The notes beneath the pieces are model-generated. The model had not been told where the DNA came from. It saw only the letters and a program-made list of their open reading frames with translations, and made no database searches. 64,000 nt of DNA. Source: Deltaproteobacteria bacterium (lineage in GTDB: Bacteria > Desulfobacterota > Binatia > UBA1149 > JAJCZL01). Numbering within the stretch: position 1 is the first letter of the stretch; every line of letters starts with the position of its first letter. The stretch covers positions 1 to 64,000 of the forward strand of contig JAJCZL010000013.1 of the NCBI GenBank assembly GCA_029262415.1, read 5' to 3'. Positions 1 through 64,000 of this stretch are shown piece after piece. A program made the translations under genes and the position numbers.

Positions 1-162
1 AAACTCGGTGTCTCTGCATCGCACCTGTGCGATGTAGAGAAAGGCCGCAAGACAGTCAGCCCGGAGCGTGCGCCGTCAGCTACTTCCCAAGGGGCTGCCG
101 TGCCGGTTGTGAAGCCGCAAGACAGGCCGGGTAGCGCCGGCGGGCTACCTTTCGCGAACTGA
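1..162 (+). pseudogene. XRE-family helix-turn-helix regulator, broken fragment
   Basis: Frame 1 is open from the first base to a TGA at 160-162. Its first 24 residues read like the second half of a Cro/C1-type helix-turn-helix domain (LGVSASHLCDVEKGRKTVSP, the recognition helix and the turn after it). The rest of the domain lies before the window. After PERA the protein stops looking like the family. From about base 117 the codons come from a repeated element that is also present near 49.8 kb, so the tail is read out of mobile DNA. I read this as a DNA-binding regulator truncated by an insertion or by recombination at the related GCCGCAAGACAG sequences near 42 and 114. The HTH identity is strong; function is probably lost. 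Confidence 0.7.
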
Positions 163-258
163 AACCGCGCTACATTCCGCGCGGAATGTGCATAACTCGG
201 CGCAAAGTACACCGGCGGCACGATGATCGGTCCGCTCAGTCACTTGTGCAGAGCTTCC
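117..258. mobile_element. IS5-like non-autonomous element, copy A (left end missing)
   Basis: This block is nearly identical to the reverse complement of the element at 49815-50097 and shares its right part with 45998-46129. It contains the palindrome ACATTCCGCGCGGAATGT and ends in ACTTGTGCAGAGCTTCC, the inverted form of the GGAAGCTCTGCACAAGT end seen in the other copies. No transposase is encoded. The left terminal repeat is absent; instead the homology begins inside a broken XRE gene. The ends resemble IS5-group termini, which is a family inference from motif similarity. Confidence 0.75.
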
Positions 259-340
259 CCAGCGCCTATGCGCCAAGCGGCCGGTGCGTTGCGTGTAGCG
301 CGCGTTTGCGCGCTGTGTGGGGCGTCGGCAGGGTGGGTGA

Positions 341-796
341 GTGAGAGGACTCATCCAGCGTGTCGCGCGCGCCTCGGTGCGTGTCGGCGACGAAACCGTG
401 GGTGCCGTATCAGCCGGGCTCTGCGTGTTCGTGGGTGTCGGGCACGACGATGGTCTCGAAGATGCGCGTGTTCTCAGCGAACGCATCTGTAACCTAAGGA
501 TATTCGACGACGGCGACGGTCGTCCGAACTTGAGTTTGCTGGAGACCGGCGGCGCGCTTCTCGTCGTTTCTCAGTTTACGCTTCTGGCAAACACCCGCCG
601 AGGTCGACGGCCGTCCTACGTGGATGCCGCACGCCCCGAATATGCCGCCCCCTTGGTCGAGGCTGTCATGGCCAACGCGCGCGCAATCGGCGTCGAAGTG
701 GCGGGCGGGCGGTTCGGCTCTCGTATGCACATCGATTTGCTGGCGGATGGTCCGTATACGTTAATGCTCGATACACACGAGAGTCGACGTGGGTAA
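341..796 (+). CDS. dtd: D-aminoacyl-tRNA deacylase
   Basis: This enzyme hydrolyses D-amino acids wrongly attached to tRNA in the cytoplasm, recycling the tRNA. The 151-residue protein has the usual length and the two family signatures: the SQFTL motif near residue 78, which holds the catalytic-site threonine, and a late DGPYT segment in place of the usual NGPVT cis-proline motif. The start is a GTG (MRGLIQRV), the only reasonable start that gives the family N-terminus. It is followed 9 bases later by a DUF1285-like gene and then trmL, so a tRNA-quality operon is likely. The mobile-element end lies 80 bases upstream and may have displaced the native promoter. Confidence 0.96.
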   Translation: MRGLIQRVARASVRVGDETVGAVSAGLCVFVGVGHDDGLEDARVLSERICNLRIFDDGDGRPNLSLLETGGALLVVSQFTLLANTRRGRRPSYVDAARPEYAAPLVEAVMANARAIGVEVAGGRFGSRMHIDLLADGPYTLMLDTHESRRG

Positions 797-805
797 CGAC
801 AATCT

Positions 806-1282
806 ATGGTAATGGCGGGGTTTTGGGAGATCGGCGGTGCCGAGATTTCCTTCCGCAAGGATGGGCGCTGGTACGCTGATGAAGATGTCATCGAAAATGC
901 CCGCATCGCGCTGTTGTTCTCGAAACACATCGAGCCTGACGGCGAAGGCGGCTGGGTGATCGATGTCGGTGTCGACCGTCAACCGTGCAAGGTCGATGAC
1001 ACGCCGCTGGTGATCGTTTCAGTTAACGGCAATCTCCAGAGCGGATACTCGGTGCGCGCCAACGATGGCATTACCGACACGCTCGACTCGGCCACGCTGC
1101 GTACGGGTGCAGACAACGTGCTGTACTGTACGCTTGATCGCGGTGAGCGCGGATGTCTCGATGCGCGTTTTTTGCGACCGGCTTACTACGAGTTGGCTAA
1201 GCACTTCGAGCAAGACGCAGACGGATTCTTGCTGCGCGTTGCCGGTGGTAACGTCCGTATCGGTACGACTGTCGCTGGATAG
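806..1282 (+). CDS. Conserved hypothetical protein, DUF1285-like
   Basis: The 158-residue product has no signal peptide or membrane segment, so it should be cytoplasmic. Its opening pattern (an acidic residue, then FRKDGRWYADEDVIENARI) followed by a central VDDTPLVIVSV strand resembles the small beta-rich DUF1285 family, whose molecular role is unknown. The resemblance is by eye and weaker than for its neighbours. A second in-frame ATG six bases downstream could be the true start. It sits between dtd and trmL with gaps of 9 and 13 bases, which suggests co-transcription, but the neighbours do not define its job. Confidence 0.7.
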   Translation: MVMAGFWEIGGAEISFRKDGRWYADEDVIENARIALLFSKHIEPDGEGGWVIDVGVDRQPCKVDDTPLVIVSVNGNLQSGYSVRANDGITDTLDSATLRTGADNVLYCTLDRGERGCLDARFLRPAYYELAKHFEQDADGFLLRVAGGNVRIGTTVAG

Positions 1283-1295
1283 GTTCTGAACCGTC

Positions 1296-1748
1296 GTGCG
1301 CATCGTCCTACTCGAACCCGAGATTCCGCAAAACACCGGTACGATTGCGCGCGTTGCGGCGTCGGTGCGCACACCGCTCGACTTGATCGGCCCGCTCGGA
1401 TTCTCGCTTGAAGATAGGTACCTGAAGCGCGCCGGACTCGACTACTGGCCGCTGGTTGAGTTGACGGTGTATGAATCGTGGCAACACTACCTGTGTTCGA
1501 ACCAGAGCGGTCGGCTTATCGCTTTGTCCACGCACTCGACGCGCTCGTACACGACCTGCGGTTTCCGCTCCGACGACCGCCTGCTGTTCGGCAAAGAGAC
1601 AGCCGGCCTTGGGCCTGAACTGCTCGCCGAGCTTTCTGAGACGGTCTACACAATTCCGATGACCGAGCCGGGCGTGCGTAGTCTCAACCTCTCCAACGCC
1701 GTATCGATCGTGGTCTTCGAGGCGCGCCGCCAGCTCGGTTTGGCGTAG
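1296..1748 (+). CDS. trmL: tRNA (cytidine/uridine-34 2'-O)-methyltransferase
   Basis: This is a SPOUT-class methyltransferase that methylates the ribose of the wobble nucleotide of certain leucine tRNAs using S-adenosylmethionine. The 150-residue protein opens with LLEPEIPQNTGTIARVAA, the first knot-fold motif. It then has FGKETAGLGPELL (motif 2) and ends with the SLNLSNAVSIVVFEARRQL trefoil-knot helix that binds the methyl donor. Length and order match E. coli TrmL. The start is GTG. Third gene of a dtd-led run on the plus strand, and convergent with bcp, whose stop is 8 bases away. Confidence 0.96.
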   Translation: MRIVLLEPEIPQNTGTIARVAASVRTPLDLIGPLGFSLEDRYLKRAGLDYWPLVELTVYESWQHYLCSNQSGRLIALSTHSTRSYTTCGFRSDDRLLFGKETAGLGPELLAELSETVYTIPMTEPGVRSLNLSNAVSIVVFEARRQLGLA

Positions 1749-1756
1749 TTTGGCGG

Positions 1757-2224
1757 TTAGAGTTCTTTCACCGCCGCCAGCACCTCGCCTGCGTGGCCGT
1801 CTACTTTGACCTTGCGCCATTCGTTGCGAAGCACGCCCTTTTCGTCGATGAGAAAGGTGCTGCGCTCGATGCCCATCACCTTCTTTCCATACATGTTCTT
1901 CTCTTTAATGACGTCATAGGCTTTGCAGGCTTTCTCGTCTTTGTCGGAGAGAAGATCGAACGGAAACTCCTGCTTTTCCTTGAATTTCTCGTGCGACGCG
2001 ACGCTGTCGCGCGAGATTCCAAACACCACGGCACCGGCGCGTTTGAACTTGGTATGGGCGTCGCGGAAGTCCTGCCCTTCGCGTGTGCAGCCCGGGGTGT
2101 TGTCTCTCGGGTAGAAGTAGAGAACAATTTTTGTCCCCTTGAGGTCGGCGAGTTTGACGCTCCGGTCGCCGCCGGTCGGGAGTGAGAAAGTGGGGGCTTT
2201 GTTGCCGATTTTGGGTGCTGCCAT
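1757..2224 (-). CDS. bcp: Thioredoxin-dependent peroxiredoxin (BCP/PrxQ type)
   Basis: This thiol peroxidase reduces hydrogen and alkyl peroxides. The 155-residue protein carries the thioredoxin-fold peroxidase motif PRDNTPGCT, with the peroxidatic cysteine at residue 46. E. coli BCP has a resolving cysteine five residues later; here that position is Gln, and the only other cysteine is at residue 100. The enzyme is therefore either a 1-Cys form or uses Cys100. The frame is open a long way upstream, but homology begins at MAAPKIGNKAP, so the ATG at 2224 is chosen. It is a single gene, convergent with trmL. Confidence 0.93.
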   Translation of the reverse strand: MAAPKIGNKAPTFSLPTGGDRSVKLADLKGTKIVLYFYPRDNTPGCTREGQDFRDAHTKFKRAGAVVFGISRDSVASHEKFKEKQEFPFDLLSDKDEKACKAYDVIKEKNMYGKKVMGIERSTFLIDEKGVLRNEWRKVKVDGHAGEVLAAVKEL

Positions 2225-2298
2225 GTGCTGCTCATGCAGCGCGGCTGAGCTGTTGTCAAACTCGCTGAGCAGATGCGAACGCGGCGGACTGCGCTTGC

Positions 2299-3945
2299 CT
2301 ACAGGCAAGCGGGACAGTTGAGGGTCCTGGGTACGCCGACCGCGACTTGCAGCAGACGCAACGCATCGCTCGCCGTTACACCACCTGATCCGTCGGCGTC
2401 GCAGATGCAATCGGCGCAGTCGAGGGCGCCGACTGCGGCGAATAGCGCGACCAAGGCATCGCTTGCGCTGGTGATGCCATCCCTTGTTGCATCCCCGCAA
2501 GACGGCGGCTGTAGGGTGGTGCTGGTGGTCGGCGGCAGCGTCGTAGTAGTCGTCGTGGTCACAACGATGCCGTCGAGGAACAGCAGCCACACGGCGCCGG
2601 TGTCGTCGGTTGCGCCATCATCGCCGGGCGTGCCGACCGCGAGATCGGCGCGGCCGTCGCCGTTGAGGTCGCCGGTCGCCGCGCACGAGGTGGCGCCGAA
2701 CCCGCTGTCGGCTCCCAAGGTTCCCGCGAAGGCGCCTTCGCTCACGCTGATTTTTTGCTCGGAAATAACACTCCCATCGGAGTGCTGAAAGAGCACCCAA
2801 ACCGCTCCAGTATCCGTAGCGCCGTCGCCGCCCGCACCGACCGCGCTGTCTTGAAGACCGTCGCCGTCGATGTCGCCCAAGACGGCGATGCAGCTGCCAA
2901 ATTCATCGAAGTTGGCCAGTGTACCGTCAAACAAGCCGACGGTGTCGGAGATCTTTGTCGTGGTGATGACCGTTCCGTTTGGGTTAATGAAAAGTATCCA
3001 CGCCGCACCGCGGTCGATGCCGCTGTCGTCGTCGCGCTTGGTTCCTACCAAGAGCTCGGGCACACCGTTTCCGTCGATGTCGTCGAGTCGGCCGATAGCG
3101 GAGCCGAAAAAGTCGTTGTCGTCGATGGTGCCGCTGAAGCCGCCGACCGTATCGCTGATCTTTGTGTGCGCCTTGACGGTGCCGTCGGTATTCAACAATA
3201 GTACGTAAAGCGCACCATGGTTGAGGCCGCCGTCGTCGTCACCGGCTGCACCGATCGCGAGGTCGGGAACCGAGTCTCCGTCGATATCGCCGAGTCCCAA
3301 TAGGCCCGAGCTACCGAGGTCGCGGGTTTCCAAGGCGACATTGAAACCGCTGTTCATGCTGCTGATTTTTTGGTGTGCCTTGACGCTACCGTCGGCGTTC
3401 AAGAACAAAACCCACACCGCGCCGCCGTCGACTACGCCGTCGTCGTCGAAAGGAGCGGAGACTGCGAGATCGCTGATCTGGTCGCCATCGAGGTCGCCGA
3501 GCGCGGCCACCTGGGAGCCGAAAAAGTCGTTGTTGGTCAGGGCTCCGGTGAAGCCGCCGACCGACGCGCTGATCTTTGCCTGGCTTTTGACGACCCCGCC
3601 TGGGCCCAGAAACACCAGGTAGACCGCACCGCGGTTGAGGCCGCCGTCGTCGTCGCCTGGAGCGCTGACAGCAAGGTCTCCGATCCCGTCGCCGTCGATA
3701 TCACCGAGCGGGGTCACTGAGGTGCCAAACCCGTCGCCGCCTTCCAGTCCGGTAATCGACGCACCGTCACCGATTCGGACCTCGCCGAGAACGATGCCCG
3801 CGGTCTGTGCCGGCACGGGGGTTGCTTGAGACGCTGCCAGTAGCGCGAAGGCTAGCGCGGCAGCCGCAGATGCGCGGCTGAACCGAGGTTGGCGCAATTG
3901 GTGCGCGAGCTGCGCCGGACTTGGATAGCTGGTGTTCTGGGGCAT
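2299..3945 (-). CDS. Secreted FG-GAP (integrin-like) repeat protein with Cys-bearing dockerin-like tail
   Basis: A 548-residue secreted protein. A signal peptide ends near PVPAQ at about residue 47. Six repeats of about 65 residues follow, each with a calcium-loop core of the type DIDGDGxxDLAVGAxGDDD and then a strand such as RGAVWVLF, which is the pattern of a beta-propeller of FG-GAP repeats. After that comes a Thr/Pro linker and a tail with two EF-hand-like loops (DATRDGITSASDAL and DADGSGGVTASDAL) and five cysteines. The tail matches the one on the protein at 57936-59627. Function is unknown; calcium-dependent adhesion or cell-surface display is plausible. It is transcribed away from the TSP3-type gene on the plus strand. 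Confidence 0.85.
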   Translation of the reverse strand: MPQNTSYPSPAQLAHQLRQPRFSRASAAAALAFALLAASQATPVPAQTAGIVLGEVRIGDGASITGLEGGDGFGTSVTPLGDIDGDGIGDLAVSAPGDDDGGLNRGAVYLVFLGPGGVVKSQAKISASVGGFTGALTNNDFFGSQVAALGDLDGDQISDLAVSAPFDDDGVVDGGAVWVLFLNADGSVKAHQKISSMNSGFNVALETRDLGSSGLLGLGDIDGDSVPDLAIGAAGDDDGGLNHGALYVLLLNTDGTVKAHTKISDTVGGFSGTIDDNDFFGSAIGRLDDIDGNGVPELLVGTKRDDDSGIDRGAAWILFINPNGTVITTTKISDTVGLFDGTLANFDEFGSCIAVLGDIDGDGLQDSAVGAGGDGATDTGAVWVLFQHSDGSVISEQKISVSEGAFAGTLGADSGFGATSCAATGDLNGDGRADLAVGTPGDDGATDDTGAVWLLFLDGIVVTTTTTTTLPPTTSTTLQPPSCGDATRDGITSASDALVALFAAVGALDCADCICDADGSGGVTASDALRLLQVAVGVPRTLNCPACL

Positions 3946-4056
3946 GGCTAAGCTGTTATTATGCTGGGTAAAACACCTGTTTGGTACAGATATAGCCTTG
4001 CTTTTTCGGCCCCCACTAAGTTATCCTCAACGGAGAGCACAGCGGTCGAGGTAGCA

Positions 4057-5871
4057 ATGCGAGTCGGCCTTTCTGGTGGCCTCTTGCGCATCCCGAGCAA
4101 CCGGAGTGGGGCGAATCTGGTGGATAATTCCGATTTTTGTAAAACAGATGTCCTGATTTCTCTTAACCGTCACCGGCGACTGCCCTTCAAGCTCGCGATC
4201 GGCGTGCTCGAAGGCTCTCTGGCCTTGGTGCTGGCATTGGCGCCGCAGACCGCCGGTGCAGGAAGCCCGACCATGGCCACCGCGGTAGGCTCGAGCGCGT
4301 TGTGCGGTGGCCCCGAGGATGTCTGCTCGCCCGGCGCCGACATCTTCACGGGCGGTCTGACACCGCCCGCGGTCGTGAGCGGCCTGCTCGGTTTGCTGGC
4401 CGGCGATGAGATTACCGGCCTCTCCTACGGCTTGGATTCTTTATCCGGTTCAGCCCAAATCGCCTTCTCTGTCGATGCCGCAAGTTCTGGTAGCCCCGGC
4501 GGCATTCCGGACGTTTTCTCGGAGGCTGCGTCCGCGGAGGCTTACGGCGACATCTTCGACGGAGGAACGATCAGCGCGCCGACGCCGAACAGTCTGATCG
4601 CCGACGGAGACGGGACCATTGCGGCACCAGCCGGAGCGTTCACCGCGCTGGGCCTGCGTGAGGCCCCTTCCGGCGGTGCACTCGACGAACTCAGCGCGCT
4701 TTCAAGCTGCGACCCTGAGCAAACTCTCGGTGGCGGTGGCGCAGTATTGACGCTTGCCCCGGGTTCGCCGACGCTTACCGCGCTAGGAGCGGGACCCGCA
4801 GATGTGTTGCTCAGCTCCGGTGGTTCGCTCTCGATCCTCGCGAGTGCAGCCTCGTTGGGGCTCACGGTTGGTGACGAAATCGACGCGTTGGTGGCCGCCG
4901 GGTTCTCCATCGCGTTTTCGCTTGTACCGGGTTCGCCGACATTGGGCGTGATTGGAGCGGGCCCCGCGGATATCATCCGGGCAGGATCACCGCCAACGAT
5001 TTTGGTCCCCGCCGCTTTTCTTGGACTCACGTCCGGCGACAATATCGACGCGTTGGATGTCGCCCCGGATCTGGACGGCGACCTCGTGAACGATGGTTGT
5101 GATAACTGCTCTCTGATCGCGAACAACGACCAAAACAACCAAGACGGTGATACCGCGGGCGATGCTTGCGATTCGTGCACTGACTCGGACGCTGACGGCT
5201 TCGGTGACCCCGGCTTCCTCTCAAACACGTGTCCCGACGACAACTGTCCGTTCGATGGCAATCCCGGCCAAGCCGACGGCGACGTCGACGGTGCGGGCGA
5301 TGCTTGCGACGTGTGCACCAATATCGGCGGCCTACAGGATTTCGACTTCAAACCGAAGGTCGTGCTCAAAAAGGTGAACACCGATGTAACCATCGGCAAC
5401 GACCGGATTCAGATCAAGGGTTCGTTCACGCTGGCGGGCGCGACGAACTTCGCCAACCTTGACCCCGCCGCAAACGGGTTCCGTGTCGTCATGCGTTTGG
5501 CGGGCGGGGCTTTGAGTTTCGATTCGACGTTGCCCAGCGGCGCGTTTGGCGGTAACGGAACGGCTGGATGGCGACTGAACGGCTCGGGAACAGCCTGGAA
5601 ATTCGCCGATAAGACCGGAACTCCGGTAAACGGAATCGTCAAGGTCAAGATCAAGAACGAGAGCAATAAGTCGGCCAACCGCGTGCGTGTCAGTGTTAAG
5701 GGCAAGGAGGGGAACTATCCGTTCTCCTCTGGCAACGAACCGCCGTTTGTTACGCTGGTGCTGGGAGACCAGACCTCAGCGAATGTCGGCGAGTGCACCG
5801 AATCGATTTTCGTCGTCTCCGATTGCCGCTACAACGGCAACGGCGATAAGCTGCAGTGCAAACGTAAGTAG
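4057..5871 (+). CDS. Secreted thrombospondin type-3-repeat-like protein
   Basis: The frame is open from 3961 and gives up to 636 residues. A hydrophobic signal-like segment ending in APQTAGA lies about 70 residues after the ATG at 4057, so the true start may be later or non-standard; I chose 4057 to leave room for divergent promoters. After the signal come at least two copies of a module of about 70 residues (PGSPTL, then GAGPADVL/II, then LGLxxGDxIDAL). Asp- and Cys-rich calcium loops of the thrombospondin type-3 kind follow (DNCSLIANNDQNNQDGD, GDACDSC). A C-terminal domain of about 170 residues is beta-rich. Probably an extracellular calcium-binding protein of unknown role. Confidence 0.75.
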   Translation: MRVGLSGGLLRIPSNRSGANLVDNSDFCKTDVLISLNRHRRLPFKLAIGVLEGSLALVLALAPQTAGAGSPTMATAVGSSALCGGPEDVCSPGADIFTGGLTPPAVVSGLLGLLAGDEITGLSYGLDSLSGSAQIAFSVDAASSGSPGGIPDVFSEAASAEAYGDIFDGGTISAPTPNSLIADGDGTIAAPAGAFTALGLREAPSGGALDELSALSSCDPEQTLGGGGAVLTLAPGSPTLTALGAGPADVLLSSGGSLSILASAASLGLTVGDEIDALVAAGFSIAFSLVPGSPTLGVIGAGPADIIRAGSPPTILVPAAFLGLTSGDNIDALDVAPDLDGDLVNDGCDNCSLIANNDQNNQDGDTAGDACDSCTDSDADGFGDPGFLSNTCPDDNCPFDGNPGQADGDVDGAGDACDVCTNIGGLQDFDFKPKVVLKKVNTDVTIGNDRIQIKGSFTLAGATNFANLDPAANGFRVVMRLAGGALSFDSTLPSGAFGGNGTAGWRLNGSGTAWKFADKTGTPVNGIVKVKIKNESNKSANRVRVSVKGKEGNYPFSSGNEPPFVTLVLGDQTSANVGECTESIFVVSDCRYNGNGDKLQCKRK

Positions 5872-5878
5872 CGCCGCG

Positions 5879-8284
5879 TTACACCAGGCGCGCGCGTCGG
5901 CTCAGCGAGAGCGCGTCGATAGCGTCGATTCGTACCAACTCGGTGCGCAACTCTTCTGCGAATGCGCGGCGTTGTTCGTCAATATTAGCATCTTCGCTTT
6001 CGACCAGATTGCGGTTGCGCGCGAGTGCAAGCGCAGTTTGAAACAGCGTCTTAGAGACCGACTCGGCACTACGGATACTGCGCTGCAGATGGTGCTGCTT
6101 GCCGAGTGCGAGGCAGTAGGACAGGAACTTGCCGTCGTCGAACTTTTCGGTCGGATCGTGGCGTTCGAGTGCGTCGCCGACCACACGGTAGGCCGCGAGG
6201 AAAGGTCGCAACACGCGGTGGGCGTTGAGCGGGCGGATACCGCGCAGGAGACTCCGCACTTCTTCGCGGCCGCCTGCAAGTTTGGCCTCCCATTCGGGGT
6301 CGTGAACGGCGAGTTCGGCGCGGATCTGTTCGACGAAGGTGTCCTTGTCTGCAAAAAAGAACTCGAATTTCATCAGGTCGCGCAGACGCATCACTTCGGC
6401 CCAAAACGTGGCCGTGGCGTCTTCGGCTTCCACTGCACCTGCCAACGCGAGTTCGGCAATCGAACCGTTAACGAAGAAATGAATGATAGTGTTGCGGTAA
6501 TAGGCCGCAGTCAGGTGTTGGTCGGGAACGATCGCCCACACAGGCTCGGGGCCTTCGGAGAAACACGAGACGACACCATTATCGACCAGCCGTTGGAGTG
6601 TTTTCGTGATGCCGTCGCGGCTTTCGAGATCGGTGAGGTTGGTGACCGGGAAGGCACGTGCGCGGATGTAGGAGACGAGGTCCTGCAGCGACTCGTGGAT
6701 CTCCTGCAAAGTCAGCGCACGGTCCCCCTTGCCGAGCAGACTGAGCGTCAGCAACGAAGTCGGCGTCATCGGGGTGACCAGGTTTATTCGGTTCATTACC
6801 TCGAAGCCGAGTTTTTGGATGTTCAGGTCGGATTCATCGGGGTCGGGCTCAGCGTCGGGGTCTTGCTCGGCGAAGAATTGTCGCATCGAGACCGGCTCAC
6901 CGAAACGGATATGGATATCGCCGTAGCGTGAGCGGAAACGGCTGAGCATGCGCAGGAACCACGAGAAACTCTCCTTTTGTTTCATCCCACCGCGCTGCTC
7001 GGCGACGTACTCACCGACGTCCTGAATTTGATCGTAGTTGATCGATACCGGGATAAGGTACACATCTTCGCTCTTGCCACGGTGGTAGGCGTCAACCACG
7101 TAGGCAAGTAAGCCCATACGCGGGGGCAGCAGTTTACCTGAACGCGAGCGTCCACCCTCTGGGTACCATTCGAGCGGGAAGCGCTTCTCAATCAGGTAGT
7201 CGATGTATTGGTGCAAGACGTACTTGTAGACCGGATTCTTCTTGAACGTGCGGCGAATAAAAAACACGCCGCTGCGGCGCACCAAGGGGCCGACTGGGAA
7301 GAAATTCATGTTGATCCCGCCCGCAGCGTGGTTGGGCGGGTGTCCGTTCTCGTGGAGCGCGTACTGGAGCACCAGGTGATCGAGATTGGATTTATGCGAG
7401 GGCAGGAAAACCACCGGGTAGCGCTGCGAGAGTTGGTAGATGCGCTCGAGCTCGGGCCGGTCGTAACGCAGGCGTTCGCCGTATCCGCGCGTGTACAACG
7501 CGTGGATCAAGCGCGCCGAAAGGTCGATCAAGTGGGTGCTGTGGGTTGCGGCGATCTCGGTAAGGTAGGCCTCGGCTTCGTGCGAAACTTCGGCTTCGCT
7601 GCTCCCTGTCTCCCAGGCGAGCCGTGCTAGGCCGCCGCGAAACGCCGGTCGGGCGAGGATCTCTTCGTTGAGGAAGCGCGGCACTTTATAACGGGCGCCG
7701 CGCAATCGCCGTTCCGCGCGCTCGAGTGCTAGACCGGCCTGGCGGACGACGAACTCGGCCAGTCCGGTAGTTGCGGCCGCGTCGGTGCCGCCGAGTTGGC
7801 GCCAGCGCGAGCGTAACTGCGATGCCGGTGCGGGCTCGCCAACCACGACCTGACAGCGATCGGGCGCACGCCGGAGGGTCAATCGCTGACGGAGCCTGCC
7901 CGGATCGTGCGGGTTGGAAAGTCGAAGGATTCGGGTGTTGTTTTCGGGCTGCCCCTCCTGCGCCTGGCCCAGCCACGCGACGCGCAGCGGCGCCATCAAC
8001 GGGTCTTCGTCGGTTGCCAGCGCGGCTTCCAGGCGTGGGGGCGGGTCGCGTGTAGTGCCGCCGCGTCTTGATGCCAATACATGGAGGGTCTGAAATCCGT
8101 TGGAATCGACGTCATCGGGTCTGTTGGATTCGATCCACTTCTGCAGGACCCGCCGTTCGGTTCGGGTGTTGGCGTCGAGCAGAAACACTACACGTCGGCC
8201 GCCGGACTCGGGCCACGAGCAGCGCGGGGCGGCGGAGTCGGGTTCTTCCCGTGTTAGCGGATCAGTGCTCGATTGTGATGCCAT
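5879..8284 (-). CDS. plsB: Glycerol-3-phosphate 1-O-acyltransferase (PlsB type)
   Basis: A membrane-associated enzyme that transfers an acyl chain from acyl-ACP or acyl-CoA to position 1 of glycerol 3-phosphate, the first step of phospholipid synthesis. At 801 residues it matches the long PlsB family rather than PlsY. The acyltransferase block is in the middle of the protein: the catalytic HKSNLD (HX4D motif), GGINMNFFPVGP, FIRRTF, and the substrate-binding YPEGGRSRSGK. The C-terminal 300 residues are the helical part typical of PlsB. It ends 7 bases from the convergent gene at 5871. Together with the HAD-acyltransferase at 46-47 kb it supplies the two acylations to phosphatidate. Confidence 0.94.
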   Translation of the reverse strand: MASQSSTDPLTREEPDSAAPRCSWPESGGRRVVFLLDANTRTERRVLQKWIESNRPDDVDSNGFQTLHVLASRRGGTTRDPPPRLEAALATDEDPLMAPLRVAWLGQAQEGQPENNTRILRLSNPHDPGRLRQRLTLRRAPDRCQVVVGEPAPASQLRSRWRQLGGTDAAATTGLAEFVVRQAGLALERAERRLRGARYKVPRFLNEEILARPAFRGGLARLAWETGSSEAEVSHEAEAYLTEIAATHSTHLIDLSARLIHALYTRGYGERLRYDRPELERIYQLSQRYPVVFLPSHKSNLDHLVLQYALHENGHPPNHAAGGINMNFFPVGPLVRRSGVFFIRRTFKKNPVYKYVLHQYIDYLIEKRFPLEWYPEGGRSRSGKLLPPRMGLLAYVVDAYHRGKSEDVYLIPVSINYDQIQDVGEYVAEQRGGMKQKESFSWFLRMLSRFRSRYGDIHIRFGEPVSMRQFFAEQDPDAEPDPDESDLNIQKLGFEVMNRINLVTPMTPTSLLTLSLLGKGDRALTLQEIHESLQDLVSYIRARAFPVTNLTDLESRDGITKTLQRLVDNGVVSCFSEGPEPVWAIVPDQHLTAAYYRNTIIHFFVNGSIAELALAGAVEAEDATATFWAEVMRLRDLMKFEFFFADKDTFVEQIRAELAVHDPEWEAKLAGGREEVRSLLRGIRPLNAHRVLRPFLAAYRVVGDALERHDPTEKFDDGKFLSYCLALGKQHHLQRSIRSAESVSKTLFQTALALARNRNLVESEDANIDEQRRAFAEELRTELVRIDAIDALSLSRRARLV

Positions 8285-8380
8285 ACTTTGTCGCCCCCTG
8301 GGGCGATCTTCTATCTATCTCGTGCGCCGTGCTTGTGGTAGGGCTGGGGACCATCAACCCGGAGGTTTGCGTTCGCTGTG

Positions 8381-9292
8381 ATGAAGTTTTTTGGAGCCCT
8401 TTTGTTACTGATGGTGGCCGCCGTGGCCGCTGTGTGGTTTTACTTCGACACCATCGCCAAAACCGGCATAGAACGCGGCACCAGCTACGCGACCGGGGTG
8501 CCGACGGCCGTCGATTCGGTGAGCCTGGGTTTGCTCTCGGGCAAGTTCGGAGTCTCCGGGCTCAAGGTCGGTAACCCGAGCGGATATGCTGCGCCTCACT
8601 TTTTTGCCCTCCGCAAAGTACGAGTGGAGATGCCCGTCAATCTGGACACGCTCAGCCGAGACACCATCCGCGTACCGCTGATCGAGTTCGACGGCATCGA
8701 TCTTTATGTTGAGAAGGGCAAGAGCGGCGCCAATTACGACGCGATCCTGAAGAATCTACAGCGGCTGGGCGCGAGTTCGAAATCGGCCGACACCGGCGCG
8801 GCCCCGGCCTCGAAGAATCTGATCATCGAACAGCTCGTCATCAAAGACATCGCCGCACACCTGAACGTCACGACGTTGCCTGGTGAGAGCGGCAAGTTCG
8901 ACGTCAATATCCCTGAGATTCGTCTCAGCAACATCAGCTCGAAGGATGGCGGCGGGGTAGTGATTTCTGAGCTAACGTCGATCGTAACCAATGCGGTGCT
9001 GCGTGCGGTGATGGAGAACGGCATCGGTCTGCCCACCGAGTTGATCGGCGATCTGCGTGGCGAACTAGCGCGTCTCGGTAAAATCGACTTCATGTCATCG
9101 GGGGCTCTCACGGGACGCGGCGGCAAGGTCGTCGGTGAATTCGCAGAGAGTTTGCGTAGCGGTGATGGCGCGATCGGCGACAAGGCAAAAGAGGTGGGCG
9201 AGAAGCTCAAGGGTGATTTCCTCGGAAACCTTCTCGGTGGCAAGAAGTCCTCCGGCGAAGCAGGCCGGAACGAGCCCCCCGGCGCACCCTGA
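8381..9292 (+). CDS. AsmA-like membrane-anchored protein
   Basis: A 303-residue protein with one N-terminal membrane helix (FFGALLLLMVAAVAAVWFYF) and the rest outside the inner membrane. The early segment with GVPTAVDSVSLGLLSGKFGVSGL, and then strands ending in VPLIEFDGIDLYVE, follow the beta-taco pattern of AsmA-related proteins, which are linked to lipid transport to, or assembly of, the outer membrane. It is much shorter than E. coli AsmA (about 617 residues). The ATG at 8381 directly follows an in-frame GTG at 8378; a GGAGG lies about 20 bases upstream. It diverges from plsB, which fits an envelope-lipid role, but that is only context. Confidence 0.7.
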   Translation: MKFFGALLLLMVAAVAAVWFYFDTIAKTGIERGTSYATGVPTAVDSVSLGLLSGKFGVSGLKVGNPSGYAAPHFFALRKVRVEMPVNLDTLSRDTIRVPLIEFDGIDLYVEKGKSGANYDAILKNLQRLGASSKSADTGAAPASKNLIIEQLVIKDIAAHLNVTTLPGESGKFDVNIPEIRLSNISSKDGGGVVISELTSIVTNAVLRAVMENGIGLPTELIGDLRGELARLGKIDFMSSGALTGRGGKVVGEFAESLRSGDGAIGDKAKEVGEKLKGDFLGNLLGGKKSSGEAGRNEPPGAP

Positions 9293-9518
9293 GCGGCCGC
9301 GGCCGCGCACAGAGCAAGGCATCGGCTACATTCGAGTTTGTACCGAAGCGTCTAAAAAGTAGCGCTTCTTCGTGTTTGCGTAAGCGCTTGTGACTCCATT
9401 TGCGCAGGGAGCTTGCGGTATCTCGGCTCCGTCGCGAGCCGATCGTGCAGCGACCAAGCAAGGAACGGAAATTGCTTCTTATCCGTTTGACTGCACCCGT
9501 GTGCCGTACGACCCAGCG

Positions 9519-10760
9519 ATGCGAAAGACTCTCACCGGCGCTCTGATTCTCACCCCGATAGTTTTCATCGCCCTCGCATTCGCTATGCTGAGCGGGCCGC
9601 GGGCCTCTTGCGGTGTTGGCTACGCACCCGACAAACTCGGCACGTTGTGCGGATTCGCCAACCCTGCCGACATCGAGTACGCCGCGGGTGCCGGAGTTGT
9701 GTTAGTCAGTGAGCGACGCCGCGAACTCGGCGGAGACGGCGGCGGCATCTCGGCTCTGATCGTCGGTAGCAACGGTCCAACCCAACCGTGGCGGATTTGG
9801 CCGACGGGCAACCGCCGCTCAGACCATGGTCCCGTACGTGGGTTGCGCTTGCTCGGTGATCCCCAGTGCACCGAGCCGCCGGCACCTCATACATTTTCTC
9901 CGCACGGAATCGCGGCTCGTACGGGTATCGTCAAGGGTGTCGTGCGCGTCGCCGTAGTCGGACATGGCGCGCGCGAGGCGGTCGAGATCTTTGACGTTTA
10001 CGGCTCGGGTCGGCAGTCGCGTATGACCTGGCGCGGTTGTGTTCCGCTCGAAAAGAACCGCGCCGCGGATGACGTTGTCATCGTCGGTCCACAAGAGTTC
10101 ATCGTTGCTAGTGACGTAGCGATTGCGCGTGGCGCTGAAGGCGTCTTCTATCGGATCGCCAAGCGATTCGGTTCGTCGCAAGGCCACCTGGCACACTGGC
10201 GACCCGGCAAAGGCTGGCGTGTTTTGGAAGGCACGGTTGGTCCGACCATCAACGGGCTCGTGCTCTCCCAACACGGTCATTCTGTGTTGTACTCGGAGTC
10301 TTCGACAGGCGAACTCAAGCGCATGGGCTGGAAGCGCCGCGCCCGCAAGCACCCCCGCGAAAGGCTGCGCATCGGTGGCCGCCCCGACAACCTGAACATG
10401 GCGCCGGACGGAAAGGTGTTGCTGATTACGCACCTGAATGGGGCGGCATCGAACCTTTGTAAGTTCGGGAACCTGCCGTGCCGTAGCGATTGGTCGTTGC
10501 TCGAGATCGATCCGACACGCATGAAGGCGACACGCTTGCTTGTGCACAACGGAAGCTCGCTCGGCGAGGCCACTTCGGTGATCCAGGTTCGCGACTACTA
10601 CTTGTTTGCGGCGGCTTACGACGATCGCATCGGTGTTTGGCGTCCAGGGCCGGGGGCGGCCAAAGCTCGGGCAGAAGCCCAGCAGAGAAAGGCCCAAGCC
10701 AAGGCACCGGAAAGGGGCAAAGCCGACCCGCGAATGTACAACGCGCGCGGCGGAGGTTGA
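9519..10760 (+). CDS. Secreted protein of beta-propeller type, function unknown
   Basis: The product is 413 residues from the ATG at 9519. It opens with a signal or anchor helix (TGALILTPIVFIALAFAMLSGP). Segments such as FSPHGIAAR, PTINGLVLSQHG and RPDNLNMAPDGKVLLITHL fit blades of an SMP-30/paraoxonase-like propeller, a fold often used by lactonases and esterases of the periplasm. I cannot identify a full set of calcium or catalytic ligands, so no activity is assigned. The last 35 residues are Ala/Lys/Arg rich and probably disordered. It lies between the AsmA-like gene and gph on the same strand. Confidence 0.6.
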   Translation: MRKTLTGALILTPIVFIALAFAMLSGPRASCGVGYAPDKLGTLCGFANPADIEYAAGAGVVLVSERRRELGGDGGGISALIVGSNGPTQPWRIWPTGNRRSDHGPVRGLRLLGDPQCTEPPAPHTFSPHGIAARTGIVKGVVRVAVVGHGAREAVEIFDVYGSGRQSRMTWRGCVPLEKNRAADDVVIVGPQEFIVASDVAIARGAEGVFYRIAKRFGSSQGHLAHWRPGKGWRVLEGTVGPTINGLVLSQHGHSVLYSESSTGELKRMGWKRRARKHPRERLRIGGRPDNLNMAPDGKVLLITHLNGAASNLCKFGNLPCRSDWSLLEIDPTRMKATRLLVHNGSSLGEATSVIQVRDYYLFAAAYDDRIGVWRPGPGAAKARAEAQQRKAQAKAPERGKADPRMYNARGGG

Positions 10761-10830
10761 GCATTCAAGCCGGACGTAAGAAGCGCAGCTCTACACAGCT
10801 CGGTAGTGGCCGCCGGTTTGATCCGCGCGT

Positions 10831-11544
10831 GTGATCGGCGAAACTGATCGCGTGGATGCTGAGGCGGTCATATTCGACTTGGACGGAACGCTTTTGGACA
10901 CGCTCGCCGACTTGGCAGAATCGGTCAATGAAGTTTTAGCGCAAGAAGGCCACGCGATTCACCCTCACCAGGCCTACCGCATGTACGTGGGAGACGGCGT
11001 CGAGGCCCTAATCCGCCGCGCTCTGCCGGCGACGGAGCAGGGCGATCCGGATGTCGTTGCCGGTTTGGTTACGCGGGTTCGCGCCGTTTACGACCGACGC
11101 TGGGACAGGGTGACGCGTCCTTATGACGGTATCCTTGAACTGCTTGCCTGGTTGCGCGCGCGCGGCCTGCCCAGTGCGGTACTATCGAACAAGCCCCATC
11201 CCCTGACCAAAAAATGCGTGGCCAAGCTGTTGGTTCCGCATAGCTTCAACGCCGTGCTCGGGTCGATGCCCGGACTACCGTTGAAGCCCGATCCTACCGG
11301 CGGATTGCGGATCACCACACAATTGGGCGTCGCACCGGCGTGTACTTTATACGTGGGTGATACAGATACCGATATGCGCACGGCGCAGGCCGCCGGTTTT
11401 GTTGGGGTCGGCGCCGCGTGGGGCTTCCGCGGTCGCCAAGAGTTAGTTGATTCAGGCGCAAATGTGATCGTCGATACGCCGCACGAGCTCGCAGAGTTAA
11501 TCGGTGCGCGCGCGGCGTTTGCGTCGCACCAGAGCGACGATTGA
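10831..11544 (+). CDS. gph: Phosphoglycolate phosphatase-like HAD hydrolase
   Basis: A 237-residue HAD-superfamily hydrolase. Motif I is VIFDLDGTLLDT (nucleophile Asp near residue 16), motif II is the Ser of AVLSNKPH, the Lys of motif III is in LPLKPDPTG, and motif IV is VGDTDTDM. The cap inserted after motif I is helical (subclass IA), as in phosphoglycolate phosphatase and the pyrophosphatase PpaX. The usual role is removal of 2-phosphoglycolate formed in DNA repair or by oxygenase side reactions; the exact substrate cannot be read from sequence. The start is GTG at 10831, 70 bases after the preceding gene. Confidence 0.85.
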   Translation: MIGETDRVDAEAVIFDLDGTLLDTLADLAESVNEVLAQEGHAIHPHQAYRMYVGDGVEALIRRALPATEQGDPDVVAGLVTRVRAVYDRRWDRVTRPYDGILELLAWLRARGLPSAVLSNKPHPLTKKCVAKLLVPHSFNAVLGSMPGLPLKPDPTGGLRITTQLGVAPACTLYVGDTDTDMRTAQAAGFVGVGAAWGFRGRQELVDSGANVIVDTPHELAELIGARAAFASHQSDD

Positions 11545-11924
11545 TCCAAAGATCGTCTACCCAGCCGCTTCTGATCGTCTCATAAATATTGGGGACGGGG
11601 TTTCGTCTTACCTCGCACCCCCATTTGCTGCGCAAGAACCGTGGCTGCGCCTGCGCAAGTGCTGTGGAGCCGTCCGTCCTCAGTGTTGACGCCGGCTGAT
11701 CGGCAATGGCGTCGCCGAGAACCGGAAAAGGCGCGCTTTGTATTGTGCAAGGAGGTACATTCGGGCGGTGCCGGGTGGTGATCGACTGTAAAACTTGCGA
11801 TTATCTCACCCATCGGGGTGTGCGTGGTTGTACAAATCGTTTGGAGGTTGGAGCTTGTTTGGCTATTGATGGAGACAGCGATGGTCTGGGGCAGGATGGG
11901 AGTGCAATTTGAGGGCACGGAAGA
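11545..11924. other. Intergenic stretch without a convincing gene
   Basis: 380 bases between gph and the flavin monooxygenase. Short frames exist on both strands, but none has family-like content. Near 11590 the AT-rich ATAAATATTGGGGACGGGG resembles sequence flanking RAYT/Y1-type transposases, which is only a weak hint of an old insertion. The promoter of the downstream gene should lie here, but I could not pick it with confidence. Confidence 0.5.
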
Positions 11925-13193
11925 ATGAAGCCTGAACATCCTACGGTCTGCGTCGTAGGAGGCGGGCATAGCGGAGCCACCGCAGCCAAGTATCTGCTCA
12001 ATGCAGGTTTAGATTGCGCGAGCTTTGATAGCCGGAGATATCCCTTGGGCGGGCCTGGTTCGCTCGCCTCCGAGTACTTCGATGCTTTCATCGAGAGGCA
12101 CCGTATTGCGCACTTGATGCATACCGGCGTCGGCGTGGACAAAGCCGTCCGTTTGCCGGACGGGGTCTGGGAGGTCTCGCTTCACGACGGTTCCTCGCAT
12201 CGTTTCGACTCCCTCGTCGTCAGTTGTAAGCCCGAGTTGGTGGCGGTGATCCCGCGCACACCCGGCGACACAGATTTCCTCGGCAGAACGATCCATGTTT
12301 CCAGTTACGAAGCGCCTGCTGACTACGTCGGCGCAAAGGTTCTCGTCGTCGGCTTCGGTAGGGCTGCGGAGCGGCTTGCTGCAACGCTGTCACGCTATGC
12401 CGATAGAGTTCTCTTGAGCTGTGATCCGCGGCGCAAGGAAACGGTGCTTGCGCCGATGGGCGGAAACGTCCGTGCGGCCGCGATGCTGCTGCACAAGGAG
12501 TCCCGTCGCGACGCACTCGAAGGCTTCGTCCGTGGCAAGTTGCGCGTGGTTGGAGAGCCCGTTGCTTTCGAACACCACGGTGCTCGTTTCTGCGACGGAA
12601 CCGTCGAGCCGGTTGACGTGATTATTTATTGTACTGGTTACAATCCCAGGTTTTCGTTTCTTGACGAGGGCTTGCAAAGGGCAGGAGGCCGCGCGTTCTC
12701 CTTGTATCGGCGCATGTTCCGGCCCGAGATTGACAACCTGTTGTTCGTAGGGCCGTTTCTTCCTGAGGCCGACAACTCTCACTCGGTAGCCATGCAGGCT
12801 TTCCTAGCGGCGGAATACTTGACCGGTGAGTATGCGCTGCCCGATCTTTTCCGGATGCGATTGGAAGAGGACAGCGAATGGAGCGCGAGCTCGGCACGGC
12901 TGTTCAGCGGTAGCGCAGAAAACGTTCACGGTGCGCTGGCTTCCTATACCCGCCAACTCAACCGTGAGCTGACGCAGGGCAGAAGGCGGGCGCGCAGGAA
13001 TGCGCGGCGCAGCCCGGTTCCAGCCCTGTGTGGGCGCATAGAGGGCTTGCAGGTCGTACCGGCCTCTTCGGGCCGGGTGGCCGGGCGTGTCGCTGCCGAC
13101 CACGTAACACCCGCACGAGGGAATGGTTCTTTGGTCGCGCAGCGTGACCAGGCTGTTGCGCCCCGACAAGGTGACGCAGCAGCCTCGCTATAG
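11925..13193 (+). CDS. Flavin-containing monooxygenase-like protein, internally shortened
   Basis: A 422-residue protein with an FAD-binding Rossmann motif (VVGGGHSGATAAKYL, residues 9-23), an NADPH-type second motif (VLVVGFGRAAERLA, near 142) and the late YCTGYNPRF that is typical of FMO-family oxygenases. Family members usually have a Trp-containing GGxW segment and about 60-70 residues between PLGG and the helix seen here as SEYFDAFIERHRI. That stretch is missing, with the frame preserved. The last 75 residues (from about TQGRRRARR) are low-complexity and unlike the family, so the natural end may be earlier. It may be inactive or have altered substrate use. Confidence 0.7.
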   Translation: MKPEHPTVCVVGGGHSGATAAKYLLNAGLDCASFDSRRYPLGGPGSLASEYFDAFIERHRIAHLMHTGVGVDKAVRLPDGVWEVSLHDGSSHRFDSLVVSCKPELVAVIPRTPGDTDFLGRTIHVSSYEAPADYVGAKVLVVGFGRAAERLAATLSRYADRVLLSCDPRRKETVLAPMGGNVRAAAMLLHKESRRDALEGFVRGKLRVVGEPVAFEHHGARFCDGTVEPVDVIIYCTGYNPRFSFLDEGLQRAGGRAFSLYRRMFRPEIDNLLFVGPFLPEADNSHSVAMQAFLAAEYLTGEYALPDLFRMRLEEDSEWSASSARLFSGSAENVHGALASYTRQLNRELTQGRRRARRNARRSPVPALCGRIEGLQVVPASSGRVAGRVAADHVTPARGNGSLVAQRDQAVAPRQGDAAASL

Positions 13194-13215
13194 GCTTCCG
13201 GGTAGCGCGCGGAGA

Positions 13216-14412
13216 TCAGTTCAACTCGGCCGTCTTGTACATGGTCACGACGGCTGCGCCGCCGATGCCCAGGTTGTGTTGCAGTGCGACCTTCACGCCT
13301 TCGACTTGGCGCTTTTCGGCCAGCCCGCGGATCTGCCAGTTCAGCTCCGAACATTGCGCCAGTCCGGTCGCCCCGAGTGGATGCCCCTTGGAGATCAAGC
13401 CTCCCGAAGGGTTGACGACGAACTTACCACCGTAGGTGACCGCGCCCGAATCGATCAACTCTCCACCTTTGCCTTCGTCGCAAAGCCCGAGCCCTTCGTA
13501 GGTGATCAGTTCGTTGCACGAGAAGCAGTCGTGCAGTTCGATGACATCAACATTTTCGGGGCCGAACCCCGATTGTTCGTAGACTTGCTGTGCCGCTTTC
13601 TTGGTCATGTCAGAACCCACAACCTTGATGCAGCTCTTATCTTTGAAGCTCGATTCTAGGTCGGTGGCCATTGCCATTCCGGCGATCTCAACGGCGGTTT
13701 TTTGCAGCCGGTGTTTCCTTACGAAGTCTTCACTGCAAAGAATCGCCGCACCCGCACCGTCCGAGGTTGGACAGCACTGTAGTTTGGTCAGCGGATCGTA
13801 GACCATCGGAGCATCCATGATGTCTTCCAGCGAGTACTCGTCGCGGAACTGCGAGTAGGGGTTGTTGACCGAGTGTTTGTGGTTCTTGTGTCCGATCTTT
13901 GCGAAGTGCTCGGGCTTGGTGCCGTATCTTTCCATGTGTTCGCGACCCGCGTTGCCGAATAGTTGGGCAGCGCCGGGCGCCTGTGCGAGTCCGCGCAACT
14001 CGACCATCGCGCCGAAGTGTTTGTCGATCGGATTGGTGCGGTCGGTGTACTTGATGCCGAGCGAACCCTTTTCCATTTTTTCAAAACCGAGGGCCAAGGT
14101 GCACTCGGCGAGTCCGCCCTCGACGAATTGTTTGGCCATGAACAACGCAGTGGAACCCGTCGAGCAGTTGTTGTTGACGTTGTAGACTGGGATGCCGGTG
14201 GTGCCCAGTTCATAGACCGCGCGCTGGCCTGCGGTTGAGTCGCCGTAACAGTAACCAACGCAGGCCTGCTCGACGTCCTCGAACTTGATGCCGGCGTCTT
14301 CGAGCGCTTTGGTGCCGGCTTCTCTGGCCATGTCAGGGTAGTCCCAGGCTTTGGATCCGGGTTTTTCGAACTTGGTCATCCCTACGCCGACGACGTAAAC
14401 TTTTCTGCCCAT
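13216..14412 (-). CDS. SCPx-type thiolase (lipid-transfer protein/thiolase)
   Basis: A 398-residue thiolase of the sterol-carrier-protein-x class, which cleaves or condenses 3-ketoacyl-CoAs, often of branched or steroid side chains. Visible signatures are the nucleophile Cys in [10 protein letters not shown], the HD of [11 protein letters not shown] that replaces the NEAF motif of classical thiolases, [10 protein letters not shown], and QHNLGIGGA near the end. The start is the ATG of [15 protein letters not shown] at 14412; the upstream open frame lacks homology. These enzymes often work with a small OB-fold (DUF35) partner, and none is adjacent. Fits the fatty-acyl or sterol chemistry suggested elsewhere in the window. 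Confidence 0.92.
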
Positions 14413-14548
14413 TGCTTCAGTCCTCCGATGTATTGCGCATCCGCCGCCGACCACACCTAGGCGGCCCGGTGCGACTGCAAGGTCTTGCACCCATATCCGG
14501 CGCGGTTGTTTGAAGCCAGCGGCGGCCCAGCTGCGATCCGCCGGCAGT

Positions 14549-15184
14549 CTAACCCGCAGGGGCAGCCGACAGGCGAAGGCCGAGCAAGTGGCTGTAGTCG
14601 CGCTTGAGTTCAGCAGAGATGTGGTGGCCGAGAGCCTCGTAAACGTGGAGTTCAGCGTCGGCGCCGGCGCGCGCAAGCGCGTTCACCGCGAGCCGGGTCT
14701 GCTGTACGCCGATGACCGGATCGGCGGCACCATGAAACGCGACGATCGGCGGTAGTTGACTCGCACGCATGGTCGCCAGTGCGCGCAACTCGTCGGTCAT
14801 TGTTCCGGCGATAGGGAAGCACGCGGAGATTCTCTCCGGGTGAAGCGCGGCGACTGCAAAGCTGAGGATGCCGCCTTGGGAGAACCCGGTGATGACGGGC
14901 TTGCCGGTGCTCGGGTAGCGGGCCTTAGCGTACTCCATAAACTGCACGAGCCTGGCGACCGCATCTTCGATCGTGGCACCGTCATGCCTATCGCTGCCGC
15001 TCCCACGGATGGAGAACCACGAGTACCCGTCGCCGTAGGGTGTCGGTGCTTGCACGACCAGAAACCGTGCCGGGTGTGCGAAGTCTCGAAACAAGTGAGA
15101 GAAGCGCTCGGCGTTGTCGCCGAGCCCGTGAAGGGCGATGACGGTCGGTGCCTGATCCGACGGTGTAGCGCCTGCGGTAAGCAC
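14549..15184 (-). CDS. Phospholipase/carboxylesterase-like hydrolase, probable lipoprotein
   Basis: An alpha/beta hydrolase of the phospholipase/carboxylesterase (dienelactone-hydrolase-like) group. HGLGDN forms the oxyanion region, GFSQGG contains the nucleophile Ser, the acid is in HGAADPVIG and the His is in ALGHHIS. The first ATG/GTG/TTG in frame is the GTG at 15184, but it cuts into the first strand. The frame stays open upstream and encodes a hydrophobic run ending in LALLLGISAC, a good lipobox. The only start that would include it is a CTG at 15320-15322 inside the end of cysH. The mature protein is therefore probably a lipid-anchored esterase. Confidence 0.8.
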
Positions 15185-15308
15185 CGTAACGTAGTCGAGA
15201 GGGGCTTGTGCGAGGCGCGCGGTGCTCGAGCGGCACGCCGAGATGCCGAGCAGTAGGGCGAGCGTGACGAGTGCGGCCAGGACCGCCCCGCCGGTTGGCC
15301 GAGGCGAC

Positions 15309-16037
15309 TCAGTCGTCTTCAGCTTCGTGGAGTCCGCACTCGCGTTTGAGGCCGAAGAAGCGTGTATCTTCTTCGCTCATGCCGTCAGTGAGTTTGTGCG
15401 AGGTATGCCAGTCTCCGATTGAGACGTAGCCCTCGATCCACAGCGGGTGGTAGGGAAGGTCGTGTTTGTTCAAGTAGTTGAACACGTCCAGGTCGGTCCA
15501 GTCGATGATCGGCAACACTTTGAGTCGACCGTCTTGAATTCCCAGCACTTGGAGATTGCGGCGCGACTCCGCTTGCTGGCGGCGAAGCCCAGAGATCCAC
15601 GACTGTGCCTGTAGGCAGTTCAGGCCGCGCTTCATCGGCTCGACCTTGTTCATGCGGTTGTATCGTTCGATGCCTTCCAGTCCCTGTTCCCACAACTTGC
15701 CGTAACGCGCTTCTTGCCATCCGGGGCTGAGTTCGGCGTGGTAGACGTGCATGTTCAAGTGTAGGCGTTCGGTCAGCTCGTCGATGAACTGGTAGGTCTC
15801 GGGGAACAGGTAGCCGGTATCGACGAGTATCACCGGGATCTCACGCCACTGCTGTGTCGCCATGTGCAGGAGCACAGCTGCCTGCGCGCCGAAGCTTGAA
15901 GACAGCACGATTCCGGGTTTGAGAAGGTCTAACGCCCAAGCAATGCGGTCTTCGGCGCCGACGCCCTCCAGCTTCTTGTTGGCGGAATCGAGATCGATGC
16001 TCTTGTGGTCAAAAGGTGTGGAGACAACCTGGTTCAT
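15309..16037 (-). CDS. cysH: Phosphoadenylyl-sulfate reductase
   Basis: Reduces activated sulfate (PAPS) to sulfite with thioredoxin or glutaredoxin in assimilatory sulfate reduction. The 242-residue protein has the nucleotide-binding [27 protein letters not shown], and the C-terminal catalytic ECGLH with one Cys. The paired CC and CxxC cysteines of iron-sulfur APS reductases are absent, so PAPS is the expected substrate. The ATG is at 16037. Its 3' end overlaps a possible CTG start of the downstream lipoprotein esterase. No other cys genes are nearby. Confidence 0.93.
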
Positions 16038-16146
16038 GGCATCACAGAGATTCTACGATATCGGCGCGTCCTGGTGAGTCAATTTCGTGCCTCTACGGCG
16101 ACCCGCGCAAGTGACTGCCGCCACTTCCATTTGGGGGGGCCTGGGC

Positions 16147-16170
16147 CAAAAAGCCGGCCTTTCGGTCCGG
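16147..16170 (-). terminator. Intrinsic terminator of the DUF6502-DUF5666 operon
   Basis: On the minus strand, just after the DUF5666 stop at 16177, CCGGACC and GGCCGG form a GC-rich stem with one bulged A and a GAAA tetraloop. CTTTTT follows directly. This is a standard rho-independent layout for the minus-strand operon. Confidence 0.7.
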
Positions 16171-16176
16171 GCGGGG

Positions 16177-17157
16177 TTAGCGGCCGCCGACCTGAGCGCC
16201 GCCGGATGCGGGGTTGGGCACGACCGCTATACGATCGGCCACCAGGTTGAGCGTAAGGCTGAACGAGCCGGTGACAAGGACACGGGCGCCGACTCCCGGG
16301 CGACCCGGCACACCGCCGTTGTCGATCTCCGTGGCACTGGTAGTGCGCACGACGACCTGGTCGTTCAGCACGAAGCCGCTGTCCGCGGCCTCAGTGATGA
16401 AGCCGTCGATGCGTAACCTGAGGCCGGGAACCAGATTGAGGTCGCTGCCGCGACTCTCCACGGTGTCGGCGACGACGTCTCCGACACCGTCGAGGCCGCG
16501 GGTGGTCACCCGCGCGATCTGGCCGTTGGACAGTCCGCCGGGCGGTACTTCACCGATAGACGCAGCTCCGAATTTAATCGTGTGTCTGCGGATTCTGAAT
16601 ACCTGCGCCTGCCGGTCGAGATCTTGGATTCGACCGTGGATGGTTGCGCTCGCACCGTCGGTAACGGCGGCGACGCGCGTCACGACAACCGCGCCGTCGC
16701 CGTCGGCAAGGCCGCTGACCTCGATAACCGTGCCCGGGTTGAGAGTGTCTAAAGAGGTTCCCTGAAACACGGTAGAGGTGGAGACCGAAAGCTCTTGTCC
16801 GAAAACCGTCACCACGCCGGCAGTTGAATCAACGCTATCGACGGCGCCGCGCAATAGGCTGTCGAAGCGAATCTCTTCGGCGATCCCGGTACCGGCGACC
16901 TCGTCGAATGTGCCCGATACCGTCACCACCATCCCGGGGCGGAGATCGGCCACGGAGCCGGAGGATCCGTTGACGACAATGTCGGCGGAATCGATGTCGA
17001 AGCGTAGGTCGTTGACGACGATGCTTCCGAAGTCGGTGATAACACCTTGAGCGATCCCGGTGCCGCCGATCCCGCCTCCGGTCGAGCTTCCGCAGCCCTG
17101 CGCGGCGGCGAAAGACAGCACCAGGGCCAGAACTATATGGGGTATAGGAGATCGCAC
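16177..17157 (-). CDS. DUF5666-domain lipoprotein
   Basis: A 326-residue lipoprotein. The start is GTG at 17157 (VRSPIPHIVLALVLSF), giving a signal peptide that ends at a cysteine in AAAQGCGSS. The mature protein is a string of small beta-barrel-like modules of the DUF5666 type: GVITDFGSIVVNDLRFD, then repeated GAVDSVDS, GRIQDLD and GFITEAADSGFVLNDQ segments, each followed by VxVTG-like strands. Function is unknown; the modules look like OB-fold binding units. It begins one base after the stop of the DUF6502 gene, so the two are almost certainly translated from one message. Confidence 0.82.
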   Translation of the reverse strand: MRSPIPHIVLALVLSFAAAQGCGSSTGGGIGGTGIAQGVITDFGSIVVNDLRFDIDSADIVVNGSSGSVADLRPGMVVTVSGTFDEVAGTGIAEEIRFDSLLRGAVDSVDSTAGVVTVFGQELSVSTSTVFQGTSLDTLNPGTVIEVSGLADGDGAVVVTRVAAVTDGASATIHGRIQDLDRQAQVFRIRRHTIKFGAASIGEVPPGGLSNGQIARVTTRGLDGVGDVVADTVESRGSDLNLVPGLRLRIDGFITEAADSGFVLNDQVVVRTTSATEIDNGGVPGRPGVGARVLVTGSFSLTLNLVADRIAVVPNPASGGAQVGGR

Positions 17158-17158
17158 G

Positions 17159-17992
17159 TTAGTTGTCTTCGGAATAGTCTTCCTCGTAATAGTAGATCCC
17201 CAACGAGACGCGTTTTCGACCCGTGCCGGCGGCGTCGGTGTTGGTGTCCCTGTCGCGCCTGGCCATGAGTTCGTCGAGCCGCTCGAGCGCGCGTTGCGCG
17301 AGTCTGGCGGCCTTGGCGCGGATCTCTTCGGTGGATTCGCTGGGGAGGTTGTCGTAGCTGACCTTACGCTGGAAGAATGCCTCCTCGGGGGCAGCTTCGA
17401 GGTTGTGGTCGATGCATTTGATGAGGTCGGCAACGTCGACACCGAGGATGCCGAGTTTGTCGATCTCGCCCTGGGTGGGGACGTAGGCGCGGGCGGTAAG
17501 CTTGATCCTGGAGTCTTTGAGCCGCGTGACGGCGCCCACACGTTCGAGCTCATCGAGGATCGCTCGCGGCGGAACATCTCCGCTGTATGTTTTGACCAGG
17601 TCGGCGAAAGAGGCGGACCCTTTTTCAAAGGGTAGTGCGGCCGGCCGACCACGATCGCTGAAGCGCCCGTCGCGTACCCAACCACTGATGACACGCGCCG
17701 CGCGGTTGTAGCGATCGACCGCGCCCGCGTCGTTGGGTTCGATCAGTTCCTGTACGCGCTTGACCTCTTTGCGCGATATCCCGGTGATAATCGAGACGCG
17801 CGACCCGGTCTGCTTGCGGCCTTTGATGGTAAAGTCATCGGAGGCCACATCGACGTACACCCGCTTGGCAATGTCTGCGAACGCACCGTAAGGAACACCG
17901 TAGCGCAAGAGGATGCGCACCAGCGGGCGCAGCAGGCGGCGGACGGCTGCGCCGAGGGCACCCGCCACGGCTGTTTCGGCACGTGGGCTCAT
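17159..17992 (-). CDS. DUF6502-family protein (probable DNA-binding or regulatory)
   Basis: A 277-residue cytoplasmic protein. The N-terminal 100 residues (LLRPLVRILLRYGVPYGAFADIAKRVYVDVA, split here by family memory into helical and wHTH-like parts; ISRKEVKRVQ) match the DUF6502 family, which is predicted to contain winged-helix-like DNA-binding segments. The C-terminal third is charged and helical and ends in an acidic YYYEEDYSEDN tail. The direct coupling to a DUF5666 lipoprotein gene is a pairing seen in other genomes as far as I recall. A regulator plus envelope sensor is possible but not shown. Confidence 0.75.
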   Translation of the reverse strand: MSPRAETAVAGALGAAVRRLLRPLVRILLRYGVPYGAFADIAKRVYVDVASDDFTIKGRKQTGSRVSIITGISRKEVKRVQELIEPNDAGAVDRYNRAARVISGWVRDGRFSDRGRPAALPFEKGSASFADLVKTYSGDVPPRAILDELERVGAVTRLKDSRIKLTARAYVPTQGEIDKLGILGVDVADLIKCIDHNLEAAPEEAFFQRKVSYDNLPSESTEEIRAKAARLAQRALERLDELMARRDRDTNTDAAGTGRKRVSLGIYYYEEDYSEDN

Positions 17993-18071
17993 TTTCCCAG
18001 TTAGTCTACATCCAAAACTGAGCTTGGATAAGGGGTTGAATCAGAACGGTAGAAAAAGCTCAGATTGGCTC

Positions 18072-18101
18072 TTGCGATGCCCATTGTCCTGGGAATATAA
18101 T
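18072..18101 (+). promoter_or_regulatory. Sigma-70-type promoter of the candidate RNA
   Basis: TTGCGA at 18072-18077 and a perfect TATAAT at 18096-18101, separated by 18 bases. This is among the best sigma-70 matches I noticed in the window. It points along the plus strand into a gene-free stretch, although both flanking genes are on the minus strand. Confidence 0.6.
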
Positions 18102-18107
18102 CCCAAA

Positions 18108-18427
18108 CAGCACCAGGGGCAACCACCTTTTCCGTCCCGAGCCATGACAGCTTCGCCGCTGGGCCCGGGACGGAAAAGTCTTTCTTCCGGGTGGTCTGGG
18201 TCAGGAAGGAGTACTGGACAAACACATGAAGTTCCGAAACCAGCCACATCCAAGCAGGGTCGCCCCCCCCACCTTCGCTTGCGAAGGTGGACCCAGGAGC
18301 CTCGTCGTAGCTAGCGCGCGGCGAGACTCCGACCCCAAAAGGAAGCGGGCGTCGTCGCTCCCCCTGCGGCGCCCGCTCTCCTGATGGTAGTTGGGAGACC
18401 GCCGGATTCCTCCCCGGCGGTCTTTTG
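18108..18427 (+). ncRNA. Candidate structured non-coding RNA
   Basis: The stretch between the DUF6502 and ferredoxin genes has no plus-strand gene but folds into a chain of strong hairpins. Paired segments are: 18127-18139 with 18166-18178 (13 pairs); 18269-18278 with 18281-18290, closed outside by GGGT/ACCC; 18296-18307 with 18319-18330 (one mismatch, one G-U pair); 18345-18354 with 18367-18376 (10 pairs, one G-U); and 18377-18381 with 18394-18398. A terminator hairpin follows. With the promoter at 18072-18101 this gives a transcript of about 320 bases. I looked for RNase P, tmRNA, SRP and 6S signatures and did not find a convincing match, so its class is unknown. Confidence 0.5.
18396..18427 (+). 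terminator. Intrinsic terminator
   Basis: AGACCGCCGG (18396-18405) pairs perfectly with CCGGCGGTCT (18414-18423), with an 8-base loop, and is followed by TTTTGC. The T run is on the plus strand only, so it ends a plus-strand transcript, not the minus-strand ferredoxin gene next to it. Confidence 0.7.
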
Positions 18428-18439
18428 CTATTTTGCGTG

Positions 18440-18811
18440 CTATTTTGCGTCGGTCTCGACGCGCAGATCGGCGACCGGCGTGCCCCCAATCAGGTGTTCC
18501 TGGATGATTCGTTCAAGGGCCTCGGGCGTGCACGAGTGGTACCAAACCGCATCTGGATACACCACCGCAATCGGTCCCGACCGGCAGATACGCAGGCAGT
18601 TGGCTTTCGAGCGATAGATCCCCCCGCGACCATCCAGCCCGAGTTCGCTCAAGCGCTGTTTGAGGAACTCCCACGATCGTATGCCTTCGGCTGCCGGGCA
18701 GCACTTTGCGGCGGACTGATCGGCACACAGAAAAATGTGGCGTTCAATGGCAGGGATGCCGAGAGTATCGGCGATCTTGGCGAGCTGTTGGGCTTCGGAC
18801 TCTTTTTTCAT
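18440..18811 (-). CDS. Thioredoxin-fold [2Fe-2S] ferredoxin
   Basis: A 123-residue protein of the thioredoxin-like [2Fe-2S] ferredoxin family (Shethna type). The cluster ligands are expected among HIFLCAD, the CC pair of [10 protein letters not shown], and [10 protein letters not shown]; the last motif is diagnostic. The remaining core ([27 protein letters not shown]) is the usual strand-helix end of the fold. These proteins transfer single electrons, but their partners vary and none is evident here. It starts 10 bases after the stop of the legumain-like lipoprotein gene, so it is the distal gene of that operon. Confidence 0.88.
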
Positions 18812-18821
18812 CGTGGCAGTA

Positions 18822-20756
18822 TCAGATCGGTGCGGCGCCGATCTTGACCGTCACCGTGATGGGCACGCCTGCGCGAAGTACGTTCAAGCGGCGCTCTTGC
18901 CCGCGCATCGAGGTCATTACCCACTCGCGTATCTGGGTACGTTCGCGGAACGGTGTGCCCGGCGGGCCGACGATGATGTCCCCGCGCTGCAGTCCCGCGG
19001 TCGCGGCGGGAGAGTCGGCGACCACCCGGCTGATCTCGACTGCACCTTCTTCCAATTCGAGTTCAAGCCGTTGGCTGTGACGAACCGCGGCGAACTCGAT
19101 TCCGAGCCAGCCGGGCCGAATCGTTTCGAGCAACGCCAGTTCATCGACCAGCGGTGGAAACGCGTCGCGGCGCTGGGGCCGCGGGCCGGGGAGTTCATCG
19201 GGCGGTGCCAGCGCGACCTGTTCACAATCGGCAACCGATTCGAACCCGCGGCGACCGGCGTCGGTTCCGAAACGGTCGAGGTGCGCAAGGCCGGATATCC
19301 GTACCAACTGTAGTTCCATTCGCCTTACCGCCGCGCGCCTTACCTCCATGCGGTAGGCTGCCGCTGCCGATTCCTCGCTCGCCTGTGTTAAAGCTTCGAG
19401 GCGCAGGGCGGTTGTTTCGTCGGCTCTCGTGAACAACTCCAAATCGGTGAGTAGCCAGACCGCTAGCTCGCGTTTTTCGTCGTCCTCGAGTTCGTCGAGA
19501 AACCCGTCGCTCAGGTACTCACGCCAAAACTCGTGTACGTCGAGAAAGCGTTCGAGATTCTCGCGTTTAAGATCAACGAGCGCGGCTTTCCAACGATGCG
19601 CGTGGCTGCGCAGCTCGCGACCGAGCCGGGGGAGTTCGCGGGTACTTGCATAAAGAGCGCTCAGAGTACGGGGCGTCGAGGTTGAGAACTTCTCGCCGAT
19701 TGCATCGATTTGTCTGAACAGCGAGCGGTAGTGAATCTCGTCACGCCACGCGTAGCGGAGCATCTCATCGACGTACGTTCGAAATGATTTGCCCTGGAGT
19801 TCCGCGTAGTGCTCGAGCTCGCGCTTGAGAACCAAGTCGCTGGTGCGGTTGGGTACGTCAGGGGTTCGGTCGGTGACCTGGATGGCGTCGTGGGCCTCGT
19901 GCAACGTACCGTGCTTGCGCAACGCCTCGAAGAACCTGAAGGAGTGACCGACGTTGTCTTTGCCGAAATTCTCAGGGTAGCAGCCGTACGCTGGTCTTGA
20001 CGCGTCGGAGGCAAAGTACCCGCATGTCCCGATACGAAGTCTGTTGGGGTTTTTCACTGCGAAGATCGCGTTGGCGAACGAACCGGAAAAGCACTGAGAC
20101 ATCAGCGAGACGACCCGTACTTTCTTGTCAAGCTTTCCGATGAACCTGCGGTACTCATCGACAGACCAGTCCTCTCCCCACAAGACGATGCTGTTGTTGG
20201 TCAGGTCGTCTGAGTTCTTGTTGCCGTGATCCGTGACGTAGATGAGGAGCGTGTCATCCGGCGCGATCCGCTTGGCTTTCTCGTCCAGCCACTCTGCCAG
20301 CGCGTGTTTGCTTGCCGGGCGGATACTTAAGCCGGCCAACCGCGAGTCCTCGTAGCGAACCTCGGTACGTAGCCGTTGTCCGATCTGCAAACCGTCGATC
20401 AACCAGAAATTCCTTTCGGGTTGGATATCGCGCACTGCCAAGTCGAGTGCCGGATCGGATCCGTCGCTTGCGAAGACATCGATGCGGCGTTTCGGCACAC
20501 CGGCTGCGTACAGCAGCTCGAGCATCTCGCGGACATGGAGTAGGTGCGACTGGTAGTTCTTTTGGCGGCTCCCGCCGCCATTGATGAGGATTGCCCAGGT
20601 CTTGCCGCGCGCGACCGGGGCCCGCTCTGAAGCGACGGCCGCGGCGTCGACGGAGGTCGCTGTCGCCGTCGGCCGACTCAAGTTTCCCTGGTGACAAGCG
20701 GCGGCTGCAAGCGAGAGCAGGAGCGGCAAGGCCGCCGCAGGCAGTTGAACTCTCAC
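18822..20756 (-). CDS. Legumain/caspase-like (peptidase C13, clan CD) lipoprotein with C-terminal PDZ domain
   Basis: A 644-residue lipoprotein: the signal peptide ends at the lipobox AAAAC (Cys21). Residues about 50-330 form a caspase-fold domain. It opens with [19 protein letters not shown] and has the catalytic His177 in [10 protein letters not shown] and Cys222 in [11 protein letters not shown], the clan CD dyad as arranged in C13 (legumain-type) peptidases. A helical middle part of about 200 residues follows. A PDZ domain fills the last 100 residues ([27 protein letters not shown]). Both dyad residues are present, so activity is possible. It acts in the periplasm or at the outer membrane. 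It lies in a run with an SDR upstream (68-base gap) and a ferredoxin downstream. Confidence 0.82.
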
Positions 20757-20824
20757 AGTCGGCCCATCGTGCGCGCAGGTGCCGACCTGCGCAAACGGAG
20801 ACGCGGCCGCGGGGTGGTGCCGGG

Positions 20825-21595
20825 CTACTTGAGCCGCGCCGTCCCTCCATCGACCGGGATCACCGCTCCGGTCACGTACGCGCCGGCGCGCGAGGCCAAG
20901 TAGATGGTTACACCGGCCATGTCATCGGGTCGACCGATGCGCCCGAGGGGGACACCAGCGATGATCGCATCGCCGAAGTTCTCGAGCGTCTGTTTCATCA
21001 TCTTGCTTTCGAACGGTCCCGGGGCCACGGCGTTCACGGTGATGTTGCGCGGGGCGAGTTGGCGGGCGAGTACCCGGGTCAGGTGATGGACGGCTGCTTT
21101 GCTTGTTGAGTAAGCATAGGTCTCGAGCAGCGGGATCTGAATACCGTCGATTGAGCCGATGTTGATCACGCGAGCGGGATCTTCGTCGGTACCCGCTTTC
21201 TCGAGGTGTCCGACGAGTTCACGTGTGAGAAAGAATATGGATTTTACATTGAGAGCGAGGACTTTGTCCCACGCCTCGTCGCTGTACTCAGCCAACGGCG
21301 CGCCCCAGTTGGCGCCGGCGTTGTTGACGAGCACATCGACCTTAGACTCACGCTCACGTACGGCCTCTGCCAACAGCTTGCAGCCCTGCTCGGTGCCCAG
21401 GTCGGCCGGCAACGAAACACAGGTGCCTGAGGCGGAGAGCTCTGCGGCGACTGCGTCGCACACGTCCTTCTTACGCGAGGAAATGTAGACCTTGGCACCA
21501 CCCTCGACGAACCCTCTGGCGATCATCAAGCCGATTCCACGTGAGCCGCCGGTGACGACCACTACTTTGCCTTGTACCGAAAACAGTTCGCTCAA
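20825..21595 (-). CDS. Short-chain dehydrogenase/reductase
   Basis: A 256-residue classical SDR with the NAD(P)-binding TGGSRGIGLM, the NNAG motif (VLVNNAGANWG), catalytic Ser in NIGSIDG, YSTSK (Tyr and Lys) and the C-terminal PVDGG. An Arg after the glycine motif (TGGSRGIG) and the SSRKK after strand 2 suggest NADPH. I place the start at the TTG at 21595 because AGGAGG lies 5 bases upstream; the longer open frame has no homology. Substrate unknown; the sequence is of the type annotated as 3-ketoacyl reductases or gluconate/rhamnolipid reductases. Confidence 0.9.
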   Translation of the reverse strand: MSELFSVQGKVVVVTGGSRGIGLMIARGFVEGGAKVYISSRKKDVCDAVAAELSASGTCVSLPADLGTEQGCKLLAEAVRERESKVDVLVNNAGANWGAPLAEYSDEAWDKVLALNVKSIFFLTRELVGHLEKAGTDEDPARVINIGSIDGIQIPLLETYAYSTSKAAVHHLTRVLARQLAPRNITVNAVAPGPFESKMMKQTLENFGDAIIAGVPLGRIGRPDDMAGVTIYLASRAGAYVTGAVIPVDGGTARLK

Positions 21596-21697
21596 AACTT
21601 CCTCCTGAGAAATGCGAGTGCCGAACCTTACCCCTTTTTCCTCCAAGGGGTAACCTGTAGGGGCCGCGCGCGTAAGATGCACGAACGAGGAGCCCCA

Positions 21698-23221
21698 ATG
21701 CACGAGCGAGTAGACAAACCGACGATGGAGCCGATGGACGAGCACAACCGCTCGCTGGTGGCCGACGTCCACCCCCACGATTGGAAGAACCCGATCGCAA
21801 AGAGCCGTTATCACCTGGTGGTGATCGGGGCGGGGACTGCAGGGCTGGTAACCGCCGCCGGTGCCGCGGGCCTTGGCGCCAAAGTTGCGCTGATCGAACG
21901 CCACTTCATGGGCGGTGATTGCCTCAATGTCGGCTGTGTCCCGTCCAAAGGTGTGATTCGCGCTGCGCGCGCGTGGCACGGGCAAGCCGACGGCGCGCGG
22001 TTCGGCCTCGCCTTTACCGAGGGTGCAGGTGATTTCGGCGCTGTCATGGAGCGGATGCGCCGCTTGCGCGCGAGCATCAGTCCGAACGACAGCGTCAAAC
22101 GCTTTGCGGCTCTAGGAATCGATGTGTTCTTGGGATCGGCGAAATTTACCGCACCCGATGCAATCGAAGTCGGCGGCGCTAAACTCAGGTTTCTTCGCGC
22201 TGTCATCGCCACTGGGGCTCGCGCTGCAGCATTGCCGATACCCGGCTTGGATACGTCCGGCTTCCTCACTAATGAAACGGTATTCAGTCTGACCGAGTTG
22301 CCACGGCGCTTGATCGTTATCGGGGCGGGACCGATCGGTTGCGAGATGGCACAGTCGTTCGCGCGGTTCGGCTCCGAGGTCACCGTACTGGATGCCGGCG
22401 AACGCGTTCTTCCGCGCGAAGACGCGGATGCCGCTGAGATTATTCAGCGGGCGATGATCCGCGACGGTGTGCGCTACATTCCGGACCTGCGTATCGAGAA
22501 GGTCGAGCGCCGCGGCGACCAGCGTGTGGTTACCTACAGCCGTGGGGGGGAGACTGAGACGGTCGCCGCCGATCATGTCCTGCTCGGTATCGGCCGTGCG
22601 CCCAATACCGAGGGCCTCGGCCTCGAAGAAGCCGCTGTCGGCTACGACAAGCGCGGCGTCGAAGTCGACGATCGAATGCGCACGAGCAACAAGAAGATCT
22701 ATGCTTGCGGCGATATCGCGTCCAAGTACCAGTTCACCCATACTGCTGATGCGCAAGCCCGCATTGTCATCCAGAACGCCTTGTTCTTCGGACGGCGCAA
22801 GGCGAGCAACTTGGTGGTGCCGTGGTGCACGTACACCTCTCCTGAAATCGCGCATGTCGGGATGTACGAAGGCGACGCCAACGATGCCGGTATCCAGGTC
22901 GACACGCTCACGGTACCACTTTCGGAGGTTGATCGTGCGATCCTCGACGGAGAGACTGAGGGGTTCCTACGCGTTCACCTCAAGCGCGGCAGCGACCGGA
23001 TTGTCGGTGCGACGCTGGTCGCGGAGCACGCCGGTGACATGATCGGTGAGCTGGCTTTGGCGGTTACTCATCAGATCGGGCTTGGCAAGATTGCCTCGAC
23101 GATTCATCCCTATCCGACCCAAGGCGAAGTCGTCAAGAAAGCAGCCGACGCATGGAGCCGCACCAAGCTTACGCCGACAGTCAAGAAGGTCTTTAGGTAT
23201 TGGTTCAAGCTATTCTCCTGA
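21698..23221 (+). CDS. Mercuric-reductase-like pyridine nucleotide-disulfide oxidoreductase
   Basis: A 507-residue flavoprotein disulfide reductase. After about 38 extra N-terminal residues come the FAD motif VVIGAGTAGLVTAAGAAGLG, the redox-active disulfide in GGDCLNVGCVPSKG, an NADPH motif (VIGAGPIGCEMAQ) and the C-terminal dimer interface HPYPTQGEVVKKAAD. The C-terminal vicinal Cys pair of true mercuric reductases is absent, and so is the HxE base of lipoamide dehydrogenase in its usual form, so the substrate is unknown. GAGGAG precedes the ATG at 21698. A rhodanese gene follows on the same strand, which hints at sulfur or thiol redox work. Confidence 0.9.
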   Translation: MHERVDKPTMEPMDEHNRSLVADVHPHDWKNPIAKSRYHLVVIGAGTAGLVTAAGAAGLGAKVALIERHFMGGDCLNVGCVPSKGVIRAARAWHGQADGARFGLAFTEGAGDFGAVMERMRRLRASISPNDSVKRFAALGIDVFLGSAKFTAPDAIEVGGAKLRFLRAVIATGARAAALPIPGLDTSGFLTNETVFSLTELPRRLIVIGAGPIGCEMAQSFARFGSEVTVLDAGERVLPREDADAAEIIQRAMIRDGVRYIPDLRIEKVERRGDQRVVTYSRGGETETVAADHVLLGIGRAPNTEGLGLEEAAVGYDKRGVEVDDRMRTSNKKIYACGDIASKYQFTHTADAQARIVIQNALFFGRRKASNLVVPWCTYTSPEIAHVGMYEGDANDAGIQVDTLTVPLSEVDRAILDGETEGFLRVHLKRGSDRIVGATLVAEHAGDMIGELALAVTHQIGLGKIASTIHPYPTQGEVVKKAADAWSRTKLTPTVKKVFRYWFKLFS

Positions 23222-23259
23222 CGATTGCCAATGCCCGTGCAACGCACTAGTTTGCACGC

Positions 23260-23694
23260 ATGTCGGTTAAGCGTGTCGAGCCTGACCAGGCGGCAGAACT
23301 TGTTGGAGAGGGCTGGCGCTACCTCGACGTTCGCTCGATCCCTGAATTTGAACAGGGGCACCCGCAGGGCGCCTACAACGTGCCGCTCATGCACTTTGAA
23401 CCGGGCCGAGGCATGTCGCCGAACGGCGACTTCCTTCGTGTCGTCAGGGCGAACTTTGCACTCGAAGACCGAGTCGTGATCGGCTGTAAATCCGGTGCGC
23501 GTTCACTCAAGGCCGCAGAGACACTGATCCAAACCGGCTACACGAATGTAGTCGACATGCGCGGTGGCTTCAGTGGTGAAGGTGACGCCAGCGGACAGGT
23601 TGCCTGTGCAGGCTGGGCGGCGCGCGGCTTGCCGATCTCTACCACCGCCGAGTCCGGCCGCGACTACCAGGCACTAAGCCGGTTGGCTACCTAA
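23260..23694 (+). CDS. Rhodanese-domain sulfurtransferase
   Basis: A 144-residue single-domain rhodanese. The opening AAELVGEGWRYLDVRSIPEF and the active loop CKSGARS, with the persulfide-forming Cys at about residue 76, are clear. The longer loop between RSIPEFEQGH and the active site (AYNVPLMHFEPGRGMSPNG) is like plant and cyanobacterial forms. It should move sulfane sulfur in the cytoplasm. It starts 38 bases after the disulfide oxidoreductase gene and is probably co-transcribed with it. Its TAA overlaps the stop of the convergent isomerase gene by 4 bases. Confidence 0.92.
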   Translation: MSVKRVEPDQAAELVGEGWRYLDVRSIPEFEQGHPQGAYNVPLMHFEPGRGMSPNGDFLRVVRANFALEDRVVIGCKSGARSLKAAETLIQTGYTNVVDMRGGFSGEGDASGQVACAGWAARGLPISTTAESGRDYQALSRLAT

Positions 23695-24305
23695 GCCGGC
23701 TCGGCCGCGTTAAGCGCGTTCTCGACCAGCGCGAGCCGATCGTTTCCGAAGTACATGTCGTCGGTGTTGACGAACATCGTCGGTGAGCCGAATCCGCCGC
23801 GCACGATCAGTTCGTCGGTGTTGTCGCGCAGCCGCTTCTTCGAAGCAGGAGCGGTAATCGCAGCGAAGAACGCCTCGTCGTTCAGCCCGACCCGGTCGCA
23901 GATAGCGCGTAGTACGTCGTCGCTTGAGATGTCTTTGAGTTCGCCCCAGTAGATTCGGAATACCTCGCCTACGTAGGAAGAGATTATGCCGTTTTCGAGT
24001 GCGAAGAACGCACCGCGCATGGCCTTGACGCTGTTGACCGGAAAGACCGGCGGTGTTCCGATCTTGAGGTTGTATAGGCGCGCCCAATCCTGCATGTCTT
24101 TCATGTAGTAACGGAACTTGGGCAGGACCGGATTGTCACGTTGCTCGTAGACGCTTCCGTTTACGGCATTGAAGACGCCGCCGACAAGGATCGGCCGCCA
24201 GAGGAGTTCGGCGCGCGATCTTGCCGCCAGTTCCTCGATCTGGGTGTAAGCGAGATAGGTCCAGGGACTGGAGCAGTCGAAGAAGAATTCGAGTTTCGGT
24301 CTCAT
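23691..24305 (-). CDS. 2-hydroxychromene-2-carboxylate isomerase-like protein (DsbA fold)
   Basis: A 204-residue DsbA-fold protein of the glutathione-S-transferase kappa/HCCA isomerase family. It opens with LEFFFDCSSPWTYLAY, where the CxxC of DsbA is replaced by CSSPW with the isomerase-type Ser. It continues with LLWRPILVGGVFNAV and ends with GGFGSPTMFVNTDDMYFGNDRL, the cis-Pro segment. Known relatives isomerise aromatic ring-cleavage products with glutathione. ATG at 24305; downstream of ispG in the same direction but 40 bases away. Confidence 0.9.
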   Translation of the reverse strand: MRPKLEFFFDCSSPWTYLAYTQIEELAARSRAELLWRPILVGGVFNAVNGSVYEQRDNPVLPKFRYYMKDMQDWARLYNLKIGTPPVFPVNSVKAMRGAFFALENGIISSYVGEVFRIYWGELKDISSDDVLRAICDRVGLNDEAFFAAITAPASKKRLRDNTDELIVRGGFGSPTMFVNTDDMYFGNDRLALVENALNAAEPA

Positions 24306-24345
24306 CGGCAAGTCCTCAGTTGCGCGCGGACGGGGGCGGGGAACC

Positions 24346-25497
24346 TCACCCGCGTTCGGCGATGATGGTGTCGAGTTCCTGTTTGAGGCGCTCAAGAATC
24401 TGGTTGTAAGGGTAGGCGCCGATCGAGCGTTCTCCACGCTTGAGGTTGACGAAAGTCGGTGCGCACCACAACCCTAGATCTGCGTCGTCGGTTTCGCCCG
24501 GCCCGTTTACGCGGCAACCCATGACGGCGATCGTGACTGCGTGTTGGTTGGCGTATGCGCTCATCGCACGGACGTCTTGAGCGAGTTCTATAAATGCCTC
24601 GTTCTCGACGCGCGAACAGCTCGGGCACGCGATTATGTTGAGCGTGTCTTTGCCGTAGTCGACCACTGTCCGGACCCGACCCGCTACGATGTCGCTGAGG
24701 ATCGTGCGTCCCGCCTCGATCTCTTCGCCCTTGCGGTTGTTAGGGACGGTGAGTGAAACGCGGATGGTGTCGCCGATGCCGCGACTGACCAGCTGCTCAA
24801 ACGCGATGCGGGTTTTAATCACGCCTTCGGGCGGCAACCCCGCTTCGGTAACCCCGAGGTGGAGGGGAACATCCGGGCGCTTCTCCGCGAACCGTCGGTT
24901 GACTTCGACGACCTTGGCCGGGTCCGAGTCTTTTAGTGAAACGCAGTAGCGCTGAAAACCGATCTCGTCGAGTACGCGGCAGTGGTCGAGCGCGCTCGCG
25001 AGCATCGGCGAGGTCGAGTCCTCCGGGCCGTACTTATCGGCCTTGGCTGGATCCATCGACCCGCAGTTCACACCGACGCGCAGCGCGCAGTCGTTGTCGG
25101 CGGCAACGCCGGCGATGTAGCGGACTTTGTCTTGCCAAGGTTTCCGGCGTTCGTGGTGATACAGGTGGCCGGGGTTGTAGCGGAGCTTGTCGACGTAGGG
25201 TGCGACGGCCTCGGCGAGCCTGTAGTTCTCCTGTAGATCGACCGACAGATTGACAACAGTCTGCTCGCGGATGCTCTGCAGCGCCTCAGCCTCGCGACGG
25301 TTGTCGACCGCGATACGGACAATGTCGGCACCGGCGGCTTCGAGGTCTTTTATCTGTGCGACGGTTGCGTCGATATTGGCGGTTTTGGTCGCGCACATGC
25401 TCTGCACCGCGATCGGATTTCCGTTACCGATCACGAGCCTGCCGATTGCAACGTTGCGGGTCGGGTTGCGGTCGATCTTGGGTACAGAGTCGCTCAA
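24346..25497 (-). CDS. ispG: 4-hydroxy-3-methylbut-2-en-1-yl diphosphate synthase
   Basis: Converts the cyclodiphosphate MEcPP to HMBPP in the methylerythritol phosphate pathway of isoprenoid synthesis, using a [4Fe-4S] cluster. The 383-residue protein has the TIM-barrel start ([12 protein letters not shown]), DVVRIAV-like and GVNCGSM strands, and the C-terminal cluster ligands in IACPSCSR and [10 protein letters not shown], including the conserved Glu. Length fits the short two-domain bacterial form. The gene shows that this organism uses the non-mevalonate route. No other isoprenoid gene is nearby. Confidence 0.96.
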
Positions 25498-25597
25498 ATA
25501 TAACCCCGTGGTTCTCGCGCACTGGTAGCACTTCCCTCGGACGCGGCCAATCCCGAAACCCGTGGTGCGAGCGCATCGGCCCTACGAGGGATGCTCG

Positions 25598-25850
25598 CTA
25601 GCCTGTGTAGCCGGGGGCGGTGGCTCCGAGGCGTCCCTGGAACACCAGGTCTGCGAGCGGCCGACGCTCGCGTGGGGCCGTTTCACGTTCACGGAGCGTT
25701 GCGGGCAACAAGTCCGGGTCGCCCGGGTAGCCGATCGCTATCATGGCCGCAGGCTCGTGCGTTTCGTCGATGGCGAAGGTCGCGCGGGCTCCAGCGCCTC
25801 GCGATCAACTCGTGAATTTCCGGATGGTCGCGTTTGGATGGATAGGTCAT
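25598..25850 (-). pseudogene. Nitroreductase gene with large internal deletion
   Basis: The ATG at 25850 starts inside the stop of the VOC gene (ATGA overlap) and reads HPEIHELIARRWSPRD, a typical nitroreductase N-terminus. About 25 residues in, the family sequence jumps. In a shifted frame, FAIDETHEPAAMIAIGYPGDP and then LRERETAPRERRPLADLVF, ending at the TAG at 25598-25600, match the family C-terminus. Roughly 110-120 middle residues, including most FMN contacts, are missing. The join is near 25770. The gene is therefore a remnant of an FMN-dependent reductase that once closed this operon. Confidence 0.8.
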
Positions 25851-26272
25851 GGTTTCTCTTCCAGGAGACCTTTGCCCGGTACGTGGTTAAGCTCGAGTCG
25901 AATACCGTCGGGATCCTCGAACAACACCGAGTAGTAGCCTGGGGCCCAGGGGGCCTCTTCGGGCGGATGTACCACGGCTGCCCCGGCCTCGAGCAAGAAA
26001 GCGTAGATCTCGTCGATGTCCCCACGTGATCTGGCGCGAAAACAGACGTGGTGTAAACCGCTCCGACCCTGATCGAAACGTTCACCCGCATGTTCTGCGG
26101 CTGCCGGTTCGATCCCGAAAGCGGTGCGACCGCCGACGCAGTAGTAGAATACGTCGGTGTCGATAACCGGCCGTAGGCCGAGCCGCGGGAGTAGTTGAGC
26201 GTAGAACTCTTTGCACGCCTGATAACGCTCAACAGTTAGTACGACGTGGGCGATGCCGTTGATTTCGACCAT
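25847..26272 (-). CDS. Glyoxalase/VOC-family protein
   Basis: A 141-residue vicinal-oxygen-chelate protein with paired beta-alpha-beta-beta-beta modules. Likely metal ligands are the His of GIAHVVLTV (residue 9), the His pair in GLHHVCF and the Glu of GIRLELNHV near the end. The family includes glyoxalases, dioxygenases and resistance proteins; nothing here singles out a substrate. It lies 13 bases after the secreted hypothetical gene and overlaps the nitroreductase remnant, as the third gene of the folP-led operon. Confidence 0.88.
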   Translation of the reverse strand: MVEINGIAHVVLTVERYQACKEFYAQLLPRLGLRPVIDTDVFYYCVGGRTAFGIEPAAAEHAGERFDQGRSGLHHVCFRARSRGDIDEIYAFLLEAGAAVVHPPEEAPWAPGYYSVLFEDPDGIRLELNHVPGKGLLEEKP

Positions 26273-26285
26273 GGGAACCCCTTGT

Positions 26286-27146
26286 TTACGGTCCGACTGC
26301 GGTTACTGAATGTGTGACAAACCCGAGTTCAGAACCGGGCATCAGGCTTAACTCGTCACTACCGAACTCTGCGTTGAGCGTTACTGGATCGGTTTGTATA
26401 TGCACTGCACCCGTGTCGCTAGCGGCGGGATTAACCTGGGTGAGTTCGAGCGTGATCGACGGCGGGGTTGCCGACCCCGCCGTCGCGCGCAGGATGCCGG
26501 TTACGCGCCCGTAGGCCCGCGCTCCAGGCGAGGCGACAAGGATTCCGCTTACGTCCTTGAGTTCGGTGGTGAGCGTGGCGACGAACGGTTCTCCCTCCCG
26601 GGAACCTATGGTACCGACCGGCGTGTTGATCCGCACGCCGAGTTTGGTGCCGGAGGCGATCTCAAGCCGAGTCATGCCGCCGCCTTGGTCGTCGGCGGGT
26701 GCGGCCTTAAGCGCCACCGATCCGCCAGCGCCGTGCCCGGCGCGTGACAATGACACGACGGTGAGGCCGTCGGTTTTCAGTTTCAGATCGGTGCGGCCGT
26801 CCAGCGTTGTCGGGACCACTTCGAAGGTCCGGCGTTTGCCCTCGATCGAGGTTGCGACGGCGATGACGCGCCCACTCGCTTGCTCGCAAAGCAGCTCGAT
26901 CTCGGCACCCTTCGCGATCAACGTGAGGCCCGCGGCTACGAGATCGTCGCCAAGTAGTGCGCTGCGTGTGCAAACCGGCACCGCATTCGTCGCATACCGA
27001 CGGATCTGGGTGGCGTAAATCTCGGTTCCGGAGGGAACACGTATGGAGCCGTGCGCGGCAGCCTGCCGCGGCCCGAGCGCGGACGCCATAAACAATGCGC
27101 AAGCAAAGGCTCCGCACAAAACCAGTCCTGCTCGCAGCCGCGTCAT
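26286..27146 (-). CDS. Secreted protein of unknown function
   Basis: I do not recognise this 286-residue protein. It begins with a clear signal peptide (LVLCGAFACALFMASAL, then RQAAAHG). The mature part is beta-rich, with repeated TIEG-like strands and two related segments (SGTKLGVRINTPVGTI and PGSELGFVTHSV) that resemble the PAGTxLxVRL strands of periplasmic carrier or VirB10-like domains. The ATG at 27146 overlaps the TGA of the folP-like gene (TGATG); a GTG sits one codon earlier. Translation is therefore coupled to the synthase, but a periplasmic partner for a folate enzyme has no obvious meaning. Confidence 0.65.
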   Translation of the reverse strand: MTRLRAGLVLCGAFACALFMASALGPRQAAAHGSIRVPSGTEIYATQIRRYATNAVPVCTRSALLGDDLVAAGLTLIAKGAEIELLCEQASGRVIAVATSIEGKRRTFEVVPTTLDGRTDLKLKTDGLTVVSLSRAGHGAGGSVALKAAPADDQGGGMTRLEIASGTKLGVRINTPVGTIGSREGEPFVATLTTELKDVSGILVASPGARAYGRVTGILRATAGSATPPSITLELTQVNPAASDTGAVHIQTDPVTLNAEFGSDELSLMPGSELGFVTHSVTAVGP

Positions 27147-27973
27147 CACGAGACGGTCGCCCCCAGCGCTTTGAGTATCTTGAACGCATCAGTGAGCGCG
27201 GCGACGTCGTGTGTGCGGATGTAGTCAACGCCCAGTGAGGCCGCGTAAAGCTCGGCGGCCAGCGTTGCACTGCCTCTCTGGTCTACATCGCGCCCGGTCA
27301 GCGCGCCGAGGAAGGACTTGTGCGACACCGACACGAGCACCGGCGTCGCAAACGCTTCGCGTAAAATGCCCAGACGTTGCAGGACGACGATCGAGGCTTG
27401 CGGGGTATTGCCCAGAAAGAACCCCATGCCGGGGTCGAGTACGAGGCGCTCACGCGCGATCCCTGCAGACTCCAGCGCGTGAATACGCTGCTCGAAGAAG
27501 TCGAGAATACCGGTCATGATTTCGCGTGCGTCGGTCGCAACGCGAGTTGCGTTACCGCGGCGCTGAACCGAGTGCATTGCGACGAGCAAGCAATCGGATG
27601 CTGCGAGTGCTTGGTAAGCTTCGGGCCGCGCGAAGCCTTCAATGTCGTTGAGCATTGCAACTCCTGCGGAGATCGCGAACGACTGCGTACCCGGCTGGAA
27701 AGAATCTACGCAAACCCGTATCCCCTCTTGGCGACACCGGTCTAGTAGCGGGGCGATGCGACTGATCTCTTTTGCAGCGCTTACGGGCGTCGCATCGGGG
27801 TGGCTCGAGGCCGGCCCGAATTCGACAGCGAAAGCGCCGTCTTCGTGAAGCGCGCGCGCGCGGCTGATGGCCGCTTCGGCGTCCAAATAGCGTCGGCCGT
27901 CGAGGAAGGAGTCCTCGGTTACGTTGACGATACCGACAATTCTAGGGACCGTAACCTTCACGTGACTCGTCAT
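27146..27973 (-). CDS. folP: Dihydropteroate synthase resembling Sul-type (sulfonamide-insensitive) enzymes
   Basis: Joins 4-aminobenzoate to hydroxymethyl-dihydropterin diphosphate in folate synthesis. The 275-residue TIM barrel has the family strands, but the motifs are those I recall for plasmid Sul1/Sul2 rather than housekeeping FolP: NVTEDSFLD (not NxTPDSFSDGG), EFGPASSHPDA (not DIGGESTRPGA), DSFQPGTQ, LNDIEGF, MHSVQRRG, DPGMGFFLGNTPQ and SVSHKSFLGA. The usual Arg of SRKS is His (residue 218). The late YIRTHDV keeps the phosphate-binding Arg. The ATG at 27973 is used. It heads an operon with a secreted protein, a VOC protein and a broken nitroreductase. Whether it is the cell's only synthase cannot be seen from this window. 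Confidence 0.9.
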   Translation of the reverse strand: MTSHVKVTVPRIVGIVNVTEDSFLDGRRYLDAEAAISRARALHEDGAFAVEFGPASSHPDATPVSAAKEISRIAPLLDRCRQEGIRVCVDSFQPGTQSFAISAGVAMLNDIEGFARPEAYQALAASDCLLVAMHSVQRRGNATRVATDAREIMTGILDFFEQRIHALESAGIARERLVLDPGMGFFLGNTPQASIVVLQRLGILREAFATPVLVSVSHKSFLGALTGRDVDQRGSATLAAELYAASLGVDYIRTHDVAALTDAFKILKALGATVS

Positions 27974-28010
27974 GCCAGCTTGTACTGAACGGTACGCAGA
28001 AAAAAGGGCA

Positions 28011-28042
28011 AAAAAAGGCCGCACACCCGAAGGTGCGCGGCC
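28011..28042 (-). terminator. Intrinsic terminator after the OmpA-like gene
   Basis: Read on the minus strand, an 11-base stem (28017-28027 with 28032-28042, one G-U pair) with a TTCG tetraloop is followed by a run of six T, then GCCC and a further run of T. It lies 28 bases past the OmpA-like stop and separates that gene from the folP operon. Confidence 0.85.
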
Positions 28043-28069
28043 TGATCTCAACGTCGCTCGAAAGTTTCG

Positions 28070-28594
28070 TTACATCTGGTTCATCTCGACGCGTCGGTTC
28101 TTGGCACGACCTTCTTTCGTCGAGTTGTCGGCGATCGGGTTGCTTTCGCCGAAACCCTTCGAGCTGAGCGAGGCACCGCTGGCACCACGGTCGATCAGGT
28201 ACTGACGGACCGATGCTGCGCGCCGCTCGGAGAGCTGCATGTTATACGCATCAGCACCAGCGGAGTCCGCGTGGGCCTCGATGCGAATTTGACGCTTGGG
28301 GCAGCGGCGCAGTGCTTCGGCCACCGTGTCGAGCGTGACCGCAGACGACGGGCGAACCGCCGCGCTGTTGCTCTCGAAGTTTACGTTGGGAAGCGTGATG
28401 TTCCCTGCGCAAGGATCGGGAATCGCAGCCATTTTCTTGGGCGCGGGCGGAGGCGGCGGAGGAGGCGGAGCTTCCGCCTTCTTCATCTTGCAAACCGGAC
28501 CACCTGCCCACGTGCACGGGCCGCTGTTGGCCGAGCAAGCAGCCAGGAAACTCACCGCGACACCGACTATCAATAATTGTGTCGTTCTCACCAT
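28070..28594 (-). CDS. OmpA-family peptidoglycan-binding lipoprotein
   Basis: A 174-residue lipoprotein whose signal peptide ends in VSFLAAC (Cys20). A Pro-rich hinge (eight Pro) leads to an OmpA C-terminal domain (residues 63-174): VNFESNSAAVRPSS, RIEAHADSAGADAYNMQLSERRAASV, the helix YLIDRG and NRRVEM. The Asp and Arg that bind diaminopimelate are present (HADSAG, NRRVE). It should tether the outer membrane to peptidoglycan, like Pal. Two extra cysteine-containing stretches (GPCTWAGGPVCKM, DPCAGN) precede the domain. AAAGGAG lies 5 bases before the ATG. Confidence 0.92.
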   Translation of the reverse strand: MVRTTQLLIVGVAVSFLAACSANSGPCTWAGGPVCKMKKAEAPPPPPPPPAPKKMAAIPDPCAGNITLPNVNFESNSAAVRPSSAVTLDTVAEALRRCPKRQIRIEAHADSAGADAYNMQLSERRAASVRQYLIDRGASGASLSSKGFGESNPIADNSTKEGRAKNRRVEMNQM

Positions 28595-29046
28595 TTGTAC
28601 TCCTTTATTTCCTCAATACCGGGGGTCTTCTCATCCGCGTCGGCTCTCACTGCCCAATCATCGGTTTAGCTCCGAACGATTGTCGGCCAGCTGTGGGACA
28701 GACGCACGCCAGAGGAGGGATCCGCCGGTACGGCGGTACTTTTCTCACTTTCGGAGCAGGGTTTCAACTCAAACGGGTGAAACCGAGCTCCGCGGCAAGG
28801 CGGCAATGGGGCTCTCGCAGCCCGCGCGGACGAGTTCTGATTGCGTAGCGATGATATGTTACTCGCTTCCGACGGTCGCGGCGACGCAGCGTAACGCCTT
28901 TTGCCACCACGACTTAGCAGTGTGTACATTTTTGTTACACTGTCCTGACCAAGCCGAGAACGGTGGCGGTGCCGGTGTGAAGATTCGCCTGGATTGCGTA
29001 GAATGCGGCCTCGCCGACGTACCGGCGCGTGAGCCGGAGACAGACC
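28595..29046. other. Intergenic region between divergent envelope genes
   Basis: 452 bases hold the promoters of the OmpA-like gene (minus) and the CNNM/CorC gene (plus). I see no gene. A short inverted repeat, GTGTA-N9-TACAC, at about 28921-28939 lies about 110 bases before the CNNM start and could be an operator. A small hairpin CCGCCG-GTA-CGGCGG is near 28721. Long open frames on the plus strand read through it without family content. Confidence 0.4.
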
Positions 29047-30417
29047 ATGAGCAGTTCTTTTCTCGATCTATCTTATCTGGCGGTCGCCGTCGCGCTGCTT
29101 TTCGTCAACGGTTTCTTCGTTGCCGCCGAGTTCGCGCTCGTGAAAGTGCGTCTCGGGCGGATCGATCATTTCGTCAGCGAAGGTCGCCCTTTTGCCACCA
29201 CCGCCAAGTGGCTGGTCGTCAATCTCGACGCAGCGCTCGCTGCCTGTCAACTGGGAATTACCATTGCATCGCTCGGGCTCGGCTGGATCGGTGAGCCGGC
29301 AATCGCGCGCTTGCTCGGTCCCGCCGTTCACGCGGTCGGGATACATTCGGAGAAGGTCGTTCATCTGATCTCGTTCACAGTCGCGTTTTCGATAATCACC
29401 GCCGGCCATCTCGTCCTCGGCGAACTCGCGCCGAAGACGTTCGCGATCCGTAGACCGGAAATCATAGCGCTTTGGTGCGCGCCGTTCCTCAAGGCCTTTT
29501 ACGTCGCTTTTTATCCAGTGCTCTTTGTGCTCAACGGCGCTGCCACGCTCTTGGTTCGGAAGTTCGGTGTTGACCCAGCCGACGCAGGCGACGAACCGCA
29601 CAGCGAGAACGAACTGCGTGCGCTGCTTGCGCAGGCCCACGTCCACGGTGAGTTGACTCGCAGCGAGCATCAGATGCTCAACGCCGTCTTCGAGTTCGAC
29701 GACATGGTCTGCCGGCGCGTGATGATTCCGCGCGGTGACGTCGTGTGGTTTGATATCAACGCTTCAATTTCCGAAGTCCTCGATCTTGCGTGTCGTGCAA
29801 AGCACACGCGTTATCCGGTCTGCGACGGATCGCTCGACCAGGTACTCGGCGTCATTCACCTCAAAGATCTCCTGGTTTTGGCCAGGTCGGAGCAGAGGAG
29901 TCTTCGCGATGCGCTGCGCAAGCCGCACTACGTTCCCGAGACGATGCCGGTCAGCCGGCTGCTTAAATACTTCCAAGCGGTGCGGCAGCACCTAGCCTTT
30001 GTCGTTGACGAGTACGGCACCGTCGTCGGCGTTGCTACACTAGACTCCGTGCTCGCGCCGATCGTCGGTTCTGTTGAAGATGAATTCGACGCGAGCATGG
30101 CAGAGATCATTCCATCGGGGTCCGGGCAGTATATTGTTCTGGGATCGACTTCGATTGAAGTCGTTGAGCGTCGCCTGGGCCTGGACTTTGGGGAACAGCA
30201 GGCGGACACGCTATCTGGGCTTCTTGTCGATGAGCTTGACCGCATTCTTAGCGTCGGAGACGTCGTCGATTTGCCCGGCGCTACGGCTGAAGTCGTCGAC
30301 GTCAGAGGCGCGCGCGCCGCGCGGATACGCCTGACAGTAGTGGCGGCAACCACCGGTGAGGTTGATCGCAACGTTGGGGCAGGTGGAGACGGGGGGCGAC
30401 GCGGCGAGCCCACATGA
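29047..30417 (+). CDS. CNNM/HlyC/CorC-family membrane protein
   Basis: A 456-residue inner-membrane protein. Residues 1-190 are the CNNM (DUF21) domain with about four helices and the conserved LFVNGFFVAAEFALVKVR and LGWIGEPAIA segments. Two CBS domains follow (VMIPRGDVVWF to LGVIHLKDLL; then VVDEYGTVVGVATLDSVL), and then a CorC/HlyC domain (PSGSGQYIVLGSTSIEVVERRL). The family exports or senses magnesium or cobalt ions, with CBS domains binding ATP-Mg. I chose the ATG at 29047 (GGAGA upstream) over a GTG 18 bases earlier. A ligase gene follows 18 bases after its stop. Confidence 0.93.
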   Translation: MSSSFLDLSYLAVAVALLFVNGFFVAAEFALVKVRLGRIDHFVSEGRPFATTAKWLVVNLDAALAACQLGITIASLGLGWIGEPAIARLLGPAVHAVGIHSEKVVHLISFTVAFSIITAGHLVLGELAPKTFAIRRPEIIALWCAPFLKAFYVAFYPVLFVLNGAATLLVRKFGVDPADAGDEPHSENELRALLAQAHVHGELTRSEHQMLNAVFEFDDMVCRRVMIPRGDVVWFDINASISEVLDLACRAKHTRYPVCDGSLDQVLGVIHLKDLLVLARSEQRSLRDALRKPHYVPETMPVSRLLKYFQAVRQHLAFVVDEYGTVVGVATLDSVLAPIVGSVEDEFDASMAEIIPSGSGQYIVLGSTSIEVVERRLGLDFGEQQADTLSGLLVDELDRILSVGDVVDLPGATAEVVDVRGARAARIRLTVVAATTGEVDRNVGAGGDGGRRGEPT

Positions 30418-30435
30418 TACCATGATCGAGTAGTC

Positions 30436-31599
30436 ATGCTCGGAGACCAGCCGTTTACGCTCGGGATCGAGGAGGAGTACCTCCTGGTTGATCCCGCCAC
30501 TCGCAACCTGACCCGCGAAGCCCCTCCGGGTCTCCTCAAGGAGTGCGAAGCCCGGGTCGGTGGCCAGGTCACGCCCGAGTTTCTGCAGTCCCAAATAGAG
30601 GTCGGCACCAGCGTCTGTACTTCGGTGCAGGACGCACGGCGCCAGCTGGCATTCCTGCGGCGCACGGTGTCTTCGGTTGCCGAAGAGTACGGGCTCGCGA
30701 TCATCGCCGCGTCTACACATCCCTTTGCGCACGCCGGTGACCAGCGCACCACCAGCAAGGAACGTTACCGCATCTTGGCGCGTGACTTTCAAGGCATTGC
30801 GCGTCGCCTTGTCATCAGCGGTATGCACGTACACGTCGGGGTCAACGACGAAGACCTACGCATTGATCTGATGACGCAGGCGCGCTACATCCTTCCCCAT
30901 CTGCTCGCATTGAGTACTTCGTCGCCGTTCTGGGAGGGGCAGCGCACCGGACTCATGTCCTACCGAATAGCGGTTTGGGATGAGATGCCGCGTACTGGTT
31001 TGCCCGAAGCGTTCGATAGCTACGGAGAGTACCAACGTCATGTGCAAGCGCTGGTCGAGGCCGGGCTGCTCGAGGATGCGACCAAGATCTGGTGGGACAT
31101 CCGGCCTAGCGCGCGTTTTCCGACCCTCGAGATGCGTATCACCGACATCTGTACGCGGTTGGATGACGCTGTATGTATCGCTGCTCTGTACGCGTGTTGG
31201 CTGCGGATGCTTTTCCGTCTACGCCGCGACAACCTTCGCTGGCGAAGGTACTCGGCGATGCTGATCAGTGAGAACCGTTGGCTTGCGCAACGCTATGGCT
31301 TGGCCAAAGGGCTGGTTGATTTCGGTGCAGGGCGCTTAGTGCCGTACGCCGACCTGTTGGCGGAAATCCTCGGGATAATAGCCGAGGATGCGCTGGCGCT
31401 TGGCTGTGAGGATGAGGTCGCCCACGCCCGCAAAATTGTTGCGCGTGGCACCAGTGCGGATCTCCAGCTTCGCGTCTATGACGCGGCCGTTGCCGGCGGC
31501 GCCTCCGACGAGGAAGCGTTGATTCAAGTGGTCGATGTGTTGATTGCCGAAACCATGTCCTCGTGTGACGATGCCGCGCGGCCGGATCCGCCGAGCTGA
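30436..31599 (+). CDS. ybdK: YbdK-type carboxylate-amine ligase (GCS2 family)
   Basis: A 387-residue ligase of the glutamate-cysteine-ligase 2 family. The ATP/glutamate-site signatures are FTLGIEEEYLLVDP at the start, QSQIEVGTSVC, SGMHVHVGV and the TLEMRITDIC stretch near residue 230. YbdK of E. coli has weak gamma-glutamylcysteine synthetase activity, so this may make glutathione precursors or another gamma-glutamyl amide. The start GTG or ATG region at 30436 follows the CNNM gene by 18 bases, so the pair is probably one transcript. Confidence 0.9.
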   Translation: MLGDQPFTLGIEEEYLLVDPATRNLTREAPPGLLKECEARVGGQVTPEFLQSQIEVGTSVCTSVQDARRQLAFLRRTVSSVAEEYGLAIIAASTHPFAHAGDQRTTSKERYRILARDFQGIARRLVISGMHVHVGVNDEDLRIDLMTQARYILPHLLALSTSSPFWEGQRTGLMSYRIAVWDEMPRTGLPEAFDSYGEYQRHVQALVEAGLLEDATKIWWDIRPSARFPTLEMRITDICTRLDDAVCIAALYACWLRMLFRLRRDNLRWRRYSAMLISENRWLAQRYGLAKGLVDFGAGRLVPYADLLAEILGIIAEDALALGCEDEVAHARKIVARGTSADLQLRVYDAAVAGGASDEEALIQVVDVLIAETMSSCDDAARPDPPS

Positions 31600-31604
31600 A
31601 TCGA

Positions 31605-32073
31605 TCAGCCGGGTAGTTCGGATTCGTCAAGCAACTCAAGCGCGAGTTCGGCTTGGGCTCCACGCAGCCTGTGCTTGGTTTCGATGTAGGCTTGCGGGTT
31701 GATGGCAGAGAAAGGGACGGCTGCTTGCCCGGCAGCGGCTGACAGTTCTTCGGTGCTGTTCGCGAGCCCGTTGTAGATGCCTAGGGCGTGGGCCTGTTCG
31801 GGTGTGTAGCTGCGCGCCTGAAGGAGCAGCGGCGAAAGTTCGTGCCATGCCGCGTATGTCGTCGGCGCCGAGCGAGGCCATGCGCTTTACGTCAAGGCCG
31901 CCGGAGAAGAAACCTTCGCGGCCGGAGATGACGATCGCTGATGCGCCGTCGCTTGCGGCCCGGTCGAGTGCACCGTTGAGCGCTTCGAACCACGCGGGGT
32001 GCATCGCGTTCGCCCTACTGTCGTCGAGTCGGATTCGCGCGACGCGATTCTCAAAGGCGTAGGAAATCGCCAA
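31605..32073 (-). pseudogene. Enoyl-CoA hydratase/isomerase gene with internal deletion
   Basis: The TTG at 32073 starts a crotonase N-terminus: VARIRLDDSRANAMHPAWFEAL, then GREGFFSGGLDVKRM, up to RTFAAA. There the family sequence jumps. The shifted frame reads LLLQARSYTPEQAHALGIYNG, AAVPFSAINPQAYIETKHRLR and ends ELLDESELPG at 31605, which is a crotonase C-terminus. About 100 residues that include the catalytic Glu positions and CoA-site helix are missing, and the two halves are out of frame. The join is near 31830-31845. No functional hydratase can be made. Confidence 0.82.
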
Positions 32074-32076
32074 GGC

Positions 32077-32502
32077 TTAGCGCCAGCCCGCGGTCTGGTA
32101 GCCGCGCTCGGTTAGACACCTCTCAATATATTTGCGCGTGGCGGCGTCAGGACCACGATTGCTGCCGCGAAACAATCCGCGTACCAATCCGCCTGCCGCG
32201 CCACCTGCCGCGCCGGCTGCGGCCCCCTTTCCTGCGTTTCCGTAGACAGCCCCGGCAGCCGCGCCCGCGGCACCACCGACGGCCGCGTTCTCCGCGCTGC
32301 GGCGTCCGACGTCGCCGCCGCCCGATCCGTAGATGCCGCTGTCCTTGGCCATCGCGATGCACGAGTCGATGGCGTTGTTTGCGCGGGCCCGGTCAGTGGC
32401 TGCATTGTTGGATCGCGGATACACTACCGGGCGCTGCGTTCCGCAAGCCGAAATCATCAGGGCCGCAACCGCGGCGCAGAGGATGCTTCGAGTCATGCTC
32501 AT
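32077..32502 (-). CDS. Glycine-zipper lipoprotein
   Basis: A 141-residue lipoprotein. The signal peptide ends in ALMISAC (Cys20). A short polar part with two cysteines (DSCIAMAKDSG) leads to a Gly/Ala-rich region (residues 72-108) with repeated GxxxG patterns, the glycine-zipper type that packs in membranes (as in SlyB/OsmB-like proteins). The last 30 residues (DAATRKYIERCLTERGYQ) are a conserved C-terminal tail seen in proteins of this kind. Function unknown; probably outer-membrane stability or stress. The stop is 3 bases from the hydratase remnant's start, and both are read leftward. Confidence 0.82.
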   Translation of the reverse strand: MSMTRSILCAAVAALMISACGTQRPVVYPRSNNAATDRARANNAIDSCIAMAKDSGIYGSGGGDVGRRSAENAAVGGAAGAAAGAVYGNAGKGAAAGAAGGAAGGLVRGLFRGSNRGPDAATRKYIERCLTERGYQTAGWR

Positions 32503-32773
32503 GCGACTATCGGTGACACAACCCGCGGCGATCGGCAAGGGTCGGCGCTTGGGCCGGCAGTAACCCCCGTATGCTCCGGCATTCCGTTGAACTATTCGTG
32601 GCGACCGGTTCGCCCGTCGTGCACCCACGTGGAGGGTTGGGAGCGCAGATGCGCGCGAACTCAGTTGCCGCATCGCCGGACACCAGGTAGTTGTGCGAGG
32701 ATACCCGGCGAAAGAACCCGTCTCTCGGGCAACCCCAACGGTGCCGAGATCACGGACAAAGGACAAATAGGCG

Positions 32774-35194
32774 ATGTACTTGAGTAAGGTCCAAGCGCGA
32801 GCGCGCCGCGTGCTCGCAGCGACAGCGGTGTTGATGTTTGCAATCACGGTCGCGCACGCTCAACCCGAACAGGACTGGATTCGCACGGAAGTTCGCGACG
32901 ACTGTCTCTCGTATAATCCTCTCCGGACGCCGCTATTCGGCGAGACCCACGTACACACCTCTTACTCGGGCGACGCGAGAATACTGAAGCTACGCACGAC
33001 CCCGCGCGATTCTTACGCCTTCGCGAAGGGAGCCGCCCAGGATCTTCCACCCTACGATGTGCTCGACGTAGCGACGCGCAGTTATCAAATGAACCGGCCG
33101 CTCGATTGGATGGCCGTGAGCGATCACGCCGAACAATTCGGCGAGACGCAAATCTGCTTCGACAACAGCTTCACCGGATACACTACGAGTCTCTGTGTCG
33201 ATCTCCGCGACCAAATCGCCCTGCCCCCGGCGCCCCCCGGACCCCTACCGCCGATCTTTGCCACTTTCTTGCTCCCCCTCAGCGCCGAAGACCCGGTACG
33301 GTTCACCCAGGTCTGTGGCGCGAGCAATGCGGACTGCCTGAGTGAGGCGAGTTTTATCTGGCAGGACACGCAAGATGCGGCCGAAGAGAACTACGACCGT
33401 TCCGATGCGTGCACGTTCACGTCGTTTGTGGCCTACGAATGGACGTCCCAAACCGGCGGCGACAACATTCACAGGAACGTCATCTTCCGAAACGCCGAGG
33501 TGCAAGGGATCCCGACCTCAGCCTATGAGACGACCGACGACGCGGTGTTCCGCGATACCCTCGACGCCGAATGTACCAACCTCGCGGGTAACTGTGAGCT
33601 GATCGCGATCCCCCACAACGGCAATACGAGTCGCGGTCTCATGTGGCAGACGACGCTGAGGGACGGCAGCCCGATGACGTTGGCTTACGCCGAGCAAAGA
33701 GCACGGCTGGAGCCGATCGTTGAGATGTTTCAGAGCAAGGGGAACTCGGAGTGCAAATTTGGTTTTCCGAGCACGGACGAAGATTGCCGTTTCGAGTCGA
33801 TGGGTAGGGCTCAGAACTTTGCAACGTACAACCCGAACCAGGTATTCCAGCCTCTCTCGTTCGTTCGTGAGGCCTTGAAGGAAGGCTTCGCCCTCGAAGC
33901 CGATCTCGGCGTGAATCCGTTCAAGTTTGGGTTCATCGGCAGCACCGACGGACACAGCAACCTGCCGGGTGCGGTCAGTGAGGAAGATTACTCTCAGGCC
34001 GGGCACTTCGGGGCATCGAGTACGCAAAACGAATGGGCGCTCGAGAACGAGAATACCAACGGGATCGAGGCTAATCCCGGCGGTTTGGCCGTCGTGTACG
34101 CGGAAGAAAACTCACGTGACGCCATATTTGCGGCGATGAAACGCCGCGAGACCTACGCGACCAGCGGACCGCGCATCGTTGCGAGGATGTTTGCCGGCCG
34201 CATGCCCAAGGATCTGTGCGACGATGTCGGTTTCACCACCGAGGGTTACAGCAGGGGCGTTCCGATGGGCGGAGAAATCGGTCCCGTAAAGGGCAAGAAA
34301 AGCCCGAGGTTTGCCATCTTGGCCAACAAAGATCCCGGTGGCAACGGCGATCCGTCCGTTCCGCTCCAGCGCATCGAGGTCGTCAAGGCTTGGGTTGACG
34401 GTTCAGGCGTGCGCCAGGAAAAAGTCTTTCTGGCTGCCGGGACGAAGGCGGACAAGAGTGACGCTGGTGTTGACCTATCGACCTGCGCGCCACAGGGGAC
34501 CGACGGTTTCGACAGCCTGTGTGCGGTCTGGTCGGATCCTTCTTTCAAGGCGAGCGAGAACGCCGCGTACTATGCCCGCGTAACGCAGAACCCGACCTGC
34601 CGTTGGCACCAGTACACCTGCAACGAGCACGCGGCGTCGTATGACTGCAGCGATCCGTTCTCCGTCCCCATAAGCTTTCGCAACTGTTGTGATAACTTCT
34701 CTGACTGGCCGAGGACGATCCAGGAACGGGCATGGACTTCGCCGATCTTCTACGAACCGGGCAGAGCCGGTGTCGGCAAGGCGATACTCAAGTACGGCAA
34801 GAACGGCGGCGACGACAAGCTAAAGCTGAGCGCGACGATCGGCAGGCTTCCCGCCACGTTCGACGTTAGCGTGGACGCCCTCACGGTCACCCTGCGTGAC
34901 GACGACGCGTTCTTCAATGTCACAATTCCCGCCGGGACGTTGATACCAGTAGGCAACGGGACGAAATTTAAGTACAAGGACTCGACCGGTGCTCTCGGCG
35001 GCATCAAGACCGCGCTTCTCAAGACCAGCACTACGAAGCAGAGCGAACTCAAGATTACGACGGTCAAAATGGATCTATCCGCGGCTGAGGCCAACAACCA
35101 CGACGTCGAGTTCGAGATCGCGAGTGGGTCGTACCAGTCGATCGACAAGACGCCATGGGAGTACGACGGCAAGAGCCTCAGGATACCGAAGTAA
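32774..35194 (+). CDS. DUF3604-domain secreted protein (PHP-like metal-binding)
   Basis: An 806-residue secreted protein with a signal peptide ending in VAHAQP. It opens with LFGETHVHTSYSGDA, a metal-binding HxH motif as in PHP phosphoesterases. It continues with DWMAVSDHAEQFGE, IPHNGN and FGFIGSTDGHSNLPGAV, all conserved in DUF3604. The end of that family (RAWTSPIFYEP) is at about residue 660. A C-terminal beta-domain of about 140 residues follows, similar in style to the last domain of the secreted protein at 4.1-5.9 kb. Enzymatic role unknown; a periplasmic hydrolase is likely. It overlaps the start of the parvulin gene. Confidence 0.88.
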   Translation: MYLSKVQARARRVLAATAVLMFAITVAHAQPEQDWIRTEVRDDCLSYNPLRTPLFGETHVHTSYSGDARILKLRTTPRDSYAFAKGAAQDLPPYDVLDVATRSYQMNRPLDWMAVSDHAEQFGETQICFDNSFTGYTTSLCVDLRDQIALPPAPPGPLPPIFATFLLPLSAEDPVRFTQVCGASNADCLSEASFIWQDTQDAAEENYDRSDACTFTSFVAYEWTSQTGGDNIHRNVIFRNAEVQGIPTSAYETTDDAVFRDTLDAECTNLAGNCELIAIPHNGNTSRGLMWQTTLRDGSPMTLAYAEQRARLEPIVEMFQSKGNSECKFGFPSTDEDCRFESMGRAQNFATYNPNQVFQPLSFVREALKEGFALEADLGVNPFKFGFIGSTDGHSNLPGAVSEEDYSQAGHFGASSTQNEWALENENTNGIEANPGGLAVVYAEENSRDAIFAAMKRRETYATSGPRIVARMFAGRMPKDLCDDVGFTTEGYSRGVPMGGEIGPVKGKKSPRFAILANKDPGGNGDPSVPLQRIEVVKAWVDGSGVRQEKVFLAAGTKADKSDAGVDLSTCAPQGTDGFDSLCAVWSDPSFKASENAAYYARVTQNPTCRWHQYTCNEHAASYDCSDPFSVPISFRNCCDNFSDWPRTIQERAWTSPIFYEPGRAGVGKAILKYGKNGGDDKLKLSATIGRLPATFDVSVDALTVTLRDDDAFFNVTIPAGTLIPVGNGTKFKYKDSTGALGGIKTALLKTSTTKQSELKITTVKMDLSAAEANNHDVEFEIASGSYQSIDKTPWEYDGKSLRIPK

Positions 35195-36192
35195 TCGGCG
35201 CGCGGTTCTTTCGCAGTCCGGCGCTTCACTTCCTCGTCATTGGCGCCCTCCTGTTCGCCGGTAGGGCCGCAAACGGGACACCCGCCGGACTGGCGCGTGT
35301 CCAGGCCGATCGCTCGCCGATCGTCATCGCACGGGTCGATCTGGAAGATCTGCGCCTCCGTCACGTTGAGACTACCGGCCGTGAGCCGGATGCAGCGGCC
35401 TTCCGATACATGATTGACCGCCTGGTCGAGGACGAGATCCTCTACCGCGAAGCGCTTGCGATGGGGCTGGACCGAGGCGACCAGACGGTGCGCTGGCGAC
35501 TCGTCGAGAAAATGGAGTACCTCAGTGAGAGCCGGGCGGGGCAGAGTGAGGACGAGATCGTCGACCGCGCGATCGTGATTGGACTGGTTCGCGAAGACCC
35601 GATCATTCGAGGGGTACTTATCCGCAAGTACGGCATGCTCGTACGGTTTGCAGCTCAGTACCAGCGACCGACGGCAGAGCAGTTACGTGATTACTACGTG
35701 CGTAACCGCGGGCTGTACGAAAACCCTCTTCGGGTTTCGTTCACGCACGTCTTTTTCAGCAAACAGCAACGTGGAGTCGAAAACGTCCGTGCCGACGCCG
35801 AAGCAGGCTTGGCGAGTCTGGTTGCGTCTGCCGCCGAACCCGGCGAGGCGATTCAATCGGGTGACGTCTTCCACATGGGGCACGAGTTCCACAACCAATC
35901 AGCCCAGGAGCTACAGCGGCTCTTCGGTCCACGATTTGCAGAGGAGATAGGCAAGCACGCAACCGCGGGTTGGACGGGGCCGATTCGCTCCAGCTTCGGC
36001 TACCACGTCGTGCTGATCAGCGGGCGTGTTGGTGGCGGTGCTCTCCCGCTCGACGCTGCAAAGTCGCGCATCGCAGAAGGAGTGAAGAACGAGCTCCGCG
36101 CGCGAGCGCTGCGCGAGAAAATCGAGGAACTGAAGAAAGCCTACAAAGTCGAGATCCAATGGGGAGATCTTGCCGCTGGGCGCGATGCGTAA
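35155..36192 (+). CDS. Parvulin-type (PpiC/SurA-like) peptidyl-prolyl isomerase
   Basis: A protein of up to 345 residues, anchored by one N-terminal helix (LHFLVIGALLFAG). A helical SurA-N-like part (residues 70-180) is followed by a parvulin domain: YYVRNRGLYENPLRVSFTHVFFS, GDVFHMGHEFHNQSAQEL, then GWTGPIRSSFGYHVVLI. The ATG at 35155 overlaps the preceding gene by 40 bases; no good later ATG exists before the membrane helix. It should assist folding of exported proteins. It sits between DUF3604 and HupE genes, a trio I recall from other Gram-negative genomes. Confidence 0.85.
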   Translation: MGVRRQEPQDTEVIGARFFRSPALHFLVIGALLFAGRAANGTPAGLARVQADRSPIVIARVDLEDLRLRHVETTGREPDAAAFRYMIDRLVEDEILYREALAMGLDRGDQTVRWRLVEKMEYLSESRAGQSEDEIVDRAIVIGLVREDPIIRGVLIRKYGMLVRFAAQYQRPTAEQLRDYYVRNRGLYENPLRVSFTHVFFSKQQRGVENVRADAEAGLASLVASAAEPGEAIQSGDVFHMGHEFHNQSAQELQRLFGPRFAEEIGKHATAGWTGPIRSSFGYHVVLISGRVGGGALPLDAAKSRIAEGVKNELRARALREKIEELKKAYKVEIQWGDLAAGRDA

Positions 36193-37189
36193 GAACGCCG
36201 TGCTGTTAGCGTTGATTGCCTTCAGCGTCGCTGTTGCGGGCCGCGCGTATGGACACCCGATGTCTCCCGCTTTGCTCGAACTCGTTGAGATCGAAGGCGG
36301 CGCCGTGCGCGTGACGTGGAGGCAGTCAATATTCAAACTACCGGGTACTGAGGACAAGAGACCGGTGCTCCCCGACCAATGCGTAGCCCTGCGTCCGGCC
36401 GACGTCGTCGAGGACACCGGTTCGATCACGGCAACCTGGCTGGTTGATTGTGGCGAGGAGGGGTTGATCGGCCGAACCTTTGCCGTGGAGGGTCTCGACG
36501 ACACCGCCAGTGATGCGCTTATCCGGGTGAGTTTGCGCGATGGGCGAACGGTGCGTGGCGTTGTCAGCGGTGGGAATCCGGCGTTCACAGTGCCCGAGCG
36601 AGAGTGGAGGCCCGCTGTTGCGTGGAGCTACGCGAAGCTCGGCTTCAAACACATCCTCGGCGGTGTCGACCACCTCCTTTTTGTGTTTGGGTTGCTGTTG
36701 TTGGTGAGCACCACTCGCATGCTCGTGACAACTATCACGTCTTTTACCGTCGGGCACAGCGTTACGTTGAGCCTTGCCATGCTTGGTCTTGCCAAAGTTC
36801 CCGCGGCACCGGTCGAAGTCTTGATCGCGTTGAGTGTCTTTGTGCTTGCCGTCGAATTGGCCGGCTCGCGTGCACGCGAGGTGACGCTTATGCGAAGATT
36901 CCCATGGGCAATGGCCGGGCTGTTCGGTTTGCTGCACGGTCTGGGGTTTGCCGGCGCGCTGCGTGGGGTTGGGCTGCCGGAGCACGAGATTCCGTTGTCC
37001 TTGTTCTCGTTCAACGGAGGGATCGAAGCCGGACAGCTGGTTTTCGTGTTCGCGATCCTAGCCGCGCGCGCGGCCTTCGCTTCGGTTCTAGAAGGCTTGC
37101 CTTGGTGGACGCGACAGGCGTCGGTTTACGCGATGGGTTCGCTCGCAGCGTTGTGGATCTTCGAACGAACGGCCGCGTTACTGCGTTGA
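36185..37189 (+). CDS. HupE/UreJ-family membrane protein
   Basis: A 334-residue inner-membrane protein. The signal peptide ends in RAYGHP. About 120 periplasmic beta-rich residues follow, then a HupE/UreJ-like domain of six or seven helices with KHILGGVDHLLFVFGLLLLV, TSFTVGHSVTLSLA and GLLHGLGFA, whose His and Asp residues are typical of metal (nickel) transporters. This extended form, with a periplasmic N-terminal domain, differs from the short HupE. The ATG at 36185 overlaps the parvulin stop by 8 bases, so it is translationally coupled. Confidence 0.88.
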   Translation: MRKNAVLLALIAFSVAVAGRAYGHPMSPALLELVEIEGGAVRVTWRQSIFKLPGTEDKRPVLPDQCVALRPADVVEDTGSITATWLVDCGEEGLIGRTFAVEGLDDTASDALIRVSLRDGRTVRGVVSGGNPAFTVPEREWRPAVAWSYAKLGFKHILGGVDHLLFVFGLLLLVSTTRMLVTTITSFTVGHSVTLSLAMLGLAKVPAAPVEVLIALSVFVLAVELAGSRAREVTLMRRFPWAMAGLFGLLHGLGFAGALRGVGLPEHEIPLSLFSFNGGIEAGQLVFVFAILAARAAFASVLEGLPWWTRQASVYAMGSLAALWIFERTAALLR

Positions 37190-37204
37190 AACCCATGGGG
37201 TGGT

Positions 37205-38524
37205 TTACGCGAGCCGGCGCCGGATCTCTTGCTCGGCCAGCCAGATGCGGTCTTGCCCCCATGTAGCGAACTCCGCATGTTCGTCGCCGGCGAGGACACG
37301 AAAGCTCGGGACCCCCCAGAGCCCAGCCGCGAACATCGCTTCGCGGTTGGCCTCGAACTCGGCGCGCCAGCTGTCGTCTGCGCGGCTTGCTTGCGCGTCC
37401 TCCCACACGAGTCCGGCCCGCTCGGTAATACGGCGCAGCCCGCGTTCAGTTCCTGCATCGATTCCCTCGGCAAAGACGCCGGTTGCAAAGGACAGTAGAT
37501 ACTCGGCTGTCTTGTCGTGCTCGCGCGCGAAGTTGTAGAGCGAGAAACCTCTTTCGATCGGCTCTCCGAGCGGATCGCTGAGCCTGCCGAACGCGATGCC
37601 CGCACGCTCGGCCTCGCGCTTGGTGTCGAACACGATGTAGAGACGCTTCGAAGTGGGGACCGTCATCCCGCGCATCACCATCGGGAGTACCGGGCGAATC
37701 CTGAGTTCTACGCCGTACCGTTCTGCCAAGTCGTAGACGCGCTCCATCGAGATGTAGGTGTAGGGGCTGCGCAGCGAGGGGAAGTATTCGAGGACGAGAT
37801 CCGCACCGCCGGTTGTGGCGATAGGTGTTAGGTCAGCACTCGGACACGGGACGATCGGTTCGGCGTCGGACGGATCGCGCGCTAAGCCAAGCTCGCGCAG
37901 TCTCTGTTCTAGGTAGCCCAGCCGATCGACACCCCAATACCATTCACCACCGTAGTAGAACATCGCGCCGGAGTAATGTCCGAGCTGCGTGCGAAGCGCG
38001 CTTCCTTCGGCAAGTGCGCCGCGCACCTCATCTTTTTGCGCGCAGGGCAGTCGCCGGCAGAACTCCTCCATCGCGGCGTGGTTGCGCGACCACAGGGCTT
38101 TGCCGATCTCGGCTGCGTGGCGGGTAAATGCCGCCGGCGCGACAGCTGTAAGCAGCCGTGCTGCGTCGTGGGCAAGCTCGGGTTCGGGTCGGTCTACATC
38201 GCGTGGGAAGTCGAGCCCATAGGCGGGCGCGATATCGGCGGCATCCTTGCGTGCGTACGCGGCGAGCAGGTCGCGGTCCGGGACCGAATCAGCCTCGCCT
38301 ACAAGGTGAGGCACGAGTTCGATCTCATAGCGCGAAACCAGCCGCTGCAGGGTCTGTGCCGCGAGGTGGCTGTAAGGATCCTCCACTTCGTGAAAGTAGA
38401 GCACTTGGTGCGGTCGGCCGCTTACTCGACGGCGCAACTCGGCGGCGCGTCGTCGGATATTGCGAAGCGCAGGGCTGGTGATTCCGGCGATGAGGAGTGG
38501 TGCGATGCGGCGGGCGATAGACAT
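37205..38524 (-). CDS. Tandem DsbA-fold (HCCA isomerase-like) protein
   Basis: A 439-residue protein made of two DsbA-like domains. The first starts near residue 40 with VLYFHEVEDPYSHLAAQTL. The second starts near 245 with LVLEYFPSLRSPYTYISMERV and runs to AAGLWGVPSFRVLAGD and WGQDRIWLAEQEI, the cis-Pro and C-terminal motifs of 2-hydroxychromene-2-carboxylate isomerases. Both starts have DPYS/SPYT in place of CxxC, so redox activity is unlikely; glutathione- or CoA-type isomerase chemistry is a better guess. Residues 1-35 are basic. The gene stands alone between hupE (convergent) and a DUF2062 gene. Confidence 0.82.
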   Translation of the reverse strand: MSIARRIAPLLIAGITSPALRNIRRRAAELRRRVSGRPHQVLYFHEVEDPYSHLAAQTLQRLVSRYEIELVPHLVGEADSVPDRDLLAAYARKDAADIAPAYGLDFPRDVDRPEPELAHDAARLLTAVAPAAFTRHAAEIGKALWSRNHAAMEEFCRRLPCAQKDEVRGALAEGSALRTQLGHYSGAMFYYGGEWYWGVDRLGYLEQRLRELGLARDPSDAEPIVPCPSADLTPIATTGGADLVLEYFPSLRSPYTYISMERVYDLAERYGVELRIRPVLPMVMRGMTVPTSKRLYIVFDTKREAERAGIAFGRLSDPLGEPIERGFSLYNFAREHDKTAEYLLSFATGVFAEGIDAGTERGLRRITERAGLVWEDAQASRADDSWRAEFEANREAMFAAGLWGVPSFRVLAGDEHAEFATWGQDRIWLAEQEIRRRLA

Positions 38525-38582
38525 GTGGCGCCCAGTCTAGCCGCACCGGGTCGGTTAAGCCCAGGGAGGTGTGCGAGGGGGG

Positions 38583-39260
38583 CTATGCGGGCGTGCCGGC
38601 GCGAAGAGCCGGGTCGTTGCCGGCGGTCTTGGCTATCGCCCGCGTGGCGGCGTGTTTCGCGCGCCGCTTGGCTGTGCGTACCACACGTCCGGATTTGCCG
38701 CGCCTTGCGCGGCGAACCAGTGCGATGGTGGCAGCGTAGCCGAGTGCGGCGCAAACGGCGCCTGCCACTGCTCCGCCGATCGTGAGCGGGACCAGGATGT
38801 CGGCTCCCATATGCATGATCGCCTGCAGCTGTGCGTCGAACTCCCAGACCTCATGCACGGCGACTTGGTCGGCGGCTCGGCTGACGGTGGCCCCGACGTC
38901 GCTCAAGGTCGGTCCAGGCCAGAATCCGATGCCGAGCGCGTAGGTGAATGCGAAGATCGGCGCGACGGTGAAAGGATTGGTAATCCACACGCCGAGGATC
39001 GCCACCGAACGGTTCGCGTTAAAAAGGGTTGCAAGGCAAGCCGCGATCGCGATTTGGAAACCGACGGTCGGCGTCAGAGCGACGAAGATCCCGACGGCGA
39101 CGCCACGGGCAATTTCTTGGGGAGATCCGCGCTGACGTACCAGCCATTCGAGTGCTGGGCGTAGGCGCTTCGGGAGCCAACGGCCACGTGTGCGCGTTTC
39201 GCGCAGGTGTGGCTGGGGTGCAATAGCGCGCGGAGCGGTCTGTTCGGGACTTGAGAGCAC
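38583..39260 (-). CDS. DUF2062-domain membrane protein
   Basis: A DUF2062 protein of about 225 residues from the GTG at 39260. The conserved block RGSPQEIARGVAVGIFVALTP is followed by FQIAIAACLATLFNANRSVAILGVWITNPFT in two helical pieces and an APIFAFTYALGIGF helix, then a last pair of helices and a very basic Lys/Arg tail. The family is found at the membrane near glycosyltransferases and phosphatases, with unknown function. The frame is open to 39536, but the extra N-terminus is Ser/Arg-rich without homology, so a shorter start is preferred. Confidence 0.82.
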   Translation of the reverse strand: MLSSPEQTAPRAIAPQPHLRETRTRGRWLPKRLRPALEWLVRQRGSPQEIARGVAVGIFVALTPTVGFQIAIAACLATLFNANRSVAILGVWITNPFTVAPIFAFTYALGIGFWPGPTLSDVGATVSRAADQVAVHEVWEFDAQLQAIMHMGADILVPLTIGGAVAGAVCAALGYAATIALVRRARRGKSGRVVRTAKRRAKHAATRAIAKTAGNDPALRAGTPA

Positions 39261-39333
39261 CGCTTTCAGGCTAACATACGGCCGCGCGGCGCGGCGGACT
39301 ATCAGCCCGCGGGAGCCCCGGGACAAGCGGCTG

Positions 39334-40482
39334 TTAGCGGAAGCGCGCCTCGACCTGGCAGAGTGCAGCACGCACCTGGTCGATTGCTTCCCAGCGGTCG
39401 GCCGCGGCTGTCCGCTGGGGCGACTCACCGGGGAACAGAGCCTTCGCGTACTCGCTGTTGACCGCCCAGCTGTGCTCGGGATTGAGCTCGCCGCGGGCTT
39501 GAAGGACGCGGACCGCAGCCGGGACTGGTGTGACAATCCCTATGACCCGGGCTTTCTCGTCAACCATCGGGCCGCCCGATCGTCCGGGCTCAATCGGCAC
39601 CGAGGTTTCCATGAGGCTTTTCTCGCCGGTCGGACCCGATGTGGCCTTGATCGCTCCGTAGGCGAACGCAGGCTCGCTGCCGAGGCTGGTAGCTGAAGCA
39701 AAGCTCAACGTGAAAACCGGATCTTCCGCTTTCAGTCGATTTTCCGACGAGAGAGCGAGGAACTCCGGGGTCGGTTGTGAAAGGCGCAGCATAGCGATGT
39801 CGACTCCGGGTAAGACGCGTTCCACCGTCGCATCGAGCGTGCTGCCGTCGGTGAAATGCACGCGTACGGCCGTTGCCCCGCCGACCGCACGATGACTTGT
39901 CAGGACTCGCCCCTCCGGATCGACGGCGAAGCACGAGCCGGTAATTTCGCCCCAGGGTTGTTCGGGCGCAGCTTCTACCGGGGTGCTAGCGGCGAACGCG
40001 CGGGAACCGGTTTCAGCGTCGAGGGGTTCTTCGCCGGCTCTGCTCTGTGTAACGAAGCTTGTGGCAGAGCCGGTCACCGGGTGTTTAGCTATCCGCCTCT
40101 CCAGCGCCGCGATCACCGAACGCGTCCAGTCGGGCGCTTCTTGACTCGTTACCCCCTTGCGCAGCGAGACAACCCACATGCGCATTGAGCCGTCGTCCTG
40201 CTCGCGGAAGTAAACGCCGATGCGTTCACCCCAACTCTTTTCGTTGATGCCGTTGTCGGCACCGACGAACCCTGCCTCGGGGTCGATCGTCATAACGTCG
40301 AGTCCCAGTTCTTCGAGCGCGGATGTGGCAATCTGAACGGCTTCGTCGCGATTGCCGACGAAGCTCAGCGCGTTGGGCTTTTCGACCGCAGGTTCCGGCA
40401 TGCTCGCGGGCGGCAGAGCCGTGCAGGTAGCTGCGAACGCGCAGATGAGGATTGCGAAAAGGAGGGTGCGTATATTGATCAC
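39334..40482 (-). CDS. Trypsin-like (HtrA-type fold) protein with displaced catalytic His
   Basis: A 382-residue exported protein from the GTG at 40482. The signal segment TLLFAILICAFAATCTALP contains a possible lipobox cysteine. Residues 30-130 form an extra alpha/beta domain. A serine-protease fold follows: GSCFAVDPEGRVLTSHRAVGG, VDIAMLRL (Asp) and IEPGRSGGPMV (Ser). HtrA-type enzymes have LTNNHVVxGA; here the same span reads LTSHRAVGGA, so the His is one place early and Arg occupies the catalytic position. Activity is therefore doubtful unless the loop shifts. There is no PDZ domain. Confidence 0.75.
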   Translation of the reverse strand: MINIRTLLFAILICAFAATCTALPPASMPEPAVEKPNALSFVGNRDEAVQIATSALEELGLDVMTIDPEAGFVGADNGINEKSWGERIGVYFREQDDGSMRMWVVSLRKGVTSQEAPDWTRSVIAALERRIAKHPVTGSATSFVTQSRAGEEPLDAETGSRAFAASTPVEAAPEQPWGEITGSCFAVDPEGRVLTSHRAVGGATAVRVHFTDGSTLDATVERVLPGVDIAMLRLSQPTPEFLALSSENRLKAEDPVFTLSFASATSLGSEPAFAYGAIKATSGPTGEKSLMETSVPIEPGRSGGPMVDEKARVIGIVTPVPAAVRVLQARGELNPEHSWAVNSEYAKALFPGESPQRTAAADRWEAIDQVRAALCQVEARFR

Positions 40483-40631
40483 GACAGGGTGGTAGATGTC
40501 AGATCTACAACTGTGCAACGCCCCATACTCCACTAACTTCGCATCCAGTACCAGCGGCCGGAACTCGATCGGGTGGGGAAATGCGAGCGCCTCGGCTGAT
40601 ACCCGGCAAAGCCGCAAGCAGATGAGCGGGA

Positions 40632-41354
40632 CTATGCGAGGTGGGAGAGAACGGCCGCGCCAATCAAGTCCTGGGTACGGGCCGCAGTGTCCGGGTCTTC
40701 GAACAGGCCCTGGTTCAATTCGATTTCGAGGCCGACGTAGCGCGGCGCGGGCAGCACCTTCTTAATCCGTGTTTGCAGTCCGTCCATCGTTCCCCGATAT
40801 GGGTAGTTCATGCGTACGCGTAGCCCGGTCGGCTGCAACGTCTCGCGCAAGACGGCCGCGCAGCGTGATTCCTCCTCACGGGAGGGGTGGTAGAGAAGCC
40901 CGACGTCGGCGTTGCGCTCGCTATTGCCGTCGAGTGAGTTGGTGAACGAATGCATGCTTAGGTGGATGCAGGTGCTATGGGTCTCCACGATCTGCTCGAC
41001 CGCCCGGTCGATGTCGGCGTGGTAGGGGCGGTGGTATAGCTCGATTCGCTGCGCGCGCTCTGCGCCGTCGATGGCTTGGTTTCCAGGGATATCGTATCCA
41101 TGGCTGTGTGCGACGATCAGGTCGCGGCTTTCCTCGCTGCGGTTGAGATCGACCAAGAGCCGAGAGTAGGCACCTTCGTAGTGCGGGCAGCCGAGCGTAC
41201 GTGCCAGCGCGCGCGCAGCCTGCGCCGCGCCGATGTCCCAGGCGATGTGGGATGCGAGGATGCCCGGCTCGAGTTTGAGCGTGCCGTAGCGTTCAGGCAG
41301 GCGGTTGCTGGCGTGCTCGCAGGAGACCAGAAACTGCTCACAGCGAAACTGCAT
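40632..41354 (-). CDS. N-formylglutamate amidohydrolase-like protein
   Basis: A 240-residue zinc hydrolase of the N-formylglutamate amidohydrolase family, which releases glutamate from its formyl derivative (histidine breakdown) or acts on related acyl-amino acids. Signatures include FLVSCEHASNRLPE at the start (metal-binding His), the DLNRSEES stretch, HSFTNSLDGN and VGLEIELNQ near the end. No hut genes are adjacent, so a role outside histidine use is possible. ATG at 41354. The upstream protein gene and this one are read in the same direction but 150 bases apart. Confidence 0.88.
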   Translation of the reverse strand: MQFRCEQFLVSCEHASNRLPERYGTLKLEPGILASHIAWDIGAAQAARALARTLGCPHYEGAYSRLLVDLNRSEESRDLIVAHSHGYDIPGNQAIDGAERAQRIELYHRPYHADIDRAVEQIVETHSTCIHLSMHSFTNSLDGNSERNADVGLLYHPSREEESRCAAVLRETLQPTGLRVRMNYPYRGTMDGLQTRIKKVLPAPRYVGLEIELNQGLFEDPDTAARTQDLIGAAVLSHLA

Positions 41355-41489
41355 CGCTCCAGCCTACTGGGAGAGGGAAACCAAATCACCCGTCACCGGT
41401 GAAAGTTATGCGCTCGCCGGTCGGGGCGGCGCTTCAGAGCGCGTGCGAGACCTCGGTCGGCGTGGTAGGCAAGCCCGAGGAGGCAACAC

Positions 41490-42326
41490 ATGGGAGTACT
41501 TGAAGGAAAGACAGCCGTCATAACCGGCGGGGCGAGCGGTATCGGTGCAAAGACGGCGCGCCGTTTTGTCGAGGAAGGCGGCAAGGTCGTCATCGCCGAC
41601 ATTTCGGACGAAGACGGTGGAAAGCTTGCCGAAGAGATCGGCGCGGCGGCATCCTATGTCCACACCGATGTTTGCAACGAGGCCGACGTGGCCTCCGTGT
41701 TGGCGCATGCCGTGTCGCATTTCGGTTCGCTCGATTGTCTCTTCAACAACGCGGGCTCTGCCGGCGTCGACGGGATGATTGAGGAGACGGATGCGAGAAA
41801 GATGGCCACTACGCTGTCGCTGCTGCTCGGGGCGGTGGTGTTCGGAATGAAGCACGCCGCCCCGATCATGAAACGGCAAAAAAGTGGATCTATCATCAGC
41901 ACCGCCTCGGTTGCGGGTATCGATACCGGTCGTGGCCCGCATGTCTACAGCGCTTGCAAGGCGGCGGTCATCCACCTGACGCGCTCGGTAGCGAAAGAGC
42001 TTGGTGAGTCGGGCGTGCGTGTCAATTGCATCTGTCCAGGCGGGATTGTTACGCCCATATTCGGCCGCCATCTAGGGCTTTCAGAGTATGAAATCCAGGA
42101 GAAGCTTCCGCTGGTCAGCGAGGTGCTCTGCAACGCGCAGCCGATTCGCCGTTCGGGGCAGCCCGACGACATCGCCAACGCCGCGGTGTGGCTTGCGAGC
42201 GACGCATCTTCATTCGTCAACGGCGAGGCGCTGGTCGTCGACGGCGGCATGACCCGCGGCCCGGGTTGGAGCGAGTCGCAGATGTTGATGGATACGTTTC
42301 GCGACATCCTCGGGGTGCAGGAGTGA
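41490..42326 (+). CDS. Short-chain dehydrogenase/reductase
   Basis: A 278-residue classical SDR. Motifs are TGGASGIGAKT (cofactor), the Asp of VVIADISDEDG that favours NAD over NADP, LFNNAGSAG, Ser in STASVAG, YSACKAA (Tyr, Lys) and VDGGMTRG. The family-wide style, with a 20-residue C-terminal extension, is like xanthoxin/levodione-type dehydrogenases. AGGAGG lies 5-10 bases before the ATG. Its stop directly abuts the stop of the convergent glnS gene. Confidence 0.92.
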   Translation: MGVLEGKTAVITGGASGIGAKTARRFVEEGGKVVIADISDEDGGKLAEEIGAAASYVHTDVCNEADVASVLAHAVSHFGSLDCLFNNAGSAGVDGMIEETDARKMATTLSLLLGAVVFGMKHAAPIMKRQKSGSIISTASVAGIDTGRGPHVYSACKAAVIHLTRSVAKELGESGVRVNCICPGGIVTPIFGRHLGLSEYEIQEKLPLVSEVLCNAQPIRRSGQPDDIANAAVWLASDASSFVNGEALVVDGGMTRGPGWSESQMLMDTFRDILGVQE

Positions 42327-44018
42327 TCAGCTGTTTTTGGCCTGGATTCTCGCCCAGGTGTCACGAAGCGTGACCGTGCGGTTCAGGATCAAAGCGTCTT
42401 CGGGGCTGTCGGGGTCGACGCAGAAGTATCCGAGCCGCTCGAATTGAAAACGGTCGCCCGGCGCGGCTGACGCAAGGCTCGGTTCCACCATGCACCCGCT
42501 ACGGATCTCGAGCGAGTCGGGGTTGAGGTTGGCGATGAAGTCTTTCCCTTCCGGTGCTTTCATCGGCGTGGGGGTGATGAACAGGCGATCGTAGAGGCGA
42601 ACCTCAGCTTCGATGGCGTCGCGCGCCGAAACCCAATGTAGTGTCGCCTTGACCTTGCGGCCGTCTGCGGCGTCGCCGCCTCGTGTGGCGGGGTCGTAGG
42701 TGCAGCGCAGTTCTAGGATTTGACCGGTATTCTCGTCCTTGATGACGTCGGTGCAGGTGATGAAGTATGCATAGCGCAGACGCACCTCACGGCCGGGCGC
42801 GAGCCGGAAGAACTTGCGCGGCGGGTCTTCCATGAAGTCGTCGCGCTCGATGAAGAGTTCGCGTGAGAAGGGGACCTTGCGGGTTCCCGCGCTCGGGTCT
42901 TCGGGATTGTTGACGGCGTCGAGTTCGTCAGTTACGTCCTCTGGGTAGTTCTCGATAACGACACGCAAGGGATCGAGAACAGCCATCACGCGTGGCGCAG
43001 TCCGGTTGAGTTCGTCGCGTACGGCGGTCTCGAGTTGCTCGATCTGCACGGTGGCGTGGTGACGTGCCAAGCCTACTTCGGTGCAAAACTTGCGGATCGC
43101 GTCTGCGGGGAAACCACGGCGGCGCATACCGGAGACCGTCGGCATGCGCGGGTCGTCCCAACTCTCGACGTGCTCTTCGGAGACTAAGCGGCGCAGTACG
43201 CGTTTGCTCATCACTGTGTAGGTGAGGTCGAGGCGCCCGAATTCGATCTGCTGAGGATGGCGCGGGGTTTCTAGTTCCTGGAGAACCCAGTCGTACAACG
43301 CTTTGTTGTCGGCGAACTCAAGGGTGCAAAGCGAGTGCGTGATGTTCTCTATCGAGTCGGATAGGCAGTGCGCGAAGTCATACATCGGATAGATGCACCA
43401 GCTATCGCCGGTTCGGTGATGATGGGAGAACTGGATCCGATACAGCACCGGGTCGCGCATTACGATCTTCGGCGAAGCCATGTCGATCTTGGCGCGTAGG
43501 GTACGGGTTCCGGCTGCGAATTCGCCGGCGCGCATGCGTATGAACAGGTCGAGGTTGTCTTCGACCGTTCGTTCTCTGGAGGGGCTGTCACGCCCCGCTT
43601 CTTTCAGCGTGCCGCGGAATTCGCGCAGTTGCTCGGCGTCGAGATCACAGACAAAAGCCTTTCCTTTCTTGATCAGTGCGACCGCGTATTTGTAGAGAAG
43701 CTCGTAGTAGTCGGAGGCGTAGTATTGGTGCTCTCCCCAGTCGAAGCCGAGCCAACGTATGTCTTCTTGAATCGATTCGACGTACTCGGTGTCTTCGGCT
43801 GCCGGGTTGGTATCGTCGAAGCGCAGGTGGCAGCGCCCGCCGTACTCCTTGGCGATACCGAAGTTTAGGCAGATCGATTTGGCGTGACCGATGTGCAAAT
43901 AGCCGTTGGGCTCAGGAGGGAAACGCGTTACGACCCGGCCGCCGTTCTTTCCTGTTGCCACGTCGCGTTCGACGATCGTGCGAATGAAGTCCTTACCCGA
44001 TGTGCTCGTCTCGCTCAC
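42327..44018 (-). CDS. glnS: Glutaminyl-tRNA synthetase
   Basis: A class I synthetase that charges tRNA-Gln. The 563-residue protein has the HIGH motif in PPEPNGYLHIGHAKS, RFDDTNP, the KMSKS counterpart VMSKR, and the C-terminal anticodon-binding beta-barrels (RDDFMEDPPRKFFRL, GEFAAGTRTLRAKIDM earlier in the catalytic part). The start is GTG at 44018 with GGAGA upstream; the extra open frame before it has no homology. Its presence means direct Gln-tRNA charging is available, not only the transamidation route. Confidence 0.97.
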   Translation of the reverse strand: MSETSTSGKDFIRTIVERDVATGKNGGRVVTRFPPEPNGYLHIGHAKSICLNFGIAKEYGGRCHLRFDDTNPAAEDTEYVESIQEDIRWLGFDWGEHQYYASDYYELLYKYAVALIKKGKAFVCDLDAEQLREFRGTLKEAGRDSPSRERTVEDNLDLFIRMRAGEFAAGTRTLRAKIDMASPKIVMRDPVLYRIQFSHHHRTGDSWCIYPMYDFAHCLSDSIENITHSLCTLEFADNKALYDWVLQELETPRHPQQIEFGRLDLTYTVMSKRVLRRLVSEEHVESWDDPRMPTVSGMRRRGFPADAIRKFCTEVGLARHHATVQIEQLETAVRDELNRTAPRVMAVLDPLRVVIENYPEDVTDELDAVNNPEDPSAGTRKVPFSRELFIERDDFMEDPPRKFFRLAPGREVRLRYAYFITCTDVIKDENTGQILELRCTYDPATRGGDAADGRKVKATLHWVSARDAIEAEVRLYDRLFITPTPMKAPEGKDFIANLNPDSLEIRSGCMVEPSLASAAPGDRFQFERLGYFCVDPDSPEDALILNRTVTLRDTWARIQAKNS

Positions 44019-44488
44019 TACTTCTCCGTTCGTTGTGGGGGGTGATGGCGCGCAACCCGCGGTCAGTCTACGGGTTCCGGCCGTGAATGTCGCACGAGTG
44101 CCGCGTTCAATCAGGGGATCGGCATGATAGCGACGGGCGGATCCAGATTGGATCCGCCCGTCGCCGCTGAACGGTTGTCGGCCGGGGGTGGTCCGCTCGC
44201 TAACACCATCGTGCCTGCCCCGTCTCTCTCGGACGAAACCCCGGCACCGGCGGCCGGCGCCGACACGAGGCGAACAACGGTTACCCCATAGCCCGCAGCT
44301 CTGCACGCCGCGTGCCATGCATCCGACCTGTGCGAGTTCGTGACCGGCCTTGCTGCAATCCTCAACGCATTCGCAAGGCCGGCACTATGAGCAGCTCGGC
44401 TGCTGTGGTACCTAGCCGACACGCACACGCCGAACAGGCAAAAAACTGACGTAAGTATCGGGTGGCGTGGTTAACAGAGGACAACGCG
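44019..44488. other. Divergent intergenic region upstream of glnS and the WS/DGAT gene
   Basis: 470 bases contain the promoters of two divergent genes. I see no protein gene with family content. The notable feature is a 15-base perfect inverted repeat at 44130-44164, listed separately. A minus-strand frame at 44111-44428 is open but Ser/Ala-rich and unlike any family. Confidence 0.45.
44130..44164. repeat. Perfect 15-base inverted repeat
   Basis: GCGACGGGCGGATCC at 44130-44144 and its exact complement at 44150-44164 flank AGATT. There is no T run on either side, so it is a poor terminator. Lying about 110 bases upstream of glnS and 325 bases before the WS/DGAT gene, it could be a regulatory hairpin, an operator or a mobile-repeat remnant. 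Confidence 0.85.
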
Positions 44489-45997
44489 ATGGCTAAGGCA
44501 TGGTACGAACGACTTACGCAGGCCGATAACTCATTTTTGGTACTGGAGGGCCCGACCACCCACATGCACGTCGCGGGCCTTATGATCTTCGATGACGGGC
44601 CGGTCTCTAAAAACGGGCGGGTCGACATCCAAGCGGTTCGCGACCAGGTTGCCTCGCGTCTCGATCTGATTCCTCGTTACCGCCAGCGTCTGATGTTTAC
44701 TCCGGTCGAAGGACATCCTGTGTGGGTAGACGACGCCAGCTTCAATATCGACTACCACGTTCGCCACACCTGTCTGCCGAGCCCGGCTGGGCCTCGAGAA
44801 CTGCGAGTCCTCGCTGCACGCATCATGTCGCAGCAACTCGACCGCGGTAAACCGCTGTGGGAGAACTGGGTTGTCGAACGGCCGGGCCGGCCCGGCTTCG
44901 CGCTGGTCAGCAAGACCCATCACTGCATGATCGACGGCGCCTCGGGTGTCGACCTCATGGCCGTCTTGATGAGCCTGGAGGCTGACACGCCGTTGGGCAA
45001 ACCGGCGCCGTGGACGCCACGCCCGATCCCGAGTGCCTTGCAGATGGCCGCTGGTTCGGTTGCGCACTGGGCCTGGACACCGATCGATGTCGCGCGCTCG
45101 GTAGTTCGCAATGGCAGCGGGATTCTAGGGAACGGACTAGCGATGGGACGTGCGCTCGGGATGACTGCCGCAAATGCGTCGGCGACTCCCGTCAATCGCC
45201 CGGTGGGACCACACCGACGCTTCAACTACACAACCTTTCGTTTGAGCGACGTCAAACGCGTCAAGGCAGTGCTCGGGGGCACCATCAATGACGTCGTGCT
45301 CGCTACGGTCTCTATGGCTGTGCGCGCCTACTTGAAGCGCCATCGCGTCCGCCTCAACGGCCTCGACTTTCGCGTCATGACTCCGGTAAGCGTTCGTTCA
45401 GAGGCTGAACGCGGCAAACTCGGCAATCGTGTTTCGGCTTGGCAGATCCAGTTGCCGGTCGCCGAGGCGAACCCGGTTCGTGCTTTGGAATTGATCGCTG
45501 CAACGACACGCGGTCTGAAGGAGAAGCACGAAGCTCTCGGCGCGCAAATGTTGACGCAGGTGACCGAGTGGACGGGCTCGACGCTTCTGAATATCGCCGC
45601 CCGACTGGCCAAACGTACGCTCCCTTTTAACACTGTCGTCACCAATGTTCCGGGCCCTCAGGTGCCGTTGTATCTGTGCGGGTCCAAGCTTTTGCAGACC
45701 TATCCGATGGTGCCGTTGTTCGTGAAGCAAGGATTCGGCGTCGCCTTGTTCAGCTACAACGGAAATCTTCACTGGGGCGTCAATGCCGACTGGGACGTGA
45801 TGCCCGACCTCGATGACTTCGTCGCGGTCTTGGCGGAGTCGTTCAAGGAACTTTGCGAGATTGCGGGGTTCGAAGCCGAGGTGCCGGATTCCGATAGCGG
45901 CGACGCAGGGCAGATGAGCGCTGGTGCCTCGCCGCCGCGGACGCCCGGCGCGGTGGCTGCGGCGGGGCATATAGCGACCGATCCGTCGGCGACGTAG
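44489..45997 (+). CDS. Wax ester synthase/diacylglycerol acyltransferase (WS/DGAT)
   Basis: A 502-residue acyltransferase that esterifies fatty alcohols or diacylglycerol with acyl-CoA, giving storage lipids. The catalytic motif KTHHCMIDGASG (HHxxxDG) is near residue 150. Other family marks are the PLWENWVVE segment, TINDVVLA, and TNVPGPQVPLYLCG near residue 390. The last 35 residues are Gly/Pro/Ser-rich and probably disordered. I chose the ATG at 44489 (GAGG upstream) over a GTG 27 bases earlier. The stop codon TAG is the target site of the mobile element that begins at the next base. Confidence 0.94.
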   Translation: MAKAWYERLTQADNSFLVLEGPTTHMHVAGLMIFDDGPVSKNGRVDIQAVRDQVASRLDLIPRYRQRLMFTPVEGHPVWVDDASFNIDYHVRHTCLPSPAGPRELRVLAARIMSQQLDRGKPLWENWVVERPGRPGFALVSKTHHCMIDGASGVDLMAVLMSLEADTPLGKPAPWTPRPIPSALQMAAGSVAHWAWTPIDVARSVVRNGSGILGNGLAMGRALGMTAANASATPVNRPVGPHRRFNYTTFRLSDVKRVKAVLGGTINDVVLATVSMAVRAYLKRHRVRLNGLDFRVMTPVSVRSEAERGKLGNRVSAWQIQLPVAEANPVRALELIAATTRGLKEKHEALGAQMLTQVTEWTGSTLLNIAARLAKRTLPFNTVVTNVPGPQVPLYLCGSKLLQTYPMVPLFVKQGFGVALFSYNGNLHWGVNADWDVMPDLDDFVAVLAESFKELCEIAGFEAEVPDSDSGDAGQMSAGASPPRTPGAVAAAGHIATDPSAT

Positions 45998-46129
45998 GGA
46001 AGCTCTGCACAAGTCTTTCAAAACCGCGCTACATTCCGCGGCTACATTCCGCGCGGAATGTGGTAACTCGGCGCAAAGTACACCGGCGGCACGATGATCG
46101 GTCGGCTCAGTCACTTGTGCAGAGCTTCC
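45998..46129. mobile_element. IS5-like miniature element, copy B (complete, 132 bp)
   Basis: The element is bounded by perfect inverted repeats: GGAAGCTCTGCACAAGT at the left and ACTTGTGCAGAGCTTCC at the right. No reading frame of transposase size fits inside. The interior has ACATTCCGCG twice in tandem and then the ACATTCCGCGCGGAATGT palindrome shared by all copies. Flanks are GTAG and CTAG, close to the 4-base YTAR duplications of IS5 elements. It looks like a MITE mobilised by an IS5-type transposase encoded elsewhere. Confidence 0.85.
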
Positions 46130-46146
46130 CTAGCCGGCCGCCGCGG

Positions 46147-47574
46147 TCAGTCGTGGTCTCGGAGAACGTTTTCAAATTGGTCGCGGACGGCCGCGATCCG
46201 TTCGTCCATGTTCTCGCGCGTCCACCCATCGGTCGGGATCGGCGCTAACACCACCGCTTCGATCGTTGCAGGGCGTACTATGTTCGCATGTTTCGGCAGC
46301 GCATCGAGCGCGTTGCGAAACACGATCGGGACCAGCGGTACGCCTGCCTGCATGGCGATGTGAAAGGCGCCTTTCTTGAAGCGTCCCAGACGCGGTGTCG
46401 GACTGCGGGTCCCCTCGGGCGAGATGACGATGGAGAGACCCGAGCGCAGTGCGTCTACTGCCGGCTCGAGTGCAGCAACGGCCTTGGTGTGGTTGAAGCG
46501 GTCGAGAAACACGGTTCCTGCGAACTCGAATACCGGACCGAAGATCGGGTTGTAGCGCGCTTCTTGTTTGGCGATGCCGACGACGTCGCGCCGCAACATC
46601 TTGCAAAGCAGCAACACGTCGATTTCGCTTTGGTGGTTGAAGATGAACACCGCCGGCCGATGCGACCAGAGGTGATGTTCGCCGCTGGTATGTAAATCGA
46701 TGCCGGTGAGTGCAGTGCCGAGTTCACCCCAGGTAGACATCGTCACGTTGACCGCTTGGCGTCGTGACCCGTTGAGAATCCAAGCGGGCAGGCCGGCCGC
46801 CAACGATGTGCCGACGGCACCCATCGCAAGCCCGGTACGTATGACGTCGGAGAGGCCCGGCCTGCCACGGCTGGTGAAACGCCGCACAGGCCAGCCGCGC
46901 GATGATGCGATCGCCGCCAGTCGGCGGTTGGGGTTGAGCGGTCGCGGGTTGCCGACGTTCTCGAGCAGCGGTAGGTCTTCGTCGCTATCGGTGTAGAAGT
47001 AGCTTTGTTCGAGATCGATGCCGATCTCGCGTGCGAGTCTCTCTGCGACCTTCTGTTTTCCCTCACCGTAGCACAAAGGCTTGATAGTTTCACCAGTGAA
47101 GGCCCCGTCTTCGACTTCCAACAGCGTGCAGAGCACGTGTGGGATCTCCATGTCACGGGCGAGCGGCTCGGCCTGATAGCGAGTGGCCGAACTCACGATC
47201 GCGACGGTGTGGCCCATGGCTTTATGGGCGTCTACGAGCGCACGCGATTCGGGGTAGATGTCGGCGGCCAGTTGGTTCTCGAAAGCCTGCTGGCCGAACT
47301 CTTCGAGGGCCTGTTCAGAGACGCCGCGCAGGATGCCGGCGGTCGCGGCAATCAGACCCGAGAACCCGGTTTGACCGGTCGAGAAACTGACCGAGCTCAG
47401 GGTAAGCGCCATGAACTCGCGCGGCGACATCTTTCCCGACAGCAGTCGGTCGCGAAAAATGGTGACCGCGGAGAAACCTGCGAGCAGCGTGCGGTCGAGA
47501 TCGAAGAAAGCGGCCACCCGCGGTCCTTTCGGGCCGTTGCGGATCTCGCGGGTGATTTCAGCGTGTAGTGCCAT
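46147..47574 (-). CDS. HAD-IB phosphatase fused to 1-acylglycerol-3-phosphate acyltransferase
   Basis: A 475-residue bifunctional protein. Residues 20-220 are a SerB-like HAD-IB hydrolase (FFDLDRTLLAG, IVSSATRY, DSDEDLPLLENVG). Residues 275-475 are a PlsC-type acyltransferase with NHQSEIDVL (NHX4D) and SPEGTRSP. Fusions of this kind acylate lysophosphatidic acid; the phosphatase half may make diacylglycerol from phosphatidate or act on phosphoserine-like groups. With WS/DGAT next door, diacylglycerol for triacylglycerol storage is a reasonable guess. The ATG at 47574 is used. Copy B of the mobile element separates the two convergent genes. Confidence 0.93.
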   Translation of the reverse strand: MALHAEITREIRNGPKGPRVAAFFDLDRTLLAGFSAVTIFRDRLLSGKMSPREFMALTLSSVSFSTGQTGFSGLIAATAGILRGVSEQALEEFGQQAFENQLAADIYPESRALVDAHKAMGHTVAIVSSATRYQAEPLARDMEIPHVLCTLLEVEDGAFTGETIKPLCYGEGKQKVAERLAREIGIDLEQSYFYTDSDEDLPLLENVGNPRPLNPNRRLAAIASSRGWPVRRFTSRGRPGLSDVIRTGLAMGAVGTSLAAGLPAWILNGSRRQAVNVTMSTWGELGTALTGIDLHTSGEHHLWSHRPAVFIFNHQSEIDVLLLCKMLRRDVVGIAKQEARYNPIFGPVFEFAGTVFLDRFNHTKAVAALEPAVDALRSGLSIVISPEGTRSPTPRLGRFKKGAFHIAMQAGVPLVPIVFRNALDALPKHANIVRPATIEAVVLAPIPTDGWTRENMDERIAAVRDQFENVLRDHD

Positions 47575-47655
47575 TGGGGGGCGGAGTGGACCGGGTATCG
47601 CCGGGGCCCGGAGCACGCACCATACTCCCTCGGGGCCCCGTGCGGCAACTCCCAG

Positions 47656-48501
47656 CTATTCGAGGCCGACCGTGTCGACGAGAAAGCGATGGATGGCGTC
47701 GGTCAACTCAGCCCACTTGGGTTCGAGCATCAAGTCATGACCTTGCCCCGACATCAGGTGAAACTGTGCGCGGTAGGCTCGCGCTGTCCGTCGCTGTTCG
47801 CCGACGGTGAAGATCGCGTCGTGCTCGGCGGCGAACACGGCAAGAGGCGTGGTTACTTTTTTTGGGGTGAAGCCCGGTGCAAGCGCCAACACTGTCAACG
47901 CACGGACGGATTCGGGCACCAACTTGGCGAAGAGTGCCTCCGGCTTCAGGGCCGACTGCGGCCCGAGGAACGCACCCGCCGCCAATTCAGGCGTTCCCAC
48001 CAGTGCGAAGCCGTCTGCGAGCAGAAGCTGGCGTAATACCGGACCCGGCGAACGCCATGCAGCGCGCAGTGTCGCGCCGAGTGCGCCGGCGATCGGCACC
48101 GGCGCGAGCAAAACCGCCGCCGGTAAACTGCGCGTCGTCAAGCAACGTTGTACAAGCGCACCGCCGAGGCTGTGACCGATCACTGCGGGTGGCGGCGTGA
48201 TCGCCTCGATTCGTTCGTGTAAGAACTGTGTATAGTCGGCTAAGCTGTATTTGTTGATGCGGCCTTTTAGGTCAGCGCTGCTACCGTGCCCCGGCAGGCT
48301 CACGGTGTGCACTTGGTAGCCGTGACCGGCAAGGCGGGTTGCCATGTCGGTCCAACACCACGCTCCATGCCACGCACCGTGTTGAAGCAGCAAAGGCGTG
48401 CGGCGCGTGCGGCGCGCCGGTGTGAGGACGATGTGTTCGATCGACGCGGGCGTGCCGGCGAGGTTGGCGGCCGACGGGCTCGCGCCGTCCGCAGAGTTCA
48501 C
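47656..48501 (-). CDS. Alpha/beta hydrolase
   Basis: A 281-residue alpha/beta hydrolase: oxyanion segment LLLQHGAWHGAWCW, nucleophile Ser in VIGHSLGGALVQ, acid in FAAEHDAIFTV and His in GQGHDLMLEP. The opening HGAWHGAW is like plant methylesterases and bacterial esterases of the same branch. No signal peptide is evident, though the first 20 residues are Ser/Ala-rich. Its ATG overlaps the stop of the methyltransferase gene (ATGA), so the two are coupled. Confidence 0.9.
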   Translation of the reverse strand: MNSADGASPSAANLAGTPASIEHIVLTPARRTRRTPLLLQHGAWHGAWCWTDMATRLAGHGYQVHTVSLPGHGSSADLKGRINKYSLADYTQFLHERIEAITPPPAVIGHSLGGALVQRCLTTRSLPAAVLLAPVPIAGALGATLRAAWRSPGPVLRQLLLADGFALVGTPELAAGAFLGPQSALKPEALFAKLVPESVRALTVLALAPGFTPKKVTTPLAVFAAEHDAIFTVGEQRRTARAYRAQFHLMSGQGHDLMLEPKWAELTDAIHRFLVDTVGLE

Positions 48502-49184
48502 CGGCGCGGCTTTGCGATGAGGACCTCGGATGGGATGAACCAGCTCGTCACCACTTCGCTGTACAGGGTCTGCCAGCGATCTGGTGGCAGGTAGTCTTTG
48601 AGTTCGAGCGGCCGCCGGCCGCCGACCGCTTGGGGATATATCGAGGAGATCCGCTGCCAGGCTCCTGTGATCAATCCTGAAAGTAACCCCTTATCCTTTG
48701 CCAGGCTGACCAGACAAAGCATTCCGTCGTCGGTCAGCATGCGTTCGGCTTCGGCAACGACCTCGGCGATCTCGTTGTCGGGCAAGAGGTCGAATACATA
48801 GTTGGCGACAAACCTGTCGATCGATCGGTCTGCCGGAGCAAGCTTGGTCTCGCCCGATGTCTGGGTGATGTCGATCTTGTCTTTGAAGCGGGTCAGTCGC
48901 TCGTTCGACAGCCTGACCATCGTTGCGCTGAGATCAACAGCCATGTAGGACGCGGCGTCGATCAGGTGAGTTCCGAGTAGTTCTTCGGCGTAGCGCCCGG
49001 TGCCGCAACCGAACTCGAATACCGCGCGTGCGCGATGAAACTCGGCATTGGCGGTGAGGGCGTCCAGCGCGGGGTCTTCGTAAAACCCTTGCGTGTCTTG
49101 ACGCTCACCAAAGGCATCGTAAAACGAACGTGCCTGTAAGTGTGAAAGTAGGGTGGGTTGGATTGCAGCCGACGCGTTGTTCAC
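48498..49184 (-). CDS. SAM-dependent methyltransferase
   Basis: A 228-residue class I methyltransferase. The SAM-binding motif I is VFEFGCGTGRYAEEL, followed by YMAVDLSATMVRLS (motif post I, with Asp) and DRFVANYVFDLLPDNE (motif II). The C-terminal part (GRRPLELKDYLPPDRW, SEVLIAKPRR) is typical of quinone or small-molecule methyltransferases, but the acceptor is unknown. The start GTG at 49184 overlaps the stop of the isomerase remnant (GTGA), so it may once have been downstream in that operon. Confidence 0.88.
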   Translation of the reverse strand: MNNASAAIQPTLLSHLQARSFYDAFGERQDTQGFYEDPALDALTANAEFHRARAVFEFGCGTGRYAEELLGTHLIDAASYMAVDLSATMVRLSNERLTRFKDKIDITQTSGETKLAPADRSIDRFVANYVFDLLPDNEIAEVVAEAERMLTDDGMLCLVSLAKDKGLLSGLITGAWQRISSIYPQAVGGRRPLELKDYLPPDRWQTLYSEVVTSWFIPSEVLIAKPRR

Positions 49185-49475
49185 AGGTCCCTCTTCTCCT
49201 CACCATGTACCGCCCAAGCCAGGGCGGTTACCACTCGATCGTTGTCCCAAAACAATTCGCCGCCGCTCTTTGATCCGCGGTGCGAGCGCTGCGTCCAGTA
49301 TACGCTCCGGGTCTTGCCCGACCACTTTCAGCACGTCGGCAACCGTATCTCGATCGGCGATATCGAGATCAGCGGTAAAGTTAGCGCGAAAGACGCGACG
49401 CGTCAATGGGTGCTCGCGATTCTCCAACGGATTGCAGCGCAGGCCGGTGCCCATCGCGGCGACGGGAACAAGAAC
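49181..49475 (-). pseudogene. 2-hydroxychromene-2-carboxylate isomerase-like remnant
   Basis: On the minus strand LTRRVFRANFTADLDIAD, then VGQDPERILDAALAPRIKERR match the middle of HCCA isomerase/DsbA-fold proteins. After RIKERR the frame is wrong, but one shift gives GELFWDNDRVVTALAWAVHG and a TGA at 49181-49183, which is the family C-terminus. About 20 residues, including the cis-Pro segment, are missing. The N-terminal half is also missing; upstream the sequence joins a recombinase fragment. This is a relic of a gene once located before the methyltransferase. Confidence 0.75.
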
Positions 49476-49643
49476 TCAGTTTCGCCGCATGTTCTTCGAC
49501 ACACGTTTTTACGTAAACTGGCTGAGGAGAAAGGAGTTCAGTACGCCAAAGAAGTCTCCGGCCACCGCAGCGACCGGTACATCCGGCATTACATCAAACC
49601 GAGCAAGGAAAACCTCGCCGCAGCGATCGATGAACTCTCTTGA
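49408..49643 (+). pseudogene. Tyrosine recombinase (integrase), C-terminal remnant
   Basis: The plus strand encodes the end of a Xer/phage-type tyrosine recombinase. The HxxR of SPHVLRHTFLRKLAEEKG, the His of SGHRS and, nine residues later, the Tyr nucleophile in RYIRHY are all present, followed by KPSKENLAAAIDELS and a stop at 49643. Everything before about residue VLAILQRIAAQ is missing, including the first catalytic Arg. Upstream the same frame runs antisense through the isomerase remnant. It marks former integration or IS activity at this site. Confidence 0.8.
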
Positions 49644-49814
49644 GTTCCAAGTGCGCAACGGAACAAACCCAGCGAATAACTACGCCGCTAGCTACGGGTT
49701 TCATCGCTTCGCTCCGGCGACAGGCGGTAATGCCCCAATCCGCTGAGTTCCGCGCGAAAACCGGCACGTAGCACGGGGGTTTTGCTGCTCAGGGGGATGC
49801 AGTGCGTGGGCTAA

Positions 49815-50097
49815 GGAAGCTCTGCACAAGTGACTGAGCGGACCGATCATCGTGCCGCCGGTGTACTTTGCGCCGAGTTATCCACATTCCGCGCGGAATG
49901 TAGCGCGGCGGTTTCAGCTCGCGGAAGCTAGCCGGCCGGCGCTACCCGGCCTGTCTTGCAGTCCGTCCCCGACTTCAGTCCCTTTCTGACTCCACGCTCC
50001 CGACGCGAACCTACGTTGCTCACCCATCGCCCAGCCTTCTCACGAGTCGCTCGGCTTACGTACTTATCTCATTTTGAAAGACTTGTGCGGAGCTTCC
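49815..50097. mobile_element. IS5-like non-autonomous element, copy C (283 bp)
   Basis: Ends are GGAAGCTCTGCACAAGT (left) and ACTTGTGCGGAGCTTCC (right, one mismatch). The left 110 bases match copies A and B in reverse orientation, including the ACATTCCGCGCGGAATGT palindrome. The match to copy A continues through the CAAGACAGGCCGGGTAGCG block. The remaining 140 bases are unique here and may be leftover IS interior. CTAA precedes the left end, a good YTAR-type target; the right flank is CCAG, so the duplication is not intact. No transposase frame is present. Confidence 0.8.
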
Positions 50098-50353
50098 CCA
50101 GCGTGTTGGGGCGGCGTTGGTGCATGGTTGCGGCCAGGCAATGCTGGTCAGGAGGAATGAACGCGAGCATCCCACGTTCGTCATTTCGGGTAATCATGTT
50201 GCCAGTCAGCGTGTACTCCGAGTTGATCGTACCGCTGCCGGCAATAAGCAATCCTTCAACGCAATCGTCAACTGTAGATCCCGTCATCGTCACCTTGATG
50301 TCACTCGACCCCCACTTAGGACCACCAACAAGCGGAATCGTCTTGGCGATCAA
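50069..50353 (-). pseudogene. Unrecognised coding fragment truncated by copy C
   Basis: This 94-residue minus-strand frame starts right after a stop and reads IPLVGGPKWGSSDIKVTMTG, TINSEYTLTGNMI and MLAFIPPDQHC, which look protein-like (polar-hydrophobic alternation, no repeats). The last nine residues come from the terminal repeat of the mobile element. I do not recognise a family. It may be a relic of a gene interrupted at 50098, or chance coding. Confidence 0.35.
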
Positions 50354-50560
50354 ACGTTAGTAAAACTTTCTGCCAAACGACCTACGCCGTCGCATCACGT
50401 AGGTGCAGGTGCTGATGGACAATAGGCGTAAGACCACGAGCGTGAACACAAAGAGATCGTCCATTATTCTGAATACCGCTGACTGTCAGACTCCGCGGGC
50501 GAACCGAGGAGTGAAGACAGAGAAACGGAGGTCCAGCGTATCCGGTCGGCGCGGACGTAC

Positions 50561-51250
50561 TCAAGCAAACACAACGCCGATGCTGCCCATCAGGCCGAAG
50601 TCGGCTTTGACTTGGTCGCCCGCGGAGACCGGCAGCGGTTTTACGAATGACCCACAAATCACCCGATCGCCGCGGCGAAGCCGTTCGCCGGCGTCGCCGA
50701 GCCGGGCGGCGACCACGGCGATCATATGACCGTAGGACGCCGGCAAGTAGGCGGGCTCAACGCTGCGCGCGGCCGCACCGTTTTGAATCAGTTGCGGTTC
50801 GAGGCGTTCAGGCGCGAATCTGAGCGCAGGCGAAACCGGAGCACCGATCACCACCGCCTCATGGAAGATGTCATGGCCGAGAATCGTGTCGACGCTGCCT
50901 TTTGGTCGTGCAAAGTCGACGATCTCCAGTGCCGGTGCGAGTGTCGCGATGGCCGCGGAGGCTTGCTCAGGACTTGTCCCCGGTGCTACATCGACGGCGA
51001 TTTCGGCGCAGACCTCGACCTCGACCATGGCCTGGACACCTGCGCCGATCCTGTAGACGCCTCCCGCCTCAATCAGAGTTCGGCTGGTCATAAACCCGAC
51101 CAGGGGCGCATTGATGCCCATGGCGCGTTGAACCTCGGGATCGTTGAGTCCGACCTTCCAGCCGAGCCGCTTCTCGCCTTGCTGAAGACGACGGTGCCAC
51201 TCCTGCAGCTGCACGCGCATGCCGGTTTCGATTGCGGGGTTCTCGCTCAC
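50561..51250 (-). CDS. 2-keto-4-pentenoate hydratase-like (FAH-superfamily) protein
   Basis: A 229-residue protein of the fumarylacetoacetase superfamily, hydratase/decarboxylase branch. The motifs are GWKVGLNDPEVQRAMGINAPLVG, split here between the substrate loop and the first strand; VEVEVCAEIAVDV with the metal-binding Glu pair; and PALEIVDF (Glu/Asp). Relatives hydrate 2-oxopent-4-enoate in aromatic meta-cleavage pathways. GTG start at 51250. It faces a TetR gene across 89 bases that contain an inverted repeat, so TetR control is likely. Confidence 0.88.
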   Translation of the reverse strand: MSENPAIETGMRVQLQEWHRRLQQGEKRLGWKVGLNDPEVQRAMGINAPLVGFMTSRTLIEAGGVYRIGAGVQAMVEVEVCAEIAVDVAPGTSPEQASAAIATLAPALEIVDFARPKGSVDTILGHDIFHEAVVIGAPVSPALRFAPERLEPQLIQNGAAARSVEPAYLPASYGHMIAVVAARLGDAGERLRRGDRVICGSFVKPLPVSAGDQVKADFGLMGSIGVVFA

Positions 51251-51302
51251 TGTGACAGGTTGCCCGAGGCCGGGGCATGGGTCGAGGGGTGGTCGCCGGT
51301 TT

Positions 51303-51319
51303 GTTGAACTAGAGTCAAC
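51303..51319. promoter_or_regulatory. Probable TetR operator
   Basis: GTTGA-N7-TCAAC, a short dyad in the gap between the divergent hydratase and TetR genes. It overlaps the -35 box of the tetR promoter, as expected for autoregulation. Confidence 0.45.
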
Positions 51320-51332
51320 TGGAGCCTATAGT
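51304..51332 (+). promoter_or_regulatory. Promoter of the TetR gene (leaderless arrangement)
   Basis: TTGAAC at 51304-51309 and TATAGT at 51327-51332 with a 17-base spacer. The GTG start of TetR is at 51340, 8 bases after the -10 box, so transcription would begin at or next to the start codon and leave no ribosome-binding site. Confidence 0.5.
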
Positions 51333-51339
51333 CGAGACC

Positions 51340-51927
51340 GTGGCGGGCGCAACGAGAAGTAGGCTTGGTCAGGACGAACGGCGAGCGCAGCTGCTCGAGC
51401 TCGGCGGACGCTTGTTCACTATCCGCGCTTACGACGAGGTTTCCATCGACGATATCGCCGCCTCGGCGGGGGTTTCAAAAGGGCTGCTTTATCACTACTT
51501 TCCGAGCAAGCGCGAGCTCTACGTCGCCACCCTGCAGTTAAACGCCGGCAAGCTCGTAGAAGACATCACTCCCAAGCCCGACACCCCTCGCGACCAACGA
51601 TTGGTTGCCGGTATCAACGCGTTTCTCGATCACGTCGGCGAAAACTCGGTTGGATATTCCTCTCTAATGCGCGGCGGGATCGGCAACGACGCCGAGGTCG
51701 CCAAGGTCGTCGATGAGACGCGCGACGCGATCATTGCGATCATCTTCGAGGGTTTTGGCGGCGGTGACCCGCCGGTAGGGCTGCGTCTTGCCGCGCGTGG
51801 GTGGATCGGGTTCATGGAAGCCGCCGGAGTAGAGTGGGCCGAGAAACGCGAGGTGCCGCGCGAGACCATGGTCGCGATGGCGACCCAGGTGCTGCAAGCC
51901 GCGCTCGTAAGTTCCCGGCCGTCCTAG
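51340..51927 (+). CDS. TetR-family transcriptional regulator
   Basis: A 195-residue repressor. The N-terminal helix-turn-helix reads RRAQLLELGGRLFTIRAYDEV with DDIAASAGVSKGLLYHYFPSKRELY, the classical TetR signature. The C-terminal ligand domain is helical and of unknown specificity. It starts at GTG 51340 without a leader. It stands between a hydratase gene on the other strand and the KAS III pair on its own strand (110 bases to the next start), so it may control acyl-chain or ring-cleavage genes in response to an acyl-CoA or aromatic ligand. Confidence 0.93.
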   Translation: MAGATRSRLGQDERRAQLLELGGRLFTIRAYDEVSIDDIAASAGVSKGLLYHYFPSKRELYVATLQLNAGKLVEDITPKPDTPRDQRLVAGINAFLDHVGENSVGYSSLMRGGIGNDAEVAKVVDETRDAIIAIIFEGFGGGDPPVGLRLAARGWIGFMEAAGVEWAEKREVPRETMVAMATQVLQAALVSSRPS

Positions 51928-52037
51928 AGTTCACCTAGCATGGGTTGCGGCCTCGCGCCTTGACCCTGCTCCCTATACAATTTCCGCAATCCCACGGTCT
52001 GGTGCATGCCCGTAGCGGCTGCTCCGGAGGAGAAACG

Positions 52038-53039
52038 ATGGTCAGGACGGAGATTTTAGGAACCGGAAGTGCAGTGCCCGACAACATCGTTACCAACGAC
52101 GACATGGGCAAGCTCGTCACCACCGACGATGCGTGGATCCAGCAACGAAGCGGCATCAAGCAGCGCCGTCATCTGAAGCCGGGCCAGGGCGGCCCGGTGA
52201 GCCTTGGTAAGCCGGCGGCCGAGCGCGCGATGGCGGCGGCAGGGATCGCCATCGGTGACGTCGATTTTGTGATCTGCACGACACAGAACCCTGAGTATTA
52301 CAGCCCGGGGACCGGTTGTTTCCTGCACGCCGAGCTGGGATTGGCCGACAACGTCGGGGTGCTTGAAGTCCGTAACCAGTGCAGCGGATTCCTCTACGCG
52401 TTGCAGATAGCCGACGCGTACATTCGCGCCGGCGTATACCGGCGGATCTTGTTGGTCGGCTGCGAAGTGCACTCTACGGGCCTCGAGTACACCGATGAGG
52501 GCCGCCACATCACCGTCTTATTTGGAGACGGCTCAGGTGCGATGGTGCTCGGCGCCTCGGAGTCGGCAGACTCGGGTATCTTATCGACCGAAGTGCACGC
52601 CGACGGCCGCTTTGCCCGTGAGCTTTGGGTCGAAGGTTGCGGTGGTGCGCAGCGTCCGCGCGTCAGTGCCGAGCAACTCGAGCAGCGTAAACAGTTCCCC
52701 TACATGAACGGCCAGGCGGTGTTCAAGAAAGCGGTCGGTGGGATGGCCGCTTCGGTAAAGACCCAACTAAAGCAAAACGGACTGGATATTGCCGATGTCG
52801 ACCACTTCTTTCCGCATCAGGCAAACAAGCGCATCAGTGAAACTGTCGGCGAGTTCATCAAGATCGACCCGGCTAAGGTCGATCACAGCATCGAGCGTTA
52901 CGGCAACTGCTCTTCTGCGTCGATTCCGTTGGCGTTAGACGATGCTGTTCGCGATGGGCGGGTAAAAAAGGGTGACGTGGTGCTGATGGCGAGCTTCGCA
53001 GCTGGCTTTGTCTGGGGTGCCGCGCTGTTGCGTTACTGA
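52038..53039 (+). CDS. KAS III-like condensing enzyme, catalytic residues intact
   Basis: A 333-residue FabH-type (3-oxoacyl-ACP synthase III/OleA-like) thiolase-fold enzyme. The triad is complete: Cys115 in VRNQCSGF, His260 in FFPHQANKR and Asn290 in YGNCSSAS. GFVWGAALL at the end is the usual closing strand. It should form a C-C bond between an acyl-enzyme and a malonyl or second acyl unit; acceptor and chain length cannot be told. GGAGGAG precedes the ATG at 52038. Immediately downstream is a paralog with dead catalytic positions, suggesting a heterodimer. Confidence 0.92.
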   Translation: MVRTEILGTGSAVPDNIVTNDDMGKLVTTDDAWIQQRSGIKQRRHLKPGQGGPVSLGKPAAERAMAAAGIAIGDVDFVICTTQNPEYYSPGTGCFLHAELGLADNVGVLEVRNQCSGFLYALQIADAYIRAGVYRRILLVGCEVHSTGLEYTDEGRHITVLFGDGSGAMVLGASESADSGILSTEVHADGRFARELWVEGCGGAQRPRVSAEQLEQRKQFPYMNGQAVFKKAVGGMAASVKTQLKQNGLDIADVDHFFPHQANKRISETVGEFIKIDPAKVDHSIERYGNCSSASIPLALDDAVRDGRVKKGDVVLMASFAAGFVWGAALLRY

Positions 53040-53067
53040 TCGGCGAACAACGGAGCGAGGGGCGGAC

Positions 53068-54063
53068 ATGGCAAGCACGATTATCATTGGAACCGGAGCG
53101 TATCTTCCCGAGCGCGTGGTCAGCAACGAAGAAATCGCGGAGAAGCTGGGTGTTCAGCCGGCCTGGATCCTGGATGAAACCGGTGTCAAAGAACGTCGCT
53201 ACGCACGCGACGATGAGACACCCGCCGACATGTCTTACGCAGCCGCACAAATTGCGCTCGCGGATGCGGGCACCACGATCGAAGAGATCGACTATATGGT
53301 GTCGGCGATCGAGCACTCTGATACTTACTTTCCCGGCAATGGGTGCTTTGTACAGGAGAAGTTCCAACTGGGCACCGGGGTTGGTGCACTCGACGTCCGC
53401 AACCAGGCGGCCGGATTTATCTATGCACTCTCGGCTGCCGATGCGTTGATTCGGGCCGGGATCTACAAGAACGTGCTGCTGAACGGAACTGAACTGAACT
53501 CGTGTGCGCTCGAGTGGACGTCCGAAGGCAAGGACCTAACGCCGTCGTTGGCCGATGGTTCCGGAGCGGTGGTTCTAGGCCCGGGCGAAGACGGGACGGG
53601 CGTGCTTGCGACTGACCTGAACGCCGATGGGCGCTTTGCGCGGGACTACTGGGTTCGCAGCGAGTCCAATGCTCACCACCCACGACTGACGCTTGAGATG
53701 CTTGAAGCAGGACATCAGTACCCGCGTATCAACGTGGAGGTCTTTTACGAGCATGCGGTTGAAGGCCTGGTTGCCAGCATCAAGCGTACGCTCGAAAGCG
53801 CGGGTATAGCGACCGGTGACGTCTCGATGTTCTTACTGCAGCAAGGCAACCGGCGTGTTAACGAGTCGGTCGCCGCCAAACTAGGCCTCCCCGCCGGCAG
53901 CGTCGACCATAGTATCGAACGGTACGGCAACACCGGCGCGGCTTCGATTCCGATCGCCCTCGACGAGGGCCTGCGCTGCAACCGTATTGGGCGCGGCGCC
54001 ACCGTGGTTATGGCGGCCTTCGGCGCCGGTTTCGTCTGGGGCTCGGCTGTCGTCAAGCTCTGA
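53068..54063 (+). CDS. KAS III-like protein lacking catalytic Cys and His
   Basis: A 331-residue paralog of the preceding gene, colinear from MASTIIIGTGAYLPERVVSN to GFVWGSAVVKL. The Cys position is Ala (RNQAAGF, residue 114) and the His position is Gln (FLLQQGNRR, residue 258), while the Asn remains (YGNTGAAS, 288). It therefore cannot run the usual condensation. Known precedents for a dead partner of a live ketosynthase are PqsB with PqsC, and KS-beta in type II polyketide synthases. The 28-base gap and co-direction fit a coexpressed heterodimer; that role is an inference. Confidence 0.9.
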   Translation: MASTIIIGTGAYLPERVVSNEEIAEKLGVQPAWILDETGVKERRYARDDETPADMSYAAAQIALADAGTTIEEIDYMVSAIEHSDTYFPGNGCFVQEKFQLGTGVGALDVRNQAAGFIYALSAADALIRAGIYKNVLLNGTELNSCALEWTSEGKDLTPSLADGSGAVVLGPGEDGTGVLATDLNADGRFARDYWVRSESNAHHPRLTLEMLEAGHQYPRINVEVFYEHAVEGLVASIKRTLESAGIATGDVSMFLLQQGNRRVNESVAAKLGLPAGSVDHSIERYGNTGAASIPIALDEGLRCNRIGRGATVVMAAFGAGFVWGSAVVKL

Positions 54064-54099
54064 CCCGGGCGTTTGGCTCGCGCGTCAGCCTCCGCGGTG

Positions 54100-54894
54100 T
54101 CAGCCCAAGAAGTCCAGGATCGCGGTGTTAAACTCGTCGCGGAACTGGATGTTGAAACCATGTCCGCCGTCGGCGAACAGTTGCAGTCGAGCGTTCGGGA
54201 TGCGCTCGGCGAGGATGTCGGCGTTTCCGGGCGGCACCAAAACATCTGCCTCGCCGTGCACAACCAAGGTTTCGTGGTGAATCTCGCCGAGGCGATCGTA
54301 GGTGTCGTGTCCCATCACCGCACCTATCTGGTTGGCGAGCGTAAGCTTGGTGGGCGGCATCAGGCCTTGCTCGGCGAACATCATCATAAGCGGAGCCATG
54401 TTCTCGTTGAGATAGTCGGCCGGAAACAGGATCCCGGCTACGGCTTGAAACGCCTGCAGCAGGTCTTCACCGTCACCCTGCATGGTGAGTGCTTCGACAA
54501 CCTCAGGGCTCGGGTGCACCGCGTTCATCCCGCCCGGGGTGGTGCACGCAAGTACCAGCCTATCGACACGATGGGGATGTCTGAGTGCGACGTGCTGCGA
54601 AATCATCCCGCCCATCGAGATACCGCACAGGTGCGTCTTCTCTATTCCAGCGGCGTCGAGCACGGCGATAACGTCGTCGGCCATGAGTTCCATCGTATAG
54701 TTCGGGTCTGAGGTTTGTGTCCGGCCGGTACCACGGTTGTCGAGCAGGATGACGTTGTGCCGTTCGGCGAACGCCGGGGTCTGCGCGAACCACCATCCCG
54801 AAGTCCCACCCAGGCCCATCACCAGCGTGAGTGGCGTGCCGGCGCCTTGGGTGTCGTAGTAAAGCTTCGCTCCGTGGTTTTCGGTGAATGCCAA
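54100..54894 (-). CDS. Alpha/beta hydrolase (haloperoxidase/3-oxoadipate enol-lactonase-like)
   Basis: A 264-residue alpha/beta hydrolase: GLGGTSGWW oxyanion loop, DNRGTGRTQ, nucleophile Ser in CGISMGGMISQ, acid in HGEADVLVPP and His in DGGHGFN. These features are common to 3-oxoadipate enol-lactonases and related esterases. The start is TTG at 54894, with GGAGAG upstream, as the longer open frame has no homology. It converges with the KAS III pair and diverges from the MaoC genes. Confidence 0.9.
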   Translation of the reverse strand: MAFTENHGAKLYYDTQGAGTPLTLVMGLGGTSGWWFAQTPAFAERHNVILLDNRGTGRTQTSDPNYTMELMADDVIAVLDAAGIEKTHLCGISMGGMISQHVALRHPHRVDRLVLACTTPGGMNAVHPSPEVVEALTMQGDGEDLLQAFQAVAGILFPADYLNENMAPLMMMFAEQGLMPPTKLTLANQIGAVMGHDTYDRLGEIHHETLVVHGEADVLVPPGNADILAERIPNARLQLFADGGHGFNIQFRDEFNTAILDFLG

Positions 54895-54983
54895 CGCTTC
54901 TCTCCTGTTCAGGCTACCAATGGTCGCTGAATCTGAATATGCATAGCTTTCGTGACTTTGGTAGTTACCCGTAGGAGACAGCA

Positions 54984-55475
54984 GTGGCAAAAGAGTTTGT
55001 ACTTACCGAGCAGATGACTGCGCAGATCGGTGCCGAATCACCACCGTGGCCTTTCGAAGTCACGACCACCAGCGTGCGCGCGTTCGCGCGCGGCGTGGGC
55101 TACACCGACCCCGTCTATTTCGATGTCGCGGCCGCGATAAAGGCCGGATACCGGAGTCTACCCGCGCCGCCGACCTATATCGGGACTCCGGTGTTTATCC
55201 CTGGACGGTCGAGCGACACGTTCAGCGGTCCGAGCGAAGGAATGCCGAACGTAGATCACGGGCTCAAGGGCATCCTCGACGGTGGAACCGAGACCGAGAC
55301 TTATGACACCATATGCGCCGGTGACGAACTGAGCGCGGTAACGAGGATTGCCGCCCTTGATGTACGTCCGAGCAAGGCTCTGGGGAAAATGCTCGTCATG
55401 GGTACCGAGACCGAGTACCGCAACGCGGCCGGCGACTTGGTCGCTAAGCAGCGTGCACAAGTAATCTATTACTGA
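54984..55475 (+). CDS. MaoC-like dehydratase, N-terminal-domain type (HadA/HadC-like)
   Basis: A 163-residue hot-dog-fold protein of the FAS1/MaoC N-terminal type. It has the lead helix YTDPVYFDVAAAIKAGYRSLPAPPTY and VDHGLKGILDGGTETETY strands. The catalytic Asp/His pair of the active half is absent, as in the HadA and HadC subunits of mycobacterial (3R)-hydroxyacyl-ACP dehydratase. It precedes the complementary catalytic-type gene by 15 bases. GTG start at 54984 with GGAG upstream. Confidence 0.88.
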   Translation: MAKEFVLTEQMTAQIGAESPPWPFEVTTTSVRAFARGVGYTDPVYFDVAAAIKAGYRSLPAPPTYIGTPVFIPGRSSDTFSGPSEGMPNVDHGLKGILDGGTETETYDTICAGDELSAVTRIAALDVRPSKALGKMLVMGTETEYRNAAGDLVAKQRAQVIYY

Positions 55476-55490
55476 GCGTAGGAGAGAGAT

Positions 55491-55907
55491 GTGATTGCCG
55501 ACTGGAAAAAGATCGCAGAGGGCGATTCGTTGCCCGAACTCCGCAAGACACCCACTGTCACCCAGCTCGTCAAATACGCCGCGGGCTCGGGCGACTTCAA
55601 CCCGCTCCATCACGACTACAATTTCCCGCAGTCCGAACAGATCGGCTCTATCATTGTGCACGGGCGTTTTAAGTACGCGGCGCTCGGCGAGTTGGTCTCG
55701 AACTGGCTTGGGCACGCATGGCGTGTGAAGAAAATTTCTTGTCAGTACCGTGGAATGGACATGCCGAACCAAGAGTTCGTGTGTCGCGGCACCGTCGTCA
55801 AGAAATGGGAAGAGAACGGCGAGAAGCTCGTGCAGATAGATGTATGGGCCGAGAACGCCGAGGGCAAGAAAACCACGCCCGGTCAGGCCGTCGTCGTGAT
55901 GCGTTGA
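55491..55907 (+). CDS. MaoC-like dehydratase, catalytic type (HadB-like)
   Basis: A 138-residue hot-dog-fold protein with the hydratase motif GDFNPLHHDYNFP (Asp and His) and the substrate-tunnel VHGRFKYAALGEL. It pairs with the preceding non-catalytic gene, as HadB does with HadA/HadC, to hydrate or dehydrate 3-hydroxyacyl thioesters. GTG start at 55491. Proximity to KAS III-like genes suggests an acyl-chain pathway, although an aromatic or steroid breakdown role is also seen for such pairs. Confidence 0.9.
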   Translation: MIADWKKIAEGDSLPELRKTPTVTQLVKYAAGSGDFNPLHHDYNFPQSEQIGSIIVHGRFKYAALGELVSNWLGHAWRVKKISCQYRGMDMPNQEFVCRGTVVKKWEENGEKLVQIDVWAENAEGKKTTPGQAVVVMR

Positions 55908-55934
55908 CGCCGGCGCCGGTGGCTGCGCGACTGG

Positions 55935-56744
55935 TCAGCTTGTCATGTGCATCGATATCGCCTCGGCCGCCGTTGCGAATTCTGCCGCGGTGTCGTAGCG
56001 AGCGGTGTGAATGATGCGGGTGACACCGACATCGGCCATTTCCAGGACAGTTGCGCGCGCGGCAGGTGGGTCGTCCAGCGCCAGTGAAGTGATTACCGCG
56101 GTTTCAGGCCTCGGTTTGCCGGACTCGTCGGCGAGCGCGTGCATCTGCTTGATCGGCTCGGCCAGGGCTGAGGCCTGACCGCCGACCGGCATCCACCCTT
56201 CGCCAAACCGGACTGCTCGCCGTAACGCGTGAGGCGCGTTGCCGCCGACAAAGATCGGTGGTCTTGGTGGCCGCGGTAGAAACAGAAACTCTTGCCCGTT
56301 AGCTTCGAGCTTGTCGTTATCAAAGCATCGGTGGAGGAAAGCGAGGGTGTCGTCGGTGATCTTTCCGCGCGATGCCCGATCAACTCCGAGAGCTTTGAAC
56401 TCGGCGCGCATCCAACCTGCGCCGACGCCGAGCATCATGCGGTTGCCTGAGAGTTCTTGGATAGTCGCGATTTGTTTGGCGGTCGGAAGGGGCGGGCGGT
56501 AGGGAAGAACCAGCACGCCGGTGCCGATACGTACGCGTTCGGTCGCTGCGGCCAAGAACGCCAGTGACGCCAGCGGATCGAGGTATCGCCCACCCGAACC
56601 CTCCGCATCCTCGGGCGGGATGGCGACGTGGTCGGCGATCCACAACTCGTCGATTGCGCTGCGGTCGGCGGCTCTTGCGCACGCAGTGAAAATGTCAGGC
56701 GCCGACTGTGGGCCCATGTTGCGGAGGAAAAGTCCGTAGATCAT
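55935..56744 (-). CDS. LLM-class (luciferase-like) F420- or flavin-dependent oxidoreductase
   Basis: A 269-residue TIM-barrel protein of the luciferase-like monooxygenase family, in the subgroup usually annotated as F420-dependent. Visible marks are IDELWIADHVAIPP, RVRIGTGVLVLPYRPPLPTAKQ, GVGAGWM and PIFVGGNAPHALRRAVRFGEGW. Typical roles are hydride transfer in secondary metabolism or detoxification. Cofactor choice cannot be settled by eye. The ATG at 56744 lies 5 bases after the stop of the preceding hydrolase gene, so the two form an operon. Confidence 0.9.
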   Translation of the reverse strand: MIYGLFLRNMGPQSAPDIFTACARAADRSAIDELWIADHVAIPPEDAEGSGGRYLDPLASLAFLAAATERVRIGTGVLVLPYRPPLPTAKQIATIQELSGNRMMLGVGAGWMRAEFKALGVDRASRGKITDDTLAFLHRCFDNDKLEANGQEFLFLPRPPRPPIFVGGNAPHALRRAVRFGEGWMPVGGQASALAEPIKQMHALADESGKPRPETAVITSLALDDPPAARATVLEMADVGVTRIIHTARYDTAAEFATAAEAISMHMTS

Positions 56745-56749
56745 TGCCG

Positions 56750-57535
56750 TCAGTCCTCGATAATTTCGTCAGGGAAGTCGACCACACGGTCGCCGAGCGT
56801 GAGAATCAGGAAGCGATGGACTTCGTCGGCAACGTTGGGTCCCTGCAGCGATGGCCACCACCTTCCTGCGAGTTTCATCGCGGCTGCGCGGGCTGTCTTC
56901 TGTTTGGCGAAAGCGAGAGCCTCTTGGGTGTCGACGAGTGCGTCGCCGCCGGGCACAAACACGATCGCGGGTGGGGCGGGGTTCGGCCGGATGCTTGTGA
57001 CACCGGTCTGCAGTTCACTTATCAACGCTCTGGGTTCTGCACAGATGTCTTCGCGGCCACGGCACCGGCGCGCAATGGTCTGCGGAGGTGTCACCCCCAG
57101 GCCGGACGTGGCTTGCTTGCGGCGGCCGAGGAACCCGAGCGTTTTCGCGTAACGGCGACCGAGCGCGGCCGGCGTGCTCGGCGCGAACAGCGCCATTGCC
57201 ATCGGCCGGTGCTCGGTCGCTGCTTGCAAAGCGATCGATGCACCGACGTCTGCACCGAACAGGATCAGCTTGTCGCCAAGCTTTGCCGACGCTTCGATCG
57301 CATCGTTGACCGAGCTTGCGAAGTTCTGTTCAGGGAGATTGTCGGCGCTTCGCGCAGATGGATCGCGGCTCAGCAGGTAGACCTCCCACCCGCGGTGCGC
57401 GAGCATCGAGGTTAGCGGACGCCAGCAGGTTTGCGACTGAAACAGACCCGGCAAAATCAGAATCCGTGCGTGGTAGCGCCCAGCCTCGGGAGGGTCGAAG
57501 TGAAGGGTAGTTCCACCGATCGAAACAGCGCGCAT
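56750..57535 (-). CDS. Alpha/beta hydrolase-like protein with Asp at the nucleophile elbow
   Basis: A 261-residue alpha/beta hydrolase fold (ILILPGLFQSQTCWRPL; HRGWEVYLLSRD). The nucleophile elbow GxSxG is replaced by FGADVGAS, so the residue is Asp. Dehalogenases and epoxide hydrolases also use Asp, but their other motifs (HGxP, a Trp) are not obvious. It may be a noncanonical or inactive hydrolase. The ATG at 57535 is preferred to the TTG one codon earlier. First gene of the LLM operon. Confidence 0.75.
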   Translation of the reverse strand: MRAVSIGGTTLHFDPPEAGRYHARILILPGLFQSQTCWRPLTSMLAHRGWEVYLLSRDPSARSADNLPEQNFASSVNDAIEASAKLGDKLILFGADVGASIALQAATEHRPMAMALFAPSTPAALGRRYAKTLGFLGRRKQATSGLGVTPPQTIARRCRGREDICAEPRALISELQTGVTSIRPNPAPPAIVFVPGGDALVDTQEALAFAKQKTARAAAMKLAGRWWPSLQGPNVADEVHRFLILTLGDRVVDFPDEIIED

Positions 57536-57613
57536 CAACGCGGTGTAAGCAATGCGTGGTGCGAAGCCAACAGGAGAGCCGACAGCTAATCTGCGTCTTG
57601 TTGGAGAGGACGG

Positions 57614-57721
57614 CTAAGCGCTGGTGAGGCCGATGAGCGCGAGCACCACGAAGAACGCCGCCAGAGCCAGTTTCGACAACAGCGCGCCGGCTGCCGAATC
57701 ATCGGTATAGCGCTTGTCCAT
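57614..57721 (-). CDS. Small single-helix membrane protein
   Basis: A 35-residue reading frame, ATG at 57721 and TAG at 57614, encodes MDKRYTDDSAAG followed by a hydrophobic helix (LALAAFFVVLALIGL) and a short end. It lies upstream of the LLM operon on the same strand, where no larger gene fits. The pattern of a charged head and one helix is that of small membrane proteins. No strong ribosome-binding site is visible, so it is tentative. Confidence 0.45.
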   Translation of the reverse strand: MDKRYTDDSAAGALLSKLALAAFFVVLALIGLTSA

Positions 57722-57935
57722 AGACGTTATTTACACTGCGCACCGTAGAAGGGTCAAGGGGCGGGTTCGCCGGTCGCGCAGCCCTCCGCCCTTCTGGTCC
57801 TACGACTTGACCCGAACGGGTGGTTCGCGGCGCTCTGCAGTTGTCGGCGACCTGAAAATTGCAGGTCTTGGAGGATGCTCACGCGCGGACAGGACCGGCG
57901 CATATGCGGGGGTGTTGGGGGTGCCGGAGCGTCGT

Positions 57936-59627
57936 CTAAATGCAGGCCTGCTGGCAGCTTAGGGTGCGGGTTTGCACCGCGGCTTGGAGAATAGCGAGCG
58001 CATCGGATGCGGTGATCTGCGGCGATGGCGCTACGACATCGCAGCGGCACGGGGGGCAGTTCGCGGAACCCACAGCTGTCGAGAGTGCGTTGAGTGCGTC
58101 AGTCGCTGTAATGATGCCGTCGTCGTTCGCATCGCCGCAGTCTTGATTGGAGACGATCGTCGTCGTCGTTGACGTAGATGTCGACGTGGTCGTCGATGTC
58201 GATGTCGATGTAGATGTCGACGTGGTCGTCGATGTCGTCGTCGATGTTGTTGTTGTGGTGGTGGTGGTTGCGGATGTCAGCCGCCGCATGAAGATCCCGC
58301 TATCGTCGCCGTCTTGGGTGAACGGAAACGAAAACGTGTCGCTCATCCACAATACGACGAACTCTGGGCCGGCAGTTGTGACAACGGCGGGCTCACCTTG
58401 GGTGCCCGAGGAGTAGGTATTGACCTGAAACTCTTCACCAAGAGCTGCGCCCGAGGCGTCGAAGGGCTGTGTAAGCACCGTCGTATCGAAGGTGTAGGTT
58501 CCACCATCCTGGTACATTCCTTGCCAAACCACGACGAATCCGCCGGTTGCGTCGTGGGAAACGGAGGCCGCGAATTGTGAGCCGCTTGTGTATGTATTGA
58601 CCACGACCTCGTTGGCCAGCGCGATCGCGTCGTTGTTGAAACGCTTCGCGACCAGACCCGTACTTGCGGAACTCGGGTCGTCTTGGTAGGTGCTCTCCCA
58701 AACAACCACGAAGCCGCCGAGTGGTGAACAAGAAACCGCGGGTTCCGATTGGGAGTTTTCGGTGGTCGAGTTTGCACGAAACTCAGTGCCCACGGGTACT
58801 CCCGTCGCAGATAGTCGCTGTCCGAAGACACCAAAGCTGGAGGGGTCGTTGCCGTAGCCGTCCCAAACGACGACGAACCCGTTGTCGCTCTTGCGGCAAA
58901 CTTCGGGGTTGCCCTGAGTGCCCGTGGTGTAGCTATTGACGAGGAATTCGTCGCCTACGGGAGTGCCGTCGGCAGCGAAGTGCCGCGCCAGCACGGCGCT
59001 ATTCGAGCCGTCCTGGTTTTGTCCTTCCCACACAACCAAGAAGCCACCTTCGTTGGTGGTCGCGACCGTGGCGCGTTTTTGGCGTCCGGTGGTGTACTGG
59101 TTGATCTGAAACTCGGTGCCGATCGCAGCGCCCGATGCATCGAAACGTGCGCCGAAACAGCCGTCCAACGAGCCGTCCTGTCCGCCCGCCGCAGGCCCGC
59201 GGCTGGCCCAAACGACGACGAACCCGCCGTCGCCATGCCGTGCGACACGCGGTACATACTGCACCGCTGTGGTGTAGCTGTTGACCTGGAACTCAGACGT
59301 GACCGGTACCGCATCGGCGCTGTACAGACGCGCGAAAATCCCTTCCTCGTTGCCGTCCTGGCCGACGCTGTCCCACACCACCACGAAGTTGCCGTTGCTG
59401 TCTGCGGCTACCGTCGGGGCTTGCTGGCTCGCTGTCGTGTAGGTATTGACCGGCAACTCATCGGTGAGCGGCGAAGGTTGAGCCTGGGCAGCGCCCGTAG
59501 CCAGTGCCACTGTCAGCGCGACCGCTGAGCAGGCGGTTGCAAGCGGAATTCTGTGCGCGGAGGCATCGTCGAGAGCCCGATCGATGCTTAGCCGAGACCG
59601 GTCCTGCATAGTTGGCAAAAATCGCAT
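57936..59627 (-). CDS. Secreted repeat protein with Thr/Ser-rich linker and Cys-bearing dockerin-like tail
   Basis: A 563-residue secreted protein. An N-terminal extension precedes the signal segment CSAVALTVALATGAAQAQ (end near residue 50). Seven repeats of about 58 residues follow, each starting like EFQVNxYTTGxQ and with FVVVW and an FDASG-type strand; the regular spacing fits a beta-propeller. The linker is about 45 residues of almost only Thr and Ser. The tail has DANDDGIITATDAL and PQITASDALAIL loops with five cysteines, as at the end of the protein at 2299-3945. Probably exported and bound at the surface; function unknown. Confidence 0.82.
   Translation of the reverse strand: MRFLPTMQDRSRLSIDRALDDASAHRIPLATACSAVALTVALATGAAQAQPSPLTDELPVNTYTTASQQAPTVAADSNGNFVVVWDSVGQDGNEEGIFARLYSADAVPVTSEFQVNSYTTAVQYVPRVARHGDGGFVVVWASRGPAAGGQDGSLDGCFGARFDASGAAIGTEFQINQYTTGRQKRATVATTNEGGFLVVWEGQNQDGSNSAVLARHFAADGTPVGDEFLVNSYTTGTQGNPEVCRKSDNGFVVVWDGYGNDPSSFGVFGQRLSATGVPVGTEFRANSTTENSQSEPAVSCSPLGGFVVVWESTYQDDPSSASTGLVAKRFNNDAIALANEVVVNTYTSGSQFAASVSHDATGGFVVVWQGMYQDGGTYTFDTTVLTQPFDASGAALGEEFQVNTYSSGTQGEPAVVTTAGPEFVVLWMSDTFSFPFTQDGDDSGIFMRRLTSATTTTTTTTSTTTSTTTSTSTSTSTSTTTSTSTSTTTTIVSNQDCGDANDDGIITATDALNALSTAVGSANCPPCRCDVVAPSPQITASDALAILQAAVQTRTLSCQQACI
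58154..58270 (-). repeat. Short tandem repeats encoding the Thr/Ser linker
   Basis: About 115 bases of nearly pure three- and six-base repeats (GTC, GATGTC, GTT, GTG on the plus strand) encode the Thr/Ser run of the secreted repeat protein. Such tracts change length easily; changes of three bases keep the frame and alter the linker. Confidence 0.85.
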
Positions 59628-59818
59628 AACGTAGCGGCGTCCCTAGCTTTACGGTTTCAAGCCAGCCGAACAAGGCAAAAAGGCGTTTCCGCAACGGCTA
59701 AACGGCTGAGACAACGCTCGTGTTGCAGGAGCATGCCTTCCGATGGCGCAGGTGAGTGACCGGCATCGGCGGGTCGGCGCGCTAGAACCCCGAGTCGTGC
59801 TGGGGTATCTTCGCCGGC

Positions 59819-60676
59819 GTGTATCCCATTCTATTCCAGTTCGGTCCGATTACGATTTATAGCTTCGGAGTGTTGATGGCCACGGGTTTCTACGTAGCGA
59901 CCTCGATCGCTGCCCGTGAGTACGCGCGGCGCGGTAATGAGCCCGACGATATGTGGGGTCTGCTCGTGTGGGCATTTGTCGCCGGGCTGCTCAGTTCTAA
60001 ACTTCTCTCGGTTGCAGCTGACTGGCGCGCCTTCCTCAACGATCCGGTTGCGGCGCTGGTTTCGGGCAGCGGGTTCGTGTGGTTCGGCGGTCTGCTCGGT
60101 GGTGTCATCGTCGCCTATCTGCTTGCGCAGCGCCGTGGTATGTCCTTCGGCCTGGTCGGCGATTGCGCCGCGCTCGGTATCCCGTTCGGGCACGCGATCG
60201 GCCGTCTCGGCTGCCACGTGGCCGGCGATGGAGATTGGGGCACGGTGACCGAGCTGCCCTGGGGAGTCGCCTACACCAACGCGTTTATCGGCTGGAACTA
60301 CGCAGACGGCGTGCGCGTTCACCCGACACCGATCTACGAGCTTCTAGCTTATACCGCGATCGGATTTTTCCTGCTCTCGCTGCGCAAGAAAGAGCTTGCG
60401 ACCGGAACCTTGCTGGCCATCTACCTGGTGCTTTCATCGGTGGCGCGCTTTCTTGTCGAGTTTGTCCGTATCAATCCTGAGGCCGCGTTTGGGCTTACCC
60501 AGGCACAACTGATCGCAGTTGGTCTAGCCGTCGTGGGTGGCGCCTGGTTGCTGACCCACCGGAGCAGCACGGTCGCCGGGCCCGGCGACCGTGTTCCGAG
60601 TCAAGGCCGAAAGCGCCGCGACCGCAGTGGCGGAACCACAGTAGGGCGCGGGTCGGCAAAGGCGGGCGCAAAGTGA
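59819..60676 (+). CDS. lgt: Prolipoprotein diacylglyceryl transferase
   Basis: An inner-membrane enzyme that moves a diacylglyceryl group from phosphatidylglycerol to the lipobox cysteine of prolipoproteins. The 285-residue protein has the opening FGPITIYSFGVLM, the conserved GRLGCHVAGDGDWGT signature with the catalytic-site Arg and HPTPIYELL. About seven helices fit the family. The last 40 residues are a basic, Gly/Arg-rich extension, which contains a 26-base perfect palindrome in the DNA. GTG start at 59819. The many lipoproteins in this window are its clients. It overlaps the following TlpA-like gene by 4 bases. Confidence 0.95.
   Translation: MYPILFQFGPITIYSFGVLMATGFYVATSIAAREYARRGNEPDDMWGLLVWAFVAGLLSSKLLSVAADWRAFLNDPVAALVSGSGFVWFGGLLGGVIVAYLLAQRRGMSFGLVGDCAALGIPFGHAIGRLGCHVAGDGDWGTVTELPWGVAYTNAFIGWNYADGVRVHPTPIYELLAYTAIGFFLLSLRKKELATGTLLAIYLVLSSVARFLVEFVRINPEAAFGLTQAQLIAVGLAVVGGAWLLTHRSSTVAGPGDRVPSQGRKRRDRSGGTTVGRGSAKAGAK
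60568..60593. repeat. Perfect 26-base palindrome within lgt
   Basis: CACGGTCGCCGGG is followed directly by its reverse complement. The site lies in the non-conserved C-terminal extension of lgt, about 80 bases before the next gene's start, and could fold on the message or on DNA. Confidence 0.9.
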
Positions 60677-61188
60677 CCAGGGGCCCGCGACTCGTGGCCT
60701 GTGCAGTTGCCGCCGCCGTGTTGGCCGTCGTCGGGTGTGACCAAGCGCTCGCCCCAGGCTCGCTTGCGCCGGATTTCGTTGTCCAGACCATCGGCGGCAA
60801 AGTTACCAAGCTGTCCAACTACCGGGGACGGCCGGTGGTCGTAAATCTCTGGGCCACTTGGTGCCCGCCGTGCCTTGAGGAGATGCCGGCGCTCAGCGAG
60901 CTGCAGGACCGCTTTCGCGAGCGTGGACTTGTGGTGCTCGGTGTGGCGGGCGATGACAAAACTTCAAGTGTCATGAAGTTTCTTGAGAAGAACCCTGTTT
61001 CTTTTGAGGTTTTGCTTGACCCAAAAGGTGCGGTCGGAACCCTGTATGGTATAACTGGGTACCCGGAAACGTTCCTCATCGATCGCGAGGGACGAATGGT
61101 CGGGAAGATTGTCGGGCCGCTGCCGGTGGATGGCGGCAAGGCCCGCGCGGACGTTGTAGCGAGAATCGAGTCGCTCATCGGCGGTTAA
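60673..61188 (+). CDS. TlpA/ResA-like thioredoxin lipoprotein
   Basis: A 171-residue lipoprotein whose signal peptide ends in LAVVGC. The thioredoxin-like domain has NLWATWCPPCLEEMPAL with the CPPC active site, and the late GYPETFLIDREG with cis-Pro. Proteins of this type reduce disulfides in the periplasm, for instance in cytochrome c maturation. Its GTG start overlaps the lgt stop (GTGA), so expression is coupled with lipid modification of lipoproteins. ftsE follows after a 60-base gap. Confidence 0.92.
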   Translation: MTRGPRLVACAVAAAVLAVVGCDQALAPGSLAPDFVVQTIGGKVTKLSNYRGRPVVVNLWATWCPPCLEEMPALSELQDRFRERGLVVLGVAGDDKTSSVMKFLEKNPVSFEVLLDPKGAVGTLYGITGYPETFLIDREGRMVGKIVGPLPVDGGKARADVVARIESLIGG

Positions 61189-61247
61189 GCCGCTGCGGGC
61201 GATGGCGGTTTGTGTGGGGCGGCAAGGTGTCGCCGGGTGGTGCTGTT

Positions 61248-61940
61248 GTGATTCGGCTTTACAAAGTCTGCAAAGAGTTCACCGCGGGGAGGACGGCGGT
61301 TTCCGACGTCACCCTGAACATAGAAAGAGGTGAGTTTGCGTTGCTGTCGGGTCCAAGCGGTGCGGGCAAGACGACCCTTCTCAGAATCCTATTCGGCCAA
61401 GAGGCAGCTTCCAGCGGCAAGGCTGTCGTGAACGGCCGTAATATCCACAGGATGAGCGGCGCCCACCTGGCCGCCTTACGGCGCGAGCTCGGACTGGTTT
61501 TCCAAGACGCCCGTTTGATCGAGCGCATCCCGGTTATCGAGAACATCGCGCTGGCGGCCGAAGTCTGTGGGATCGCACGCTCCGATGCCCGACGCCGGGC
61601 CTCAGAGCTGCTTGAGCTCGTTGGTTTGGAACATGCGGCTGGTGAACTACCCGGCTCGCTGTCCTCGGGTGAACGCCAGCGGGTCAGCCTCGCGCGGGCT
61701 ATCGCCAACGACCCTGTGTTGCTGCTCGCCGATGAGCCCACCGGCAGCCTCGATCGCGCGACCGCATTGGAGATTCTCCATCTGCTCGAGCTGGTTAATG
61801 AGGCCGGAACCACTGTCGTTGTCGCGTCTCACGACGCGGGCGTGACCTCGCTTCTCGGCTGCCGTACCATGCGCATGAATGAAGGACGCGTGGTGGAGGA
61901 AGTGCGGCCCGAGTACGCCGCGGCGCTTGCCGCCGGTTAG
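61248..61940 (+). CDS. ftsE: Cell-division ATP-binding protein FtsE
   Basis: An ABC ATPase that drives FtsX and, through it, peptidoglycan hydrolysis during division. The 230-residue protein has Walker A GPSGAGKTT, the Q-loop in FQDARLI, the signature LSSGERQRVSLARA, Walker B LLLADEPTG and the H-loop SHD. I chose the GTG at 61248 because IRLYKVCKEF matches the family start; the frame is open to a GTG at 61212. It is directly followed by ftsX (12 bases) and an EnvC-like gene. Confidence 0.95.
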   Translation: MIRLYKVCKEFTAGRTAVSDVTLNIERGEFALLSGPSGAGKTTLLRILFGQEAASSGKAVVNGRNIHRMSGAHLAALRRELGLVFQDARLIERIPVIENIALAAEVCGIARSDARRRASELLELVGLEHAAGELPGSLSSGERQRVSLARAIANDPVLLLADEPTGSLDRATALEILHLLELVNEAGTTVVVASHDAGVTSLLGCRTMRMNEGRVVEEVRPEYAAALAAG

Positions 61941-61952
61941 GCGGTTGCACTC

Positions 61953-62864
61953 GTGAGTTGGGGAACCCTGGCGGGGCAACCCATCTCGTATTACTTCCGC
62001 CGCGCTTTCGACAGTATCTTTGCCACGCCGGTCATCGCCGGCGTTACCATCACTAGTATCGCGGTAAGCGTCCTGCTCGCCGGTTCGGTCTTGCTGGTCG
62101 GCTCGAACGCCTACCGGCTGGTTGCGAGTTGGGGTGCTGAGGGTGTCGATCTCTCGATGTATCTACGTGCCGGCGTCGACGACGGCCGGGTTGTCGAGCT
62201 CAAAGAACAACTCGCCGCCGATCCGGCGGTTGTTAACGTATATTTCATCTCGAATGACGAGGCGTGGATGTTCCTGGCGCAAAACCTCGGAGACAGCGCC
62301 GAGCTACTCGACGGGCTGGATGCATCGATTCTTCCTGCGTCTTTAGAGGTTACGCTCGCACGGACGCTCGACGCCGACGAAATTGAAGCCAAGCTGGCGG
62401 AGTGGCACGCGTGGCCGGAGGTAGATGATCTTCAGTACAATCGCGAGTGGACGCTGCGCTTCCGCAGTGCACTCGGCATCGTGCGCTGGGTCGCCTGGGC
62501 GCTCGGAGCACTCGCACTCGTCGCCTCGATCATCATTGTCGGTGCGACATTCCAGCTGGCGGTGTTCTCGCGCCAGGAAGAAATGGAGATCATGCGGCTA
62601 GTCGGCGCGTCTGGTATGCCGTACTGGGGACCGGTCATGTTGGCCGGATTGATCCAAGGGATTGTTGGCTCTGCGGCAGCTGTCGGGCTGCTGTTCTTGA
62701 TCTACCGCGGTACGGCCGGCCCACTCGTCGGCCAGTTGCCGATGCTCAAAGGCACTCTCGCCTACCTGGCCGGCTCGCAATACATGACGCTGATTATCTG
62801 GGGGGCGGTCCTCGGTGCGGCGGGTAGCTGGCTCGGCATGCGGCGTTTCGGAGCATGGAAGTAG
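61953..62864 (+). CDS. ftsX: Cell-division permease-like protein FtsX
   Basis: A 303-residue inner-membrane protein with one N-terminal helix (VIAGVTITSIAVSVLLAGSVLLV), a periplasmic domain of about 130 residues (LKEQLAADPAVVNVYFISNDEAW is its typical segment) and three C-terminal helices. FtsX lacks transport activity and transmits ATP-driven changes of FtsE to periplasmic hydrolase activators. The start is GTG at 61953. The EnvC-like gene starts around its stop. Confidence 0.94.
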   Translation: MSWGTLAGQPISYYFRRAFDSIFATPVIAGVTITSIAVSVLLAGSVLLVGSNAYRLVASWGAEGVDLSMYLRAGVDDGRVVELKEQLAADPAVVNVYFISNDEAWMFLAQNLGDSAELLDGLDASILPASLEVTLARTLDADEIEAKLAEWHAWPEVDDLQYNREWTLRFRSALGIVRWVAWALGALALVASIIIVGATFQLAVFSRQEEMEIMRLVGASGMPYWGPVMLAGLIQGIVGSAAAVGLLFLIYRGTAGPLVGQLPMLKGTLAYLAGSQYMTLIIWGAVLGAAGSWLGMRRFGAWK

Positions 62865-62872
62865 GCGTCCAC

Positions 62873-64000
62873 ATGGCTCCTCGCGGTTTTCTCCTTGTTT
62901 TTGCCGTCGTTTTTGCCGGAGTCGGCGTGCCTGCCTACGCGCAGCAAGACGACAACAATATCAGCGCCGAGATCAACAAGAATCTCGAAAAGCAGATCGA
63001 ATCGATCCGCGAGAACATGGAGCGCGCGGTCGTCAAAGAGGGAGACGACGAGCGCAAGGCTGCCTCGTTGCTCGAGGAAGTACGAACTCTCGACAAACAG
63101 TTGCTGAAAGCAGGTCGCCGTACCGAAGAATTGCGCGTTCAAGAAGCTCAACTTGAAGCCGAGTACGGCGAGCTTTCCGAGCGAGTAAATCAGATTGATG
63201 AGGAGCGTGCACGGCGCCGCTCGATCCTTGTGCAACGCCTGAGTAGCATTTACCGGCGCGGTCGGGTTGGCAGTACCCGTGCGATGCTGCAGGCGGCGGC
63301 CTCGGCAGAACCGATTCGGATGGCGCGCTACCTGGCTGCGATCAGTCAATCCGACGGGGCGGCGGTACGAGGTTACGAAGAATCGAGTCATGCCTACGCT
63401 ATGGCGTTGGCCGACATGGAAAAGCAGCAGGTCGCGTCTGCGGCGACACGCGCGGCGCTGGAGAGAGCCAATGCCGAATACGAGAGGACCCGTGCTTCGA
63501 AGGCCAAGACACTCACCCGGGTAAAGGCCGAGATGGCCGCGCGCAAGATTGAACTCAGGCGTCTCAAGGCGACAGAGGACGCCCTTCGCAAGATTCTCGC
63601 CGAAGCGCCGCCTCCGCCAAAACCGGCGCCCGTCAGGGTGGCGCGTCGGACCGAGCCGGCTTCGGCGAGAACCCCTTTTGGTGCGCGCAAAGGCACCATG
63701 GCGCCGCCGGTCTACGGGCGCTTACTGCGTGGTTTCGGTGCCGACGACGGTCACGGCGTGAAAGCTAAAGGCATCGTCGTCGCTGCGGATCTCGATCGCC
63801 GGGTGTTTGCGATCGCGGCGGGAGAGATCGTGTTTGCCGGCCCGTTCCCAGGTCTGGGCAACACCGTGGTGATTAATCACGGTGACCGCTATCATTCCGT
63901 TTACGCCCACCTGGACCGGATCTTCACAGAGGTGGGTGGGGTGGTTCCGGCGGGTCGTTCGATCGGTTCACTCGACTCGCGGGATGGCCAACTGCACTTC
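62873..64000 (+). CDS. EnvC-like murein hydrolase activator, runs off the window
   Basis: The frame is open from the ATG at 62873 (another ATG in frame at 62855 overlaps ftsX) to the end of the window. A signal peptide ends in VPAYAQQ. About 200 residues of coiled coil follow (ISAEINKNLEKQIESIRENM, LLEEVRTLDKQLL, then a second arm from about residue 170 to 245). A LytM/M23 domain begins near residue 290. Its first metal-site motif (HxGxD) reads AKGIVVAA, and the later YAHL and LHF pieces remain. Loss of that motif is as in EnvC, which activates amidases rather than cutting peptidoglycan. Its place after ftsEX supports this. Confidence 0.85.
   Translation, partial: MAPRGFLLVFAVVFAGVGVPAYAQQDDNNISAEINKNLEKQIESIRENMERAVVKEGDDERKAASLLEEVRTLDKQLLKAGRRTEELRVQEAQLEAEYGELSERVNQIDEERARRRSILVQRLSSIYRRGRVGSTRAMLQAAASAEPIRMARYLAAISQSDGAAVRGYEESSHAYAMALADMEKQQVASAATRAALERANAEYERTRASKAKTLTRVKAEMAARKIELRRLKATEDALRKILAEAPPPPKPAPVRVARRTEPASARTPFGARKGTMAPPVYGRLLRGFGADDGHGVKAKGIVVAADLDRRVFAIAAGEIVFAGPFPGLGNTVVINHGDRYHSVYAHLDRIFTEVGGVVPAGRSIGSLDSRDGQLHF

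Follow-up and report, generated by a model that had tools for sequence, protein, structure and literature searches.

Genes and signals at the locus

The window, that is, the whole stretch of 64,000 nucleotides from a Deltaproteobacteria bacterium that we analyzed (contig JAJCZL010000013.1), contains between two minus-strand genes a gap (17993-18439) that a preliminary description of this DNA had called gene-free. To the left of the gap is the gene for a DUF6502 protein, a candidate DNA-binding regulator (17159-17992; PF20112, 291.6 bits), which is followed on the same strand by a gene for a DUF5666 protein (16177-17139). This pair is conserved, and the DUF5666 protein is probably the co-transcribed partner of DUF6502. 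To the right lies the convergent neighbor, a 2Fe-2S ferredoxin gene (18440-18811, minus strand; NCBIfam matches below cut-off), which is kept in G001, a genome of the same family and another genus; no synteny was seen for the ferredoxin relatives from a contig search. Adjoining the ferredoxin gene, positions 18822-20756 encode a large protein in which a C13 (legumain-like) peptidase domain is combined with PDZ domains. In keeping with the preliminary description, the gap holds no Pfam-supported ORF and no ORF with a homolog, and a search for coding homology on either strand found none for the gap ORFs. The plus-strand ORF at 18384-18617 was rejected as coding, since its strong matches are merely the antisense of the ferredoxin gene.

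The promoter-like sequence that had been reported for this gap is indeed present on the plus strand (18072-18101) and is of the sigma70 type, with a -35 element TTGCGA (18072-18077), a -10 element TATAAT (18096-18101), a spacer of 18, and 10/12 matches. The region holds 2 promoter-like sites of such quality, compared with 0.4 in shuffled sequences. The -10 element is enclosed by the palindrome TGGGAATATAATCCCA (18090-18105, both strands), which is situated ~100 nt upstream of the minus-strand DUF6502 gene and which we regard as a candidate operator of DUF6502. On the minus strand, the same -10 palindrome forms part of a putative opposing promoter, TTGCCC-17-TATATT (18094-18122), directed towards DUF6502.

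Setting the start from the -10 element gives a putative non-coding plus-strand transcript of ~320 nt (321 nt, 18107-18427). It would begin with a leader hairpin (18127-18178) that has a perfect outer stem of 13 bp, followed by an SD-like sequence, AGGAAGGAG (18203-18211), located 14 nt before an ATG at 18226. This SD-like sequence is partly paired with CTTTCTTCC (18180-18188) and may be left over from a unit that was once translated. Further downstream are a perfect 10-bp inverted repeat with a CUUG loop in the fold (18269-18290), a stem-loop of 12 pairs including G-U (18296-18330), and a GC-rich stem-loop that can be read on either strand (18345-18376). The paired arms listed in the preliminary description were all recovered. 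A base-by-base check gave 13/13 pairs for 18127-18139/18166-18178 and 10/10 for 18269-18278/18281-18290, while 18296-18307/18319-18330 form 10/12 pairs, the remaining two being G-U in RNA, and 18345-18354/18367-18376 form 9/10 pairs plus one G-U. The short arms 18377-18381/18394-18398 (5/5 pairs) represent an alternative to the minimum-energy fold, in which TCTCC at 18377-18381 is paired otherwise. The unit ends in an intrinsic terminator at 18396-18427, as had been proposed, for which we located the stem (18396-18405/18414-18423), the loop (AUUCCUCC, with UCCUCC in it), and the T run (TTTT, 18423-18426).

For the plus strand of 18107-18427, the fold energy is -163 kcal/mol, which corresponds to a z of -6.8 against 100 shuffles and of -5.4 against 60; the body (18226-18427) gives a z of -7.2. 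The minus strand folds well too (z -4.7), so the fold alone leaves the strand unsettled. When the window was scanned coarsely in 142 tiles, the median z was -0.3, and two tiles that seemed as extreme with 12 shuffles dropped to -3.7 and -1.7 with 60 shuffles. The next best-folding tile in the window is 45901-46221 (z -3.7, 60 shuffles). In addition, the stem at 18345-18376 is followed on the minus strand by TTCCTTTT (18336-18376 in all), an arrangement that could be a ferredoxin operon terminator. Since this stem may terminate the ferredoxin mRNA, not every stem need be part of the plus-strand RNA.

Search for relatives of the RNA

Rfam was scanned both at gathering and at permissive thresholds. 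Across the whole window, no family scored at or above gathering, and none of the Rfam classes fits the RNA, RNase P, tmRNA, SRP, 6S, and the riboswitches included; the preliminary description had likewise been unable to match it to these. The best sub-threshold match was ar14 (RF02344, NfeR1), an alpha-proteobacterial RNA of the cuckoo group, with 32.1 bits over 18338-18429 against a gathering score of 58.8. The window RNA shares with ar14 the adjacent GC-rich hairpins, the C-rich loops (its own C-rich stretches being CGCUCCCCCUG and the terminator loop), and the terminal hairpin, whereas the CCUCCUCCC hairpin-loop motif that marks the ar14 family (PMC10746234; PMC3927594) is absent from it. 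We rejected ar14, given that its score is far under gathering and that like scores (up to 34.8) occur elsewhere in the order. The ar14 model also gives weak matches in control genomes, e.g., those of E. coli and B. subtilis.

Conservation of the RNA body, by which the preliminary description proposed to judge the RNA, was not borne out. The DNA of 18000-18450 was not found in the 97 other related genomes that we searched, and a covariance model of the 3' part (18290-18427), built from one sequence and run on 12 genomes of the order, retrieved nothing convincing from these relatives. The model scored its own sequence at 172 bits; beyond that, it gave only a weak match in G012 (29 bits, E 0.04) and, in G006, a partial one, and the DUF6502 loci tested yielded nothing. 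A weak 3' similarity between the window RNA and G001 spans ~32 bases (p 0.03 against shuffles). Of the genomes compared, the window's own is the sole member of its genus and one of two members of its family, and no convincing homolog was found in which to look for compensatory base changes. In its own genome the DNA of 18000-18450 is single-copy, and a repeat or mobile element was rejected.

What stands of the candidate structured RNA that had been proposed is a discrete plus-strand promoter-to-terminator unit, apparently non-coding; RNA conservation does not. The window RNA is not an established new RNA class.

A palindrome associated with DUF6502 genes

The promoter, which is the best-supported part of the unit, is conserved in connection with DUF6502 and not with the RNA. 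Upstream of DUF6502 genes we observed TTGGG-N8-CCCAA, which encloses TATAAT or a slightly changed form of it. When the core, TGGG-N7/8-CCCA, was counted from -20 to +350 at 53 class-level DUF6502 loci, it occurred at 25 of them, compared with a mean of 0.67 and a maximum of 5 in shuffles and with 0 to 3 loci for control palindromes; about half of the class-level loci are without the exact palindrome. Of the spacers from 0 to 20, just two were common, namely 7 with 14 sites and 8 with 21. The window locus itself has TGGG-N7/8-CCCA upstream of DUF6502 with the plus-strand -10 inside. More distant, class-level DUF6502 copies (e.g., L009, L112, L115, L130, and L136) have a palindrome spacer of 7, not 8, as if the site and the DUF6502 protein subfamily had changed together.

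A long form, TTGGGAWTATAATCCCAA, was present with at most 2 mismatches in 7 of 13 genomes of the order, all of which carry DUF6502. It was not found in five genomes of the order that lack DUF6502, nor in G012, whose DUF6502 is divergent, and the reversed control pattern gave 0 matches. The window's genome has one copy, at the window locus.

The distance between the plus-strand -35 and -10 is exactly 18 bases at seven order-level loci (L001, L002, L003, L005, L006, L007, and L012) and 17 bases at an eighth (L008); the plus-strand promoters of L010, L011, and L013 show a poor fit to the 18-base spacing. Conservation across genomes backs the predicted plus-strand promoter. On the minus strand, the best spacer from the same palindrome is also 17 at L002, L003, and L008. 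Moreover, a second palindrome of the TGGG-N8-CCCA type, TGGGCTCATTTTCCCA, spans the DUF6502 start codon (17984-17999, both strands) and has the same position in L002, L003, and L005-L007; such a placement would suit autoregulation of DUF6502.

The same promoter in related genomes

The same promoter precedes a gene for a secreted, mostly Cys-rich protein in 5 of 7 related genomes, signal peptides being called by eye from the N-termini. This includes the syntenic locus of the nearest relative, G001, where the order of APS reductase, DUF5666, DUF6502, gap, ferredoxin, and C13 peptidase is preserved. There, TTGGGATTATAATCCCAA is followed in the gap by a plus-strand ORF of 188 aa that is rich in cysteines and appears to start with a signal peptide. 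The 188-aa protein has no Pfam family and no match in the window's genome, and it is weakly matched at the corresponding position in G004, G006, and G008. A second G001 locus encodes another secreted protein, and G011 has a Gly-rich secreted ORF at the equivalent place. Since the same promoter drives a secreted-protein gene in the nearest relative, the slot points to a protein gene, not to a dedicated RNA gene.

The DUF6502-linked secreted-protein units of relatives (e.g., L003, L005-L007, L160, and L162) have the same promoter and palindrome as the window unit, along with a leader and an SD-like site, and they encode a secreted protein, whereas the window unit does not: its leader hairpin, SD-like site, and ATG at 18226 are retained as in the coding relatives, without a secreted ORF after them.

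A second non-coding case was found in G002 (contig C19), namely a unit of ~204 nt with a 12-bp terminator stem, a z of -6.5, and no ORF. Homology of this RNA and the window RNA was rejected, as their sequences are not similar (p 0.3). On another contig of G002 (C47), the palindrome is followed by a terminator within ~60 bases. Both of these G002 DUF6502 loci (L002 and L143 on C19, L144 on C47) lack a divergent ORF, and in each a strong terminator closely follows the palindromic promoter.

Possible origin and role of the transcript

Our preferred reading, which we consider reasonably probable, is that this locus holds the divergent transcription unit of a DUF6502 module and that, in the window species, this unit does not code for protein. 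Most likely, the transcript represents a non-coding version of a unit that makes a secreted protein elsewhere. The observed promoter conservation, palindrome enrichment, lack of coding homology, and coding use of the slot in relatives are the basis for this proposal. The sigma70-type promoter, with its -10 inside the TGGG-N8-CCCA palindrome, would fire rightwards, and the same palindrome would serve the leftward promoter for DUF6502-DUF5666; most likely, DUF6502 would bind the palindrome and control both directions. In most relatives, the rightward promoter serves a gene for a secreted and often Cys-rich protein. In the window species, its product would be a structured RNA of ~320 nt that carries a leader hairpin plus an SD-like site and is terminated at 18396-18427. 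For the window species, we infer both the transcription and the loss or replacement of the ORF. The following three readings are refinements of this module-level explanation, so the likelihoods that we attach to them are not exclusive of it.

Tentatively, and as a minority possibility of some weight, the transcript may be what is left of a gene: a secreted-protein gene would have been lost, leaving its promoter, leader, and SD fused to its 3' terminators in an RNA that has no function. The persistence of the leader hairpin, SD-like site, and ATG at 18127-18228 is consistent with such an origin, as are the coding version at the same place in G001, the absence of the G001 protein from the rest of the window's genome, the weak similarity of the 3' ends, and the lack of conservation of the RNA. 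However, no ORF remnant is recognizable, and several near-perfect stems are unexpected in decaying sequence, though two of them could be terminators.

It is possible, if doubtful, that the transcript is a functional trans-acting small RNA, private to the lineage and controlled by DUF6502, whose stem-loops, having loops that are C-rich or resemble an anti-SD (CUCCCCC and UCCUCC), would pair with mRNAs. Its strongly folding body, its strong, near-perfect stems, the clean promoter and terminator, the UCCUCC in the terminator loop, and the parallel structured non-coding unit in G002 all fit this role. Nevertheless, the body has no homolog that is detectable as DNA (97 genomes) or convincing by covariance model (12 order relatives), the G002 RNA is dissimilar in sequence, and two of the stems may be mere convergent terminators.

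We judge it unlikely that the plus-strand transcript is a by-product of a symmetrical bidirectional promoter meant for DUF6502 and stopped by the terminator. The plus-strand -35 and the 18-base spacing are conserved, and most relatives use the plus direction for a protein, both of which argue against it, even though the palindromic -10 is readable as a promoter on both strands and the C47 locus of G002 has its terminator so close to the palindrome. Warman, Grainger and colleagues describe pseudo-symmetrical bidirectional promoters as ubiquitous in prokaryotes (PMC12825309). The window locus shares with these promoters one palindromic -10 readable both ways and, as predicted from the sequence, divergent units, and it differs in that its symmetry extends to the TGGG/CCCA arms, whose conservation with DUF6502 suggests an operator.

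That the gap encodes a small protein is very improbable: open frames exist (a 52-aa ORF at 18226-18384 on the plus strand, 14 nt behind the SD-like site, and a 162-aa ORF at 18001-18489 on the minus strand), but neither has a homolog in the order genomes, a Pfam match, or a signal-peptide-like start, and their position-specific GC is unlike that of the flanking genes.

DUF6502 as a candidate regulator

The DUF6502 alignment contains an invariant SR and a TGLxRKEVxR motif, and our impression is that the resulting SRVSxxTGLxRKEVxR stretch resembles a helix-turn-helix. No Pfam HTH match and no PDB relative was found for DUF6502, a single-sequence structure model was unusable (mean pLDDT 36), and no paper in the literature searched names DUF6502 (PF20112).

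Taken alone, the RNA adds one further non-coding unit that runs from promoter to terminator and lacks relatives. Its context is more useful: for DUF6502, a family of unknown function, it supplies a set of target genes and a specific DNA site that can be put to the test. DUF6502 as a putative regulator of secreted-protein genes with a TGGG-N7/8-CCCA site is probably a lead worth more than the RNA, and the same promoter with and without protein-coding cargo offers a natural comparison. More speculatively, and with low confidence, DUF6502 could be a DNA-binding regulator that reads TGGG-N7/8-CCCA and controls a regulon of secreted, often Cys-rich proteins; in some lineages, a structured regulatory RNA would have replaced the protein as the divergent cargo.

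Additional long palindromes occur away from DUF6502 (L160:1501, L162:1501, L163:1501, and L165:1501). Those in G002, G004, G006, and G008 lie in the promoters of ORFs with signal-peptide-like starts, and the gene is the same one in G004, G006, and G008; together, these extra sites look like a DUF6502 regulon. The window's genome also has a second DUF6502-DUF5666 pair (L142, G000:C53:17000-23895), which is accompanied by two TGGG-N8-CCCA palindromes and a divergent ORF of 293 aa.
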